Assembly: GCA_024449915.1 (NCBI GenBank) | Contig: JAMZAV010000299.1 | Span: 124,001-188,000 of the forward strand | From: Sweltsa coloradensis | Taxonomy: Eukaryota; Arthropoda; Insecta; Plecoptera; Chloroperlidae | Reading direction: 5' to 3' | Length of the DNA: 64,000 bases | Shown here: one piece after another, positions 1 through 64,000 of the stretch | Numbering within the stretch: the first letter of the stretch is position 1 | How the letters are laid out: each line of letters starts with the position of its first letter | Program-made: the position numbers and the translations under genes | Notes under the pieces: model-generated | The model's database searches: none | The model's input: the letters and a program-made list of their open reading frames with translations, nothing else | What the model was told of the DNA's origin: nothing

Positions 1-458
1 ACAATCATTAACATGCATTTCACTTGCGGCTCTTGACCCGACAGTGTACTTTGACGTATGTATTAATGTGGTTTTACTATTGGCGGATGTGTGATTATCA
101 TGTCAGTCTGGGCTGGGCTCTGTGGTGGGGGTAGAAGCTCGTTTACACCTGGGACTAATCTCTGCCTGGCCTCCAGTTTAGTCCATACCCCATGCACGAA
201 TGAAAAGGCTACTTTAGAAGTAAATAATATGCTATCAATTGTTGAGTTCCAACAATTATGATGAAGCGTGCAGTGAGACCAGTACTTGAATGAAAATAAT
301 CATAACACAAACTACATGTACCAATTATATTTATATCGCAAGGTACAACTAGCATCTGCTCGACGCTAGACGATCGCTCCACACACGTCGTTGAATCTGT
401 GATCTACCATGCTCGTGCAATCTAGTGTGCGGTAGAAGGAAGGAACCTATACCTTCAC

Positions 459-539
459 CCTCCAGCTTGCGGACCGACTTGTCGACATTCCCTGGAGTGA
501 CGGGAGCGGAGGCGGGACCCAGGCATTCCTCGGTCAACT
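459..539 (-). CDS. capu: Formin exon 5 (probable)
   Basis: The acceptor is TCCTGCGGCGTAG|AGTTGACC; phase 1 from exon 4 gives Glu. The translation is E-LTEECLGPASAPVTPGN, then VDKSVRKLEG. Two overlapping donors, GAGG|GTGAAG (exon ends 459) and GAAG|GTATAG (exon ends 453), both leave phase 1 and differ by two codons. The closing VDKSVRKLE looks like the start of a helix; Formin-2 has a coiled coil in the corresponding region. No further exon is visible before position 1. Less certain than exons 1-4 because it is short. Confidence 0.55.
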
Positions 540-896
540 CTACGCCGCAGGAAGCAATCACACAGTAAGCATTACCGTCACTCACCCAACTCACACAAGT
601 TGGCACTTCATTTCCCACCAGTGCAATATAAAGAAGACCTCCGTAAATTCAGGATATTTGTCTCCAGGAATTAACCTGTACGTAATAGGAACAGTTTTTA
701 ACATGTTTATAGGTTAGGATTATGGTTATCAATTGTAAAAGGAGAGTTGTTGAGATGCTAGAATAGAATAAACATACCTAAAGGAAAAAGCATGTATTGG
801 TAAGATGGCACGGAAAATATTAGTCGACCACACAGAATTACTGTAACACCGCATTATTGGAGCCCGATATAACGGAATTCTAATAATGCATTGCCG

Positions 897-1379
897 AGTC
901 GGAAAATATCTCCAAGTAACAGCAATATGCGTTACCATGTCGGTAAGTGTCTCCAAGTAACAGCAATATGCGTTACCATGTCGGTAAGTGTCTCCAAGTA
1001 ACAGCAATATGCGTTACCATGTCGGTAAGTGTCTCCAAGTAACAGCAATATGCGTTAACATGTCGGTGTCTCCAAGTAACAGTAATATGCGTTTTTAAAT
1101 TTTTTATTATTTATTGGGTTTCTAAAAAGCATCAGTTTAAAATACTTAAATTATATAGTTTACAAGTAAAATGCTTGATGCCCCATGTCGATAAGTGTCT
1201 TCAAGTAACAGCAATATGCGTTACCATGTCGCTAAGTGTCTCCTAATAACAGCAATATGCGTTACCATGTCGGTAAGTGTCTCCTTATAACAGCAATATG
1301 CGTTACCATGTCGGTAAGTGTCTCCAAGTAACAGCAATATGCGTTACCATGTCGGTAAGTGTCTCCAAGTAACAGCAAA
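897..1379. repeat. 41-bp minisatellite in two blocks
   Basis: Unit TCTCCAAGTAACAGCAATAT + GCGTTACCATGTCGGTAAGTG; five units at 909, 950, 991, 1032 and 1069, then an AT-rich spacer of about 95 bp (1092-1185), then five more units to 1379. The second block is more variable. Lies in the intron between formin exons 4 and 5. Confidence 0.92.
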
Positions 1380-2323
1380 ATGTCAATATATCATGCATAT
1401 GTTTTAAATTCAAGAATAGATCAAATAAATACACATATAGACATTTGGTTCAGTGAGGGACTTTAATTTAAAAGTGTCCAAGCCAACCCTAACGTCGCCG
1501 ACGCCATCGACGCGAGAATAATGGCCAACCACATACCGGTTGTTTAAATAATAAACTAGAAAGGAAACAGGAATCTGCCTACCTAAGGATTTGGGCCTAT
1601 CCAATATCCAAACACGGGCGACACTAGAATCATTAAAGTATATTAATTAGGAACCACCTTAGAGTTTAGAATTTGCTTCGTTGCTAGGATGTGTCCAGTC
1701 ACCGTTTACACATACCCTATTCCCAAACCAAGTATTATTGGATTATGCCTATTTATCTGGCTGAAGCCGAGTTAGAACCAGGAACCTTCTGTATTGGGAG
1801 CAGGGATTAGACCTATTATATTAACGAGCCATGCTTTGTAAATTTGCTATAGTTTCTTTATGGGGTGAAAGAAATACAAATCTTCCATTCAGTAAGCGTA
1901 CCATGCATGACTTTCAATTTCTCCTCTACGTAAAACGCATTACACACAATCTGTCGCTGTGTATACCAGATGCCACAAGAGAACTACTGATTTTACACCA
2001 TTTTATGAAACTTATATGGTCGAGTTGGCGTTACACAGGCGTGATTATAATTTCTCAAATCCTGCAATTGGAATTTGGATGGTTCCTGTTGTGTTTTCGA
2101 CTGGGCAGTGTCGGTAGAAATTGACTCGTTTGACGTTAAAAAGTGGGTAATTGTATAGCAAACTATAACAAGTAAAATGACATTGACATGGACATGTGAT
2201 AATTAAATACAAACACAATTGTTTTGGCGCATAATAAACTTGTCTTTTAATTATAGGCGTTACTGATTTTACTCAGGGGCAGGGCTATGACGCATGAGTA
2301 GTAGCACTCCTAAAGGTGTAATT

Positions 2324-2582
2324 GTTATTATTTACTACAATTCAGAAATTAAAAAAAAAAAAAAACTCGCTCATACCTGCGTAAAGGTAATGGCATTTTA
2401 AATTAATGTTTGATGGTCAGTTCAAAGGCAGCAATGTATAATGCAACTACAATTCAGAGCTTAAAATGTACCCGTCCTGATGGTCTAGTGATTAAGACGC
2501 CTGTCTGGAATGCGGGAGATCCGTGGTTCGATTCCCGGTTGGGGCGAACTTTTTTAATTTCTGAATTGTAGTAAATAATAAC
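2324..2582 (+). mobile_element. tRNA-derived SINE between 32-bp inverted repeats
   Basis: A perfect 32-bp inverted repeat (2324-2355 and 2551-2582; TTATTTACTACAATTCAGAA is part of it) encloses a tRNA-like segment at about 2470-2548. The segment has A-box TGGTCTAGTG, B-box GGTTCGATTCC and an Asp/Glu-tRNA-like anticodon arm interrupted by extra bases. The same 3' tail (TTTTTTAAYTTCTGAATTG) follows the related segment at 13.9 kb. Confidence 0.68.
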
Positions 2583-2930
2583 AACTCCCTACGTTGAATG
2601 GTTAGCTTGGGCGAATTGAAGTTTGAAATTGTTTTGAAGAGAAGATATTGCCGTGTGCCCGATCAGAAAATGTTGATAAAAACAGTTTTGATTTTCTCTT
2701 AGAGCCAGATTTCAAAGCCATTCACTATATTTTTAGTTTTTACTAGGTAGCATATTTGGGAAAATAGAAAAACGCCGTCGAATAGCCTAAAACTATTTGC
2801 TATGACTTACGTTCCTACTACGTCATTATTTCGGACATACATTTTGGCGATAAGACTTGGCTCATTTCTCTGAACTGCAATTTTATTTAGTATAGTTCTC
2901 CATAAGAGAAGAGAAGAGGTTTTATCTTAC

Positions 2931-3099
2931 CAGCTTCCGAGTAGCGCGCGCCCGGACGTGCGGACGCTGCCTGCACCACGTCTGGAGGTAGCCCGCAGGA
3001 GGCCAGAGAGGGTGGCCACGCGGCTGTGGGGAGGCGGCCGGGGGTAGGGGGAGCGGCCGGGGGGAGCTCGGAGTGCGCCCAGTAGTACATCAGGTCCGG
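2931..3099 (-). CDS. capu: Formin exon 4 (PDLMYYWAHSE segment)
   Basis: The acceptor is GTTGTTAG|CCGGAC and the donor GCTG|GTAAGA. The exon is 169 bp, entering in phase 0 and leaving in phase 1. It starts PDLMYYWAHSELPPAAPP, which continues ...EALFR of exon 3; the D-x-[LM]-Y-x-W-A core matches what I remember of Formin-2 (D-Q-L-Y-T-W-A). The rest is Pro/Ala/Arg-rich and GC-rich, unlike the AT-rich introns around it, and ends ...ARYSEA. A proline-rich linker here fits a position upstream of the FH1 region. Confidence 0.72.
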
Positions 3100-4701
3100 C
3101 TAACAACACACACACCACACTTAGTGCTGCTACAAAATAGTGACATTTACAAGTATTAAAACAATTAAAAATTATAAATAAAATACAAATAATACATCAC
3201 AAATATCAAAATAAATAGCGGCACAAAAATATATCACAAATACATTAATACATTAATTTAATCATTATAAATAGCGGCAGAATGACATACGTTTCAAAAT
3301 ATGTTTTAGAAATTAAATAAAAAATAGTGTTGAATTGTGATTACAAAATTGTGTTTTTAAAATAATGAAGTCATGAATAATCATTTTATCATTTTATCCA
3401 CAGATTTTGAGTAGGATTATAAATTCCATTGTAAAAAAAATTATGTTTATTCTTCACAAACACGGTGAAGTAATTTGTTTATTAAACTATTAGAAACAAA
3501 ATTTAATTTCATATTTCCAACCAACGCCAGGCGAAACTTCTGATGTTCACAATTTCACAATTCCACATTGTTGATTGATACCACAGTAAGGAACGAGGAT
3601 AATCGACAGGAACAGTTTTTTTGTAAACATGTTTTCATGAAGTAAACATAGCCTAATTACCAAATGGCAGAAAGGAGAAGTTCGGATTTAAAGTAACCGC
3701 ATTATCTTTAATTAAATCCATCGCGAATCAAGAGTGAACGAACTTCCTATCATCATCTAATGTTGAAGAACATTGCGATCATTCTGGTTTTCTTGAACCA
3801 TAACGTGTAGAGTAGGACACGCACGGCTAAGACAGAGCTAGAGGTAGGGCCTAACGCCCACCTATTTGCGCGGAGACTTCTCAGCGTTGTCCTTGGAAAG
3901 GTGACGTCATACCTTGTACGTCTAGACCTGTTTTCCTTGGACACTTGCTGTCGGGTCGGTCAGTTAGTTATACCTTTACACGACTAATTACTATGCGTAC
4001 ACTTGGCAGCTGTTGGCTAGTGTGATGTGTGACAGCGGTGCAAAGTTTTCTAAATTCCGAGGGGTGCGGAAATATTTCACTAACATTTCGAAAGCAGTAG
4101 ATAAACTTCAAATTCAAAACTGTCCGTCAGTGATTTTCTAAAACTTTTTGCTGCATTGTTTTGTGTATTTTATTAGTAATGAAATTAGCCTTTGTAACTG
4201 TCATGATTTGGGTAGGTGGGGGATAGCCCTGATTCATGGGATTCATTTTCAAGATTTTCACATGGCTCATTATAAAACGAAAAACTATGTACGTACCAAG
4301 GGGGTGTGGGGGGGGGGGAGGAGCAGCGAGTTCGATTTTGCAAAACCAGGGTATGTTTGAAAGCTGTAGCCATTAGTGCTCTTCTCGCCGAAGTCAGATT
4401 TTATTGCGAATTTACCTCTTTAATTGGCCTAAAACACGCAAAAAAAAGACGAAAATAGCACAATAGGCGATGGTAATACTTGGCTGCGAAATCCACCATC
4501 TGACCATCCGTAGCATAGACGACGACGACGACGTTGCAAACTAAAGCTCTTCAAACTGGCAGAGTTAGGTAATATCATTGAGTTCTAAACTCAATGGTAA
4601 TATTGCGCCGCGTGTGAAATTGTATAAGTTAAGAAAATGAGTTCAAATGTGATTTCCATGAGGTATAGTTGAAAATATAAATTATAATATGTACTGTTAT
4701 A

Positions 4702-5113
4702 CTAGGAAAACGCTAAAGTCCCGTCGCGTTGTTGAGCGAGCACCGGTACGTGCAACAACGACCCGAGTACGACATTCCCATAATGTTACATACCAATAAG
4801 TCTTTAAGGTCTTGGCCGATTTAAATGAAAATTAGTAAAATATGAGAGAATGTCGTACTTATTGGCCCTGCAAAATTACATAACGATCGGAACATTTTTT
4901 TTTTTTTTTTTTTATTTATTATTTTTTATAACCAACAATCGGATTTTGTTCAAAAACTATAGAGCAACCCGCAAAGGTGGTGTGTACATGTATGAAAAAT
5001 TTCAGGTCGATCAGAGAAACGGTGCGACCTGTATCGAAGCAGTAACAGGAAAAAAAAAAAACAGACATTTGAGCCATAAGAGTCAAGTGGAGACGCTCGC
5101 TACGCTCGCTCAA
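4702..5113 (-). mobile_element. Helitron-like element, type C
   Basis: The head CTAGGAAAACGCTAAAGTCC and GTCGCGTTGTTGAGCGAGC is like type B, but the body is different. The end is GACGCTCGCTACGCTCGCTCAA. It holds TTTCAGGTCGATCAGAGAAA, the equivalent of the TTTCATCGCAATTGG block in type A. Its subterminal motif is TTGAGCGAGC rather than TTGGATGAGC. Confidence 0.62.
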
Positions 5114-5173
5114 TAAAATATATTGTTAAGACAATAAAATGGTACAATGTTGAATTCACAGTAAGTTTTATTA

Positions 5174-6214
5174 CTAGGAAGTTCGCAAACGCTTTTTCAG
5201 GCGCGTTGTTGGATGAGCGTACTTTTTTTAGACGAAAAAAACGTAAAATTGAGATTTTCATGAGAAATAATTTTTCGATTGCGCTCAAATTTCACATTAA
5301 TATATAAATTCATAAAATTAGGGTTCTGTGAAAAAATCATTACAATCGGTTAAAGCATGTAGGTGTTATAAGCTGAAGAAATTTTTTTTAACCGAAAAAA
5401 GTGAAAAATTGCGATTTTCATGAGAAATAAATTTTTAGATTACGCTCAAATTTCACACGAATATATAAATTTATAAAATTAAGGTTATGTAAAAAAATTA
5501 TCACAATCGAATATAGCATGTAGGTGTTATAAGTCGAAGACAATTTTTAAAAATCGAAAAAAATCGTAAAATTGCGATTTAAATGAGAAATAATTTTTAG
5601 ATTGCGCTCAAAAACGTGGCAGTTCTAAGTTCAGTGATTTCGAATACCTCCCGAAAATTTCATCGCAATTGGAGTATCGGTTTAGCCGAAATCGTGTTAA
5701 CAAACACACAAAAATACAAACAAACAGAAAAAACAAAAACAAACAAAAAAAAAACAAAAAATCAAAAAAAAAAAAAAAAAAAAAAAAAAAGAAATTCACA
5801 GAAAAAATCTTACGATTGCGCTCAAAAACGTAGCAGTTCTAAGTTCAGAGATTTTGAAGGCCTCCAGAAAATTTCATCGAAATTGGAGTATCGGTTTAGC
5901 TGGGATCGTGTTAACAAACTCACAAAAACACAAACAGTAAAAAACAAGAAAATCGAAAAAAATCGTAAAATTGCAATTTTCATGAGAAATAATTTTTCGA
6001 TCGATTTTTCGAACCGTGCAGTTAATTGATTTCGAAGGCCTCCATAAAATGTCATCGCAATCGGAGTATCGGTTTAGCCGGAATCGTGCTAACAAACAGA
6101 CAAAAATACAACAAATAAAAAGAAAAAAAGAAAATAAATAAAAAAAAACATTCCGGATTTTTTTCTCCAGTGTAGTGAAATGGAATCTTCGCTTCGCTCG
6201 CTACGCTCATCCAA
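5174..6214 (-). mobile_element. Helitron-like element, type A, extended copy
   Basis: On the plus strand it runs from CTAGGAAGTTCGCAAACGC and GTTGTTGGATGAGCGTA to CGCTTCGCTCGC and TACGCTCATCCAA. On the minus strand it therefore ends with the hairpin AACGC...GCGTT followed by CTAG, next to T. The body has about four copies of a 130-180 bp block (TGCGATTTTCATGAGAAATAA, in part, then GCGCTCAAATTTCACACG). Several poly-A runs follow the ATCGTGTTAACAAACACAC motif. No ORF of its own. Confidence 0.7.
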
Positions 6215-6316
6215 TAAGATGAAAATAAATTGATAATCTGTGAACGTTTTGTAAATGTGTGTGTTGTGTATGATGTGTGAAGTGCCATGCAGATGAGAGC
6301 CGGCCTGTATAGTTAC

Positions 6317-6394
6317 CCTGAACAACGCCTCCAGGGCTACATCCTTGTCTGGTATCTGTCGCACCACCCCAGCCGCCAGCAGATGCGTGCAGAA
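6317..6394 (-). pseudogene. Duplicated 3' part of formin exon 3 (26 codons)
   Basis: A 146-bp tandem duplication (offset between 6256 and 6402) carries the last 26 codons of exon 3, FCTHLLAAGVVRQIPDKDV then ALEALFR, with the same GTAACT donor and about 60 bp of following intron. It has neither the transposon nor the one-base loss, so it preserves the empty site. Just upstream on the gene strand is AAAGTTAG, so the copy could act as a phase 0-0 exon with a cryptic acceptor at 6395-6396. It may be a true duplication, or the second allele falsely joined during assembly. Confidence 0.65.
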
Positions 6395-6462
6395 CTAACT
6401 TTGTGTGTGTTGTGTATGATGTGTGAAGTGCCATGCAGATGAGAGCCGGCCTGTATAGTTAC

Positions 6463-6481
6463 CCTGAACAACGCCTCCAGG
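6463..6481 (-). CDS. capu: Formin exon 3, last bases beyond the transposon
   Basis: These 19 bases are the second TSD copy (6474-6481) and the final 11 bases of exon 3, before a donor TTCAGG|GTAACT. Without the transposon and with the lost base restored, exon 3 would be 176 bp, starting in phase 1 and ending in phase 0. It would encode ...DKDVALEALFR, which joins exactly to PDLMYYWAHSE of exon 4. The donor is weaker than those of exons 2 and 4. Confidence 0.55.
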
Positions 6482-7382
6482 TAGAGATGCGAACTTTTAA
6501 AAAATCGGCGGCCCGGCCCGGCCCGAGGCCCGACCCGAAACGGTCCGGCCCGGGCCCGGCCCGACTACTAAAAAAATACTGCGGCCCGGCCCGAACCCGG
6601 CCCGAAAGATGATCATACCGGCCCGGCCCGAAAGTCGGCCCGAAAACCTGGCCCGGCCCGAAAGTCGACGCGATCGCCCGGCCCGGCCCGGCCCGAAAGC
6701 TTGGATTTTTATACTCGCCAGAGCAAATGAGCCGCCTTTGCCAACAGTATGATAGTATTTCTTAGCTTTACGATTATATACCGTTATACCTAGTTCTGGG
6801 TGGGGCATTGGACAGTGTGTAGGCCAAAAGCAAATTGCCCATATGGCATGTTTATGAACTGTGCATATATATTTATCGATAGGAGTAATGCCGCCAATAA
6901 GGGGAGCAGATGTAGTTGTAGGTCTACATATTTATGTGAGAGCACACGTTCTATATTGTGCAAAGGGACTATAGGACAACTTCTCAATGATATGGCTCGT
7001 CCCCCAAGTCCGAAACTATCCGAGCCGGAGCCGAAGCATTGAGAAGTCGAGCCGGGCCGGGCCAAAACACCAATCTCTATAACCTAGGTTCAACATGGTG
7101 CGCGGCCCGAAAGCCCGAACTGGCCCGAAACGGCCCGGAAGCCCGAACTGGCCGAAAGCCCGAAAACGGCCCGAACTGGCTCGGAAGCCCGAACTGGGCC
7201 CCAAACGGGCCCGAACTGGCCCCGAAACGGCCCGGCCCGGCCCGAAATTTTAATGCTTCAGGCCCGGCCCGGCCCGAAGCCCGAAAATACAAAAACATCC
7301 GGCCCGGCCCGGCCCGAAAGTCGGGCCGGGCCGGGCCTGGCCGGGCTTTCGGGCCGGGCCGGGCCCAAAATTCCCATCTCTA
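6482..7382. mobile_element. 901-bp hAT-like element inside formin exon 3
   Basis: Ends TAGAGATG...CATCTCTA, flanked by an 8-bp TSD CCTCCAGG (6474-6481 and 7383-7390). The inverted ends continue for about 35 bp into GGCCCGGCCCG-type repeats that fill 6505-6700 and 7040-7365, so both thirds are extremely GC-rich, around a normal-composition centre (6700-7020). No transposase is seen, so it is non-autonomous. An 8-bp TSD is characteristic of the hAT superfamily. A copy of the target without the insertion lies alongside at 6329-6337. Confidence 0.85.
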
Positions 7383-7546
7383 CCTCCAGGCTACATCCTT
7401 GTCTGGTATCTGTCGCACCACCCCAGCCGCCAGCAGATGCGTGCAGAACTGCGCTGCTAGGATCTTGAGGTCTTGGGCGGTTAGAAGCAGGCGCAAGTAA
7501 TGTTCCTCAGGGAACGCAGACACAAACCAATTGATCAGCATTTGTC
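7383..7546 (-). CDS. capu: Formin exon 3, upstream part, cut by a transposon
   Basis: The acceptor TGTTTGCAG|GACAAATG lies at 7547. Phase 1 from exon 2 restores Gly, giving G-QMLINWFVSAFPEEHY, then L-R-L-L-L-T-A-Q-D-L-K-I-L-A-A-QFCTHLLAAGVVRQIPDKDV. As I remember Formin-2, its pre-FH1 segment follows the same pattern: G-[RQ]-x-L-[LI] near the start, an EE pair, FC, then an I/L-rich helix ending before a F-x-x-D-x-[LM]-Y-x-W motif. That motif begins exon 4, so this is the strongest evidence for the family. The exon is broken at its 3' end: compared with the nearby duplicate copy it lacks one base (GCCTGGAGG instead of GCCCTGGAGG) and then runs into a 901-bp hAT-like element. Read straight through, it meets TAG at the transposon edge. 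Confidence 0.72.
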
Positions 7547-7559
7547 CTGCAAACATATT

Positions 7560-8689
7560 GTTCGAGTCATGAAGCGTGAACTGTTGAAGCCACCACGCCT
7601 ATGCCTGAGCAAGAGGCCACCGCAGAACAAACTCTGCTCTGGCACATGGATTGGACGAGGTGTACGATTACAACCACTACACTGATACACTGCAAACTAC
7701 AGCCTCCGCCTCGCTTCAGATTCATTACTCTTTGCTAAAACCAAAAGCAGCAATAATAGTGGGACTATCGTATCGTTCTAGAAATAAACATCATGTGCAT
7801 TATTAGTTACTATAGATAAGATAGATCACATAGATGTGCGTACTCTACTTGATTCTTGAATAGAATCGTAGGGCCTACCCTTTTAAGTTTAACGATAAAA
7901 AAAATGCGAAACAACATTTAAAATAACCAATGAATAAATTGTGCTCTGCTTGTTTTTATAACTGTGTGGCTTTGGTATTATTTACTGGTAATGGTTCCAA
8001 TGGTAATGGTTGGTTATCAATGAAACTAAATAACACTGCTTATAAAATACATAAGAATGTTATTTTAACTGTCTTATTGTTATTAGATTAGCATATCGTT
8101 TAAACATTATTATTCGGTCTGTTTAGCCAAATCAAATTTGGGAAATATGTTCTCGAGTTTTCCCATACATATCCAGTGAAGAAGTGAGGACTGTGCATTA
8201 TTATTTGAATAGATTCAACATTGCACTAGCATATCGGGGCCCGGGCTTACTCGGAACTCAGTTTCAGTTATATTATCTGTGCTTGAACCCTGGGCCCGCC
8301 CTCACACTCACACTCAAGCAGCAATACAATAACGCAGATTGCAAAATTATGTTCAATACCTAATAGTAATGCATTAAGCATAAATTACACCATACTAGGA
8401 GCATTACCATTCGCAAGCACGTTAAATAAACTGTGTAATAAATTATTTCCACGGCATTCGAATGTCAAGAAAACTTGCTGTGGATATGGGTCTACTACTT
8501 GTTCAGTGAACATTGACTCCGTGGCGTCAGGCCCGTTGATCTTCCAAGCAACTTTTGAGTAATTTATCTGGACTACGTTTTCTCAGGGTTTACAGTCATT
8601 TTGTGCGTCTGTGAGACTGCGACTGTGAGAACATTAACAATGCGAAGTTGACTACCAACATTGTTTCAATGTTTTTATTGTTTTCGTTA
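7560..8689. other. Formin intron 2, near exon 3: no feature recognised
   Basis: 7.56-7.75 kb is intron next to the exon 3 acceptor, with a moderately GC-rich stretch. A short inverted GGGCCCGGGC...CTGGGCCCGC pair lies at about 8235-8300. Otherwise AT-rich unique-looking DNA. Confidence 0.4.
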
Positions 8690-9115
8690 CCAGGGCGCTT
8701 CGCGAAGCTTTTTCCAGGCGCGTTGATGAATGAGCGTTTTTAATTGAGTATTTTCTATCTTTTATTACGGTTTCAAGTTTTGTTTCTGTGAACCGTGCCT
8801 GTGTTCAACACTGCGAGCACCGAGAAGCGACACGCGCCTCGTCGTACCAGCCGCGGAGAGGGTGCGGGGCGGCGAGGTCATATCTACCTCTCGTTGTCCG
8901 TCGTTGATGTTATTTATGGGACATATTTCTCAGATTCTACCCAAAAACTTGTCTGTCAAGTCTAAAATTAAAGATTTCGAAGGTTCCATAAAAAAAAATC
9001 AACACGAATGGAGCAGCCGTTTGTCCGGTAAAGCGCGATCAAACAGGGGAAGAAGCTAAAAACACCCGAGCTATTTTTCCTCAGGGTAGCGAAATTGAAG
9101 TCTTCGCTGCGCTTA
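8690..9115 (-). mobile_element. Helitron-like element, type B, decayed
   Basis: Starts with GGCGCTTCGCGAAGC...AGGCGCGTTGATG-AATGAGCG and ends CACCCGAGCTATTTTTCCTC, GAAATTGAAGTCTTCGCTGCGC. The middle (8765-8930) is unlike other copies and GC-rich in part, so it may be a recombinant. Confidence 0.5.
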
Positions 9116-9119
9116 TAAA

Positions 9120-11287
<2,168 letters not shown>

Positions 11288-12616
11288 CTAACTTAAGCGT
11301 AGCGCTCCGGACAACGGCGTCCGCTTGAGAGCAGCTCTTCGCCTCCAACGGGAGCTCCAGGCGAAGAGGGGGACGCCGCCGAGGAACTCCTGGGGTCGCG
11401 GATGACCGTAACAGAGCATTGGGTCGTACTGTCGGTGAACCACGTTGAGTAACAACCTACGTCGAACCTGGCACAGGGCTGGCTGTACTTGCGGAGCAGT
11501 CTTCGGGGCGACCACTCCCCCCGACTGAGGAGGAGTGAGGAAGACTCCCTCCTCGCCTCCGAAGCACCCGTGCATGAACGTCAGGAGGTTGCTAGCGTTG
11601 GTCTCAGCTCTAGTCCGCACTGAGGTAGCTTCGCACAACACGGGGACATACGGACTATCACAGGCGGTGACAAGTCTACGAGGGGTCGAAGGTGGAAACT
11701 CGAAGAAACTTAGTAAAGTTCCAAGAGGAAGTTCATTTTGAGTGCAAATCATAGGACGATTTGGACGGTGCACTAAATTGTAAAGAAGTTGATATTTTAC
11801 GTCCGAAAGATGAAATAGAACAGCGTGGGTTGGCCCAACAGAGATAGGTAAACTTGTTGTAACTGGGGGCGTTCTGCTGGTCTGTAAAGATTGACACAGT
11901 AGATGGTGGTCATAAAACGAGTAAACTTGTCGGTGATCCGGCTCATCGAGATTACAATGAGCACTCAGCCTGAAACGTCCGTTTTGAGTGAGGAAGTCGA
12001 TGAGTGCGTGGTTCACTGCCCTCACTGGGTGGTCGAAGTCACTTTCTACTAGATTCGACACTCGATTCATTTTTTGGTGGTGATCTAAATAATATTCCGA
12101 CAGTTTTGAGCCGTTACTCACATCTTGTGGCTGACCGAAATCACTATCTATTGCTTTCAAAACTTGATTTTCTTTTCGTTGATGGTCGAAGTCACTTCCT
12201 ATTTCTCTTGATGCACTACGAGCATTTCGTTGACGTTTGAATTTACTTCGCATTGCCTTTGACACAGGCACTTGTTGAGAACATTCAAAATCACTTTCCT
12301 TTGAATCTAGTATTTCACAAGCTTTCCGTAGCTGAAAACCACTTTCTGTAAGTTCCCATGCCCGCAGCACTTTCCGCGGATTGACAACATCACTGTCCGC
12401 AGATTCCGATATCTGGGTGGTCACTTTCCGCGGAGCGACAACATCACTGTCCGCAGATTCCGATATCTGGGTGGCCACTTTCCGCGGACCGACAACATCA
12501 CTGTCCGCAGATTCCGATATCTGGGTGGCCAGTTTCCTTGTCCGCCCTCGCCTCATCTGAGTCCGAGCCAGCCGCTCCGTGCGAGTACCCTCATAGCGCG
12601 AGCTCTCCACGAGCAT
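11288..12616 (-). CDS. Orphan ORF built of internal repeats, 442 residues
   Basis: A single open frame from ATG at 12616 to a stop at 11288, lying in formin intron 2 on the same strand; the frame is open a further 16 codons upstream. The N-terminal half is a series of degenerate repeats: three nearly exact 18-residue copies (ATQISESADSDVVGPRKV type; 54 bp at 12388, 12442 and 12496) followed by decayed units still marked by [DEG]-S-[DG]-F (ESDFECSQQV, GSDFDHQRKE, DSDFGQPQDV, ESDFDHPVRA). The C-terminal half contains a second duplication about 111 residues apart (LLYNLVHRPNRPMIC and LLLNVVHRQYDPMLC). I recognise no domain, signal peptide or membrane segment. It could be a lineage-specific gene, an exon, or a coding-like satellite. 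Confidence 0.35.
   Translation of the reverse strand: MLVESSRYEGTRTERLARTQMRRGRTRKLATQISESADSDVVGPRKVATQISESADSDVVAPRKVTTQISESADSDVVNPRKVLRAWELTESGFQLRKACEILDSKESDFECSQQVPVSKAMRSKFKRQRNARSASREIGSDFDHQRKENQVLKAIDSDFGQPQDVSNGSKLSEYYLDHHQKMNRVSNLVESDFDHPVRAVNHALIDFLTQNGRFRLSAHCNLDEPDHRQVYSFYDHHLLCQSLQTSRTPPVTTSLPISVGPTHAVLFHLSDVKYQLLYNLVHRPNRPMICTQNELPLGTLLSFFEFPPSTPRRLVTACDSPYVPVLCEATSVRTRAETNASNLLTFMHGCFGGEEGVFLTPPQSGGVVAPKTAPQVQPALCQVRRRLLLNVVHRQYDPMLCYGHPRPQEFLGGVPLFAWSSRWRRRAALKRTPLSGALRLS
12384..12540. repeat. 54-bp tandem repeat in the orphan ORF
   Basis: Three copies starting at 12388, 12442 and 12496 (CATCACTGTCCGCAGATTCC...), a multiple of three, so the minus-strand frame is preserved as an 18-residue repeat. 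Confidence 0.9.
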
Positions 12617-12789
12617 TACACACACGCTATACGGCGTATGTTTGCCAACTAACTGAAAACCCACACGAAAAGCAACTTTTCTTATCTGAGTGGGATAAAG
12701 GCGACCTTCTTACTATCAGGTACCCATATTTCTTGAAACAAGTTTTATCTCCTAGGCGAAAGCACAAGTCTTATTGTGCGCCAACTTAG

Positions 12790-13640
12790 CGAATAAACAA
12801 ATCGTGATAAGCGATATCTTTGCAAACGAAGTGAGACAGTGTTGTGATTTTAGCATTAATTATAAAAACATTATTACTTTTCACATGTAATGCATCGACA
12901 AAACATGCAATGCTTACGAACGAACCATCTGGCTCATGGCTGTAACACGTTTAGCTACACATTAAATCACCTACCCCACCCAATAGCCACTTAACGTGTA
13001 ATTTATATAACCGACTTATCACTGGGGTTAAAATAGGTAAAATGAAAAGAATGAAATGAGAAAAGCGTAGTTCCTTTCCCATCCAGACATCTTGCACATC
13101 TCTTAAACAAATAAACAATCCATGTCAGGTGTCTCAAACTCAAGGCTCAGTTTCACAACCATCTTCAGATTAGATCGGAGCTGACTGCCGAGGCAAGATT
13201 TGTCAACAACATCAACCACACTGCCACACACTGCTCTGCTACGTAGGAGTCAATTATTTTTATGGTGCAAAATTCAAAATGTCACTAAAATGTCAAACCG
13301 CTGAACACAGGTAGAAGAAAGTGAGATTCCTGGCCGACTCATTTACATTCCAGCTGATATAGCTCGCCGCACCCAATACTTGTTCGTACGTGGGTGGCTC
13401 ATTTTGGAGTTGTTGCATGAGTAGCCTGCACTACACTCAATCATAGCTAGCTACTGTGGTGTGCCCTAGTTCGTTGCCACGCCAATCAATCATCAGCATA
13501 ATCTAGTACCGTCTTATCGTAGAACAGAGAATTATCAAGATGGCTAGGGGAGATTGCAATTACGAATACGATGTCATTTAAAGGAAAGATAGGTTCCCAC
13601 GCACGTAGCCAACTGCAATGGAAGTAAATATTTACCTATT
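12790..13640. other. Formin intron 2: nothing recognised
   Basis: Unique-looking intronic sequence upstream (gene sense) of the orphan ORF; no promoter motif that I could support. Confidence 0.4.
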
Positions 13641-13644
13641 AACT

Positions 13645-13972
13645 TAATATTTAATACAATTCAGAAGTTAAAAAATCCATTCCGATTGGGGTTCGAGCCC
13701 GAGTCTTCCACATTCCAGGTAGGCGCCTTAGCCAACTAGACGGTAACTCCATGTAAATTGTGTGCATTACAGATTAAAAATCTGAATGGACTATTTAACT
13801 TCTAAAATGTAAATTGTGTGCATTACAGATCTGAATGGGATCATTGAGATATATAATGCAACTAAATTTAGAAGTGAAATAGTTACCGTCTCGGTGGTCA
13901 ATAGCTGGAATGTGGGAGACTCGAGTTCGAAACCCGATGGCGATCGGGATGGATTTTTTAACTTCTGAATTG
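13645..13972. mobile_element. Head-to-head pair of tRNA-derived SINE copies
   Basis: Outer ends ACAATTCAGAAGTTAAAAAA and TTTTTTAACTTCTGAATTGT are inverted. The left half has the tRNA-like segment on the minus strand (13690-13750, CGAGCCCGAGTCTTCCACATT), the right half on the plus strand (13885-13950, GAATGTGGGAGACTCGAGTTC). Between them is a 32-bp direct repeat (TGTAAATTGTGTGCATTACA at 13753 and 13808). Confidence 0.62.
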
Positions 13973-14390
13973 TTGTCTAAAGTGTATTTATCCTTGAGAT
14001 ACAAAGTGACCAGTGAGTTGGCGAGGCGGGGTGGGTCGCCCCGTCCAGTGTCTGCGTGGTAGCTACCCCAATTCCGAAGGTGCTAAGCCTAACCCCACAC
14101 GCTACTACCCTGACTAGAATTTAAAAACATTTACCAATTACCATGACTGACAGTCGAATTCGGGTTCATGTTTTTGTAACAAATAATACTGTGTGTTTAC
14201 ATGGACCTCAGTAATTGATATTCCATTCCTTAGCTCGGCTAGCGATACGCAGACAATCAACGGGAACGACCCTACCCGCCTCGCCACCAAAATGGTCACT
14301 TTGTATCTCAACGATAAATACACTTTAGGTCGCTTTGGTTTACTGTCCCCCACTGAAAATCAGTTATATAACTGAGTGGGTAGACTCTAA
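13973..14390. mobile_element. MITE-like inverted repeat ending in CCCACTGAAAATCAG
   Basis: AAAGTGTATTTATCCTTGAG and GAGATACAAAGTGACCA at 13978-14015 are inverted at 14285-14330. It closes with CCCACTGAAAATCAGTTATA + TAACTGAGTGGG (14348-14378), an imperfect hairpin. Relatives of the hairpin and its flank are at 47392 and 57604. Confidence 0.5.
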
Positions 14391-14867
14391 ATACAAATTT
14401 CTTTATTTTATTTTTATTAATTGACAATTCCACCTACGGGAGTGTTTCCCGACTACCAAATCGAGAAATAACATTAACCGAACATAAAGTGGAGTAGAGA
14501 AATAACCAGACTATTTCCATTATATGACAAAAAAAAAAAAATTCGTTTGTTGTTTCAGCGAATTTTGTTTTTCGAGACCCATGATTTTTTTTTTGTTTTT
14601 TTGTTTGTTGAATGTTGCTTCAATGCAATGCACGGCTTGTATAAACTTATTTGGATGCCACTTGAGTTCCCGTCAGAGAGAAATGGTACTATACATGAAG
14701 CAAATTGGATGATTCCGATAAAAATTTGAATCTAATATTTCCTATTTCATTTTGGAAGTCATCTTTTAAAATGGCCGCTAATTCTAAAGGTGAATGTATT
14801 GAGAGCCAAAATGGCTCCAGTCCTGAAAATTACTAATTGGGCGTGTGTCTGGTAGGCCTACACACAC

Positions 14868-15000
14868 CAACAGGAGTGGCGCCTCTGATTCAAGAGGACG
14901 CGGGTTCGAATCCCGTAGAGACCGGCAATCCTGACTGGAGTTTTTTTTTTAGGTTTAGGGATTGAGTCCTCGGACCCCATCACAATTTGTCCTTTCCGCA
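14868..15000 (+). mobile_element. tRNA-like SINE fragment, second family
   Basis: The T-arm-like GCGGGTTCGAATCCCGT is followed by GGCAATCCTGACTGGAG, a T-run and GGGATTGAGTCCTCGG. A diverged relative is at about 31888-31985 (CGAGCCCGCC, AATCCTGACTGAAAG, GGGATTGATTCCTC). Confidence 0.45.
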
Positions 15001-15564
15001 ACATAGTTAGTCACCAGAAGAGGGTCACATTCACATCGGTTAGCTCTGGTGTGTACCCTACAGCGGGCATCCTTGCGAGAAAGTTTTTTATTACACACAT
15101 ACAATTTGAAGGCATATCAGCATGACTAGACCACATGCTATGTGGCAAATTGTACTTCTATACGATTATCGCGTTATCTATTTAATTGCAATCCTCCTGC
15201 TTATCACGCCGCCTGCTATCCTGTGTTGATATACCGCACACAAACACTTCAGGAATAAATCACGTGGGGAAATTCACTGGATCTCTTATCTTTTACTTTT
15301 TGTGACCGTTTTATACGTATGCATAAACAAAATGTGTGTATTGCAGCTACGATTGTCACTATACTGTTCTGTCACAGGAAAGGGTATTCAGATCCAGTAG
15401 ACATAGTGGAATTATAGTTTTTTATTTTGTTATTGTAATTATTGATTTCTATCAGAGACTTCTTGATCTTTGTTCTAATTTGTTTTTGTCCAGGAGCGTA
15501 GAAACTCTTTTTCGAAATGGCGGGGGGGGGGGGATGAGGTGATTAAAATTTGCTTTTTGCATCT

Positions 15565-16631
15565 GCATCCTTCCAACTAGCAACAAGTCAGCACATCCTA
15601 GGAACACAAAACCCTAGGTATACTGACGGCTGCTAGCATCCTTCCAACTAGCCACAAGTCAGCACATCCTAGGAACACAACGCCCTAGGTATACTGACTG
15701 CTGCTAGCATCCTTCCAACTAGCCACAAGTCAGCACATCCTAGGAACACAACGCCCTAGGTATACTGACTGCTGCTAGCATCCTTCCAACTAGCCACAAG
15801 TCAGCACATCCTAGGAACACAACGCCCTAGGTATACTGACTGCTGCTAGCATCCTTCCAACTAGCCACAAGTCAGCACATCCTAGGAACACAACGCCCTA
15901 GGTATACTGACTGCTGCTAGCATCCTTCCAACTAGCCACAAGTCAGCACATCCTAGGAACACAAAGCCCTAGGTATACTGACTGCTGCTAGCATCCTTCC
16001 AACTAGCCACAAGTCAGCACATCCTAGAAACACAACGCCCTAGGTATACTGACTGCTGCTAGCATCCTTCCAACTAGCCACAAGTCAGCACATCCTAGGA
16101 ACACAAAGCCCTAGGTATACTGACTGCTGCTAGCATCCTTCCAACTAGCCACAAGTCAGCACATCCTAGGAACACAAAGCCCTAGGTATACTGACTGCTG
16201 CTAGCATCCTTCCAACTAGCCACAAGTCAGCACACCCTAGGAACACAACGCCCTAGGTATACTGACTGCTGCTAGCATCCTTCCAACTAGCCACAAGTCA
16301 GCACATCCTAGGAACACAACGCCCTAGGTATACTGACTGCTGCTAGCATCCTTCCAACTAGCCACAAGTCAGCACATCCTAGGAACACAAAGCCCTAGGT
16401 ATACTGACTGCTGCTAGCATCCTTCCAACTAGCCACAAGTCAGCACATCCTAGAAACACAACGCCCTAGGTATACTGACTGCTGCTAGCATCCTTCCAAC
16501 TAGCCACAAGTCAGCACATCCTAGGAACACAAAGCCCTAGGTATACTGACTGCTGCTAGCATCCTTCCAACTAGCAACAAGTCAGCACATCCTAGAAACA
16601 CAACGCCCTATAGGTATACTGACTGCTGCTA
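15565..16631. repeat. 71-bp satellite array, 15 copies
   Basis: Unit GCATCCTTCCAACTAGCCAC... with a period of exactly 71 bp (starts 15565, 15636, 15707 and so on to 16559); the last copy has a 2-bp insertion. Units are over 95% identical and differ mainly at AAAGCCC/AACGCCC and TAGGAAC/TAGAAAC. It ends in TACTACTTTTCC, with unique sequence on both sides. No open frame runs through it. Confidence 0.95.
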
Positions 16632-17195
16632 CTACTTTTCCAACGTTGTAGCCGATAATTAACATAATTGAAGTAGCGGGGGGTCAAAGGAAAATAATGG
16701 GGGTATTCCCCTCCCCCCTTACTTCCTACGGGTCAGTTTTTGTCTACCTAAATATGAAGTTATTCGCTTTTGTTTCGTTATGCCTATTAATTTACTTTAA
16801 AGCTATGGCGTTATGCTCTTCGTATTATTGTTTTTGTTTTGATATGTTCCGTTCTCTTTATTGTTCACATATTAATTACTGATCTTTAACTCAACTTTTT
16901 ACAATGCACAGTGTTTATCCATGTTTTGACTTCGTTTATTTGAAAAAATAATTCTTACTTTATTTTGCTGTTCATGTTCGGTACTGAGTAGCCCTAACTA
17001 TTTCATATCTATTTTGTATTCCTTGCCGTGTACCATAATATAGAATATACATTTTTGTTTATATATAAGAAACCTTCGCTAGCATTTAAGATTTGAAATA
17101 GTTCCTAAATATCAAGACAATGGAATATTTATTTCTGAGATTGTACACATAAGAGATTTGATAATAATGAACACATACTAACGCTTTTTTTTATT

Positions 17196-17482
17196 AAACG
17201 CCTTTTCAGGCGCGTTGTTGGATGAGCGTAATTTTTTTTAAACGATAAAGCGTAAAATTGCGATTTTAACGAGAAATAATTTTTCGATTGCGCTCAAAAA
17301 CGTGGCAGTTCTAAGTTCAGAGATTTCAAAGGCCTCCAGAAAATTTCATCGCAATTGGAGTATCGGTTTAGCCGGAATCGTGTTAACAGACACACAATAA
17401 TACAAACAGAAAGGAAAAATCCGTATTTTTTTCTCCAGTGTAGTAGAATGGAATCTTCGCTTCGCTCGCTACGCTCATCCAA
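17196..17482 (-). mobile_element. Helitron-like element, type A, short copy
   Basis: From AAACGCCTTTTCAGGCGCGTTG and TTGGATGAGCGTA to TACGCTCATCCAA. Contains one body block, with the ATCGCAATTGGAGTATCGG motif and a TTTTTCTCCAGTGTAGT tail. The CTAG end is missing or eroded. It is the shortest type A copy here and probably near the minimal unit. Confidence 0.6.
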
Positions 17483-17785
17483 AAATATCTTTCTCGAGTG
17501 ACATAATTTGTCATCACGATGATTACAGCATGGCTAAACAATAGGAGAAAATGAATCAATCTCAAACACCTGCAGTCTCCCCCCCCCCAAAAAAAAAAAT
17601 AAAAAAAATAAATACAAATGAAAATAAGTATCATTCAAAGAAAGTATATATTATGCACGATTACATTTTCGGTTACGCGCAATAAATTCGATCTTAATTC
17701 CTAATTAGTGTCAGCTCACGCAGTCAGGAAAGCAAACCCAATGCAAACTTTGTTCTCGTGAGTGTAATGCTATAGTAAAGACTAT

Positions 17786-17875
17786 AGAACCCTGATGGGG
17801 CTCGAACCCGGAACACGGCTAGGTCGCTGCCAGCCGGCCAAGCAGCTAGGTGTCGTGACCCAAGCTAACGGTACC
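17786..17875 (-). mobile_element. tRNA-like sequence, probable SINE head
   Basis: On the minus strand, a T-arm-like CCGGGTTCGAGCCCC preceded by GGCCGGCTGGCAGCGACCTA. No convincing acceptor stem, so not a tRNA gene. Confidence 0.35.
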
Positions 17876-17998
17876 TCATCATGGATCCTGTCCTGGTTTA
17901 GAGGCTGCGCTCGATGAGATCCGATACAACTCATAAGGCAGGTGCATGGCCGGTGCATGCTCTTCGACATTTTAGTTAAAAATATATTATTATTATTA

Positions 17999-18748
17999 CT
18001 AGGAAGCTTCGCAAACGCTTTTTCAGGCGCGTTGTTGGATGAGCGTAATTGGTGCATTGAGCTGCCATGTGTTATGCGGATTTTCTGTTGTTCTGTGAAA
18101 AAATCGTTACTAAGTCAAAAAAAAAATTATTTTATTAATTAAATTAAAAATTAACTTAATTTTTTTAATTAATCGTACTTTGAAAAAAGAAAAAACCTAA
18201 AATTGCAATTTTCAAAAGAAATAATTATTCGATTGCGCTCAAATTTAACACGAATATATTAATTCATAAAATTAAGGTTCTGTGAAAAAATCATTACAAT
18301 TGGATAAGCATGTAGGTGTTATAAGTCAAAGAACTGTTTTAAAAAAGAAAAAAACGTAAAATTTCGATATTCATGAGAAATAATTTTTCGATTGCGCACA
18401 AATTTCACACGAATATCTTCATTCATAAAATTAAGGTTCTGTGAAAAAATCATTAAAATCGGATAAAACATATAGGTGTTATAAGCCGAAGAAATTTTTT
18501 AAAAATCGAAAAAAATCGTAAAATTGCGATTTTTATGAGAAATAATTTTTCGATTGCGCTCAAAAACGTGGCAGTTCTAAATTCAGAGATTTCGAAGGCC
18601 TCCAGAAAATTTCATCGCAATTGGAGTATCGGTTTAGCCGGAATCGTGTTAACAGACACACAAAAATATAGGGGAAAAAAAACATTCAGGATATTTTTCT
18701 CCAGTGTAGTGAAATGGAATCTTCGCTACGCTCGCTACGCTCATCCAA
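17999..18748 (-). mobile_element. Helitron-like element, type A
   Basis: Starts CTAGGAAGCTTCGCAAACGC on the plus strand and ends CGCTACGCTCATCCAA. About three body blocks, each with the TTGCGATTTTTATGAGAAAT type motif. On the minus strand it ends CTAG|T. It adjoins the ATT-rich SINE cluster at 18.77 kb. Confidence 0.7.
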
Positions 18749-18764
18749 TTATTGTTATTGTTAT

Positions 18765-18775
18765 TATTACTATTG

Positions 18776-18870
<95 letters not shown>
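18765..18870. repeat. (ATT)n array, left flank of the SINE cluster
   Basis: An almost pure ATT/TTA array; in the minus orientation it is the tail of the first SINE copy. Confidence 0.85.
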
Positions 18871-18873
<3 letters not shown>

Positions 18874-18874
18874 A

Positions 18875-19720
18875 TATGGTTTTTAAGCATAAGCCCGCTT
18901 TAAGGACATAGTTATTGATTGATAGCAGTTGTCGAAAAAGTTTGCCCCGACTGGGGTTCGAACCCAGAACCTCCGGCTTAACGTGCCATAGCTCTACCAA
19001 TTAAGCTACCGGGACCACAGAACAAACCTTTAGGAAACTGCTATTTGTTGTGACTGTTGACTTACATGACATAAATCCAACAGAAGACGGCAATGTAGCT
19101 GTCAAATCTGAAAGATTGCATGGATAAATTCAATCACATCTCATCTCCCATGAGTTGGGTAGTATGAATATATGGTTTTTAAGCATAAGCCCGCTTTAAG
19201 GACATAGTTATTGATTGATAGCAGTTGTCGAAAAAGTTTGCCCCGACTGGGGTTCGAACCCAGAACCTCCGGCTTAACGTGCCATAGCTCTACCAATTAA
19301 GCTACCGGGACCACAGAACAAACCTTTAGGAAACTGCTATTTGTTGTGACTGTTGACTTACATGACATAAATCCAACAGAAGACGGCAATGTAGCTGTCA
19401 AATCTGAAAGATTGCATGGATAAATTCAATCACATCTCATCTCCCATGAGTTGGGTAGTATGAATATATGGTTTTTAAGCATAAGCCCGCTTTAAGGACA
19501 TAGTTATTGATTCATAGCAGTTGTCGAAAAAGTTTGAAAAAGTTGTCTTCTGTTGGATTTATGTCATGTAAGTCAACAGTCACAACAAATAGCAGTTTCC
19601 TAAAGGTTTGTTCTGTGGTCCCGGTAGCTTAATTGGTAGAGCTATGGCACGTTAAGCCGGAGGTTCTGGGTTCGAACCCCAGTCGGGGCAAACTTTTTCG
19701 ACAACTGCTATCAATCAATA

Positions 19721-19735
<15 letters not shown>
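18875..19735. mobile_element. tRNA-Asn-like SINE: tandem 296-bp pair plus inverted copy, with ATT tails
   Basis: Two direct copies with a 296-bp period (18875, 19171), part of a third (19467-19540) and an inverted copy (about 19540-19735). Each complete unit holds a tRNA-like domain: minus strand 18943-19015 and 19239-19311, plus strand 19618-19690. Each is 73 nt with a full acceptor stem (GTCCCGG/TCGGGGC), T-arm CTGGG-TTCGAAC-CCCAG and loop ACGTTAA (anticodon GTT). The invariant U33 is C, so these are SINE promoters rather than working tRNA genes. (ATT)n arrays flank both sides. Confidence 0.78.

Positions 19736-19785
<50 letters not shown>
19721..19785. repeat. (ATT)n array, right flank of the SINE cluster
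   Basis: A pure ATT/TTA array directly after the inverted SINE copy (CAATCAATAATTATT). This matches an ATT-tailed SINE on the plus strand. Confidence 0.88.
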
Positions 19786-19786
<1 letters not shown>

Positions 19787-19789
19787 TCG

Positions 19790-21080
19790 TTATAACAGAA
19801 AAATACTGTTAGCCAATTCTAAAAAAGTTTAGTAGCGCCTAAGTAATTTTTACAAATTTCATACCCTTCATATCGTCATCAAAACCTGTGTTTAGAAGAC
19901 GTCACCCGAAGGTCCCTTTTCGCGATTTGTATCACATTCTGGCGGTGGAGGAGGTTGATGTACGTGGTTGGGGGACAGCCGCAACCGGCAATCCTAACTA
20001 AAGCCAAGTTGTCTACGATGACAGGCGAGCCCTGTCCCTTGGACTGGCTCTATAATGACTCGAATGTATTGTGCTTGTACAGGCTACCTACAAGGAATAA
20101 CATGTGGGAATGATAGTACCATAGTAGTTGATTTGCATACGGCACTTGAGCTGTAGCGCAGGTACCACGACCTGGACGGATTTATTACATACAAAGTACT
20201 AACTAACCTTGGATAGAATAGCGTGTGTTATCTGGTATCACAAGTTTGTTATTGCCGTCCGCCTGCCGGATGTTCATATTTGAGTGGGAGTGGAAGATAA
20301 GCGCCATATCCACAAATATTCTTCCTATTCCTATGAGTCACTGGATGTATAGGGAAAAAAGCGCGAAATAATCTAAACAACGTCCAAGACATCAGACATA
20401 ATTTTATTTAGACATGCGGTCGGGAACGCTAAAATTTTCGTTTAATCGATATCGAACATCAATTTGATATCGATTATTTTCGCGTCGATATCGATCTCTG
20501 ATATGGGGACGAGTGGTATAAACGAAATAATAATTAAGAGGAATTTTCTGTTTTCGTCACTAATTGAATGCTCTTGGTCAAAATAAAAAGTAGGCACTGC
20601 ATTTGTTTTTTTGTTTTTGTTTGCTTGATTTGTATCGAAACCTGCAATTCACAAAAATTCCAGGTGAAAAGATTCACTACTTTCAAGCATATGTTCACTG
20701 GTAGTTCTCTCTTTTGGGCATAAAAAACAAAATTTCACTGAAAAATTGGTCACATCCTTCACGAAAGTGTTATTTTAATATTATGCAGAATGCATGGCAG
20801 AGGTATAACTTGATATGACTTTTCCATCAAGGTTAAACTTTAGGAATCAGGCACAGAATAACGATTACAATAATTTTTTTACGACTGCATTTTAACAATA
20901 TCTAATAATATTGGTTATGTAGTGGAATAAGTGTGAAGTATGAGTCAAGTACAATAATTTACGAAAATTAAAGATTGATTAATGCTAGTTACTTTTACGG
21001 CCGTAGGCCACCAGTGACTGATAAAAATCAAATAGATCCCTTTAAGCTCGCCTCTAGTTTCGAATTCGGGGTAGTTATTT
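19790..21080. other. Formin intron 2: ATCGAT-rich repeat fragment only
   Basis: At 20446-20505 the motif ATCGATAT/GATATCGAT recurs five times and is probably an end of a decayed transposon. The rest shows nothing I recognise. Confidence 0.35.
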
Positions 21081-21646
21081 TTAGATGAGCGAAGCGAAGA
21101 CTTCAATTTGACTGACACCCCAAAAAATTTAGATCGAGTGTTTTTTTTTTTTTTTCTGTCTGTTTGTTCGCGCTCTACCGGGCAAACGGCTTATGAGATC
21201 TTGATAAAAATTGGAGGGGACCTTCGTTTTCTCTGAACTTAGACTTGTCACTTTTTTGGGTATAATCGAAGAAATATTTCTCATGAATATCGTACTTTTA
21301 CGATTTTTTCGATTTTTAATGCGATATTTTCGTGAAATTTGGGCCGATTCTGACCAAACGGGTGGGGCTACAACGTTCATATTTCACACGGACATTAGGG
21401 TTATGGTGATGTAGTACATTTTGAAAGAGAAAGTTGAAAAAGTTATCCAGAATCCATCGAAATAAAGGTTTTAAAATAATTTTTTGAGGAATATAATGAC
21501 AATGAACAATAGAAACTTCACAACAATCACCTACAATGCGTTCAAAAAGAACTTGCAAAAGTAAAGAGATCCCACGCAAACTAAAAACTTATTAAAAAAG
21601 CTCATCCATCAACGCGACTAAAAAAAGCGTTCGCCAAGCGGCCTAG
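21081..21646 (+). mobile_element. Helitron-like element, type B, plus orientation
   Basis: 5' TTAGATGAGCGAAGCGAAGA, 3' GCTCATCCATCAACGCGACT ... GGCCTAG, next to T. Contains a CTGTCTGTTTGTTCG tract, the GGGTACAATCGAAG-type block (changed here) and GCCGATTCTGACCAAACGGG. Confidence 0.7.
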
Positions 21647-21847
21647 TTTAGAATAATTCCATTACCTTACCTACCTATCTAGAGTGGCGCATTATGACCT
21701 TACAGTTGACGCGCCCTTACACCAACTTAACACAAAACTCTTTTTCATGTATACCATATATCTATCAATCAACTTAAATGCAAATGCTCCCGGGTACTCA
21801 ACAGTCAACACATGACGACTTTTGCATTTTCCTAGTCTATATAGGCC

Positions 21848-21935
21848 TAGTCGTCTAAGGCACGGAATGTGGGAGACCCAGGTTCAAACAACGGTCGGGA
21901 TAGATTTTTTACTTTTGGATTATTTTATTAATTCT
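21848..21935 (+). mobile_element. tRNA-derived SINE fragment
   Basis: GTCGTCTAAGGCACGGAATG, TGGGAGACCCAGGTTCAAA and a GGGATAGATTTTTTACTTTTG tail; same family as the 2.3- and 13.9-kb copies. Confidence 0.5.
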
Positions 21936-22189
21936 GGAAAATGATAGAACATGTTTTGAAATGCATATATATACACAGTTCTATGGAAAACAAATATAGC
22001 TAATACGAAATAAGAGCGGAATTTTGGGTAACCTTGAGCGTGCAAGATTCGATACACCTTGGTCACCACCTATATTCAAAAAATGAATCGATAAAATTTA
22101 TTTTCTAAGAACAAAATCAAATCCTACACATGGCAGCCTGTTTTTTTTAATTTATTATTTCTTGTAGGTTTAAATCGCAACGGATTTTG

Positions 22190-22282
22190 CTCATGTTGTT
22201 AGCAGTTCTCAGTTAACTGGTCACGGATGTCTGTTTAAAATTTCAGCTCAATTTGTTTGGTCAATCGGCCATATGGCATCGA

Positions 22283-22320
<38 letters not shown>

Positions 22321-22324
22321 TGGC

Positions 22325-22356
<32 letters not shown>

Positions 22357-22433
22357 TGGCAGGCATTCTCACAGTGAGTGCCGTTCCGCTAGACCTGCGT
22401 TTAGACGACATTCGCTCCGCTCACTCGTCCAAC
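22190..22433 (-). mobile_element. CAGA-microsatellite element, Helitron-like end
   Basis: Contains TTTAAAATTTCAGCTCAATTTG, then (CAGA)n at 22283-22358, then a tail CATTCGCTCCGCTCACTCGTCCAA that parallels the GCTCATCCAA ends of types A and B. Directly after it a head-like CAGGAAAACGCCAAAGTCGT and TGTTGGATGAGTAAGCGAG begins another fragment. Confidence 0.5.
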
Positions 22434-22514
22434 TATCAGGAAAACGCCAAAGTCGTTGTTGGATGAGTAAGCGAGTCATGTGTCGAGTATCCGCTTACAT
22501 AAAACCTTCAAGAG

Positions 22515-23061
22515 CCAGGGCTCAGGAACGGGGGGGGATAGGGGGAAACTCCCCCCCCCCCCACTTGTTGGCTTGACCCCCCCCCCCACTGGGGGGTCAA
22601 GCCAGGTATGGGTGTCACTTGCTAGCTTGTTGGGTGATTTTTAGGATTTTTACTACAGTCGGGCTTGCAAACAAAAAGGAAGGTTTTTGTTAAAAAAAAT
22701 TAGAAAGATTCAGTAAGAGACGTGATTTGCGAGACTAGACTAGCCATCTGATTTTAGAATGATATTCATTATATTTTGTGTGCAGTGTTTTCACTCTCAA
22801 GCAGACTGTCGACCGATTTCAGTCAGGTAATCAATCTTCAATGCAATATTAGCTTCAAAATGTAACCCATATTCACAATTTAAAATTCGCCTGAAAACGT
22901 GTTTCAGGCCACCTATCAAGGGCACCTTTAAAAAAGAATCTCGCCTACGGCGAAAAAGCCGGCGGCGGCTGGGGCTTCGCCCCAGACCCCGGTTTGCCCA
23001 CCCAACCTCTTAGTCAACTTAAGTGTGACCCCCCCCTAAAAATATAGTTCCTACGCCACTG
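22515..23061. mobile_element. 547-bp degraded hAT-like element
   Basis: The right end, GTTCCTACGCCACTG, and left end, CCAGGGCTCAGGAAC, are imperfect inverted repeats. Flanks TTCAAGAG (22507-22514) and TACAAGAG (23062-23069) form a 7/8 TSD. It has long G and C homopolymers near both ends and a GGGGCTTCGCCCC hairpin at about 22970-22986 beside CGCCTACGGCG. It is older than the other hAT copies. Confidence 0.62.
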
Positions 23062-25370
23062 TACAAGAGCAACTGCCGCTGTGAATCACCAAGCCGAGAC
23101 TCGTCTAGCTGCTACTGCTACGTTCACTATATCGCTATGCACGAGGACGCAGACTAAAAACATATCACATCGCCAACGCCAAAGAGTTAAAGGTACAAGA
23201 TTCAAAAATGTTTTAGAAAGGTCCATTCATGCACCCAATTATTTCGGCTCGATATATACTGCGTCCATCTTTTATGCTCCTCAAATCAAATCCAGTTTAG
23301 TAATTCTCGATAAAACTTGATTTTTTGCAGTATTTTATTTTTTTGGAAGTTGGCAGGGCAAGATAAAATTTTGAAAAGTTTGTCAGTTCTGTTGTCAACA
23401 TTCATAGTGGTAACATTGGGGAGATTTTTTCAAAGTGAACTTTTAGTTTTTAAAAATAAAGTAGTAATTTAATTAAATAATTAATTTTAATTTTAATTAA
23501 TTTTTAATTTTTTGTAGGTTGTATTCCTGCAGATTTTGCTGTCCATGTTAAAAGTTTGTCAAAAATTGGACCTTGACGTTGGTGTGAAATTTTGTCAAAA
23601 TCGGACCAGTAGTTTGGCTCCTATACACGTCGAACCGAGGCCGTCGCTATACTCACTTCGTTCGGTCGAACACACAGACAGACGTAATCACAGCGAAGTG
23701 CCGCTAATAAACTTGCCATAGAGACTCTTTTCGAATGCGTTGTTTAAGTTTCGTTTTGCCATTGTTATCATTTAGCAATGAATTCATATTTTGAAAGTGG
23801 TACAATCCTTATGATTATAATAGTCTAGTGTGTTCGCAACAAAAAAGGCAAATATGTGGCTATTTGTGATACAAGCAAGCCGTTTTGCACAAGTGTTACA
23901 CTTACAAATTGAAACATTTTGACCCGCAGCTCATGATGATTTGAGCATGTGGGGGGCGCGTGGGGGGTATTTTAAAAAAAGGGGGGGGGGGAATTATTTT
24001 AAACAATTTGGAAGTCGATATGTACAATAAGGGTGTCATTTTCACATATTTTGAGGTCGACAAATTTAATGCTGATAATTTAAACTTTGTAAGAGCAACC
24101 ATTTAGGCTGCAAGGGCGCCATATTGGAAAACGGCCCCCACATACACAATAGTTACTAAAGCACGTTACTTGGCCTTCATTGGTATCAATTCTGACTATA
24201 TCGTACTCGCTGAACACGCCTGTGACTCTAGATTTGCGATAGGGCAATCAACATTCCAGAAATGCCGCCATTTTGAATATTACAGGTGTCCGAGATGTGG
24301 TCAAAGGGTTAAAGGGTCTAGGCTATTTGTGACACAAGCAAGCCGTTTTGCACAAGTGTTACACTTAAAAATTGCATTTTGACCCGCAGCTCATAATAAT
24401 TTGAGAATGTGGGGGGCGCGTGGGGGTATTTTTTAAAAAAAGGGGGGGGGAATTATTTTAAACAATTTGGAAGTCGATATGTACAATGAGGGTGTCATTT
24501 TCACATATTTTGAGGTCGACAAATTTAATGCAGATAATTTAAACTTTGTAAAAGCAACCATTTAGGCTCCAAGGGCGCCATATTGGAAAACGGCCCCCAC
24601 ATACACAATAGTTCTAAAGCACGTTACTTGGCCTTCATTGGTATCTATTCTGACTAAATCGTACTCGCTGAACACGCCTGTGACTCTAGATTCGCGATAG
24701 GGCAATCAACATTCCAGAAATGCCGCCATTTTGAATATTACAGGTGTCCGAGATGTGGTCAAAGGGTTAAAGGGTCTAGGCTATTTGTGACACAAGCAAG
24801 CCGTTTTGCACAAGTGTTACACTTAAAAATTGAAACATTTTGACCCGCAGCTCATAATAATTTGAGAATGTGGGGGGCGCGTGGGGGTATTTTTAAAAAA
24901 AGGGGGGGGGAATTATTTTAAACAATTTGGAAGTCGATATGTACAATGAGGGTGTCATTTTCACATATTTTGAGGTCGACAAATTTAATGCAGATAATTT
25001 AAACTTTGTAAAAGCAACCATTTAGGCTCCAAGGGCGCCATATTGGAAAACGGCCCCCACATACACAATAGTTTCTAAAGCACGTTACTTGGCCTTCATT
25101 GGTATACATTCTGACTAAATCGTACTCACTGAACACTCCTGTGACTCTAGATTCGCGATAGGGCAACCAACATTCCAGGAATGCCGCCATTTTGAATATT
25201 ACAGGTGTCCGAGATGTGGTCAAAGGGTCTAAGGGGTAATAAAATCATCAATGTTCATCAATGTTGGTTGTAAGAGACACTTACTCCGATCTTATGTAGC
25301 TCTTCTATTTGGCGCTTGTCTCTATTTCGACCAAAGCAGGAAAGTCCCAAGTATAATGGCAAGGGAGCCG

Positions 25371-25982
25371 TCCCACAGTGCCGCTTCCCGTAAGGCCATC
25401 AACCTTTTTTTCCCCCTATGCCATCATTACTACCTGTCGATAAAGACCATGTTACACTTGTTGGCCTAAGGGGAATTGATTTATTCCCGTTAGGCCAACA
25501 CCCTGCATTTCATTATCGAACATACAAAGAAGGTTTGTTGGCGTTGGGGTAATTGATTTATTCCCGTTAGGCCAACAGCGTATATGCATCGTTTACGGTA
25601 AGGAGTGGGGTGTTGTTGGCGTTGGGGTAATAAGTCAATTCCCCTTAGACCAACGAACCTTGTTTACATATTCAATAATAAAATGCAGGGTGTTGGCCAA
25701 AGGGGAATAAATCAATTACCCCAACGCCAACAACACCCCACTCCTTACCGTAAACGATGCATATACGCTGTTGGCCTAACGGGAATAAATCAATTACCCC
25801 AAGGCCAACAAACCTTCTTTGTATTTTCCATAATGAAATGCAGGGTGTTGGCCAAACGGGAATAAATCAATTCCCCTTAGGCCATCAACGCTTCCTGTAA
25901 CATGGTCTTTATCGACAGGTAGAAATGATGGCATAGGGGGAAAAAAAAGGTTGATGGCCTTACGGGAAGCGGCACTGTGGGA
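25371..25982. repeat. 612-bp palindrome inside the foldback element
   Basis: Arms begin CCCACAGTGCCGCTTCCCGT and meet near 25676. Within the arms, a module of GTTGGCC-TAA-CGGGAATAAATCAATT (and its inverse) recurs about every 70-110 bp, with small changes (CCCCTTAGG, CCCGTTAGG, CCCCAACGCC). This is a palindrome made from smaller inverted modules, probably a MITE or the older core of the element. Confidence 0.75.
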
Positions 25983-26281
25983 AGACACCATGGCAAGGGT
26001 GGTTCGTGCTGCTTATTGTGCCTCACAGTATCCCCTTTGGGCGTCCTATGTCGGAAATTGAGCATTATCAGTTGGCAAATCGTAAGCGCCGGGAGAGTTG
26101 CCCTACATTCGTTCTTAATGGTTGAACCATAGAGAACCATATTAATAATGGCAAGCAAGGCAGATGGGATGCAGTTCTCTTGACTCTTAGTATCAAATGT
26201 GCCTGTTAAGGACGTGGAGGCATTTGAGATTGTCTTTCTTATTTTACCAACAAATCGATGAAATGCGTCCTCTTCCTGGTC

Positions 26282-27157
26282 TTAGTCCTCTCTATCCAGG
26301 CGGTTAAGTATTTCAGCATTGTTGGGCATGAGAAAATAGTCCTTACCAGATTTCTTACACTTTAGTTCTGGGAAATGGGACAAAATTTTAAGCCTCAGAT
26401 TCGTAGTCTTTTCCTCTATGAGAGAAGCCTCGTCAACACCGCGCAGCTGCGACAGTTTGCGCCTGTACATAGCACGGAGATCGGCCATTCTGAATACGCA
26501 CTGCTCTTCCATAGCGATTATTTTTCCGTTCATGCACATAAGTAGATCAGCGAATGCCAGCCCTTCGCAGATGATTGCATCTTGATCACCTTCAGAATTA
26601 GCACATTTCTGTCGGCATCGATTGAATAATTGCACTAAACATCTAGGATGATATTTAGCTTCTTGGGCTACCAGATCTCCATCAAGAATTAGCAGTGCTT
26701 GAAGTTGCGTGTCCCCCAAAACTTGTGCACAGTGTTTTACTTGCTCATAAATATTTTCAGTTTCACATCGACGAAGTTGGTTTCCCCGTTTAGCCGGCGC
26801 AGTACATATAAAGCATATGTCTTCCTTAACGTTTACGACTGGAGTAGTAGAACGCATAGTTCGCAGATTTCCTGGATTCTTTTCATTAGATGTGGAAGGT
26901 TCTCCTACTTGTGGTAGTATAGAATCTCTAGAGTCTTTTGCTTTAGACAAAGTTATACTTAAAGCTTTAAACCTCTTTGGCTCAACGTAGACCATAGCGC
27001 ATATTTTATGCCACAGTGCTGACTTTTCTCTTAGGTTGGCTTCTATACCATGGCCCTCATCCAATACGCTGACATTGAAACCACAAGGTAGTGTGAAATC
27101 ATAGGCCAGGAGCTGGCCAAAGGCGGACGCTAGTGTAATATAACCTCTGTTTCGCAT
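26282..27157 (-). CDS. 291-residue ORF of a giant foldback element
   Basis: ATG at 27157, TAA at 26282. The N-terminal third includes SALWHKICAMVY; the middle has a possible metal-binding cluster, CFICTAPAKRGNQLRRC, and further on HPRCLVQLFNRCRQKC. The C-terminal third is helical and charged. Proteins with a similar order (L-W-H-K, C-x2-C, then Q-E-A-K-Y-H-x-x-C-L-V) turn up in animal genomes as uncharacterised, probably mobile-element-linked proteins; I cannot name the family and see no DDE triad or polymerase motif. It lies between inverted arms (23.8-25.2 and 27.5-28.7 kb), which suggests it is the element's own gene or the remains of one. No intron is evident. Confidence 0.55.
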   Translation of the reverse strand: MRNRGYITLASAFGQLLAYDFTLPCGFNVSVLDEGHGIEANLREKSALWHKICAMVYVEPKRFKALSITLSKAKDSRDSILPQVGEPSTSNEKNPGNLRTMRSTTPVVNVKEDICFICTAPAKRGNQLRRCETENIYEQVKHCAQVLGDTQLQALLILDGDLVAQEAKYHPRCLVQLFNRCRQKCANSEGDQDAIICEGLAFADLLMCMNGKIIAMEEQCVFRMADLRAMYRRKLSQLRGVDEASLIEEKTTNLRLKILSHFPELKCKKSGKDYFLMPNNAEILNRLDRED

Positions 27158-28993
27158 TGCGTGATTAGGATTTTTTGCTAAGCAGATTGTCTCACCACCA
27201 CCTTTTTGGCAAATGCATCATTTGCTCCAAACAACGCGTGGAGGAAATGAGGCAAGAGCTGCAGGAGACACTACCGAAACTCTTTGCTTTCTTTTCGACA
27301 TTACTGCAGGCGAGATATATCTGTAGAAAATTATACATTTCACTTAGCCACATGCCAATCACCTTATGTGAGTGCAAAAACACAATAACTTAATGTTAAT
27401 CTTAATCCAAATATCAATAGTTGTACAGACTGATTGTCTGCACCACAGAAGGAAAATAACACACACCACCCCATACCATGAAAAATTATGCAATCGCACT
27501 TTAAGTGTTACTGGTGTGTTCAGGGAGTATCATTTAGTGGAAATTAATACCAATCATGCCATATTTACACACAAAAGAAGTCTCAACGTACTTGGGGCTA
27601 TATTACAATATGCATGGCGCCGTTTGGGCCTGAATGGTAAGACCTTCGAATTTGAAATGGTCCTCAATAAAAGTTTTGACCTCGAAATATCTGAAAATGA
27701 CCCTTTAACCAAATTCCGCCAAGCATGCATAAGTTAATGTTCAATTCACAATTTGACCACATCTCGGATACCTGTAATATTCAAAATGGCGGCATTCCGG
27801 GAATGTCGATTGCCCTATCGCGAATCTAGAGTCACAGGCGTGTTCAGCGAGTACGATTTAGTCAGAATTGATACCAATGAAGGCCAAGTAACGTGCTTCA
27901 GAAACTATTGTGTATGTGGGGGCCGTTTTCCAATATGGCGCCCTTGGAGCCTAAATGGTTGCTCTTACAAAGTTTAAATTATCAGCATTAAATTTTTTGA
28001 CCTCAAAATATGTGAAAATGACACCCTTATTGTACATATGGACTTCCAAATTGTTTAAAATAATTCCCCCCCCCCCTTTTTTTAAAAAATACCCCCCCCC
28101 CGCGCCCCCCACATGCTCAAATCATTATGAGTTGCGGGTCAAAATGTTTCAATTTTTAAGTGAAACACTTGTGCAAAACGGCTTGCTTGTATCACAAATA
28201 GCCTAGACCCTTTGACCCTTTGACCACATCTCGGACACCTGTAATATTCAAAATGGCAGCATTCCGGGAATGTTGATTGCCCTATCGCGAATCAAGAGTC
28301 ACAGGCGTGTTCAGCGAGTACGATTTAGTCAGAATTGATACCAATAAAGGCCAAGTAACGTGCTTTAGAAACTATTGTGTATGTGGGGGCCGTTTTCCAA
28401 TATGGCGCCCTTGGAGCCTAAATGGTTGCTCTTACAAAGTTTAAAATATCTGCATTAAATTTGTCGACCTCAAAATATGTGAAAATGACACCCTTATTGT
28501 ACATATCGACTTCCAAATTGTTTAAAATAATTCCCCCCCCCTTTTTTTAAAATACCCCCCACGCGCCCCCCACATGCTCAAATCATTATGAGCTGCGGGT
28601 CAAAATGTTTCAATTTTTAAGTGTAACACTTGTGCAAAACGGCTTGCTTGTATCACAAATAGCCACATAATTTTTTGAACACACCCCACTATAAACCATA
28701 CAATAATCAAGTCGAAAATTCTCCGAGTGTTTTTCGTATACATTGCTGAAATGCGCTTACCAAGGCACAATAAAATTAAAAGATGTCCATTACAGTACCT
28801 ATGTAAAGGTTTAAATAAAGAATTTGTTTTTTTTTAATGTGGCTCTAAGCAAAGAAATTTTAAAGATATGGCGAATAAACATAGCAAAAATAACACTCAA
28901 GCTTTTTGTATGGGTTGTCATATTATATTAACATACATGTTAATTAATTTTATGCACTAACATACACTAACACTAACATGAACATGAATATTA

Positions 28994-29500
28994 CTAGGAA
29001 AACGCTCAGTTGGACGCGTTGATAAGCGAGCACGTGCTATATAATTTGTTGATGGTCCAAATTTCAACCTGATCTGAATCTTCGTGCGACCGCTATCATG
29101 AGCCAAAAAAGCTCCAGCTTCGTGCGACTTTTTGTTGCCATGGTAACGTTACTTTTGTTAAAATGTAATTTCCATCTACACTACTTATCGGATCAAAATA
29201 AAATTAACATATTCGTGACCGGACGGACATTCTAAATGATTTGGCCACCTCAGATTTTGTCGCCGTTTAGTTTGAAAAAAAAACTTTCGATTAACTTTAA
29301 TGTAACTTTATAACTTTTTGAACGATTTTGCCACAAAACTAATGGCATCCAATCGAGAACAAAGCTTGCGGATGGTCCAAATTTCAACTAGATCCGAACC
29401 TCCATTCGAACGTTATGGCAAGACATACAAACATACAAACAAAAAAAAAAGCTAGTGACTATTTTTTTTTTGGCAGAGTCAAATGGAAACGCTCGCTTAA
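28994..29500 (-). mobile_element. Helitron-like element, type C
   Basis: Head CTAGGAAAACGCTCAGTTGG and ACGCGTTGATAAGCGAGC; end GAAACGCTCGCTTAA. The hairpin loop differs from types A and B but the AACGC/GCGTT stem is kept. The body has two GATGGTCCAAATTTCAAC blocks, then ACATACAAACATACAAAC. Confidence 0.62.
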
Positions 29501-30132
29501 TCACTGCAGCAACTTTTGTATATTTTAATCCTGACCGTTTTCCATTAAATAATGCCCACCATTACCATTTTACTAGATCTATTAGTTACATTTTCATACC
29601 ACCCAAATCTAGCCACGCATATTTTGACAAAAAGACCGACTTACGTTTGTAGAACAATATTTAATAAATTACCAACTTTTATTTAAATACTCTAATTCAC
29701 TAATACTCTTTAAACATAAAAGTAAATGAAGCTTATCAATCACAAGAGGGGACCCTGAGCTTGGCCCAACTCAAATGCGCGCGCTCAGGTGTTGACGATT
29801 GCAGCTGAACGGTTAGATATATATATACCAAATTTTGCAAGATTTCATTTACCTATATTGATATCCACACTTGGTTGGCATTAGCCTAAAAAAAAGAGGT
29901 AAGTCCGAAAAGTGAAAACATCGAAAATCGAAAACAGTGATTTCAATTCTGAAAATTCCCACCAAACCGTTAATCTTACGATATAACCAAATTACCCTAC
30001 GCATTCACATTTAAAAAAAAATCAAATCAAATCAAATCTGTACTCTTGGAATAAATTCCCGAAGTTCACCAAAATTTAGTAAATAATGGAGATTTCACGA
30101 TTTTTTTATTCAAAACCGATGGATTAATTTAA

Positions 30133-30743
30133 CTAGGAAGCTTCGCAAACGCTTTTTTAGTCGCATTGATGGATGAGCTTTTTTGTAAGTTTTTAGTTTG
30201 CGTAGGACCACTTTTTCTTTGCAAGTGCTTTTTGAATGCATTGTAGGTGATTGTTAACAAGTTTCTATTGTTACTTGTTAATTGTTATTATAAACCTAAA
30301 AAAAACTCATATTAAAACCTTTCTTCTATGGATTCTGGCTAACTTTTTCAACTTTTTTTCTTTCAGAAAGCAATATACATCACCATTACCTTTAATGTCC
30401 ATGTAAAATATGAACGTAGTAGCCCATCTTGTTTGGTCAGAATCGCCCCAAATGTAACGAAAATATTGCAATAAAAATTGAAAAAAATCGTAAAAGTACG
30501 ATATTCATGAGAAATATTTCTTCGATTGTACCCAAAAACGTGGCAGGTCTAAGTTCAGAGATTTCGAATGTCCCTTAAATTTTCATTAAGATCGCATAAT
30601 ATGCCGTTTGCCCGGTAGCGTGCGAACAAACAGACAGAAAAAACAAACAAAAAAAACAAAAAATAAACAAGAAAACAAAAAAACATTGGAGCTAAATTTT
30701 TTGAGGGGTCAGTGAAATTGAAGTTTTCGCTTCGCTCATCCAA
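30133..30743 (-). mobile_element. Helitron-like element, type B (uninterrupted reference copy)
   Basis: Plus-strand start CTAGGAAGCTTCGCAAACGC, end CGCTTCGCTCATCCAA. At 30277-30289 it carries GTTAATTGTTATT, which is the uninterrupted form of the site occupied by the foldback element at 45238-46163 in another copy. A shortened sister follows directly at about 30744-31165. Confidence 0.72.
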
Positions 30744-31165
30744 TTATAAACCTAAAAAAACGCATATTAAAACATTTATTTCTATGGATTCTGGCTAACT
30801 TTTTCAATTTGTTCTTTCAAAAGGTACTACATCACCATAACCTTAATGCCCATGTGAAATATGAACGTTGTAGCCCCACCCGTTTGGTCAGAATCGGCCC
30901 AAATGTCACGAAAATATTGCAATAAAAATTGAAAAAAATCGTAAAAGTACGATATTCATGAGAAATATTTCTTCGATTGTACCCAAAAATGTGGCACGTC
31001 TAAGTTCAGAGATTTCGAGGGTCCCCTCCAATTGTCATCAAGATCGCTTATGCCGTTTGCCCGGTATGAGTACGAACAAACAGAAAAAAAAAGAAAAAAA
31101 AACACCCGAGCTATACATTTTTTGGGGACTCAGTGAAATTGAAGTCTTCTCTTCGCTCATCACGT
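30744..31165 (-). mobile_element. Helitron-like element, type B, truncated
   Basis: Begins inside the body (TATAAACCTAAAAAAACGC) and ends GAAGTCTTCTCTTCGCTCATC. It lacks the hairpin and CTAG end, which suggests a tandem or nested pair with the preceding copy that shares one terminus. Confidence 0.6.
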
Positions 31166-31309
31166 GCACGTGCCGGTACCGGGTTTCCCCTCCTCCCTTC
31201 TGTTCATACTTCATCCTCATCTATCACCACTCATCGTCTCGATTAGCCAAAGTGCATAAATATGAGACGTTAAGCAATATTCAATCAATCAATCAATCAA
31301 TCGCTCATC

Positions 31310-33255
31310 CGAAAATACGCGTCCTGGAACTCATAGATTGATCCTAATTATTAACGTTATTGTGAAATATGATACCGATGCTGTTAACCGTTTACCCGTA
31401 CTTTGGCTTTATTAAAAAAAAAAACTGTATGTGTCAAATACTCCAGCCTACAATAATTACTATCTACCACGAACTATCAAATAAAATTATGAGGATTTTC
31501 ATGTTATACTTCGTTTGTATATTATTGTATTTATTCTTTAATAACAAATGCATTAGCATTGTTATTCGTATTTTGTATTTTGTTTCTGTATTTGTTATTA
31601 CTTTGTTGTATTATAACTACCATATGTATTTGTCGTCCCATATAATATGTGCTATGTACATGTCATTGTCAGTGGACTGAAAAAAAAGAAAAAAATAACA
31701 AATGCATATCACATCAGCATATCCCAAAACATGACACCTATATTAAATAAATGTGATATACAAATATCAAAAAAACTCCCAAGACAAAACGTTTTGCACT
31801 TTTGCTGACATTTTTGTGATTGTAGCTACAATCGACGACTTCCCCCCCCCCCCCCATCTTTTAAGACGTTCCTACGCGCCTGCCCACAGAGACAACTCGG
31901 TTTCGAGCCCGCCACCGATAATCCTGACTGAAAGTTTATTCCGCGGTATTTATAGGGATTGATTCCTCTTCGGCCCTTTTACCCGCCAAAGTTAAAAAAA
32001 AACATTCAGACTAACTAGTTATGAATTTAGAAATTAACAGAAAAGTTATTGGGTACACCATGACCCGAAGAAAATTATCAAACTTGGTATTTATTGAGCT
32101 AGGTCCCATCGGAAAAAATCTCCCATAAGAAATAACATGGGGACGATCGTTATGCCCCGTGACCTTGGAGGATGTTGATTCAAAAAAAAAATATTGGCCA
32201 TTATTGACGTACTCTACAGCCTTTTCTGTAAATCCTCTATTTTTATTTTGTAAGTTGGACAAGTGGTTCGATCATAATATATGCTTATTACTTAGAAGGG
32301 GTGTGATTTTGGAATGCATATTTTTGCGTGTTTTGAGTGTATATATGTATGCACAGTTTCAAGACACGATGCAATAAGGACCATTTTTAGATTGGTACGA
32401 AGAAATTTCACAAAAACGACAACTTTTACAAATTTCTGGATCAAAAAAATTGAAAATTGGTCCAAGATCACAAGATGTAATTTTTTAAACGGTCTTTTAG
32501 TGTAGAATTATGCTATAGGGGTAGATTATATGGCAAAATATAACTTTGTGGGTAATAGCCCCTTTAAGCAGCCCTCGATCATTCCCCTCGTAATTACTTT
32601 TCACCCTAAGAACCTAGTTGGTCACCTCCAGAAGGTCACGGACACCCTTACGACAATACTTCAGATTAAACCATTTCAAGTAAATCACATTGATATGGAT
32701 GCAAAAACGAACATGAAAAACGTAAAAGGAGGTAAATTAGCTTGTTTCCTATAAGGGTGGTCTCATGATCGTTATTCTTCGATTTAGTTGTCCTAGTGAA
32801 GGAAGGGAAACAGCTTCGTCCGCAGTACACTGTGTACATTCATCAGGTGGTTTGTTCAGGTCAGTAAACCTCATTGATGAAACCGAGAACATACCACTGG
32901 GCTGGCTACAGAGCGTAATCATTGTATGCTTCATGTTTCTTATTTAAAACTTCTGCCAATATCGTGATTTCTAAAATTCGATTGAAATGAACGTGTATTT
33001 CTGCCTGCTGTCGTTGTGTGAAATTTGCATATATAATTCGTTTCGCATATATTTTATTTACTCAAAATATCACTATGGGTAATTGGTTTGTTGTGATTTT
33101 GTGTGTGTACTGTGTACGCGTTCGCAGTACCAGTAAAAAAAGAGTGCACACAGAAATTAAATTCACCAAAGTTATCTATATTCTATATTGCATCTCATAA
33201 CCCCGTTTGGTTAATGGCTAGCATTGCTATGTGCCAACAAAATAATAATTAAAAA
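31310..33255. other. Formin intron 2: nothing recognised except a SINE remnant
   Basis: AT-rich, with a C-homopolymer at 31843 and the diverged SINE tail at 31.89 kb. Short ORFs here have no coding character. Confidence 0.35.
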
Positions 33256-34090
33256 CAATTTAGGGTAATTATGAACAATTCCGTATTATTGTCAAATTTG
33301 AAAAATAACTTTCAAAAAGGCTTTACTAAGCATCACTGGTCAACATATTAATGTTTCACAACGGCGCTTACCTTGGAAATGTGTAAAAAGTTGAAAAACA
33401 TGAACTATAAGTGGCGAGGAGTGACGCAGCCTAGGCCTACCGTGCTGAGATGTTGTACTCACTGCAAGTACCTTACAATAACAAAATTTAAAAATTCAAA
33501 ATAGAATCATCACGTTTTTGGTGTTACCTATAGTAACAAAAAACCTTCAAACCCGCCTTTAACGTCACTATTTTCAACGAAAGTCATTTTGCGTTGAAAG
33601 TCCTTTATATTTTAAAATGGCGACGTTAAAGGTTTTGTAGGTTGAGTATTTTAGTGCAAAAGGTTGGTACTACGTAAAAGCAAGATGTTAATGTCCAACA
33701 TGGCGAACCAACAACAGTGAAATGTCCCGAGTGTTTACGTGTTTAATCTGTGTTCATTTTTCCATATTCCCGCCTACGCGGGTTGGCATTGTAAAGTTTC
33801 AACAATTGAGGTAATTTGTTTAATTACCAGTGGATTTTTGCTGGGAAAAGTAGGTTAGGGGGTCTGGGGGGGGGGGGGTTGCGCGAAGCGCCGTGGCGAG
33901 GTTAGTACACCACTTGGGCATACAGCCTTGCAGGTGACACTAATGTTTTTCCTACTTTTTACACGTTTCTAAGGTAAGCGCCGTTTTGAAACGATAATAT
34001 GTCGACTAGTGATGCCTAATAAAGCCTTTTTGAAAGTTATTTTTCAAATTTGACAATAATACGGAATTGTTCATAATTACCAAATTATTG
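33256..34090. mobile_element. 835-bp foldback (MITE-like) element
   Basis: Terminal 80-90 bp are near-perfect inverted repeats (TAATTATGAACAATTCCGTA...TACGGAATTGTTCATAATTA). The interior has a smaller inverted pair (CCTTCAAACCCGCCTTTAAC at 33545 against GACGTTAAAGGTTTTGTAGG) and a GC-rich tail at 33860. No ORF; TSD not resolved. Confidence 0.65.
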
Positions 34091-34662
34091 TATCGACGGA
34101 TTAGTCAAACAAAAATACATTATCTTTCTTTGTTTCGACTCCTTAGATTACAACACAAAACAGAAACTTAGTCTTAGCCAGTGCTTAATTTGTAACGAAG
34201 CGCAGTTATACGCAGTATACCCACCTGTTTTAAAACAAAACAAAATGTGTAGCAAATATTAAATCCTTAGAAAGAAACGCACTAACGGTATTAAAAGTTA
34301 ACACGTTTCCTATAAATTATTGCAATTGGTAATTTAGTGCCTTCCTGGCTCAGAACTCACTAGGCCTATACAAGCTATCTTGAAGGGGAAAAGGCCCAAA
34401 ACATTTTTCGCCTCCGGCGGCTGGGGCTTTGCCCCCGACCCCTATCGTCGATATTAGCCTATTTATATAATGAACTCTACTAACTTAAAAACTAATATTA
34501 TCCTAATTTAAACCATCCACCCAAAGAAATCATTCCAATTCGATGACTGCGTACACCCACCTTTTCTGTACAAATTAACCACTGGTCTTAGTCTTAGCTC
34601 ATCAGCACACAACCATATTACATAGATTTATTAATTTAATATCAAGTTTGCACCGCACTTAC

Positions 34663-34872
34663 CTTCAAATTTCTCGTATATTTGGAAATCCAGCTTTTCA
34701 GGAACGAACCGTGGTTTCGCAATTCGTTGCTCCAATGTTGCCTTGTCGAGCGTGAGAGAGGCCACTTTGCGTAGGACGTTACTGTCTAGGGGTACATCCG
34801 TGACTGAGGAGTGTCTTCGTAGGTCTCTGGAGGCGTCGGCAGGAACCTGTGCTGCACACACGCCGGGAACTC
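34663..34872 (-). CDS. capu: Formin (Formin-2/Cappuccino-like), exon 2
   Basis: A 210-bp exon (70 codons, phase 1 at both ends). The acceptor is TCTTCTCACAG|GAGTTC and the donor GAAG|GTAAGT, a near-consensus site. The join to exon 1 gives ...LAPIT-G-VPGVCAAQV..., and it ends ...KLDFQIYEKFEG, continuing in exon 3 as QMLINWF. Residues about 20-70 of the exon (R-R-H-S-S-V then a Leu/Lys-rich stretch and KPRFVPEKLDFQIYEKFEG) look conserved, unlike the disordered exon 1. In Formin-2 the equivalent stretch leads into a small helical region upstream of FH1 whose function is poorly defined. It is separated from exon 1 by 4.2 kb and from exon 3 by about 27 kb of transposon-filled intron. Confidence 0.72.
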
Positions 34873-35348
34873 CTGTGAGAAGAGAGGAGGATACAGTCAC
34901 AAAGCTCGCTCGCGCTAGACTACAGACTATACACTCTACACCACATCAACAGGTTATACACTGTGTCTGGCTGGGGACAAGGATGCTCAAGGGCGATAGC
35001 TCACAACCCCCTCATCACAATAATAACAACACATATTTGTCATTGGTTGGCTGTGACAAGCAGTATTGAACTGATCGACGAAGCAAGGAACCAAGTGTCA
35101 GCTTTGGCTATTTTCAATGGGTTCCTTTGTAAATCAGTTTTTTTTAATTGAATAGGATAGACGTTAAATAAATACATTTTCATTTCATCTTCAGAATAAT
35201 ATTATTATCGGATTATTGTCATAAGAATCTTCGCCAAAATAAGAGGTGTGAAGCCCTAAACATCACAATCTAATCTAATGGCAATCTGTACTTTGTGCAG
35301 TTTCTTTGTCGGGGGGTATAACACTGTGTCAAGTGATAAGTTTGTATA

Positions 35349-35973
35349 CTTGGAAGCTTCGCAAACGCTTTTTCAGGCGCGTTGTTGGATGAGCGTAACT
35401 GTTTAAAAACAAAAAAAGGGTAAAATTGCGATTTTCATAAGAAATAATTATTCGATTACGCTAAAATTTCACGTGAATATATTAAATCATAAAATTAAGG
35501 TTCTGTGAAAAAATTATTACAGTCGGATAAAGCATTTAGATGTTATAAATCGAAGAAATTTTTTAAAAAAACAAAAAAAAAACGTAAAATTGCCATTATC
35601 ATGAGAAATAATTTTTTGATTGTGCTCTAATTTCACACGAATACATTAATTTATAAAATTAAGGTTCTGTAAAAAAATCATTACAATCGGATAAAGCATG
35701 TAGGTGTTATAAGTCGAAGAAATTTTTTAAAAATCGAAAAAAATCGTAAAATTGCGATTTTCATAAGAAATAATTTTTCGATTGCGCTCAAAAACGTGGC
35801 AGTTCTAAGTTCAGAGATTTCGAAGGTCTCCAGAAAATTTCATCGCAATTGGAGTATCGGTTTAGCCGGAATCGTGCTAACAGACAGACAAAAATACAAA
35901 AAGAAAGAAAAAAAAACATTCCGGATTTTTTTCTCCAGTGTAGTGAAGTGGAATCTTCGCTGCTCTCATTCAA
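35349..35973 (-). mobile_element. Helitron-like element, type A, in formin intron 1
   Basis: Starts CTTGGAAGCTTCGCAAACGC (CTTG in place of CTAG) and ends with an eroded GCTCTCATTCAACA. Contains the same body blocks and the ATCGCAATTGGAGTATCGG motif followed by GACAGACAAAAATAC. Close in sequence to the copies at 17.2 and 18.0 kb. Confidence 0.66.
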
Positions 35974-36095
35974 CAATACAAATATGGTATGAATTCTTAC
36001 TGCAAGCCCCATTTTCGTTTATGAACGTGTGAAGTTACTATAACGTACTGTCTGTACAAAACACGTGATTTGGAACGTATGACATGCACACAAGA

Positions 36096-36928
36096 CAGTG
36101 GCGGATACAGGGGGGGGGCGGTGGGGCGATCGCCCCCCCCCCCATGATTCTTTAAAAAATTAAAAAAAAATGATTTTATTATTTTATTGTCGTGTGCACG
36201 CACCAAATGCACACTAAAAACCCGATTTTCAAAATTTTCGCCTGCGGCGCTATTTATTTAAAACTTTCAATAAAAATCAACTTTCCTTTGCGTTGTCAGA
36301 AATAATCAGTTTGCCTCTGAAATGTGTCTGCATCAGTGTAAAGTTGATAACAAACTTCTTTCTGACAGCTCCCCCACCGCCTCTGATGTTGACACTGCTT
36401 CTTACTCCTTCAATTAATATTAATAATTAAATATCCCTCTTATCAGGCCTAATGATTTAGGGAGCATAGGTGATCCAAATTCTACAATGATAAAATAGTT
36501 AAAAGTTTCCATTGTCCTGTATATTGTTAACGATTGAGAATCAACAACTTCTATGTGAATCGTTTTTTAACTAAATAGGATAGACGTTTAATAAATAAAT
36601 AAAATGATGAATTGAAAATAAGATCAAACGTTTATAATAATGTTGCAATCTAGGCCAATGCTGTAAATTGTAAGCTCGACATGACGACAAAACAAATTGG
36701 TGCACACAAACTACATTGTTTCCGTATTGCATTCCGCCCACCACTTTTTTCTAAAACGCACCAAATGCACTCTAAAAACCTGATTTTCAAAATTTTCGCC
36801 TGCGGCGCAATTTATGGGGGGCTCTGCCCCCCATACCCCCGTGCGTCCGCGCTTAGTCCCTTTCCCACTACTGTAGATGCTCACGCAAATCGCCCCCCCC
36901 CCATGATTATGTCCTAGATCCGCCACTG
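36096..36928. mobile_element. 833-bp non-autonomous hAT element
   Basis: Ends CAGTGGCGGAT...ATCCGCCACTG with a perfect 8-bp TSD, ACACAAGA (36088-36095 and 36929-36936). Subterminal G/C homopolymers and GCGATCGCCCCC-type sequence follow the ends. The inside holds two copies of an AAAATTTTCGCCTGCGGCGC module (36230s and 36790s) and a GGGGGGCTCTGCCCCCC hairpin. No transposase remains. It is in formin intron 1. Confidence 0.88.
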
Positions 36929-38173
36929 ACACAAGACAGTATTTGAGATGGAGAAGAGCGATGTTTACGATGTACCGAGTGAAAAACTGTGGATTCAATT
37001 TAGAAATGACATTCTTATGATTCCGTAAAAATATACACACTTATAACTTATAAGGGGTACCTAATACCTATACAGATACACCACCCTTTAACTCCCCACA
37101 TGCATATTAGACTCTCATATTTCCTTACTATATTTTCTATAAAATTAACATTCACATCTAGGCCCTACATATTCCATGTCAAAAAATTCCCTTTACCTGG
37201 TAGATTCTCAGAGTAACCATATCAACATTCCAACTTTTGTATTCATGGCAGTCTGCTTCGAGAAGAATAGGCTACGTGCCAAGGGTAAATTATGCGCATA
37301 TAAAGCAAGACAAGAGCAAGCAAGAAGAATATAATATATATATCTGCGAGACTGTGAAATGACACAACTGAAGATCGTCCATGACAACTTATTAGCTATT
37401 TTGCAGTTGCTCCTCCACCGAACTTCGCGTTATGCATATTATGTTATACACGCGATTCAAACACAAAGCTAGAATCTCAAGTCCAGTATCTTGTTACCAC
37501 ATGCAAGCAAATCATAGTAATTAGTTTGATTCTATGTTCAACCTCCGAGCTTCATAGTTAGCTTGCCTCGCGCATTATACGGGCCCAAACGGGAACAACA
37601 TTTGAACACAAATCATATAATATGAAGTCACCTTCCGAGTACGCACAAATCAACTATGTATGCGAAGTTCGGAAAACACGAAGCTGCATCAGCGGCCAGA
37701 TCGTTGCGTGATTTCGATCTTTAGAAATTAGATCATCATTCTTATTTCTGTTTGGTTGACTCTAAAGCGTCGGTGCATCTTCGCCCCCCGTACCCAAGGT
37801 TTCGTTAGTACTCTGAAGAAACTGTTGGAAACATTTTCAGTGAGGCATGCTCGTGGCTGGAATCGAACAGAACTTTCGTATTAGATTCTCTGCGACCTCG
37901 AACGGTATTGATAATGATTATATCGGCTTACTCTGGCAGTGGCATTACTACCGCCCAGGCTGTCCGAGCTTTGTCCCCGGGCCCCAAAGTATCACCGTCT
38001 GAGTGAGTGTTTCTTGTTCCGGGGGGCCCCTGATTTGAAGTTACGCCACATGGTCTCTGGGTATCTTGGTGTAGTGACAAGTGCGACATAATGATCCTTG
38101 GAATGCAGTCTCCCCCCCCCCCGCCACAATACAATACCGGTACTCGTCGGGGGAGATTTCTAAAGAGCAACTT

Positions 38174-38176
<3 letters not shown>

Positions 38177-38244
<68 letters not shown>
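38177..38244. repeat. (TC)n microsatellite
   Basis: About 34 uninterrupted TC dinucleotides in formin intron 1. Confidence 0.95.
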
Positions 38245-38246
<2 letters not shown>

Positions 38247-39119
38247 CTTCGTTTTTCAACCCAATTATACTGATTGCAATATTCGCAGTCAGAGTCGTGA
38301 TACTGATAAGTAGCATGCGAACTTGTATTACAGCTGCACTGCAAATAAACTTTATGAGCTCTGGTTTTATAGACCACGGTTTAATAATAATATTTTCATA
38401 TCACAGCTGTGTTGATGTTTTCAAATCACCGATACCAGCTGTCTTCGTTGACTTCCTGACTTCCGAGCAATTAGTTGCGCGACCTATTTCGAATAGTTAC
38501 CTCATGTTGTGTTAACATGTTGTGCTCAGAGGTAACTGCTAACTCGTAATCAAGACATGCAGCTGCAGCCCCACTAACATGTTCGAGTTCGCCTTCAAGA
38601 GTCTACTTCTACTACCAGGAAATACATGTACTATCTTGCCAATTTTAACACCATCACATAAATCGTTTTATGTAATATAAAACATATTTAAATATAATCT
38701 AAACTTCTCCCCCCACCCCCACCTCCTATTAAGAATAAGTTGAGTGCACACAGTAGTTAGTTTTGTTTTAGGGCACCCAACAGTAAAGTTATCAGTGCCC
38801 TTAACATTATTTTTTTTAATTAGGTGAAACAGCTTTCATTGCGTAAGAATGGTAAAATATTATAATGTGTTTTGGAACCTTCAGATAAAATTTCATTGAT
38901 TGTAGATTTTGATTTCAACTCTTTGACTTTCCTTTAATGTTTGTACTTTGTACAAGATAATAAAACATGTTTTATATTTAGAATTATTCTACACAGAAGA
39001 TATCCGTAGCGTAGGTGAGATCGGGTGATTTGCTTGATAGATATACAAGAGCTGGGTTCGAGGCGGGATCTGAAGCGTGTGAATGTGTTGTGTGTCACTG
39101 CCTACTACACTAGACCTAC

Positions 39120-40029
39120 CTGTGATCGGAGCCAGCTCGACCTTGCGGTGTCGCACGAGCGTGAAGGATGACGGGGGCTGGGTGGTCCTGTGCGGTCCCG
39201 GGCTCCCGGCTTCGAACCCCATCTCCAGGGCGTCCGTGCTCCTGGCCTTAGCCTGCTCCTCGTCCAGGGCGTCCAGGCTGGAGGACTGCGGCCGTCTCGT
39301 CTGGATGGACTGCCTCGAGGAAGTGCTGAGGGACTGCTCCGAGTCCGTCACGTGCTCGCTACTGTCAGCCAGAGTGAGGGTTATGTCATCCGCGTCAGTA
39401 GCAGTCCGAAGGTCGATGTTAGTCTCCATGATATCGGATCGGTTCGATTCCACCACGGCACTGGTCCTAACCATCTTCAACTCCGTGATCTTGTTGGTGT
39501 CGGAGCAGGGCAGCGTCCCTCCCCCCGTGTCCGAGTAGTAGCTGGAGGTGATGCTATGGTTGTTGGCTTCCGCGAACCCCTGAGGTGTCAGAGGGTCGGT
39601 GAACACGGACTCGGAGCTCGACTCCCGCGACTGAGGGGTGAGCAGAGTCGGGGTCTGGATAGCTAGCTTCTTCACATGACGCCAAGAGTCCGTCACAACG
39701 TATGTAGTCTCCGATGCTTCCACACTCGAGGCCGGTGCTCTTCTGCCTTCAACCGCGCTAGCTTCGGTCTCACTTGCCTGCTTTTCGTTGCCGTTATTCG
39801 AGGTGGACGCCGGCGTGCTCAGCGGACCATCACTCGACCGGACTAGGCCAGTGCCCCGAAGCGCACTCGCTTTACTAGACTGCTGGTTGATTTTTGAGGT
39901 CGAACCAAGACTTTTTGATTTGAAAAGTTCCTTGACGGGCGACTTCTTGCCAAGTTTCTCTTTCTTTCCCTTGGCCGGACTCTTGCCAGAGTTCTTGTTC
40001 TTGCTGTCACCGCCTTGAAGGTTGCCCAT
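39120..40029 (-). CDS. capu: Formin (Formin-2/Cappuccino-like), first recognised coding exon
   Basis: Seen: an open frame from ATG at 40029 to a donor (CACAG|GTAGGT) after 39120. It gives 303 codons plus one base (phase 1), which joins in frame to the exon at 34872. The protein starts MGNLQGGDSKNKNSGKS, followed by a Lys/Ser-rich stretch (KGKKEKLGKK), then a long Ser/Thr-rich low-complexity region that is probably disordered. Known: Formin-2 proteins begin MGN followed by a basic Gly/Lys/Ser-rich segment; Gly2 would be a candidate N-myristoylation site. Formins nucleate and elongate unbranched actin filaments, and Cappuccino/FMN2 acts with Spire. I infer this start because it resembles that N-terminus, although the frame stays open upstream to 40425. 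The family assignment rests mainly on the later exons; FH1 and FH2 are outside the window. Alternative: an unrelated disordered protein, if the exon joins are wrong. Confidence 0.66.
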
Positions 40030-40425
40030 GATCGTATCTTCGTTGTGAACACGCTGAAAAGAAAACTTCAACAAATTTGTGATGGGCTCGAAGAAAGATT
40101 TGAAGTAAACAACACTCGTACCCTGGGGCTCCTCGCCCCTTGACATTGGTTGCAGGTTGCCTGGGGCGTCGTCATCGTTGTCGTCGTCACATCCAGTCGT
40201 CGCCTGATCGCCAGCAACCCCATGACGACCACTATGATCGTCGCACTCGTCTTGTTGAACCACTAACAACTCTAGCTTGTAATTTACTTCCCTTGTTATT
40301 GCGCCCTGGCTGGAAACACAACACTGACAGACGCCATCTTGGCAGACACGCGACGGAGACGCAGGGGCGTCGGTAGCGCCGTCTGAGCATGCGTCGATGT
40401 CGCCGACGTCAACCGGCGGTGCCAT
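40030..40425 (-). CDS. Possible N-terminal extension or 5' UTR of the formin gene
   Basis: The formin frame stays open upstream of the MGN start for 132 codons, to an ATG at 40425 (MAPPVDVGDIDACSDG...). The stretch is Asp/Gly/Cys-rich, with a run of acidic residues (DDDNDDD), and shows no domain I recognise. It could be an alternative first-exon isoform, since Cappuccino genes make several, or 5' UTR that happens to be open. A longer N-terminus would remove the glycine-2 of the MGN start. The sequence alone does not decide between these options. Confidence 0.35.
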
Positions 40426-41010
40426 CTAGGGGCGAGACGGTCAGCTAGGAGCGATCGATATTGTACCCACGTGGATGCTCGCTCTTCTGCGTCACGTGAC
40501 ACACACGTGCAGACACCCGGCACTGTGGCGCAGGTGACAGATTCAACTCCATAGCAGCATATTATTAAAACAATCCTCCAAAAACCGCTCAACTGAGATT
40601 TCTTAGTTATTCTCGGTAAAACTCGTGTGACATGACTGATAGGTAGGAGGTCTTGCTTGCTCACTGTGCGAAACCTCGTGGATTACTGGCACTAATGACA
40701 AGTAAGAACGCACTGGAAGAAGCCATGTCGCAAAACAGGTTCAAGAGTCAACAAGAGTAATTAGTGATAATCGGCTTCCAAACAAGCCGGGACGTTACTC
40801 ACAGTATTAGCAATTGAAACTGGCTTTAAAAAGCATCGACATAACTATTATCTTCGTAAGTTACATGAATATTCATGTTGGCAAGATTAGTGTTGATAAT
40901 AATCTTGGTTAGCCTAATTGGTTCGGGGCCCTTGAAATAGAGATCGAACGCATTAGAATGCTATTAGCACTTGCCTCGACGTGATGCAGTAACATGCACT
41001 TGTCAATTAA

Positions 41011-41584
41011 GTGGATGAGCGTAGCGAGCGAAGCGAAGACTTCAATTTCACTGACCCCTCAAAAAATTTAGATCCATTTTTTTTCTGTCTGTCTGTTTGT
41101 TCGCACGCTACCGGGCAAACGGCATATGCGATCTTGATGAAAATTTGACGAGACCTTCGAAATCTCTGAACTTAGACTTGCCACGTTTTTGGGTACAATC
41201 GAAGACATATTTCTCATGAATATCGTACTTTTACGATTTTTTTCGATTTTTAGTGCGATATTTTCGTGACATTTGGGCCGATTCTGACCAAACGGGTGGG
41301 TTAAAACGTTCATATTTCACATGGACATTAAGGTTTTGGTGATGTAGTACCTTTTGAAAGAAAAAGTTGAAAAAGTTAGCCAGAATCCATAGAAATAAAG
41401 CTTTTAATATAAGTTTTTTACGGTAAATAATACCAATTGACAGGTAACAAAAGAAATTTGACAACAATCACTTACAATGCGTAGGTAGCAAAAAAAACAC
41501 TTGCAAAAGTAAAGATATCCCACGCAAACTAAAAACTTTAAAAAGCTCATCCATCAACGCGGCGGGACTTAAGCGTTTTCCTAG
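41011..41584 (+). mobile_element. Helitron-like element, type B
   Basis: 5' GTGGATGAGCGTAGCGAGCG, 3' GCTCATCCATCAACGCGGC then GGGACTTAAGCGTTTTCCTAG, next to T. Includes the TTTTTCTGTCTGTCTGTTTG tract. Confidence 0.73.
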
Positions 41585-41614
41585 TATTTTCAATTTCAAT
41601 ACATTTTGTAATTT

Positions 41615-42217
41615 TTGGATGAGCGAAGCGAAAACTTCAATTTCACTGACCCCCCAAAAATTTAGCTCGGTTGTTTTTTTGTGTGTTTGTTTGTTTTTTT
41701 GTTTTTTTTTGTTTGTTTTTTTGTCTGTTTGTTCGCACGATTCCGGGCAAACGGCATATGCGATCTTGATGAAAATTGAAGGGGACCATCTAAATCTCTG
41801 AACTTAGACGTGCCACGTTTTTGGGTACAATCAAAGAAATATTTCTCATGAATATCGTACTTTGACGATTTTTTTCAATTTTTAGTGCGATATTTTCGTG
41901 ACATTTGGGCCGATTCTGACCAAACGGGTGGGGCTACAACGTTCATATTTCACATGGACATTAAGGTTATGGTGATGTAGTACTTTTTGAAAGAAAAAGT
42001 TGAAAAAGTTAGCCAGAATCTATAGAAATAAAGCTTTTACTATAAGTTTTTTACGGTAAATAATACCAATTGACAAGAAATAATAGAAACTTGACAATTA
42101 TCACCTACAATGCGTGATAACAAAACAAAGCACTTGCAAAAGTAAAGATATATCACGCAAACTAAAAACTTTAAAAAGCTCATCCATCAACGCGGCGGGA
42201 CTTTGGCGTTTTCCTAG
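41615..42217 (+). mobile_element. Helitron-like element, type B
   Basis: 5' TTGGATGAGCGAAGCGAAAA, 3' CATCAACGCGGCGGGACTTT-GGCGTTTTCCTAG, next to T. It follows the 41.0-kb copy after 30 bp, in the same orientation. Confidence 0.74.
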
Positions 42218-45093
42218 TTATGTGCAAACTATTATGTATTCATACTAAGGAAACGTGAAATTGTTCCCTTTTCTTCGACCAGTGTGTCTTGACACATGGT
42301 GGCATAAGGGCGTAAGTGACAAAGATATGTTATTTTCAGTTTCAACAAACTTATTGATATTCATATATATGCAAATTATTAAGTATTCGTACGAGACAAA
42401 AGTAACCATCTTCCCCGAGCTTCGTTTCTGGCGTCTTGATAAATGGTGGCAAAATGGAGTAACTGACATCATTATTCTATATTTAATATAAAAGGGCTTT
42501 TGACATTTAACTACGTTTATTGTAACATGAATACCAAACAATGGACTCTCAATTGAAAATCCATGCATGCTGACTGACTTGCTATGGTCAGCTTGTATGT
42601 AAATAACGATTACAAAATAGTTGTAAGTAGCAGGTTGGACATAACAAAATTTATAAAAAAAAAAATACCCCGGCATTATCAAACGGCTTGCATAGACATA
42701 GTTTGACGAAGATCTAGTGTGTTTTGAGCTGGAAAGTTTTTACTTATCCCCAAAGCTTGAAAAACTCAACTCATGTTAAAAAAAATAAAACGGATGTTGA
42801 AAGGGATTCGAGCAGGAGCTGTGCACAACTTAGCTTAGGCTTGGCTGTCTGTAGAGTCACATCACTACTATGGAGCATGAGGTGTGACTCTTGATGAACT
42901 ATAGTGGCAAAATGGCGTAGGTGACAAAACTGTATATAATTCAGTCATATGATTCAAAATATTTGATTGTACGTTTGCCAGATTATCAGCCGGCAACATA
43001 TTGAAGACTTGAATGTCATCATGCTCAAGATAAATCCCAAACTTGGCACTTCACTGACATTAATTTGGTGTCCAGTTACCCTGGTCGTACTTAAAAAGTA
43101 ATACTATGAAACCGAGAGTGAAGCGTAAAGATAGAGTGCATGTCCCTTTCTTCATTGACAAAAAGCATAACTGCGCATCACTCACAATGAAGTTTATCCG
43201 CAACATCAACACTATTTAATAGCATTATTTGGATAATGGTGATCTGAAGGACGCTTTTGGCACAAAGACAACCTTCACTGTTCGACAAAGTCTTGTTTTG
43301 TTAAACTACGACAAAATCACATATTGTCACAGAGTTAGGCTCAATCTTCCTTGTACATTAAACTACCATGCCTGTATAGTGGTCAAACTTTGCATGTAGT
43401 GTAGAGATGCGGCCACCTCGTCCTGTTTTCATACCGTCCTGTTTCCATACAAGAACATGTTTCATGTTGTGATTGTGAATAAATGCGGCTCAGTGTGTTC
43501 AGTTGTGTTTGACGGACACAGGAGACAGTCTCGTACCAAGCTGGTAGGAATTACTAAGGGCAGTTACCAACAGTAAATTAGTAAATGTAATATCTGCAGA
43601 AGTTTTTAAGATATAAGTTGCTTCTTATCTTTTTTCTGCCGTTTCATCATAATAAATTTTGCTGTGGTACATTCCGCTTACTTCATTGAGCAGCAGTGCT
43701 TCATTTGCAACTGCGTACTGTGAGCTCTAGATTTGACATGCTGCCAGTCCACCAGCACATTTAATAGATCTATCCATCCATCCCCTCTAGGCATGAGGAC
43801 ATACAAGAGGATGTATCATAGTTTGTAGCGTTGAAAGCCAGTCGGGAGCTGTGAACATCCCAGCACATGCAATTCAGTCCGCTATGTAAGCGTTTGTTCG
43901 TTTACCACTCGGACATTTAAAGAATCAAATCGGTATTGAAATATTTTGTATTCATCGCTCGAACCTTTGCTCGCACATAGAATATCGCAGATATAACCTT
44001 CTAGACACACCCTCTATTAGTAGCAATGGTTAGCTCTGTGATTTATAGATGCATTTTATCCTCTATTTTGGTTGTAGTTTGATGATGTTTCATAATCCAC
44101 CATGCTTATAGAAATGTCACAATCGTTATTATCAACATTGGGTCCGCATATCCAAGTTTCATGTAAATTATTGTAGATCACAGGACCATGGCTGGCTTAC
44201 AATACTTACAGACCTTACTATATAATAGTGTTGACAATGACAAGTTATTTTACAGTACAAGTCGGCAGTCGCGCTTGCGCGCGGCTTGAAGCCGCTGCGC
44301 GGAGGGCGTGGAGAACCTCGTGGATGGAAAACCTCGAAGTTTTAAAACCTCGTCGCCAGGACAAACTCGCGAATCGGTCCGCGCCCACCCGCGATACAGA
44401 TGTGGGACGAATTTGTTCTTCCGGATACTTTCCGGGACGCCGCCGGACCCTACCCGCCACCCTGAAGTCGCGGGAAGTCGCACAAACTAATTTTTAAACC
44501 GGGCCGTTTTACGCCATTTGTAAAAATTCGGGACAAATGTTTGTCGTGGCTAATTTTCTGGACGTCAAAATCTTCGCCTCGTCCGTCCGGAACCATAAAG
44601 CCCGAAATGGACCCGATCGGACAATTATTAGTAGTTTTGGAAAAATCCGGAACAAATGTTTTCCTTGATATCAAAATCTTTGCGTCGGGTTCGAACCCAG
44701 CTCCTTAGACCAATTTTATAAAGATTCCTTCATCTTTCTTCTACATTATTTAGCGTCGGTTTTCCAAAATCGAACCAAGGAAAGAATAGATTTTCAGCTT
44801 CAAAAATTGCACTGCAAAATAGTAAAAATTTTCCAACTTTGGGATTTTTTTCGCGCGATTGGAAAAAGATATTGGGACAATTTTTGTAAAAACTTGATCG
44901 CCGCCAATTCATGGACTTTCGGAATATGCAAACTTCGGGAATCTGCCGTGCACCCAAAAATTCCGAAAAAATTTGACATTGGGAAATCCAAACTATGTCC
45001 AAAAATAAGAAAAGGGTAAACATTTTTGCCGTCGGAACCCCCTGCGTTACCTCCGCATGGACACTTGTCACACGCCGATTTTATTTTTTTTTA
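42218..45093. other. Intergenic: repeats of low clarity and one GC-rich block
   Basis: A roughly 40-bp motif (CTTGAxxxATGGTGGCA/ AxGGxGTAAxTGACA) recurs at 42285, 42437 and 42890. A GC-rich block at 44260-44470 breaks an otherwise AT-rich region and has overlapping ORFs on both strands, none recognisable. No gene is supported. Confidence 0.35.
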
Positions 45094-45237
45094 CTAGGAA
45101 AACGCTAAAGTCCCGCCGCGTTGATGGATGAGCTTTTTTTGTAAGTTATTTGTTTGCGTAGGACCACTTTTCCTTTGCAAGTGCTTTTTGAATGCATTGT
45201 AGGTGATTGTTGTCAAGTTTCTATTGTTACTTGTTAA

Positions 45238-46163
45238 TTGACGACTTGAAATGTACCCGCCTCCTGACGTCATGAGGCAACATGGCGGAATTAGTTGGTA
45301 TAAATCCTCATTTCGCAAGTTGACGCCTGCTTCACGGCGCAACACATAACGCTCTAACTTTTATTCTATTCATTATTTGGACAATATTTAAAAGAATAAT
45401 ATTTAGCAAATATATCATTCTTTGTAATAGCGATTATTTCGATTTTTTTGACACAGTCGTTAGCTTGTTATAACAATGTACGCATCATACATGTGAAAAT
45501 TATCAATGACTAAAGTTTTCTCAATAATTTATTTGACAAAAAACTACGGATCAAATTTCGACAAGATCTCTTTAAAAATATGCATCAGACTTTTTAGACA
45601 AGAAATAAACTAACTTTCTAGATAGAAAGTGCACTGAACGAAACTTTGCAGTATAGCGTAATATGCAGGGTATGTGTTTTTATCTAAAATACGCACTCTT
45701 GACGTGCGGATGAGCCGTGAAAAAGTGCACGCTGCATATTACTCTATGCTATAAATTTTCGTTCAGTGCACTATCTATCTAGAAAGTTAGTATATTTCTT
45801 GTCTAAACAGTCTGATGCATTTTTACAAAGAATCCTTGTCGAAATCCGATCAGTAGTTTTTTGTCAAATTAATTAATGAGAAAAATTAAGACATTGATAA
45901 TTTTCACTTGTGTGATGCGTACATTGTTATAACAAGCTAACGACTTTGTCAAAAAAATCGAAATAATCGCTATTACAAGGAATGATATGTTTGCTAAATA
46001 TTATTCATTTAAGTGTTGTCCAAATAATGAATAGAATGAAAGTAAGAGCGTGATAAGTGATGCGCCGTTCAGCATGCGCCAACTTGCGAAATAAGGATTT
46101 ATACCCAATACTGGTCACGTGACCTATCGATCGTTTTAAGCTCCGCCCATTTCGAGTCGTCAA
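45238..46163. mobile_element. 926-bp foldback element nested in a Helitron-like repeat
   Basis: Nearly the whole length is an imperfect palindrome centred near 45.7 kb, with ends TTGACGACTTG...CGAGTCGTCAA. Removing it exactly restores the sequence GTTAATTGTTATT seen in the related copy at 30277-30289. Because the target is itself palindromic (TTAATT), the TSD could be 0-4 bp. No ORF. The arms contain CCCGCC/ATGGCGGA-type blocks near the ends and a 60-bp loop. Confidence 0.75.
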
Positions 46164-46572
46164 TTGTTATTATAAACCGTCAAAAAACTCATATTAAAAC
46201 CTTTATTTCTATAGATTCTGGCTAACTTTTTCAACTTTTTCTTTCAAAAGGTACTACACATCACCATAACTTTAATGTCCATGTGAAATCTGAACGTTGT
46301 AGCCCCATACCCGTTTGGTCAGAATCGGACTAAATGTCACGAAAATATCGCACTAAAAATCGAAAAAAATCGTACAAGTACGATATTCATGACAAATATT
46401 TCTTCGATTGTACCCAAAAACGTGGCAAGTCTAAGTTCAGAGAAAACGAAGGTCCCCTCCAATTTTCATCAAGATCGCTTATGCCGTTTGCCCGGAATCG
46501 TGCAAACAAACAGACAGAAAAACAAAAAAAAAACAAAAAAACAAAAAAAAAAAACACCCGAGCTAAATTTTT

Positions 46573-47678
46573 GGCGCGGTCTTCTAAGCCCCTGTCTCCT
46601 AAGCCCCTGACCTTTTTTGGCTTCTAAGCCCCTGTGACCGAAGGTTGTGCTACACGTTGCGAAGCGGGGCTAAGAAGACAAACCGGTCCGGGCTTTAAAA
46701 GACTAAAAGTCTTCTAAGCCCCTGTCTCCTAAGCCCCTGCACCTAGCTTCTAATCCCCTGTGACCGACGGTGTGCTAAATGTTTTTGTTCGGTCCCACAC
46801 GTTGCAAAGCGATATGTACATTGCATTGAGGTAACCTAACCGAACCTAACCTAACCTAATTTTCTTAAATTTACCCTGTTTTCACAAGTTTCCATTAAAA
46901 AAAACGGGTGCATGTTTTGTCCTTTTTTAGGCTTAAGCACGATGTTTTTGTTCGGTCCCACACGTTGCAATGTGGTCTGGACTTTGCAATTAGGTAACCT
47001 AACCTAACCTAGCCTAACCTTACCTAGCTTACCTAACCCAACCTAATTTTCTCAAATTTACCCTGTGTTCTAAAGTTTCCATTAAAAAAAAAACGGGTGC
47101 ACGTGTTGTCCTTTTTAAGGCTTTTAACGCTGTAAAAAATATTTTTGCAACAAATGACGAATGCAAATGATATTAAATTATATAGTTTTATAATATTTAT
47201 CGTCCGGTCCTGTGGGTACTCAGTTTTTATTTCAAAATCATTCGATAAAAATTAACACTTACAAATTCGTTATCATTTCTTATCTGAAATGGCTCAAATA
47301 ATTAAATTAATTAATTAAATAATTAATTAATTGTAATTAATAAAATTATATATATAAATATATAATATAGAAATTGTATTAAGAGTTTACCCACTCAGTT
47401 ATATAACGGATTTTCAGTGGGGGACAGTAAATCAAAGCGACTAAGCCTAACATGTAGGCCCCGACGCAATCGACGTGGGAACGAACAATGATATCGTGAC
47501 AGGGACAGGGATCGTTTAGGAGACAGGGGCTAAGAAGACTTTTCGTCTTTTAAAGCCCGGACCGGTTTGTCTTCTTAGCCCCGCTTCACAACGTGTAGCA
47601 CAACCGTCGGTCACAGGGGCTTAGAAGCCAAAAAAAGGTGCAGGGGGTAAAGGAGACAGAGGTTTAGAAGCCGACACC
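46573..47678. mobile_element. 1.1-kb element with 8-bp TSD nested in a Helitron-like repeat
   Basis: Imperfect ends GGCGCGGTCTTCTAAGCC and (reverse complement) GGTGTCGGCTTCTAAACC, with TSD AAATTTTT (46565-46572 and 47679-47686). Subterminal regions of about 200 bp are inverted copies built from iterated CTTCTAAGCCCCTGT and CTCCTAAGCCCCTG units. The interior holds two TAACCTAACC-rich stretches (about 46830-46860 and 46995-47045) in a tandem of about 165 bp. No transposase. The 8-bp TSD suggests hAT or a similar superfamily; the ends are not the usual hAT consensus. Confidence 0.72.
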
Positions 47679-47979
47679 AAATTTTTTTGGGGGTCAGTGA
47701 AATTAAAGTCTTTACTTCGCTCGCTACGCTCATCCAATAATTTAAAAAAACGAGCAAATTTAATTTTTTAAAACTTCCGCGCATTTCAAAATGTTCATGG
47801 TCGCCCCGGCCAAAGTATTGGAACGGTTCTAAAACCCTTAACGGTGCTTGTACCCGGAAAGATGCCGAACGCGCCGGTAACGTTTGCGTTTGGGTGCGAA
47901 GCCCACCTTGGGCGCGGCAACCGTGAGTGTAAAAACAAAAAAACTTTTTCAAGGTCAAATTCTTGCCAACAAAGAGTAT

Positions 47980-48045
47980 ATTTGGATGAGCGTAGCGAGC
48001 GAAGCGAAGATTCCATTTCACTGCACTGGAGAAAAAAATTGTAAT
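47980..48045 (+). mobile_element. Helitron-like type A, 5' end fragment
   Basis: TTTGGATGAGCGTAGCGAGC then GAAGCGAAGATTCCATTTCAC and GGAGAAAAAAATT, the first about 65 bp of type A, followed by unrelated sequence. Confidence 0.55.
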
Positions 48046-48351
48046 TACAATATATTTAACATAAATTACAATGTAGCGTAAATATGTCTAGCTATGGTAC
48101 AAAATATGATACCAACTTAAATATTTACCAATCTTAAAGCTTTTGTAATGAGAAATTCGAAAATAACGGGCTTCAAGCAGAGTGTTTAGTATTTAACTAT
48201 AATTGATTAATTAAAATTAATTAGTTAATTTAGTCCTAAAAATTTCAAAGTGAAGACAAATTTGTACTTTTTGGTATCAATTGAAAGCATTTTTCACCAA
48301 CATTAAGAACAAAAATGCATTAAAATAATATATTGAAATATGTATATGTTA

Positions 48352-49105
48352 TTGGATGAGCGTAGCGAGCGAAGCGAAGATTCCATTTCACTACACTGGA
48401 GAAAAAAATCCTGAATGTTTTTTTTTCTTTCTTTCTGTATTTTTGTCTGTTTGTTAGCACGATTCGGGCAAAACCGATACTCCGATTGCGATGAAATTTC
48501 ATGAAGGCCTTCGAAATCTCTGAACTAAGAACTGCCACGTTTTTGAGCGCAATCAGGAAATTTTTTCTCATGAAAATCGCAATTCTACGATTTTTCGATT
48601 TTTAAAAACTTTCTTCGACTTATTATACATACATGCTTTATCCGATTGTAATGATTTTTTTCACAGAACCTTAATTTCATGAATTAAGATATTCGTGCGA
48701 AATTTGAGCGTAATCGAAAAATTATTGCTCATGAAAATCGAAATTTTACGTTTTTTTTTTTTTTAAAACAATTCTTTGACTATTACATCTACATGCTTTA
48801 TCCTATTGTAATTATTTTTTCACAGAACCTTGATTTCATGAATTAAAATATTCGTGTTAAATTTGAGCGCAATCGAATATTTATTTCTTATGAAAATTGC
48901 AATTTTACAATTTTTTTCTTGTTAAAAATTACGATTAATTAAAAAAATTGAGTTATTTTTTATTTAATTTAATTTAATTAAAAAAAAATCTTCGACCAAG
49001 GAAAGATTTTTTCACAGAACAACAGAAAATCCGCGTAACACATGGCAGCTCAATGTACCAATTACGCTCATCCAACAACGCGGCGGGACTTAAGCGATTT
49101 CCTAG
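48352..49105 (+). mobile_element. Helitron-like element, type A, plus orientation
   Basis: 5' end TTGGATGAGCGTAGCGAGC, 3' end GCTCATCCAACAACGCGG then CGGGACTTAAGCGATTTCCTAG, next to T. It shows the full plan: 5' subterminal repeat, short CTGT tract near 48436, body blocks, inverted subterminal repeat, hairpin and CTAG. Its 3' hairpin is of the type B sequence, so it is a hybrid of types A and B. Confidence 0.75.
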
Positions 49106-49458
49106 TAGTTAAATATGTTGATTTCGTGATTTTTTAGTTTTTGAACCAAAAGATCAAATTTAAAGTAAAATTTCTTCTAACCAAAGATAACACAGTGTTC
49201 ACAAAAGAACTGGTAACTATAATTAATGTATCATATTTCAATTATCAATAATACTAGTAATAACAATATATTTTACACAAATTAACAAATTTTCTTAAAA
49301 ATTAAAAAGTAACAGAAACATGTTGTGTGACGTAGCAAAATGCATTATTTGACTTGTTTGTATCAATGTTAAAGATTTTGTAATAAGAATTTCGAAAATC
49401 ACTGCATGGCTCCAGGCTGAGTTTTGAGTATTACGCGTCAACATTTTCTATTATATTG

Positions 49459-50051
49459 TTAGATGAGCGAAGCGAAGACTTCAATTTCACCGACCCCCCA
49501 AAAAATTAAGCTCGGGTGTTTTTTTGTTTTTTTGTTTGTTTGTTTGTTTGTTTGTTTTTTGTTTGTTTTTCTGTCTGTTTGTTCGCTCTACCGGGCAAAC
49601 GGCATATGCGATCTTGATGAAAATTAGGAGGGGACCTTCGTTTTCTCTGAACTTAGACTTGCCACGTTTTTGGGTACAATCGAAGAAATATTTCTCATGA
49701 ATATCGTACTTTTACGATTTTTTTCGATTTTTTGTGCGATATTTTCGTGCCATTTGGGCCAATTCTGACCAAACGGGTGGGGCTACAACGTTCATATTAT
49801 ACATGGTGATGTAGTACATTTTGAAAGAAAAAGTTGAAAAAGTTAGCCAGAATCTATAGAAATAAAGCTTTTAATATAAGTTTTTTACGGTAAATAATAC
49901 CAATTGACAAGAAACAAAAGAAACTTGACAACATTCACCTACAATGCGTAGGCAGCAAAACAAAGCACTTGCAAAAGTAAAGATGTCCCACGCAAACTAA
50001 AAACTTTAAAAAGCTCATCCATCAACGCGGCGGGACTTAGCGTTTTCCTAG
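49459..50051 (+). mobile_element. Helitron-like element, type B
   Basis: 5' TTAGATGAGCGAAGCGAAGA, 3' CATCAACGCGGCGGGACTTA-GCGTTTTCCTAG, next to T. It has an unusually long TTTG tract (49518-49580) at the microsatellite position. Confidence 0.73.
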
Positions 50052-50268
50052 TGGTTTTAAACACTATCATCACGCGGGAGATAGTTGCATGTGCCAAACG
50101 AAGACTTCAATTTCGCTTCTTGTTGGTAAAAAAAAATAGCTCTGGTGGTTGGTTGGTTGTTGGTGCTTGTTGGTAAATGGTGACAAATGCTTTCATTTGA
50201 TACCAAACATGAAAAAATTTATATTCACTTTGAAATTTTTGGACACAATTAAGGAATTAATTTAATTG

Positions 50269-51103
50269 GATGAGCGAAGCGAAGACTTTAATTTCACTGA
50301 CCCACCAAAAAAATTTAGCTCGGGTGTTTTTTTTTTTGGTTTATTTGTTTATTTATTTTTTGTTTTTTGTTTTGTTTTTTCTGTCTGTTTGTTCGCACGA
50401 TCCCGGGCAAACGGCATATGCGATCTTGATGAAAATAGGAGGGGACCTTCGTTTTCTCTGAACTTAGACTTGCCACGTTTTTGGGTACAATCGAAGAAAT
50501 TTATTTCTCATGAATATTGTACTTTTACTATTTTTTTAGCGATATTTTCGTGACATTTGGGCCGATTCTGACCAAACGGGTGGGGCTACAACGTTCATAT
50601 TTCACATGGACATTAAGGTAATGATGATGAATTGACTTTTGAAAGAAAAAGTTGAAAAAGTTAGCCAGAATCTATAGAAATAAATGTTTTAATTTGAGTC
50701 TTTTTAGGTGTTAAATATTAAAACCTTTATTTCTATAGATTCTGGCTAACTTTTTCAACTTTTTCTTTCAAAAGTCAATACATCAATCACCCTTACCTTA
50801 ATGTCCATGTGAAATATGAACGTTGTAGCCCCACCCGTTTGGTCAGAATCCACCCAAATAGCACGAAAATATAGATAGATTTTAGACGTTTCTCACAGCC
50901 TTGTATGAAAATTTCACAGGAGATTTTATACCTTACTCACAGCCTTGTTACAAACAATCAAAGATCCAATAGACCTAATGATTGCTTTGTATGGGCCGTG
51001 TTAATATGTTGTTATTATTTTAAATTAATATTAACATTTTTCTTTTAAAATGCTCATCCATCAACGCGACTTAAAAAAGCGTTTGCGAAGCTTCCTAGTT
51101 AGT
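50269..51103 (+). mobile_element. Helitron-like type B, rearranged composite
   Basis: The 5' end TTGGATGAGCGAAGCGAAGA and body run to about 50700. An inverted body fragment follows (about 50710-50880), then sequence not seen in the other copies, then a plus-orientation 3' end (CATCCATCAACGCGACTT...GCTTCCTAG). This looks like a fold-over rearrangement or a fill-in between two copies. Confidence 0.55.
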
Positions 51104-51166
51104 CAATTCATAGTTTAATACTCAAAACTCAGCCTGGAGCCAGTGATTTTCGAAATTCTTACTACA

Positions 51167-51770
51167 CTAGGAAAACGCTAAAGTCCCGCCGCGTTGATGG
51201 ATGAGCTTTTTAAAGTTTTTAGTTTGCGTGGGATATCTTTACTTTTGCAAGTGCTTTGTTTTGTTGCCTACGCATTGTAGGTGATTGTTGTCAAGTTTCT
51301 ATTGTTTCTTGTCAATTGGTATTATTTACCGTAAAAAACTTATATTAAAAGCTTTATTTCTATGGTTTTTGGCTAACTTTTTCAACTTTTTCTTTCAAAA
51401 GGTACTACATCACCATAACCTTAATGTCCATGTGAAATATGAACGTTGTAGCCCCACCCGTTTGGTCAGAATCGGCCCAAATGCCACGAAAATATCGCAC
51501 TAAAAATCGAAAAAAATCGTAAAAGTGCGATATTCATGAGAAATATTTCTTCGATTGTACCCAAAAACGTGGCACGTCTAAGTTCAAAGATTTCGAAGGT
51601 TCCCTTAAATTTTCATCAAGGTCGCATTATGCCGTTTGCCCGGAATCGTGCGAACAAACAGACAAAAAAAAAAAAAAAAAAACACAAAAAACACAAAAAA
51701 ACACAAAAAAATAACCGTGCTAAATTTTTGGGGGGTCAGTGAAATTGAAGTCTTCGCTTCGCTCATCCAA
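51167..51770 (-). mobile_element. Helitron-like element, type B, well preserved
   Basis: Plus-strand start CTAGGAAAACGCTAAAGTCC and GCCGCGTTGATGGATGAGC, end CTTCGCTTCGCTCATCCAA. This 604-bp copy is the best reference for the type: head hairpin, GAATCGGCCCAAATGCC block, GTACCCAAAAACGTGGC block, CCGTTTGCCCGGAATCGTGC, then a GACA/poly-A tract. Confidence 0.78.
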
Positions 51771-51779
51771 TCATCTTTT

Positions 51780-52264
51780 AGATTGATATAAACAAGTCAA
51801 ATGATGCTTTTCGTTACGTCACACAACATGTTTCTGTTACTTTTCAATTTAAGAAAATTTGTTAATTTGTGTAAAATATATTTTAATTGGCCTAACTTTT
51901 ATTAAAAATTGAAAAATGATACATTATAGTAACCAGTTCTTTTGTGAACACTTTGTTATCTTTGGTTAGAAGAAATTTTAGTTTAAATTTGATATTTTGG
52001 TTCAAAAACTAAAAAATCATGAAATCAACATAATATTTCACTATAACATAATATGTTTTAAGTATCTTTACGGCAAATAATCACGCACAGTATTATAGAA
52101 AATAACTTTTAATCCCAACGTTTCAGAAAAACTATGTTTCCATTTTCAAGGGAAGGGTTAAACAAAAAATTCAATAAAACAACAACAGCATTATAAAAAT
52201 AAACAAATATAAACAAAAAACACACTACCTTGCAAACATAGAAAATTACAAAACATACACACAC

Positions 52265-52300
<36 letters not shown>

Positions 52301-53770
52301 TATTCAATATATTTTTCCAAAGTATATTTTTTTCTTAATGTTGGTGAAAAATGCTTTCAATTGATACCAAACACTACAAATATGTCTTCACTTTGAAATT
52401 TTAGGACTAAATTAACTAATTAATGTTAATTAACCAATTACTAATAGTAAACACTTAGCTTGGAGCCAGTTATTTTGTAATTTCTCATTACAAAAGCTTT
52501 AAGATCGCTAAATTTTTTAAGTTGGTATCATATTTTGTACCATAGCTAGACATATTTACGCTACATTGTAATTTGTGTTAAATATATTGTAATTACTGTT
52601 ATTGAAAATTAAAAAATTATATATTCATTATAGTAACCAGCTCTTTTGTGAATACTGTGATATCAATGGTTAGAAGAAATTTTACTTTAACATTGATGTT
52701 TTGGTTCAAAAACTAAGAAATCAACAAAATCAACAAATTTAACTATAACATATGTATATTTCAATATATTTTTTCAATGAATTTTTTTTCTTTATATAGG
52801 TGAAAAATGCTCTTGATTAATACCAAACATGATAATTTATTGACACTTTGAAATTCGTGTCAAATAATAAACAAATCAATTGTAATTAATTAATAATACT
52901 AGTTAAATAATAAGACTCCATCGTGGAGCCATACATTTTTTAATTCCCTGTAGCCAATTAGTAAGTATGCAAGTTTTCATGCTAGTATCACTATTTGCAA
53001 TATTGTTGGCTTAGGAACTGTTGAGTTTTGTAAGGGTGTACGTCTCTACAATATCTCTATAGTAAAACAATACAATATCACACATACAGCAATTTTAGAA
53101 GAGACATACCCAGTGGCAGGTCCTAGGCAGAGGACCAGGATTCGATCCCCGGTCGGGACCAGTGGTCGAATTGGGAGGGGTTATATAAAAAGTTATATAT
53201 TGGCCCCCCCCCCCCCCCCCCAAAAAAAAACGAAATATGTGAATCCTTCAGCTTCACCCCTCCTTCCCCTCCTGCCAAGGAAAAAAACGGCCATTATATA
53301 TGTACCATGCCAAAGACTGGTCACTTTTTGTACATCAGCGATGGAACGGCTTGTTATTTTATTCTGCTATAAAATGCATAGATTTCTACTTAAATGAACT
53401 GATTTTCGAAAAGTTTACCGGGGGCAAGGACCCGGGCATTTTAGTCTAATGCTTTCTTTCATAAAGTGCTAATCCAGCAGTGTACTCACTATACTGTGTA
53501 TACTCGCTATCTGGCTGTGCCCATACTATTACATAATATATTATTACTGTATGTGCTATTAACAATAAGGGTTATATAAGTCAACAATGTTTCGTTTATA
53601 TCTTATTCATTAAAATAAATACTGATTTTAAAAGGACTGTAAATAATTATATAAAGGATAACAAAATCGTTAACAAAATAATGAACTAAATCACCATCAC
53701 CAAAATGATCTTAGATGTAGGGCTAATGAGTGGACTCACCCCAGGGATTAAATTAGTTCAGGTGCTGAAC
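51780..53770. other. Intergenic: duplicated AT-rich blocks
   Basis: Sequence near 51.9-52.0, 52.45-52.75 and 49.1-49.3 kb is related (CAGTTCTTTTGTGAACACTT, TTGATATTTTGGTTCAAAAA), as are parts of 48.05-48.35 kb. These are dispersed or locally duplicated blocks of unknown type. Confidence 0.4.
52268..52299. repeat. (AT)n microsatellite
   Basis: About 16 AT dinucleotides in AT-rich intergenic DNA. Confidence 0.9.
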
Positions 53771-53777
53771 TGTATCT

Positions 53778-53795
53778 TAGTGTCTGTCTGTCTGC

Positions 53796-53829
<34 letters not shown>

Positions 53830-55290
53830 GACGGAATCTTGTAACCGATATTTCACCCACTTCCCAATGTCCGATCGAGCTGAAATTTTTCACACATACG
53901 TATTCTTGATGACAATAGATGAATCAATTAACAGATTCACTAATAATTAATCAATTTATTCATCGTAATTAATTAACCAAACAAAGTTCATATGGGAAAT
54001 TAGTCACAGCTAGTAAGGATGGGCCAACCAGATGCATATATTTGGACATGTCCAGTGAGCACATATTCGATTACAACATTCGTTAAGACTAAAAAGTATA
54101 AAATAATATTACATGAAAAAAATAATTTTTTTAAAACAACGCTTAGGGTTAAATGTACTAAAAAGTAAAAAATAAATTTTCGCCCAACAAATTTCTGCCT
54201 TACTCGGAAATTAAAAGCGTTGGGCGCTTTCCTTCCATGAACAACAAAATTCTGTAATCTATGTCAATACCCTAAGCGCCCAACGCTTTTAATTTCCGAG
54301 TAAGGCAGAAATTTGTTGGGCGAAAATTTATTTTTTACTTTTTAGTACATTAACCCTAAGCGTTGTTAAAAAAAATTATTTTTTTCCTGTAATATTATTT
54401 TATACTTTTTAGTCTTAATGAATGTTGTAATCGAATATGTGCTCACTGGACGTGTCCAAATTTCTGCATTTGGTTGGCCCATCCTTACTAGCTGTGACTA
54501 ATTTCCCATATGAACTTTGTTTGGTTAATTAATTACGATGAATTAATTGATTAATTAGTGAATCTATTCATCTATTTTCATTAAGAATACGTATGTGTGA
54601 AAAGTTTCAGCTCGATTGGACATTGGGAAGTGGGTGAAACATCGATTCCCATATAAAACTTTAATTATTTATTACGATGAATTAACTGATGATTTAGTGA
54701 ATCTGTTAATTGATTCATCTTTTGTCATCAAGAATACGTATGTGTGAAAAAATTCAGCTCGATCGGACATTGCATCTGGTTGGCCCATCTTTACTGGCTG
54801 TGACTAATTTCACATATGAACTTTGTTTGGTTAATTAATTACGATGAATTCATTAATTAATTAGTGAATCTGTTAATTGATTCATCTATTGATAAGAATA
54901 CGTTGGTAAAATTTTCTCGATCGGACATTGGGAAGTGGGTGAAACATCGATTACCATATAAAACTTTAATTATTAATTACGATGAATTGATTGATTTAGT
55001 GAATCTGTTTATTGATTCAGCTATTGTCATCAAGGATATGTATGTGTGAAAAATTTCAGCTCGATCGGACATTGCATCGAGTTGGCCCATCCTTACTAGC
55101 TGTGACTAATTTCCCATATGAACTTTGTTTGGTTAATTAATGACGATGAATTAATTGATTAATTAGTGAATCTATTCATCTATTTTCATTAAGAATACGT
55201 ATGTGTGAAAAATTTCAGCTAGATCGGACATTGGGAAGTGGGTGAAACATCGATTATAAGATTCCGTCCAGACAGACAGACAGACAAACA
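53778..55290. repeat. Asymmetric 1.5-kb palindrome ended by CTGT/CAGA tracts
   Basis: The left end is (CTGT)n then AGACGGAATCTTGTAACCGA; the right end is the inverse, ending in CAGACAGACAGAC. The arms meet near 54245 in a perfect hairpin (GCCCAACAAATTTCTGCCTT... and its inverse). The right arm carries a roughly 300-bp unit about 2.6 times (GGCCCATCCTTACTAGCTGT at 54477, 54785 and 55083), the left arm only once. Each unit has the TTTCAGCTCGATCGGACATT block. Confidence 0.75.
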
Positions 55291-55299
55291 CATGAAGCT

Positions 55300-57786
55300 A
55301 ATATAAGCGTTGTAAAATAAGCCGTCCGACATGGAAGATTATCCAGTTCAACCCCTGGTCGGGACACATCTTATTGAACATTGCTTCAACTTCATATTAT
55401 TATTTATTCATTCAATATAAATATTTATGTTGTTACAAAGGCTTTCAAGGATATAATATGACATGATAAATATTTTTGGGTTTCGAACAGATTTCCCTGT
55501 CCATTTTGTTGTGTCTTTTTTTGTCAAAATCAAGGTTGCCACTAATATGAAAACTCAAATAAAGTCCTAGTTACTTTTGTTCTAACCATAGAATGTCAAT
55601 CAGAATCAGAGACTAGAGGAGGGTTGTTCTCAATAAATAATGGTTGCAATTGCAAATGCCAGCAAGTAGGGTGCGAGAGTGCGTGATCCGCTTTGCAGAA
55701 TAATTTAAATGTATTTCTTCGAGTGTTCAATGTTCATATTGGTGGCAGCCGTCTTGGTAGTGTAGTGTGTGTGTAGTGTGTGTACTTATCACATAGAGTA
55801 CTTTACTGTTACTATGACTGCAGATTGTCACTCGCCTACAAATCTAACATACAGTATTGATTTGGATTATGTTAAACAGAAAACTATAATGGGTGAACTT
55901 GTAATTGTTGACAATAACCAGAGGCAGTTATTTATGGTAAAAAAAAGAAAACACAAATTTACTGCTAAAAATGAAATTTATGTATAATTTTCAATACCAT
56001 TACAGTACACCTTTGCAAGAAGTGCCAAAATTCTAAAAAATATGGGGGAGAAAAGATACATTACTTACACAACAGAAGTTTTGAATTATTTTCACTGTCA
56101 AATCACTGCTTTTGGGCATAACAAATATGAAACTTGTCTCTTATTTTCCCCACAAATTGCCAAGGCAATAACCTTAGCTAATGCTAGATTCCCAATGTGG
56201 ACATCAGAGCGCGGAGGTTAGAAGCGTTCCTCCCGTCTCCGTGTTGTAGCATAGGGAGTCGGAGTCTCCGCTCCCTATGTCCATGTCGGGAATCTAGCAT
56301 AAGGATTGCGATACGGATGTTAAATAGCAAGGAAATTATGGGAAAATTTAAATGCATTTCTCCAAGTACATGGTACATTTATTAAGAAATCAACATTTAT
56401 CTGTACAAAATACAAATGAGTTTAATATACAAGGAATGCTCAAATATTGAACATGTACTAAATAGAAAGAAGATTGAACATTCATGTTGTTAAATTTAAG
56501 TACGTAATGATGAGTTGCCATAGGTCTAAAAGCCTAGAGAAATATTGTACAGGTCGAAGAGAAATTACCCAACGACTAACGTACAGGTACATACATCAAT
56601 AATTTACAGAATCCATTTCAGCTATATAAACATTAATGTTTAAATTTCAATATTTATTTACAATACAATAAGTCAATAACGTTTTCTTGGGATTTATTAA
56701 TGCAATATTGAGATCATAAATAATAATAAATTTCAATTTCATCAAATATTTTTTTCTAATAATTCTCAAATAAAGTTCTGCTAAATCTCAAAGTGATGTT
56801 GAAGAACAGAAAACAGAAAGTATAAAACAATATATATAAAATAAATCTCTGGACGGTGGGAGACATTATCGCTTTTCCTTGCTATTTGTTGGTATGCTTC
56901 CAGCATACGAAACATTGCATGTGCCTCGACTTAAAACTAACATCCATTTCTACGACGTTGGCAATGGAAATCACAAAGCAAAACACTTATATCATAATCT
57001 TGTGAGTTGAGCACTGCTTACGATGATCGAAAGTACACAAAAAATTATGAGACTGTAACTAAATGGTCCCAATTTATTTCATGTGATTTCAAATGACTTG
57101 CTTGAAATGGCACAGCTTGTATGTATCTATCTAGGTATATGTAATAAAGAAAAACATCCCCCAAAAACAATAATTATTCAGTGTCAAATCACTGGTTATC
57201 ATTATCATAAAACCAGTGAACTTTTATATCTATCTACACATACTATTACAATATAATTCAAACATTTGGTCAACACAATATCAATCATCCCTCATCGTCA
57301 ATGTATACTATATTCGTCACATTGCAAACAACATGTAAAACTCGACACACTACGTACGTACGAAACTAAGCTACACGTTACTAGTAGACCGCAGAAATTG
57401 GAGAGTTTTCCCAGGTGTTAGGTATTATTCTGGACATATGAATGATTTGTTCAGAACTGCAGAGAAAACACCTTAGAGGCGACATTCAAAACATGGAACT
57501 CTGGCATTAAACTATTTTCAGATGATAAGATGATAACTTAAATGCAGTTTTCAAAGTCGATATCAATAAACCATAAAATAAATCAAATAGATTTGTATAG
57601 TTTGCCCACTCAGTCACAGGCCAACTGATTTTCAGTGGGGGTGGGACCAAAGAGTTGGGCACGATTCACCCGCGGGTGATGCTAGAATCAACAAGGTTAC
57701 GTAGTTCAGAGCCACATTTGATAAGATCCACATGTGCTTTGCCAGGAGGGCTCCACAGTCACCGTTTACACACACGCAACCCAAGT
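55300..57786. other. Intergenic / possible 3' region of the right-hand gene
   Basis: Mostly unique AT-rich sequence. Candidate minus-strand polyadenylation signals (TTTATT on the plus strand) occur, for example near 56376, but none can be assigned. Part of an older repeat (CACTCAGTCACAGGCCAACT, related to 14.35 kb) is at 57.6 kb. Confidence 0.3.
56180..56302. repeat. Small inverted repeat (about 120 bp)
   Basis: GCTAGATTCCCAATGTGGAC and its near-inverse end the element; inside, a second inverted pair CATAGGGAG...CTCCCTATG. Likely a small MITE. Confidence 0.5.
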
Positions 57787-57794
57787 ATTGATGG

Positions 57795-58600
57795 CAGTGG
57801 CGGCTCGTGGGGTTTAAAATAGGCAGGGCACAAAATATTAGAATGGAATTGTGTGGGCTACAAGCGGTCTGGGGCAAAGCCCCAGCCGCCGGTGGCGAAT
57901 TTTTTTTGGCATATATTTAGCTCCCAAGACAGCCTTTACAGCGATTTGAGCAAGGGAGAACTATACACATAACACAAAAATATTTTCAATATTTTTTTAG
58001 GGCGCAACTTTGTTGCGCTCTCTGAGAGCTTTCGCCCCTAGGCTAAAGCCTAGTTAGCCTAATGGTTAATACGGGCCTGGGCACAAATCAGTTATCATTT
58101 AAAAATGGTAATTTGTTTATATTTTTCGACCTCGCTTAAAGTAAATGAAGATAATAGCAGCACATGCAAATTTACCTGGTATTTTAATGCCTGTAAATAA
58201 ATTGTACTCTTCTTTCTTTGGACACGGCGAATTCCTCAATTACCCGCACAACGCAGCGCGTAACGTGTTCTCCTTACAACAGCTCGCGGCGGACTAAAAT
58301 CTTGCCCATCCTGCCGGAGTTCGAACGCTTATTGCGAAGCAAAGATTCGGCTATTTCCGACTAAAACTGACTGCGCAGGCGCAACCTGGGCGCAACTTCG
58401 TCTAGCCCGTAGAAGGCTCATTCGAGTCAAGCGTTGTTCGCTGTTTCCTTACCGCGCGCGCGTTCACATTGAAAATACAAACTATTTGATTTTATGTAAA
58501 TGTGTACCACGACGTCTACAACTCGTATATGTGAGTGATTGTTGGCGGGAAGAGTAGGAGGGGCACATGCCCCAATGCCCTTATGGTAGAGCCGCCTGTG
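57795..58600. mobile_element. 806-bp non-autonomous hAT element
   Basis: Ends CAGTGGCGGCTC...GAGCCGCCTGTG, with a perfect 8-bp TSD ATTGATGG (57787-57794 and 58601-58608). It contains the CTGGGGCAAAGCCCCAG hairpin next to CCGCCGGTGGCGAA, also found in other hAT-like copies in this window, and a T-rich run. It is inserted in an older repeat related to those at 1.7 and 14.3 kb. No transposase is seen. Confidence 0.87.
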
Positions 58601-58858
58601 ATTGATGGATTGAAGTCCACATTTATTCAAAGTTAACAATCTTCTGCCTGAGTGGAACTAGCGGGATCTTCTACTTTCTCTACCCTCCAGCCAAGCAATA
58701 AGTTGAGTTGAGTTTGTACAAAATGCCACAGGGCTAAGTTACTTGATCTGATTTACAAAGGAGTGCAATTAATTGTGTCACTTAGCACAGCTGATAAATG
58801 TATCAGTGTGAACTTTAATCAGTATAAGTATGAGTACTTGAGTATGACCCCCACAACA

Positions 58859-59030
58859 ATCGTAGTATGACTCATGCCAAGGAAGTTTCAAACTTCAATC
58901 GGCATAAGGCACGATAAGAATCGTAGTATGACTCATGCCAAGGAAGTTTCAAACTTCAATCGGCATAAGGCACGCTAAGAATCGTAGTATGACTCATGCC
59001 AAGGAAGTTTCAAACTTCAATCGGTTGTGA
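58859..59030. repeat. 61-bp tandem repeat, about 2.8 copies
   Basis: ATCGTAGTATGACTCATGCC starts at 58859, 58920 and 58981. Units are almost identical and contain a GAAGTTTCAAACTTC inverted motif. It may lie in the 3' UTR or downstream region of the right-hand gene. Confidence 0.9.
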
Positions 59031-60362
59031 AGAGGTTCGAATTAATAAACTACACTTTATAATGCATAGGTATTCAACTTTTCCTTCAAAATTGGTGGGT
59101 TTAATACCGCCTAAGTGACGAGCATTGCCGCTTCTGTGTAAGTATTAGTTGTGACCAAAATCAATGATTATATGACATATGATGTACTATTATATATATG
59201 ACATATGCCCAAAATAACACCTAAATGTATTGGCCAAGTCTGCTCTAATGAACAAACAATTGTGAGAAAACACAACTAGTGATGAACAACAAGTGAAAAA
59301 CAAGACATGATCACAAGAGTGGTTGATTAATGGTCCTATGACATCACAGCAGTCTTGCAGAATGCACATTATTCCAAGAGGAAATCTCTTCCATTTAACA
59401 GGTCAATAGCATGGAATTTATCAATTATAATAATATATTGAGAGCAATTGAATGTAGACTGTTTAACTAACACCAATATTTTACAATCCATGTTATAAAT
59501 AAATGGAACTAGAATTGCATGACTTTTCCTGGCATATTGCTACATCATTTGATTAGGAAATATTTCATCCTCAACAATTATTTTCTTAATAGTACTTTGA
59601 TTTTCAAGAACCAACAATATTCATCTCATTCCAACATCACCAGAAAATTGAAGCATTTCACTGCATACTATCTTCTTTGGCAAATAGGTACCGTACCAAC
59701 ATGGATGTCACCGAAGTGTCCATAACCGTCTATGACTCTTTGCTACGGTTCTTCATACTCCAAGGCCCCAAATACGGGCTCACCCTGGATCAACCGACTC
59801 AACCAAACTTGGCCAGCCCAATCATTATATAACGCTCACCCAAACAGACAGTGGGGTTCTCGAACAACCACTCGTTTGCCGTTTCGTCTAACTGGCAGAA
59901 ATCTTAATTACACAAATATTTCATTCTTCGTAATGACTTCAGTCGTTGAGATTATAAAGTCTCATAAATTAGTGAAAACAATAGTTATTCGTAACTGTGT
60001 TTGTGTACACACATTGTACAGAGGTGGACTCTCTCTCTTGCCACACGCTGACAATATACTGTATTATGTCCGGTTGTCGACAGCGGGGTAGTCATCAGTT
60101 GACTTAGTTACCGACAACTAGAAATGACTTAAACTCAAGTCTTAGTCAATCACTTCACTTAAAGTTTTCATTATGCAAATAAAAATGTGACACTTAAGCA
60201 TTGCAAAAGAATAAACTTGAAAACCAGTCGAAGAAGCTCGTGGCATATTTCTTATTCGACCCTGCAAAGCAAACAAGGTCGTTGAAGAGAGCTTCTGATT
60301 CCGTTGATAACTAGGTGATTTAGAGATGTGGTTTCATCTTATAATGTATAGACGAACAGGTC

Positions 60363-60532
60363 TCACACAATGATCTCTCGGATGACTCTTCGATTTCGCG
60401 AGTTCGGTGTGGAGTAACCGCTCTCCAGACTCTCGTCGAATGACAGCGAGATGTGCTGTGGCTTATTCTCGTCACAATCCATCTGGTCCATGTAGGGATC
60501 CGGCAGACCGCTCACGTCATGGTACGGAGAGT
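60363..60532 (-). CDS. Last coding exon, tail ending R-E-I-I-V
   Basis: The acceptor is GTTTGTAG|ACTCTCC, 700 bp below the previous donor; G|AC restores Asp, giving ...FDQHL-D-SPYHDVSGLPDPYMDQ. The exon encodes 55 residues plus TGA at 60363-60365. It continues HISLSFDESLESGYSTP and ends RRVIREIIV. The final -I-I-V fits a class II PDZ ligand (hydrophobic at -2 and 0), and the acidic/Tyr-rich DESLESGY stretch could be a phosphorylation or adaptor site. I infer an anchored cytoplasmic tail. The 3' UTR should lie to the left; its end is not clear. Confidence 0.75.
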
Positions 60533-61232
60533 CTACAAACAGAACAACTTGGTTATCATCACTCCACAAAAATTACTTCTCTCAACTGAAAAATAGTGAA
60601 AACCAACTTTTGTTGGAAACATAGAAGACTAAACAAGTTGTTTAAAACTTACACAAATACTAAAAGTAATCTAGTCTATAGGCACACATGAGGAACGTAT
60701 GGGCCCCCAAAACACTATTCTTGTGTGCTTTAAGAGGCTCCTCATGGTCCATGGAGTTCTGGCAGCCTTTAATTACTATTAACACTAAATAAACTTATTT
60801 AAATACTAATGTTAATTTACAAGAAACATTAAACTAACATTGCTCACTGACATATCGTGACGTCTTTCCAAAATTGAAACAACCAAAGGACAACAAAGAA
60901 CGTCAATAAATTGAAACTCGGACAGAATTTTATAAAAAAATACAATAAGGACCCGGAAAATGTGAGCGTATGAATAGAAAAGAAATTAATTTTTCGGAAA
61001 ATAATTGTAAAATTGTTGTGAAAAGCTTGACATTCAGATTTAAGTAAAGGCAAAATTAAAGGCAACTGGAACAACCTTGGGACTCTACACGTTACACGGT
61101 TAGGCTATTTTGAATATATGAACACGATGCATCTAATTTATTAAGATTACTACATACAAGATGAAACACAACTGTGATCGTCTACATGGTGAAGAAGACC
61201 CAGACTTGACTCACAGCTACGTTAGTACTCAC

Positions 61233-61544
61233 CAAGATGTTGGTCGAAGCGTTTCTTGGGCTTATGGACAGCAGCGTACGGATCAGACATATTATACTCC
61301 TGGCGCGAGGGTGCGTTGTTGTGATCAAGGTGCGGGTAGGGAGCATAGTCGTCAACAGCCGTGCCGTATCCACCGTGTGTAACCGGGTCGTATCCGTAGC
61401 GGTCGGACAAGTGGTGGGCATCGTTAGGGACACCGCCACCGGCAGCGGCGGCCATCTTCATTTGCCAGAGAGAGTCTTGAGAGTTTACAGAGCCGCCATT
61501 GTTAGAGTTGGAGTAGCTGTTGTCCATGTAGCCCATGTTCACCC
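61233..61544 (-). CDS. Membrane/adhesion-type protein, penultimate coding exon
   Basis: The acceptor is TGTCTTTCAG|GGGTGAAC and the donor CATCTTG|GTGAGT. The exon is 312 bp, entering with two bases of a split codon and leaving in phase 1. The translation runs VNMGYMDNSYSNSNNGG, SVNSQDSLWQMKMAAAAGGG, then a His/Tyr/Gly/Asp-rich stretch and SDPYAAVHKPKKRFDQHL. It lacks hydrophobic segments and resembles the intracellular tail of an insect neuronal cell-surface receptor of the immunoglobulin superfamily (Sidestep, Sidekick or Kirrel type). I cannot decide which, and the extracellular part lies beyond the right edge. The splice phases and composition make the exon itself fairly secure. Confidence 0.72.
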
Positions 61545-62476
61545 CTGAAAGACATAACCAAATGTTACTATTTCAGATTCTAAACACAATTTCTATTAAT
61601 GAATGTATACAAAAGAACACTCATGACTATTATTCTTTACCCTAGTTAATAAATAAGATCACTTACTTAGGCTAAATGTAAAACATTAACTAATTGTAAA
61701 CATTTTTAAAACTTTTGACTACGTAGTACATAGTTAGTACATACCTACATTGTTTTCCTATGCATTTAGGTAGTAGTTTGTGATTTCATTCTAAAATAGA
61801 ATATTCTTTCATTACTTGGCCTAATGGCCCTACTTTACTTTACTATCAAGTCAGTCATGGATATGGGATTTCAATTTGCAAATTGCATACTATACATATT
61901 GCTGACGATTGTAAGTTTTTTTTTAAAATTGAGTCGAAGATTGAGCAAGTCTTAAGTGCATAATGTTCTCTAAGACGTAAACCGTTTACTAGTGTATCAT
62001 TACTGGCTTAAAATCCGACTGAATTGATAATCTAATAGTCATTGTAACAATACTGGAATCCCTATACTAGGAAATTATGTCGGACAAGTATTCAGCAATA
62101 CAAAACATGAAAATCGTGTTCTTTTTCAAAAATTCAAAGCACTTAAAATAATTAAAACGTGTAATTTCACTGTATTTATATAGGTTCACATAAATTTGTG
62201 TACAAATACTATCAAAAATTTTTACGGTAGTTTATGTATAAATCTGTATTATATTTCAGCATTGTTGATACACGGCTAAGAATAATAGCAGTCAACAATT
62301 TTATTTATCACAATATTTGTAAATTACAGTAAACGCTTTAATCGGTCTAAACCAAAACTATGAAACTTCCATAAAATACCACCAATTTAAACAAAATTCC
62401 TTTCACGGACCTACTCAATGGTTTGGCCAGGTTTCTCAGTGTGTTTAGACTGGCTTCTCCGTCCTAATCCTGATAA

Positions 62477-63145
62477 GTGCTCATTGAGTCATTGTTAACA
62501 ATTTCATTGCGGAAATTCCCATTAGTTTGTAATTATAATTTGTCGGGGCAAGTCATTCAGCAAGTTACTAAAATGAAAGATCTTGGTGTCATTATAGATT
62601 CAAAATTCTTTTTCATTGAGCACATTTCCAAAATAACTTCAAAGCCATGTCCCTATTGGGTTTATTATATAGGTTCACTGATATTTGTGACCCAACTGCG
62701 CTACAATCATTTTTTCACGGGCTGTGTTTTACCTGTGATTGAGTACTGTACTCCAATTTGAGCATTGTCAGCTGATACCAACAGTAAAAGAATAGATAGA
62801 GTACTTCCATTTTTCTGTGCAATTGTTTGTCATTGAGTCCCAGTCCCAGCTTTTAATGCCTGGTCACAACAACAAATTATGAGTGAACTTTTCATAACAG
62901 ATCTAGCCACTCAATGCTATGACATGTCTTTCTTTCCTGCACCGTATCATCAATGGTGTTTTCCGGTCCACCAGGCTTGTCTCCATGTTCCATCCCGCTT
63001 TACTAGGCTTACGCACCTTTTCCATGTAGCTAGACCTAGACTTTCTATTACCCATAGATCTAACACCTTTCGTTTACCTTCATTTTATAATAATTTACCT
63101 AATTTACCAAAGTTCGACATATTCTATGATTTTAATTCTTTTTAA
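62477..63145 (+). pseudogene. Decayed 3' end of a Jockey-type LINE (reverse transcriptase C-terminus)
   Basis: Two frames separated by stops. The first has QVTKMKDLGVIIDSKFFF, EHISKI and VLPVIEYCTPI, the signature of the region after the catalytic domain in Jockey/CR1-type reverse transcriptases (K-D-L-G-V, then L-P-V-x-E-Y-x-x-P-I-W). The second has HVPSRFTRLTHLFHVARPR and the F-Y-N-N-L-P motif typical of the same protein's end. Stops at 62759 and after show it is dead. It lies in an intron of the second gene, in the opposite orientation to that gene. Confidence 0.72.
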
Positions 63146-63351
63146 AAAATCAATCCGTGATTGGACTGCAGTTGAAGGTCATTAGCATTTTGCCCTCTAT
63201 TCTTTAAAAACACATTCCTTTTAATATTTTTTTCATAAACATTATTTACTCTTATGTTTTGTTGCACTTATGATTTTGATATATTTGTTTATTGTTCATC
63301 AATCATCAGTCATTACCATATTAATGTAATTTTTATTTTTACTTTATTTTA

Positions 63352-64000
63352 GGGCTGTGCGAACGGGAGATTTCAATTCGAGTCGAGTACGAGTTCGAGT
63401 TCAGTCAAATGTTCGGTTTTCGAGTTCAATTCGAGTTCAATTCGAGTTCATTTAAAAATTAATTTATAATGATGTTGGGCCTAATTATTTTTTTATTTTA
63501 TTTTATAGATATTTATTTTATTTATATTTAAATCGAGTTTATTTCCAAATTGAGAAAATGTATTCTTTTTTTCAGACTTTCTACTAGGCCTATCAAACAA
63601 ATTCTTCAGTTTTAAAGCCTAGGCCTACCTTCTGGGTTAAATATTTTTGGTTATGGAGACCTAGGGCCTAGCTAGGCCTACAACTAACCTTGGTTTGAAG
63701 GGTGCCATAGGCTAGGTCTAGTGCTGGGTGCATTTTGGTATGGCAATGTGAGTTTGTAAGCCTAGCTAGGGCCTAAGATCGGTAAAATATACTAGGCCTA
63801 ATCTTGACCAGAAGAAATCCTGGCAACTAGGCTAGGCTAGGCCTACTAGCAATTGTACTGTGCTAGGCCTAGGTCTACTAGGCCCTACCTGTTGTCAATG
63901 GTACTGTCACGCAGTGTTGTTTGAATGTTTACCTGCATTGTGACAAGTGTTCCATCTCATGAATATTTCAAAATTGTATTTTATGCTAGGCCTATGCTTT
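63352..64000. repeat. hAT-like start motif and TAGGCCTA-rich tract
   Basis: TAGGGCTGTGCGAACGGGAG at 63350 resembles a hAT-type terminus and is followed by AATTCGAGTTCAATTCGAG iterations; no matching end is seen before the window stops. From about 63580 the palindrome TAGGCCTA and variants recur many times. Confidence 0.4.

Follow-up and report, generated by a model that had tools for sequence, protein, structure and literature searches.

A probably young hAT insertion in a coding exon of cappuccino in Sweltsa coloradensis, with GT and AG edges that are probably coincidental

Exonic copies of the maize element Ds1 are able to supply donor and acceptor splice sites (PMC5432752), and the reference list of PMC3260210 includes a paper whose title describes Ds1 as an intron. 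Like the insertion described here, the Ds1/Ac-Ds elements (Adh1-Fm335), reported to act as introns, are non-autonomous hAT elements with an 8-bp TSD and with TAG at the very end. The ends read TAGAGATG in our element and C/TAGGGATGAAA in Ac-Ds, according to PMC3260210. Both have splice sites close to their ends, as candidate sites in our case; the donor considered here would consist of the last TSD base and the first base of the element, whereas the Ds1 donors in the relevant passages of PMC5432752 lie 12, 22 or 33 bp from the terminus. The hosts also differ, an insect here and a plant for Ds1. Introners, as portrayed in parts of PMC9860276, resemble the present element in being TIR/TSD elements in exons whose splice sites, candidate ones in our case, adjoin or fall within the TSD, and some of them take both splice sites from the insertion site. 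Introner families make many introns, with 5 to more than 2,000 copies and median lengths of 30-654 nt (passages of PMC9860276), unlike our 901-bp element, for which such edges occur in one of 24 intact insertions and the splice sites are candidates. As far as the main text of PMC9860276 goes, no word begins with hAT, and insect occurs once, in the reference list. The same source, in a part on proposed mechanisms of intron gain, includes internal gene duplication. Our locus is like intron gain by internal tandem duplication in having a short tandem duplicate of an exon end plus donor; unlike that route, the duplicate here is located in intron sequence past the native donor of the exon, and any splice within it is hypothetical.

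The window analysed here is a stretch of 64,000 nt (C299:124001-188000) in a 1.45-Gb assembly of 16,871 contigs. Within it, a hAT element disrupts a conserved minus-strand exon of this insect's ortholog of cappuccino/formin-2 (Table 1). A preliminary description had read the interrupted frame as a formin coding exon, and a protein search with 55 residues of the exon confirmed this identity: 37 of 42 candidates fell under E 0.001, all 37 were from arthropods, 36 carried the FH2 Pfam domain (the remaining one had no precomputed domain), and the closest, from the cockroach Periplaneta, was 92% identical. The short exon alone gave no useful match against Pfam or PDB; the protein search settled the matter. 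The interval 6463-7546, which had been given for the transposon, is the span of the split exon; the element itself occupies 6482-7382.

Using Periplaneta formin-2 as a tblastn query, we found collinear minus-strand matches, including the FH2 exons, that extend from window position 40104 past the start of the window by about 11.9 kb. Apart from the split exon, no frame breaks were found inside the tblastn-covered exons (query residues ~880-1150 lie outside this coverage), and two matches extended past exon ends into a stop. The gene is thus frame-intact elsewhere where tblastn covers it, as in a working gene, which counts against a damaging insertion. A protein from the species itself, which would give the annotated splice, was absent among the 120 of 1135 matches listed, the best of which was 83% over an FH2 exon. 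A single cappuccino gene, whose Drosophila ortholog is needed for oogenesis, was detected. One of its intron spans also holds a 473-aa stop-to-stop ORF on the minus strand (11288-12709) with internal repeats (54 bp x 3.1 on the DNA), for which no Pfam match was found. Elsewhere in the window, near-identical tandem arrays include 296 bp x 2.3 (18867-19536, 99%) and 61 bp x 2.7 (99%), together with 460 bp x 3.0 (23858-25237, 96%) and 15 copies of a 71-bp unit (15565-16631, 97% matches). A dispersed repeat that contains a tandem unit of ~160 bp and ends in an A-rich tail occurs in both orientations at 5223-5612, 18179-18564, 35405-35792 and 48542-48928.

Table 1. Features of the split cappuccino exon and its surroundings (window positions; ^ marks an exon or element junction on the gene strand)
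Feature	Position	Strand	Remarks
Next cappuccino exon (PDLMYYW...)	2932..3099	-	acceptor TTAG^CCGGAC, phase 0
Copy A, 141-bp partial tandem duplicate	6256..6396	-	element-free, in frame; last 80 nt of exon + first 61 nt of intron
Filler AACTT, 5 nt	6397..6401		at tandem-duplication junction
Copy B, 140 nt	6402-6481 plus 7391-7450	-	interrupted by element; one G fewer than copy A
Split exon, whole	6463-7546	-	contains element, not equal to it
Exon remainder past exact acceptor, 12 nt	6463..6474	-	ends at native donor TTCAGG^GTAACT (6462)
TSD, left copy, 8 bp	6474..6481		CCTCCAGG; gene strand CCTGGAGG
Candidate exact acceptor CCTGGAG^GCG	6475..6476	-	in far TSD copy; exact removal, frame shifted by -1
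Non-autonomous hAT element, 901 bp	6482..7382		termini TAGAGATG and CATCTCTA; GC-rich GGCCCGG subterminal repeats
Alternative candidate acceptor TTTTTTAAAAG^TTCG	6494..6495	-	inside element end; weak score; keeps the frame of the assembled bases (+6 residues)
Candidate donor GAG^GTAGAG	7382..7383	-	last TSD base + first base of element
TSD, right copy, 8 bp	7383..7390		CCTCCAGG; exact match to left copy
5' part of split exon	7383..7546	-	acceptor TTTGCAG^GA at 7546; ends with right TSD copy
Site of missing G of GGG run	7390..7391		compared with copy A, whose additional base is at 6336
Preceding cappuccino exon region	34634..34872	-	tblastn match 34855-34634; acceptor 34872; likely donor 34662

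The inserted sequence had been called hAT-like, and its relatives in the assembly uphold that assignment. A genome search with the element gave at least 103 matches (from 40 scored of 486 candidates), and 39 other copies were retrieved. Exact 8-bp TSDs flank 24 of the 40 copies with called ends, the window copy included; position 2 is T in 15 of these 24 TSDs, and position 7 is A or G in 20. Left ends of the family occur at 45 places genome-wide at up to two mismatches, a search that misses decayed ends, against none for a reversed-pattern control. An 8,955-bp relative (C126:85169-94123) has identical ends, and its flanking TSD copies agree at 7 of 8 bases. It carries the hAT dimerisation domain PF05699 in a 245-aa open frame (68.8 bits; cut-off 21.4) and, in a 365-aa open frame, a DUF659 similarity of 23.2 bits, under the cut-off of 34.7. 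With 8-bp TSDs, short Ac-like TIRs and a relative that holds a hAT transposase between the same ends, the element is firmly placed by its sequence as an Ac-like member of the hAT superfamily; the window copy is non-autonomous, since 901 bp leaves no room for a hAT transposase gene. A hAT transposase about 0.7 kb from another copy, L009, had been considered as the autonomous partner and was set aside because it lies outside the L009 element; the C126 relative was found instead. The dimerisation domain is very abundant in this genome, with at least 150 matches over the curated cut-off (150 scored of 2240 candidates). Copies L021, L023 and L026 have altered first bases, and by eye a stretch resembling the dispersed repeat of the window adjoins the right end of the C126 copy.

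Several comparisons suggest that the insertion is young. The TSD copies flanking it are identical, and the element differs from a consensus of six subfamily siblings by 7 substitutions over 834 compared positions; the siblings themselves differ by 0, 3, 4, 6, 7 and 12, a comparison that favours them because they built the consensus and the window copy did not, and two further copies differ by 27 and 33. Against youth, the window copy shows 18 indel events relative to this consensus (6-17 in the six siblings; 26 and 25 in the two further copies), and its nearest copy is 97.1% identical, whereas L009 and L010 are 99.6% identical in a wider alignment. An older insertion had been suggested by best matches of 88-90% and by the 97.1% of a first alignment, and was rejected when realignment within the subfamily reduced the divergence mostly to repeat-length differences plus the 7 substitutions. 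The comparison was repeated on a non-repetitive core of 404 bp, where no sibling contributed to the consensus against which it was scored. Here the window copy has 6 substitutions and 3 insertions, two of them of one base; the siblings have 0, 0, 1, 1, 2 and 6 substitutions and 0, 0, 0, 0, 0 and 1 one-base indels, and in the two further copies the one-base indels number 5 and 8. The 5 and 8 core indels of L021 and L023 suggest uneven consensus quality or decay. We infer that the insertion is young, though not the youngest of its group, with a divergence compatible with an allele that still segregates; local consensus errors within the window copy are possible.

The exon end is present twice in tandem, and the element interrupts one of these copies. 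The preliminary description had spoken of a neighbouring copy with one more base; that copy (copy A) does have the extra base and no element, and it proved to be a partial tandem duplicate of 80 nt of exon and 61 nt of intron instead of a full exon. It reaches into the next intron, beyond the exon's own donor, and its frame is backed by the proteins of relatives. The sole difference between copies A and B is one G of a GGG run, absent from B. The missing base is real in the sequence as assembled, and a one-base consensus error there is possible, since the site is in a GGG run and the element core carries two one-base insertions against 0-1 in the siblings.

Two copies that are identical save for one base, one filled and one empty, look like two alleles, and the tandem pair could be two haplotypes of a single exon that the assembly has concatenated. 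A search of the assembly with the flank (7383-8300) yielded two candidates, both scored, which were the site itself and copy A, both on C299; no second haplotype copy was therefore found, and the lack of a separate haplotig fits such an artefact. However, the duplicated length of only ~141 bp is far below that expected if the assembly was built from long reads, a 5-nt filler separates the copies, other near-identical tandem arrays occur in the window, and no N was present in the 235,461 bases examined (overlaps counted twice). We consider an assembly artefact unlikely.

On the gene strand, the near side of the element reads CCTGGAG^GTAGAGATGG and the far side CATCTCTACCTGGAG^GCG, the latter also CTACCTGGAG^GCG with G at -3. 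As had been proposed, the GT and AG positions would remove the element and one TSD copy exactly (909 nt). The candidate donor scores 0.7 bits (93rd percentile of 5,561 GT sites in a 94-kb stretch; 2.0 for the exon's native donor) and the acceptor for exact removal reaches 0.5 bits, at the 89th percentile of 4,793 AG sites. Since they outscore 2 of 11 assigned native donors and 2 of 10 assigned native acceptors, respectively, neither is out of the native range; the scores serve only to rank, because they use assumed donor and acceptor frequencies and the native sites were assigned by their proximity to tblastn ends. The frameshift predicted for this splice holds: the exact pair leaves a remainder of 2 and, with one base missing beside the TSD, the frame ends one base short, which a one-base assembly error could reverse. 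If left unspliced, the reading frame ends in the very first codon of the element, a TAG stop.

If the missing base were such a consensus error, the exact splice could make the element a working new intron. The site scores, the intact frame elsewhere in the covered exons and the hint of local error from the two one-base insertions are all compatible with this. Nevertheless, the product is frame-shifted as assembled, position -3 of the acceptor is the G, just 12 nt of exon would be left downstream, and errors outside the element look rare, since the tested coding stretch has no frameshift elsewhere. A working new intron of this kind therefore seems rather unlikely.

The insertion might also be tolerated through other splices that fit the assembled bases. 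Open, in-frame pairs join 7383 to the element's AAAAG at 6493 (+6 residues), 7418 to 6474 (-12) and 7418 to 6355 in copy A (-3), and in the first of these the one-base loss would compensate for the frame. At 1.9, donor 7418 scores almost as high as the native donor (2.0), and the C variant that creates AAAAG is present in seven exact genomic left ends. Such pairs also arise by chance, however, in 18 of the 346 pairs tested up to the native donor and 21 of the 427 tested up to that of copy A, and the AAAAG (-2.5) and copy A (-3.0) acceptors fall below all 10 assigned native acceptors (lowest -1.3). We regard tolerance by these routes as very unlikely. Most improbable is the specific proposal of a hAT-made new cappuccino intron that would use the AAAAG 3' splice site of the element (where a C found in the subfamily changes AAAAA to AAAAG on the gene strand) and a donor formed by the last G of the TSD and the T of the TIR, with the frame restored by a one-base exon deletion beside the TSD and six extra residues.

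An introner is defined by the claim that its family makes introns. The boundaries had been described as introner-like, and GT and AG are indeed present. These edges trace to a TSD ending in AGG meeting a hAT terminus that starts with TAG, and a TSD ending in AGG or containing AGGT on either strand was found in one of the 24 exact TSDs, the window's own. In the flanks, 652 of 60,910 8-mers end in AGG, both strands counted (1.07% per strand). The meeting of this TSD with this terminus is probably a coincidence, and candidate splice sites at the element/TSD boundaries are predicted for this copy only. Among 20 site-spanning ORFs, chosen by length, from 16 of the 23 other exact-TSD copies, none marked a coding exon above a Pfam cut-off, the best two scoring 17.9 bits against cut-offs of 25 and 27; as short exons and proteins outside Pfam escape such a scan, it counts as a weak negative. 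Within these limits, the family showed no general introner signature, and the exact splice shifts the frame as assembled; the introner-like reading is supported for the boundary letters of this copy.

Together, these results favor a young hAT insertion in a cappuccino exon that is probably damaging and perhaps segregating, its splice sites being there by coincidence. A non-autonomous Ac-like hAT element would have inserted recently into the coding exon, within one of the two tandem copies of the exon end, and the AGG-ending TSD beside the TAG-starting terminus would have produced the GT and AG edges. The assembled allele is most likely null or of low function, given that the exact splice would shift the frame and an unspliced transcript would run into the TAG stop; since the insertion appears young, the allele may still segregate. 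If the element is spliced, the locus would capture, at an early stage, the hAT-made birth of an intron in an animal gene, and the element-free copy of this exon end, about 1 kb away, would serve as a built-in comparison. If it is not spliced, the locus would represent a natural insertion allele of cappuccino.
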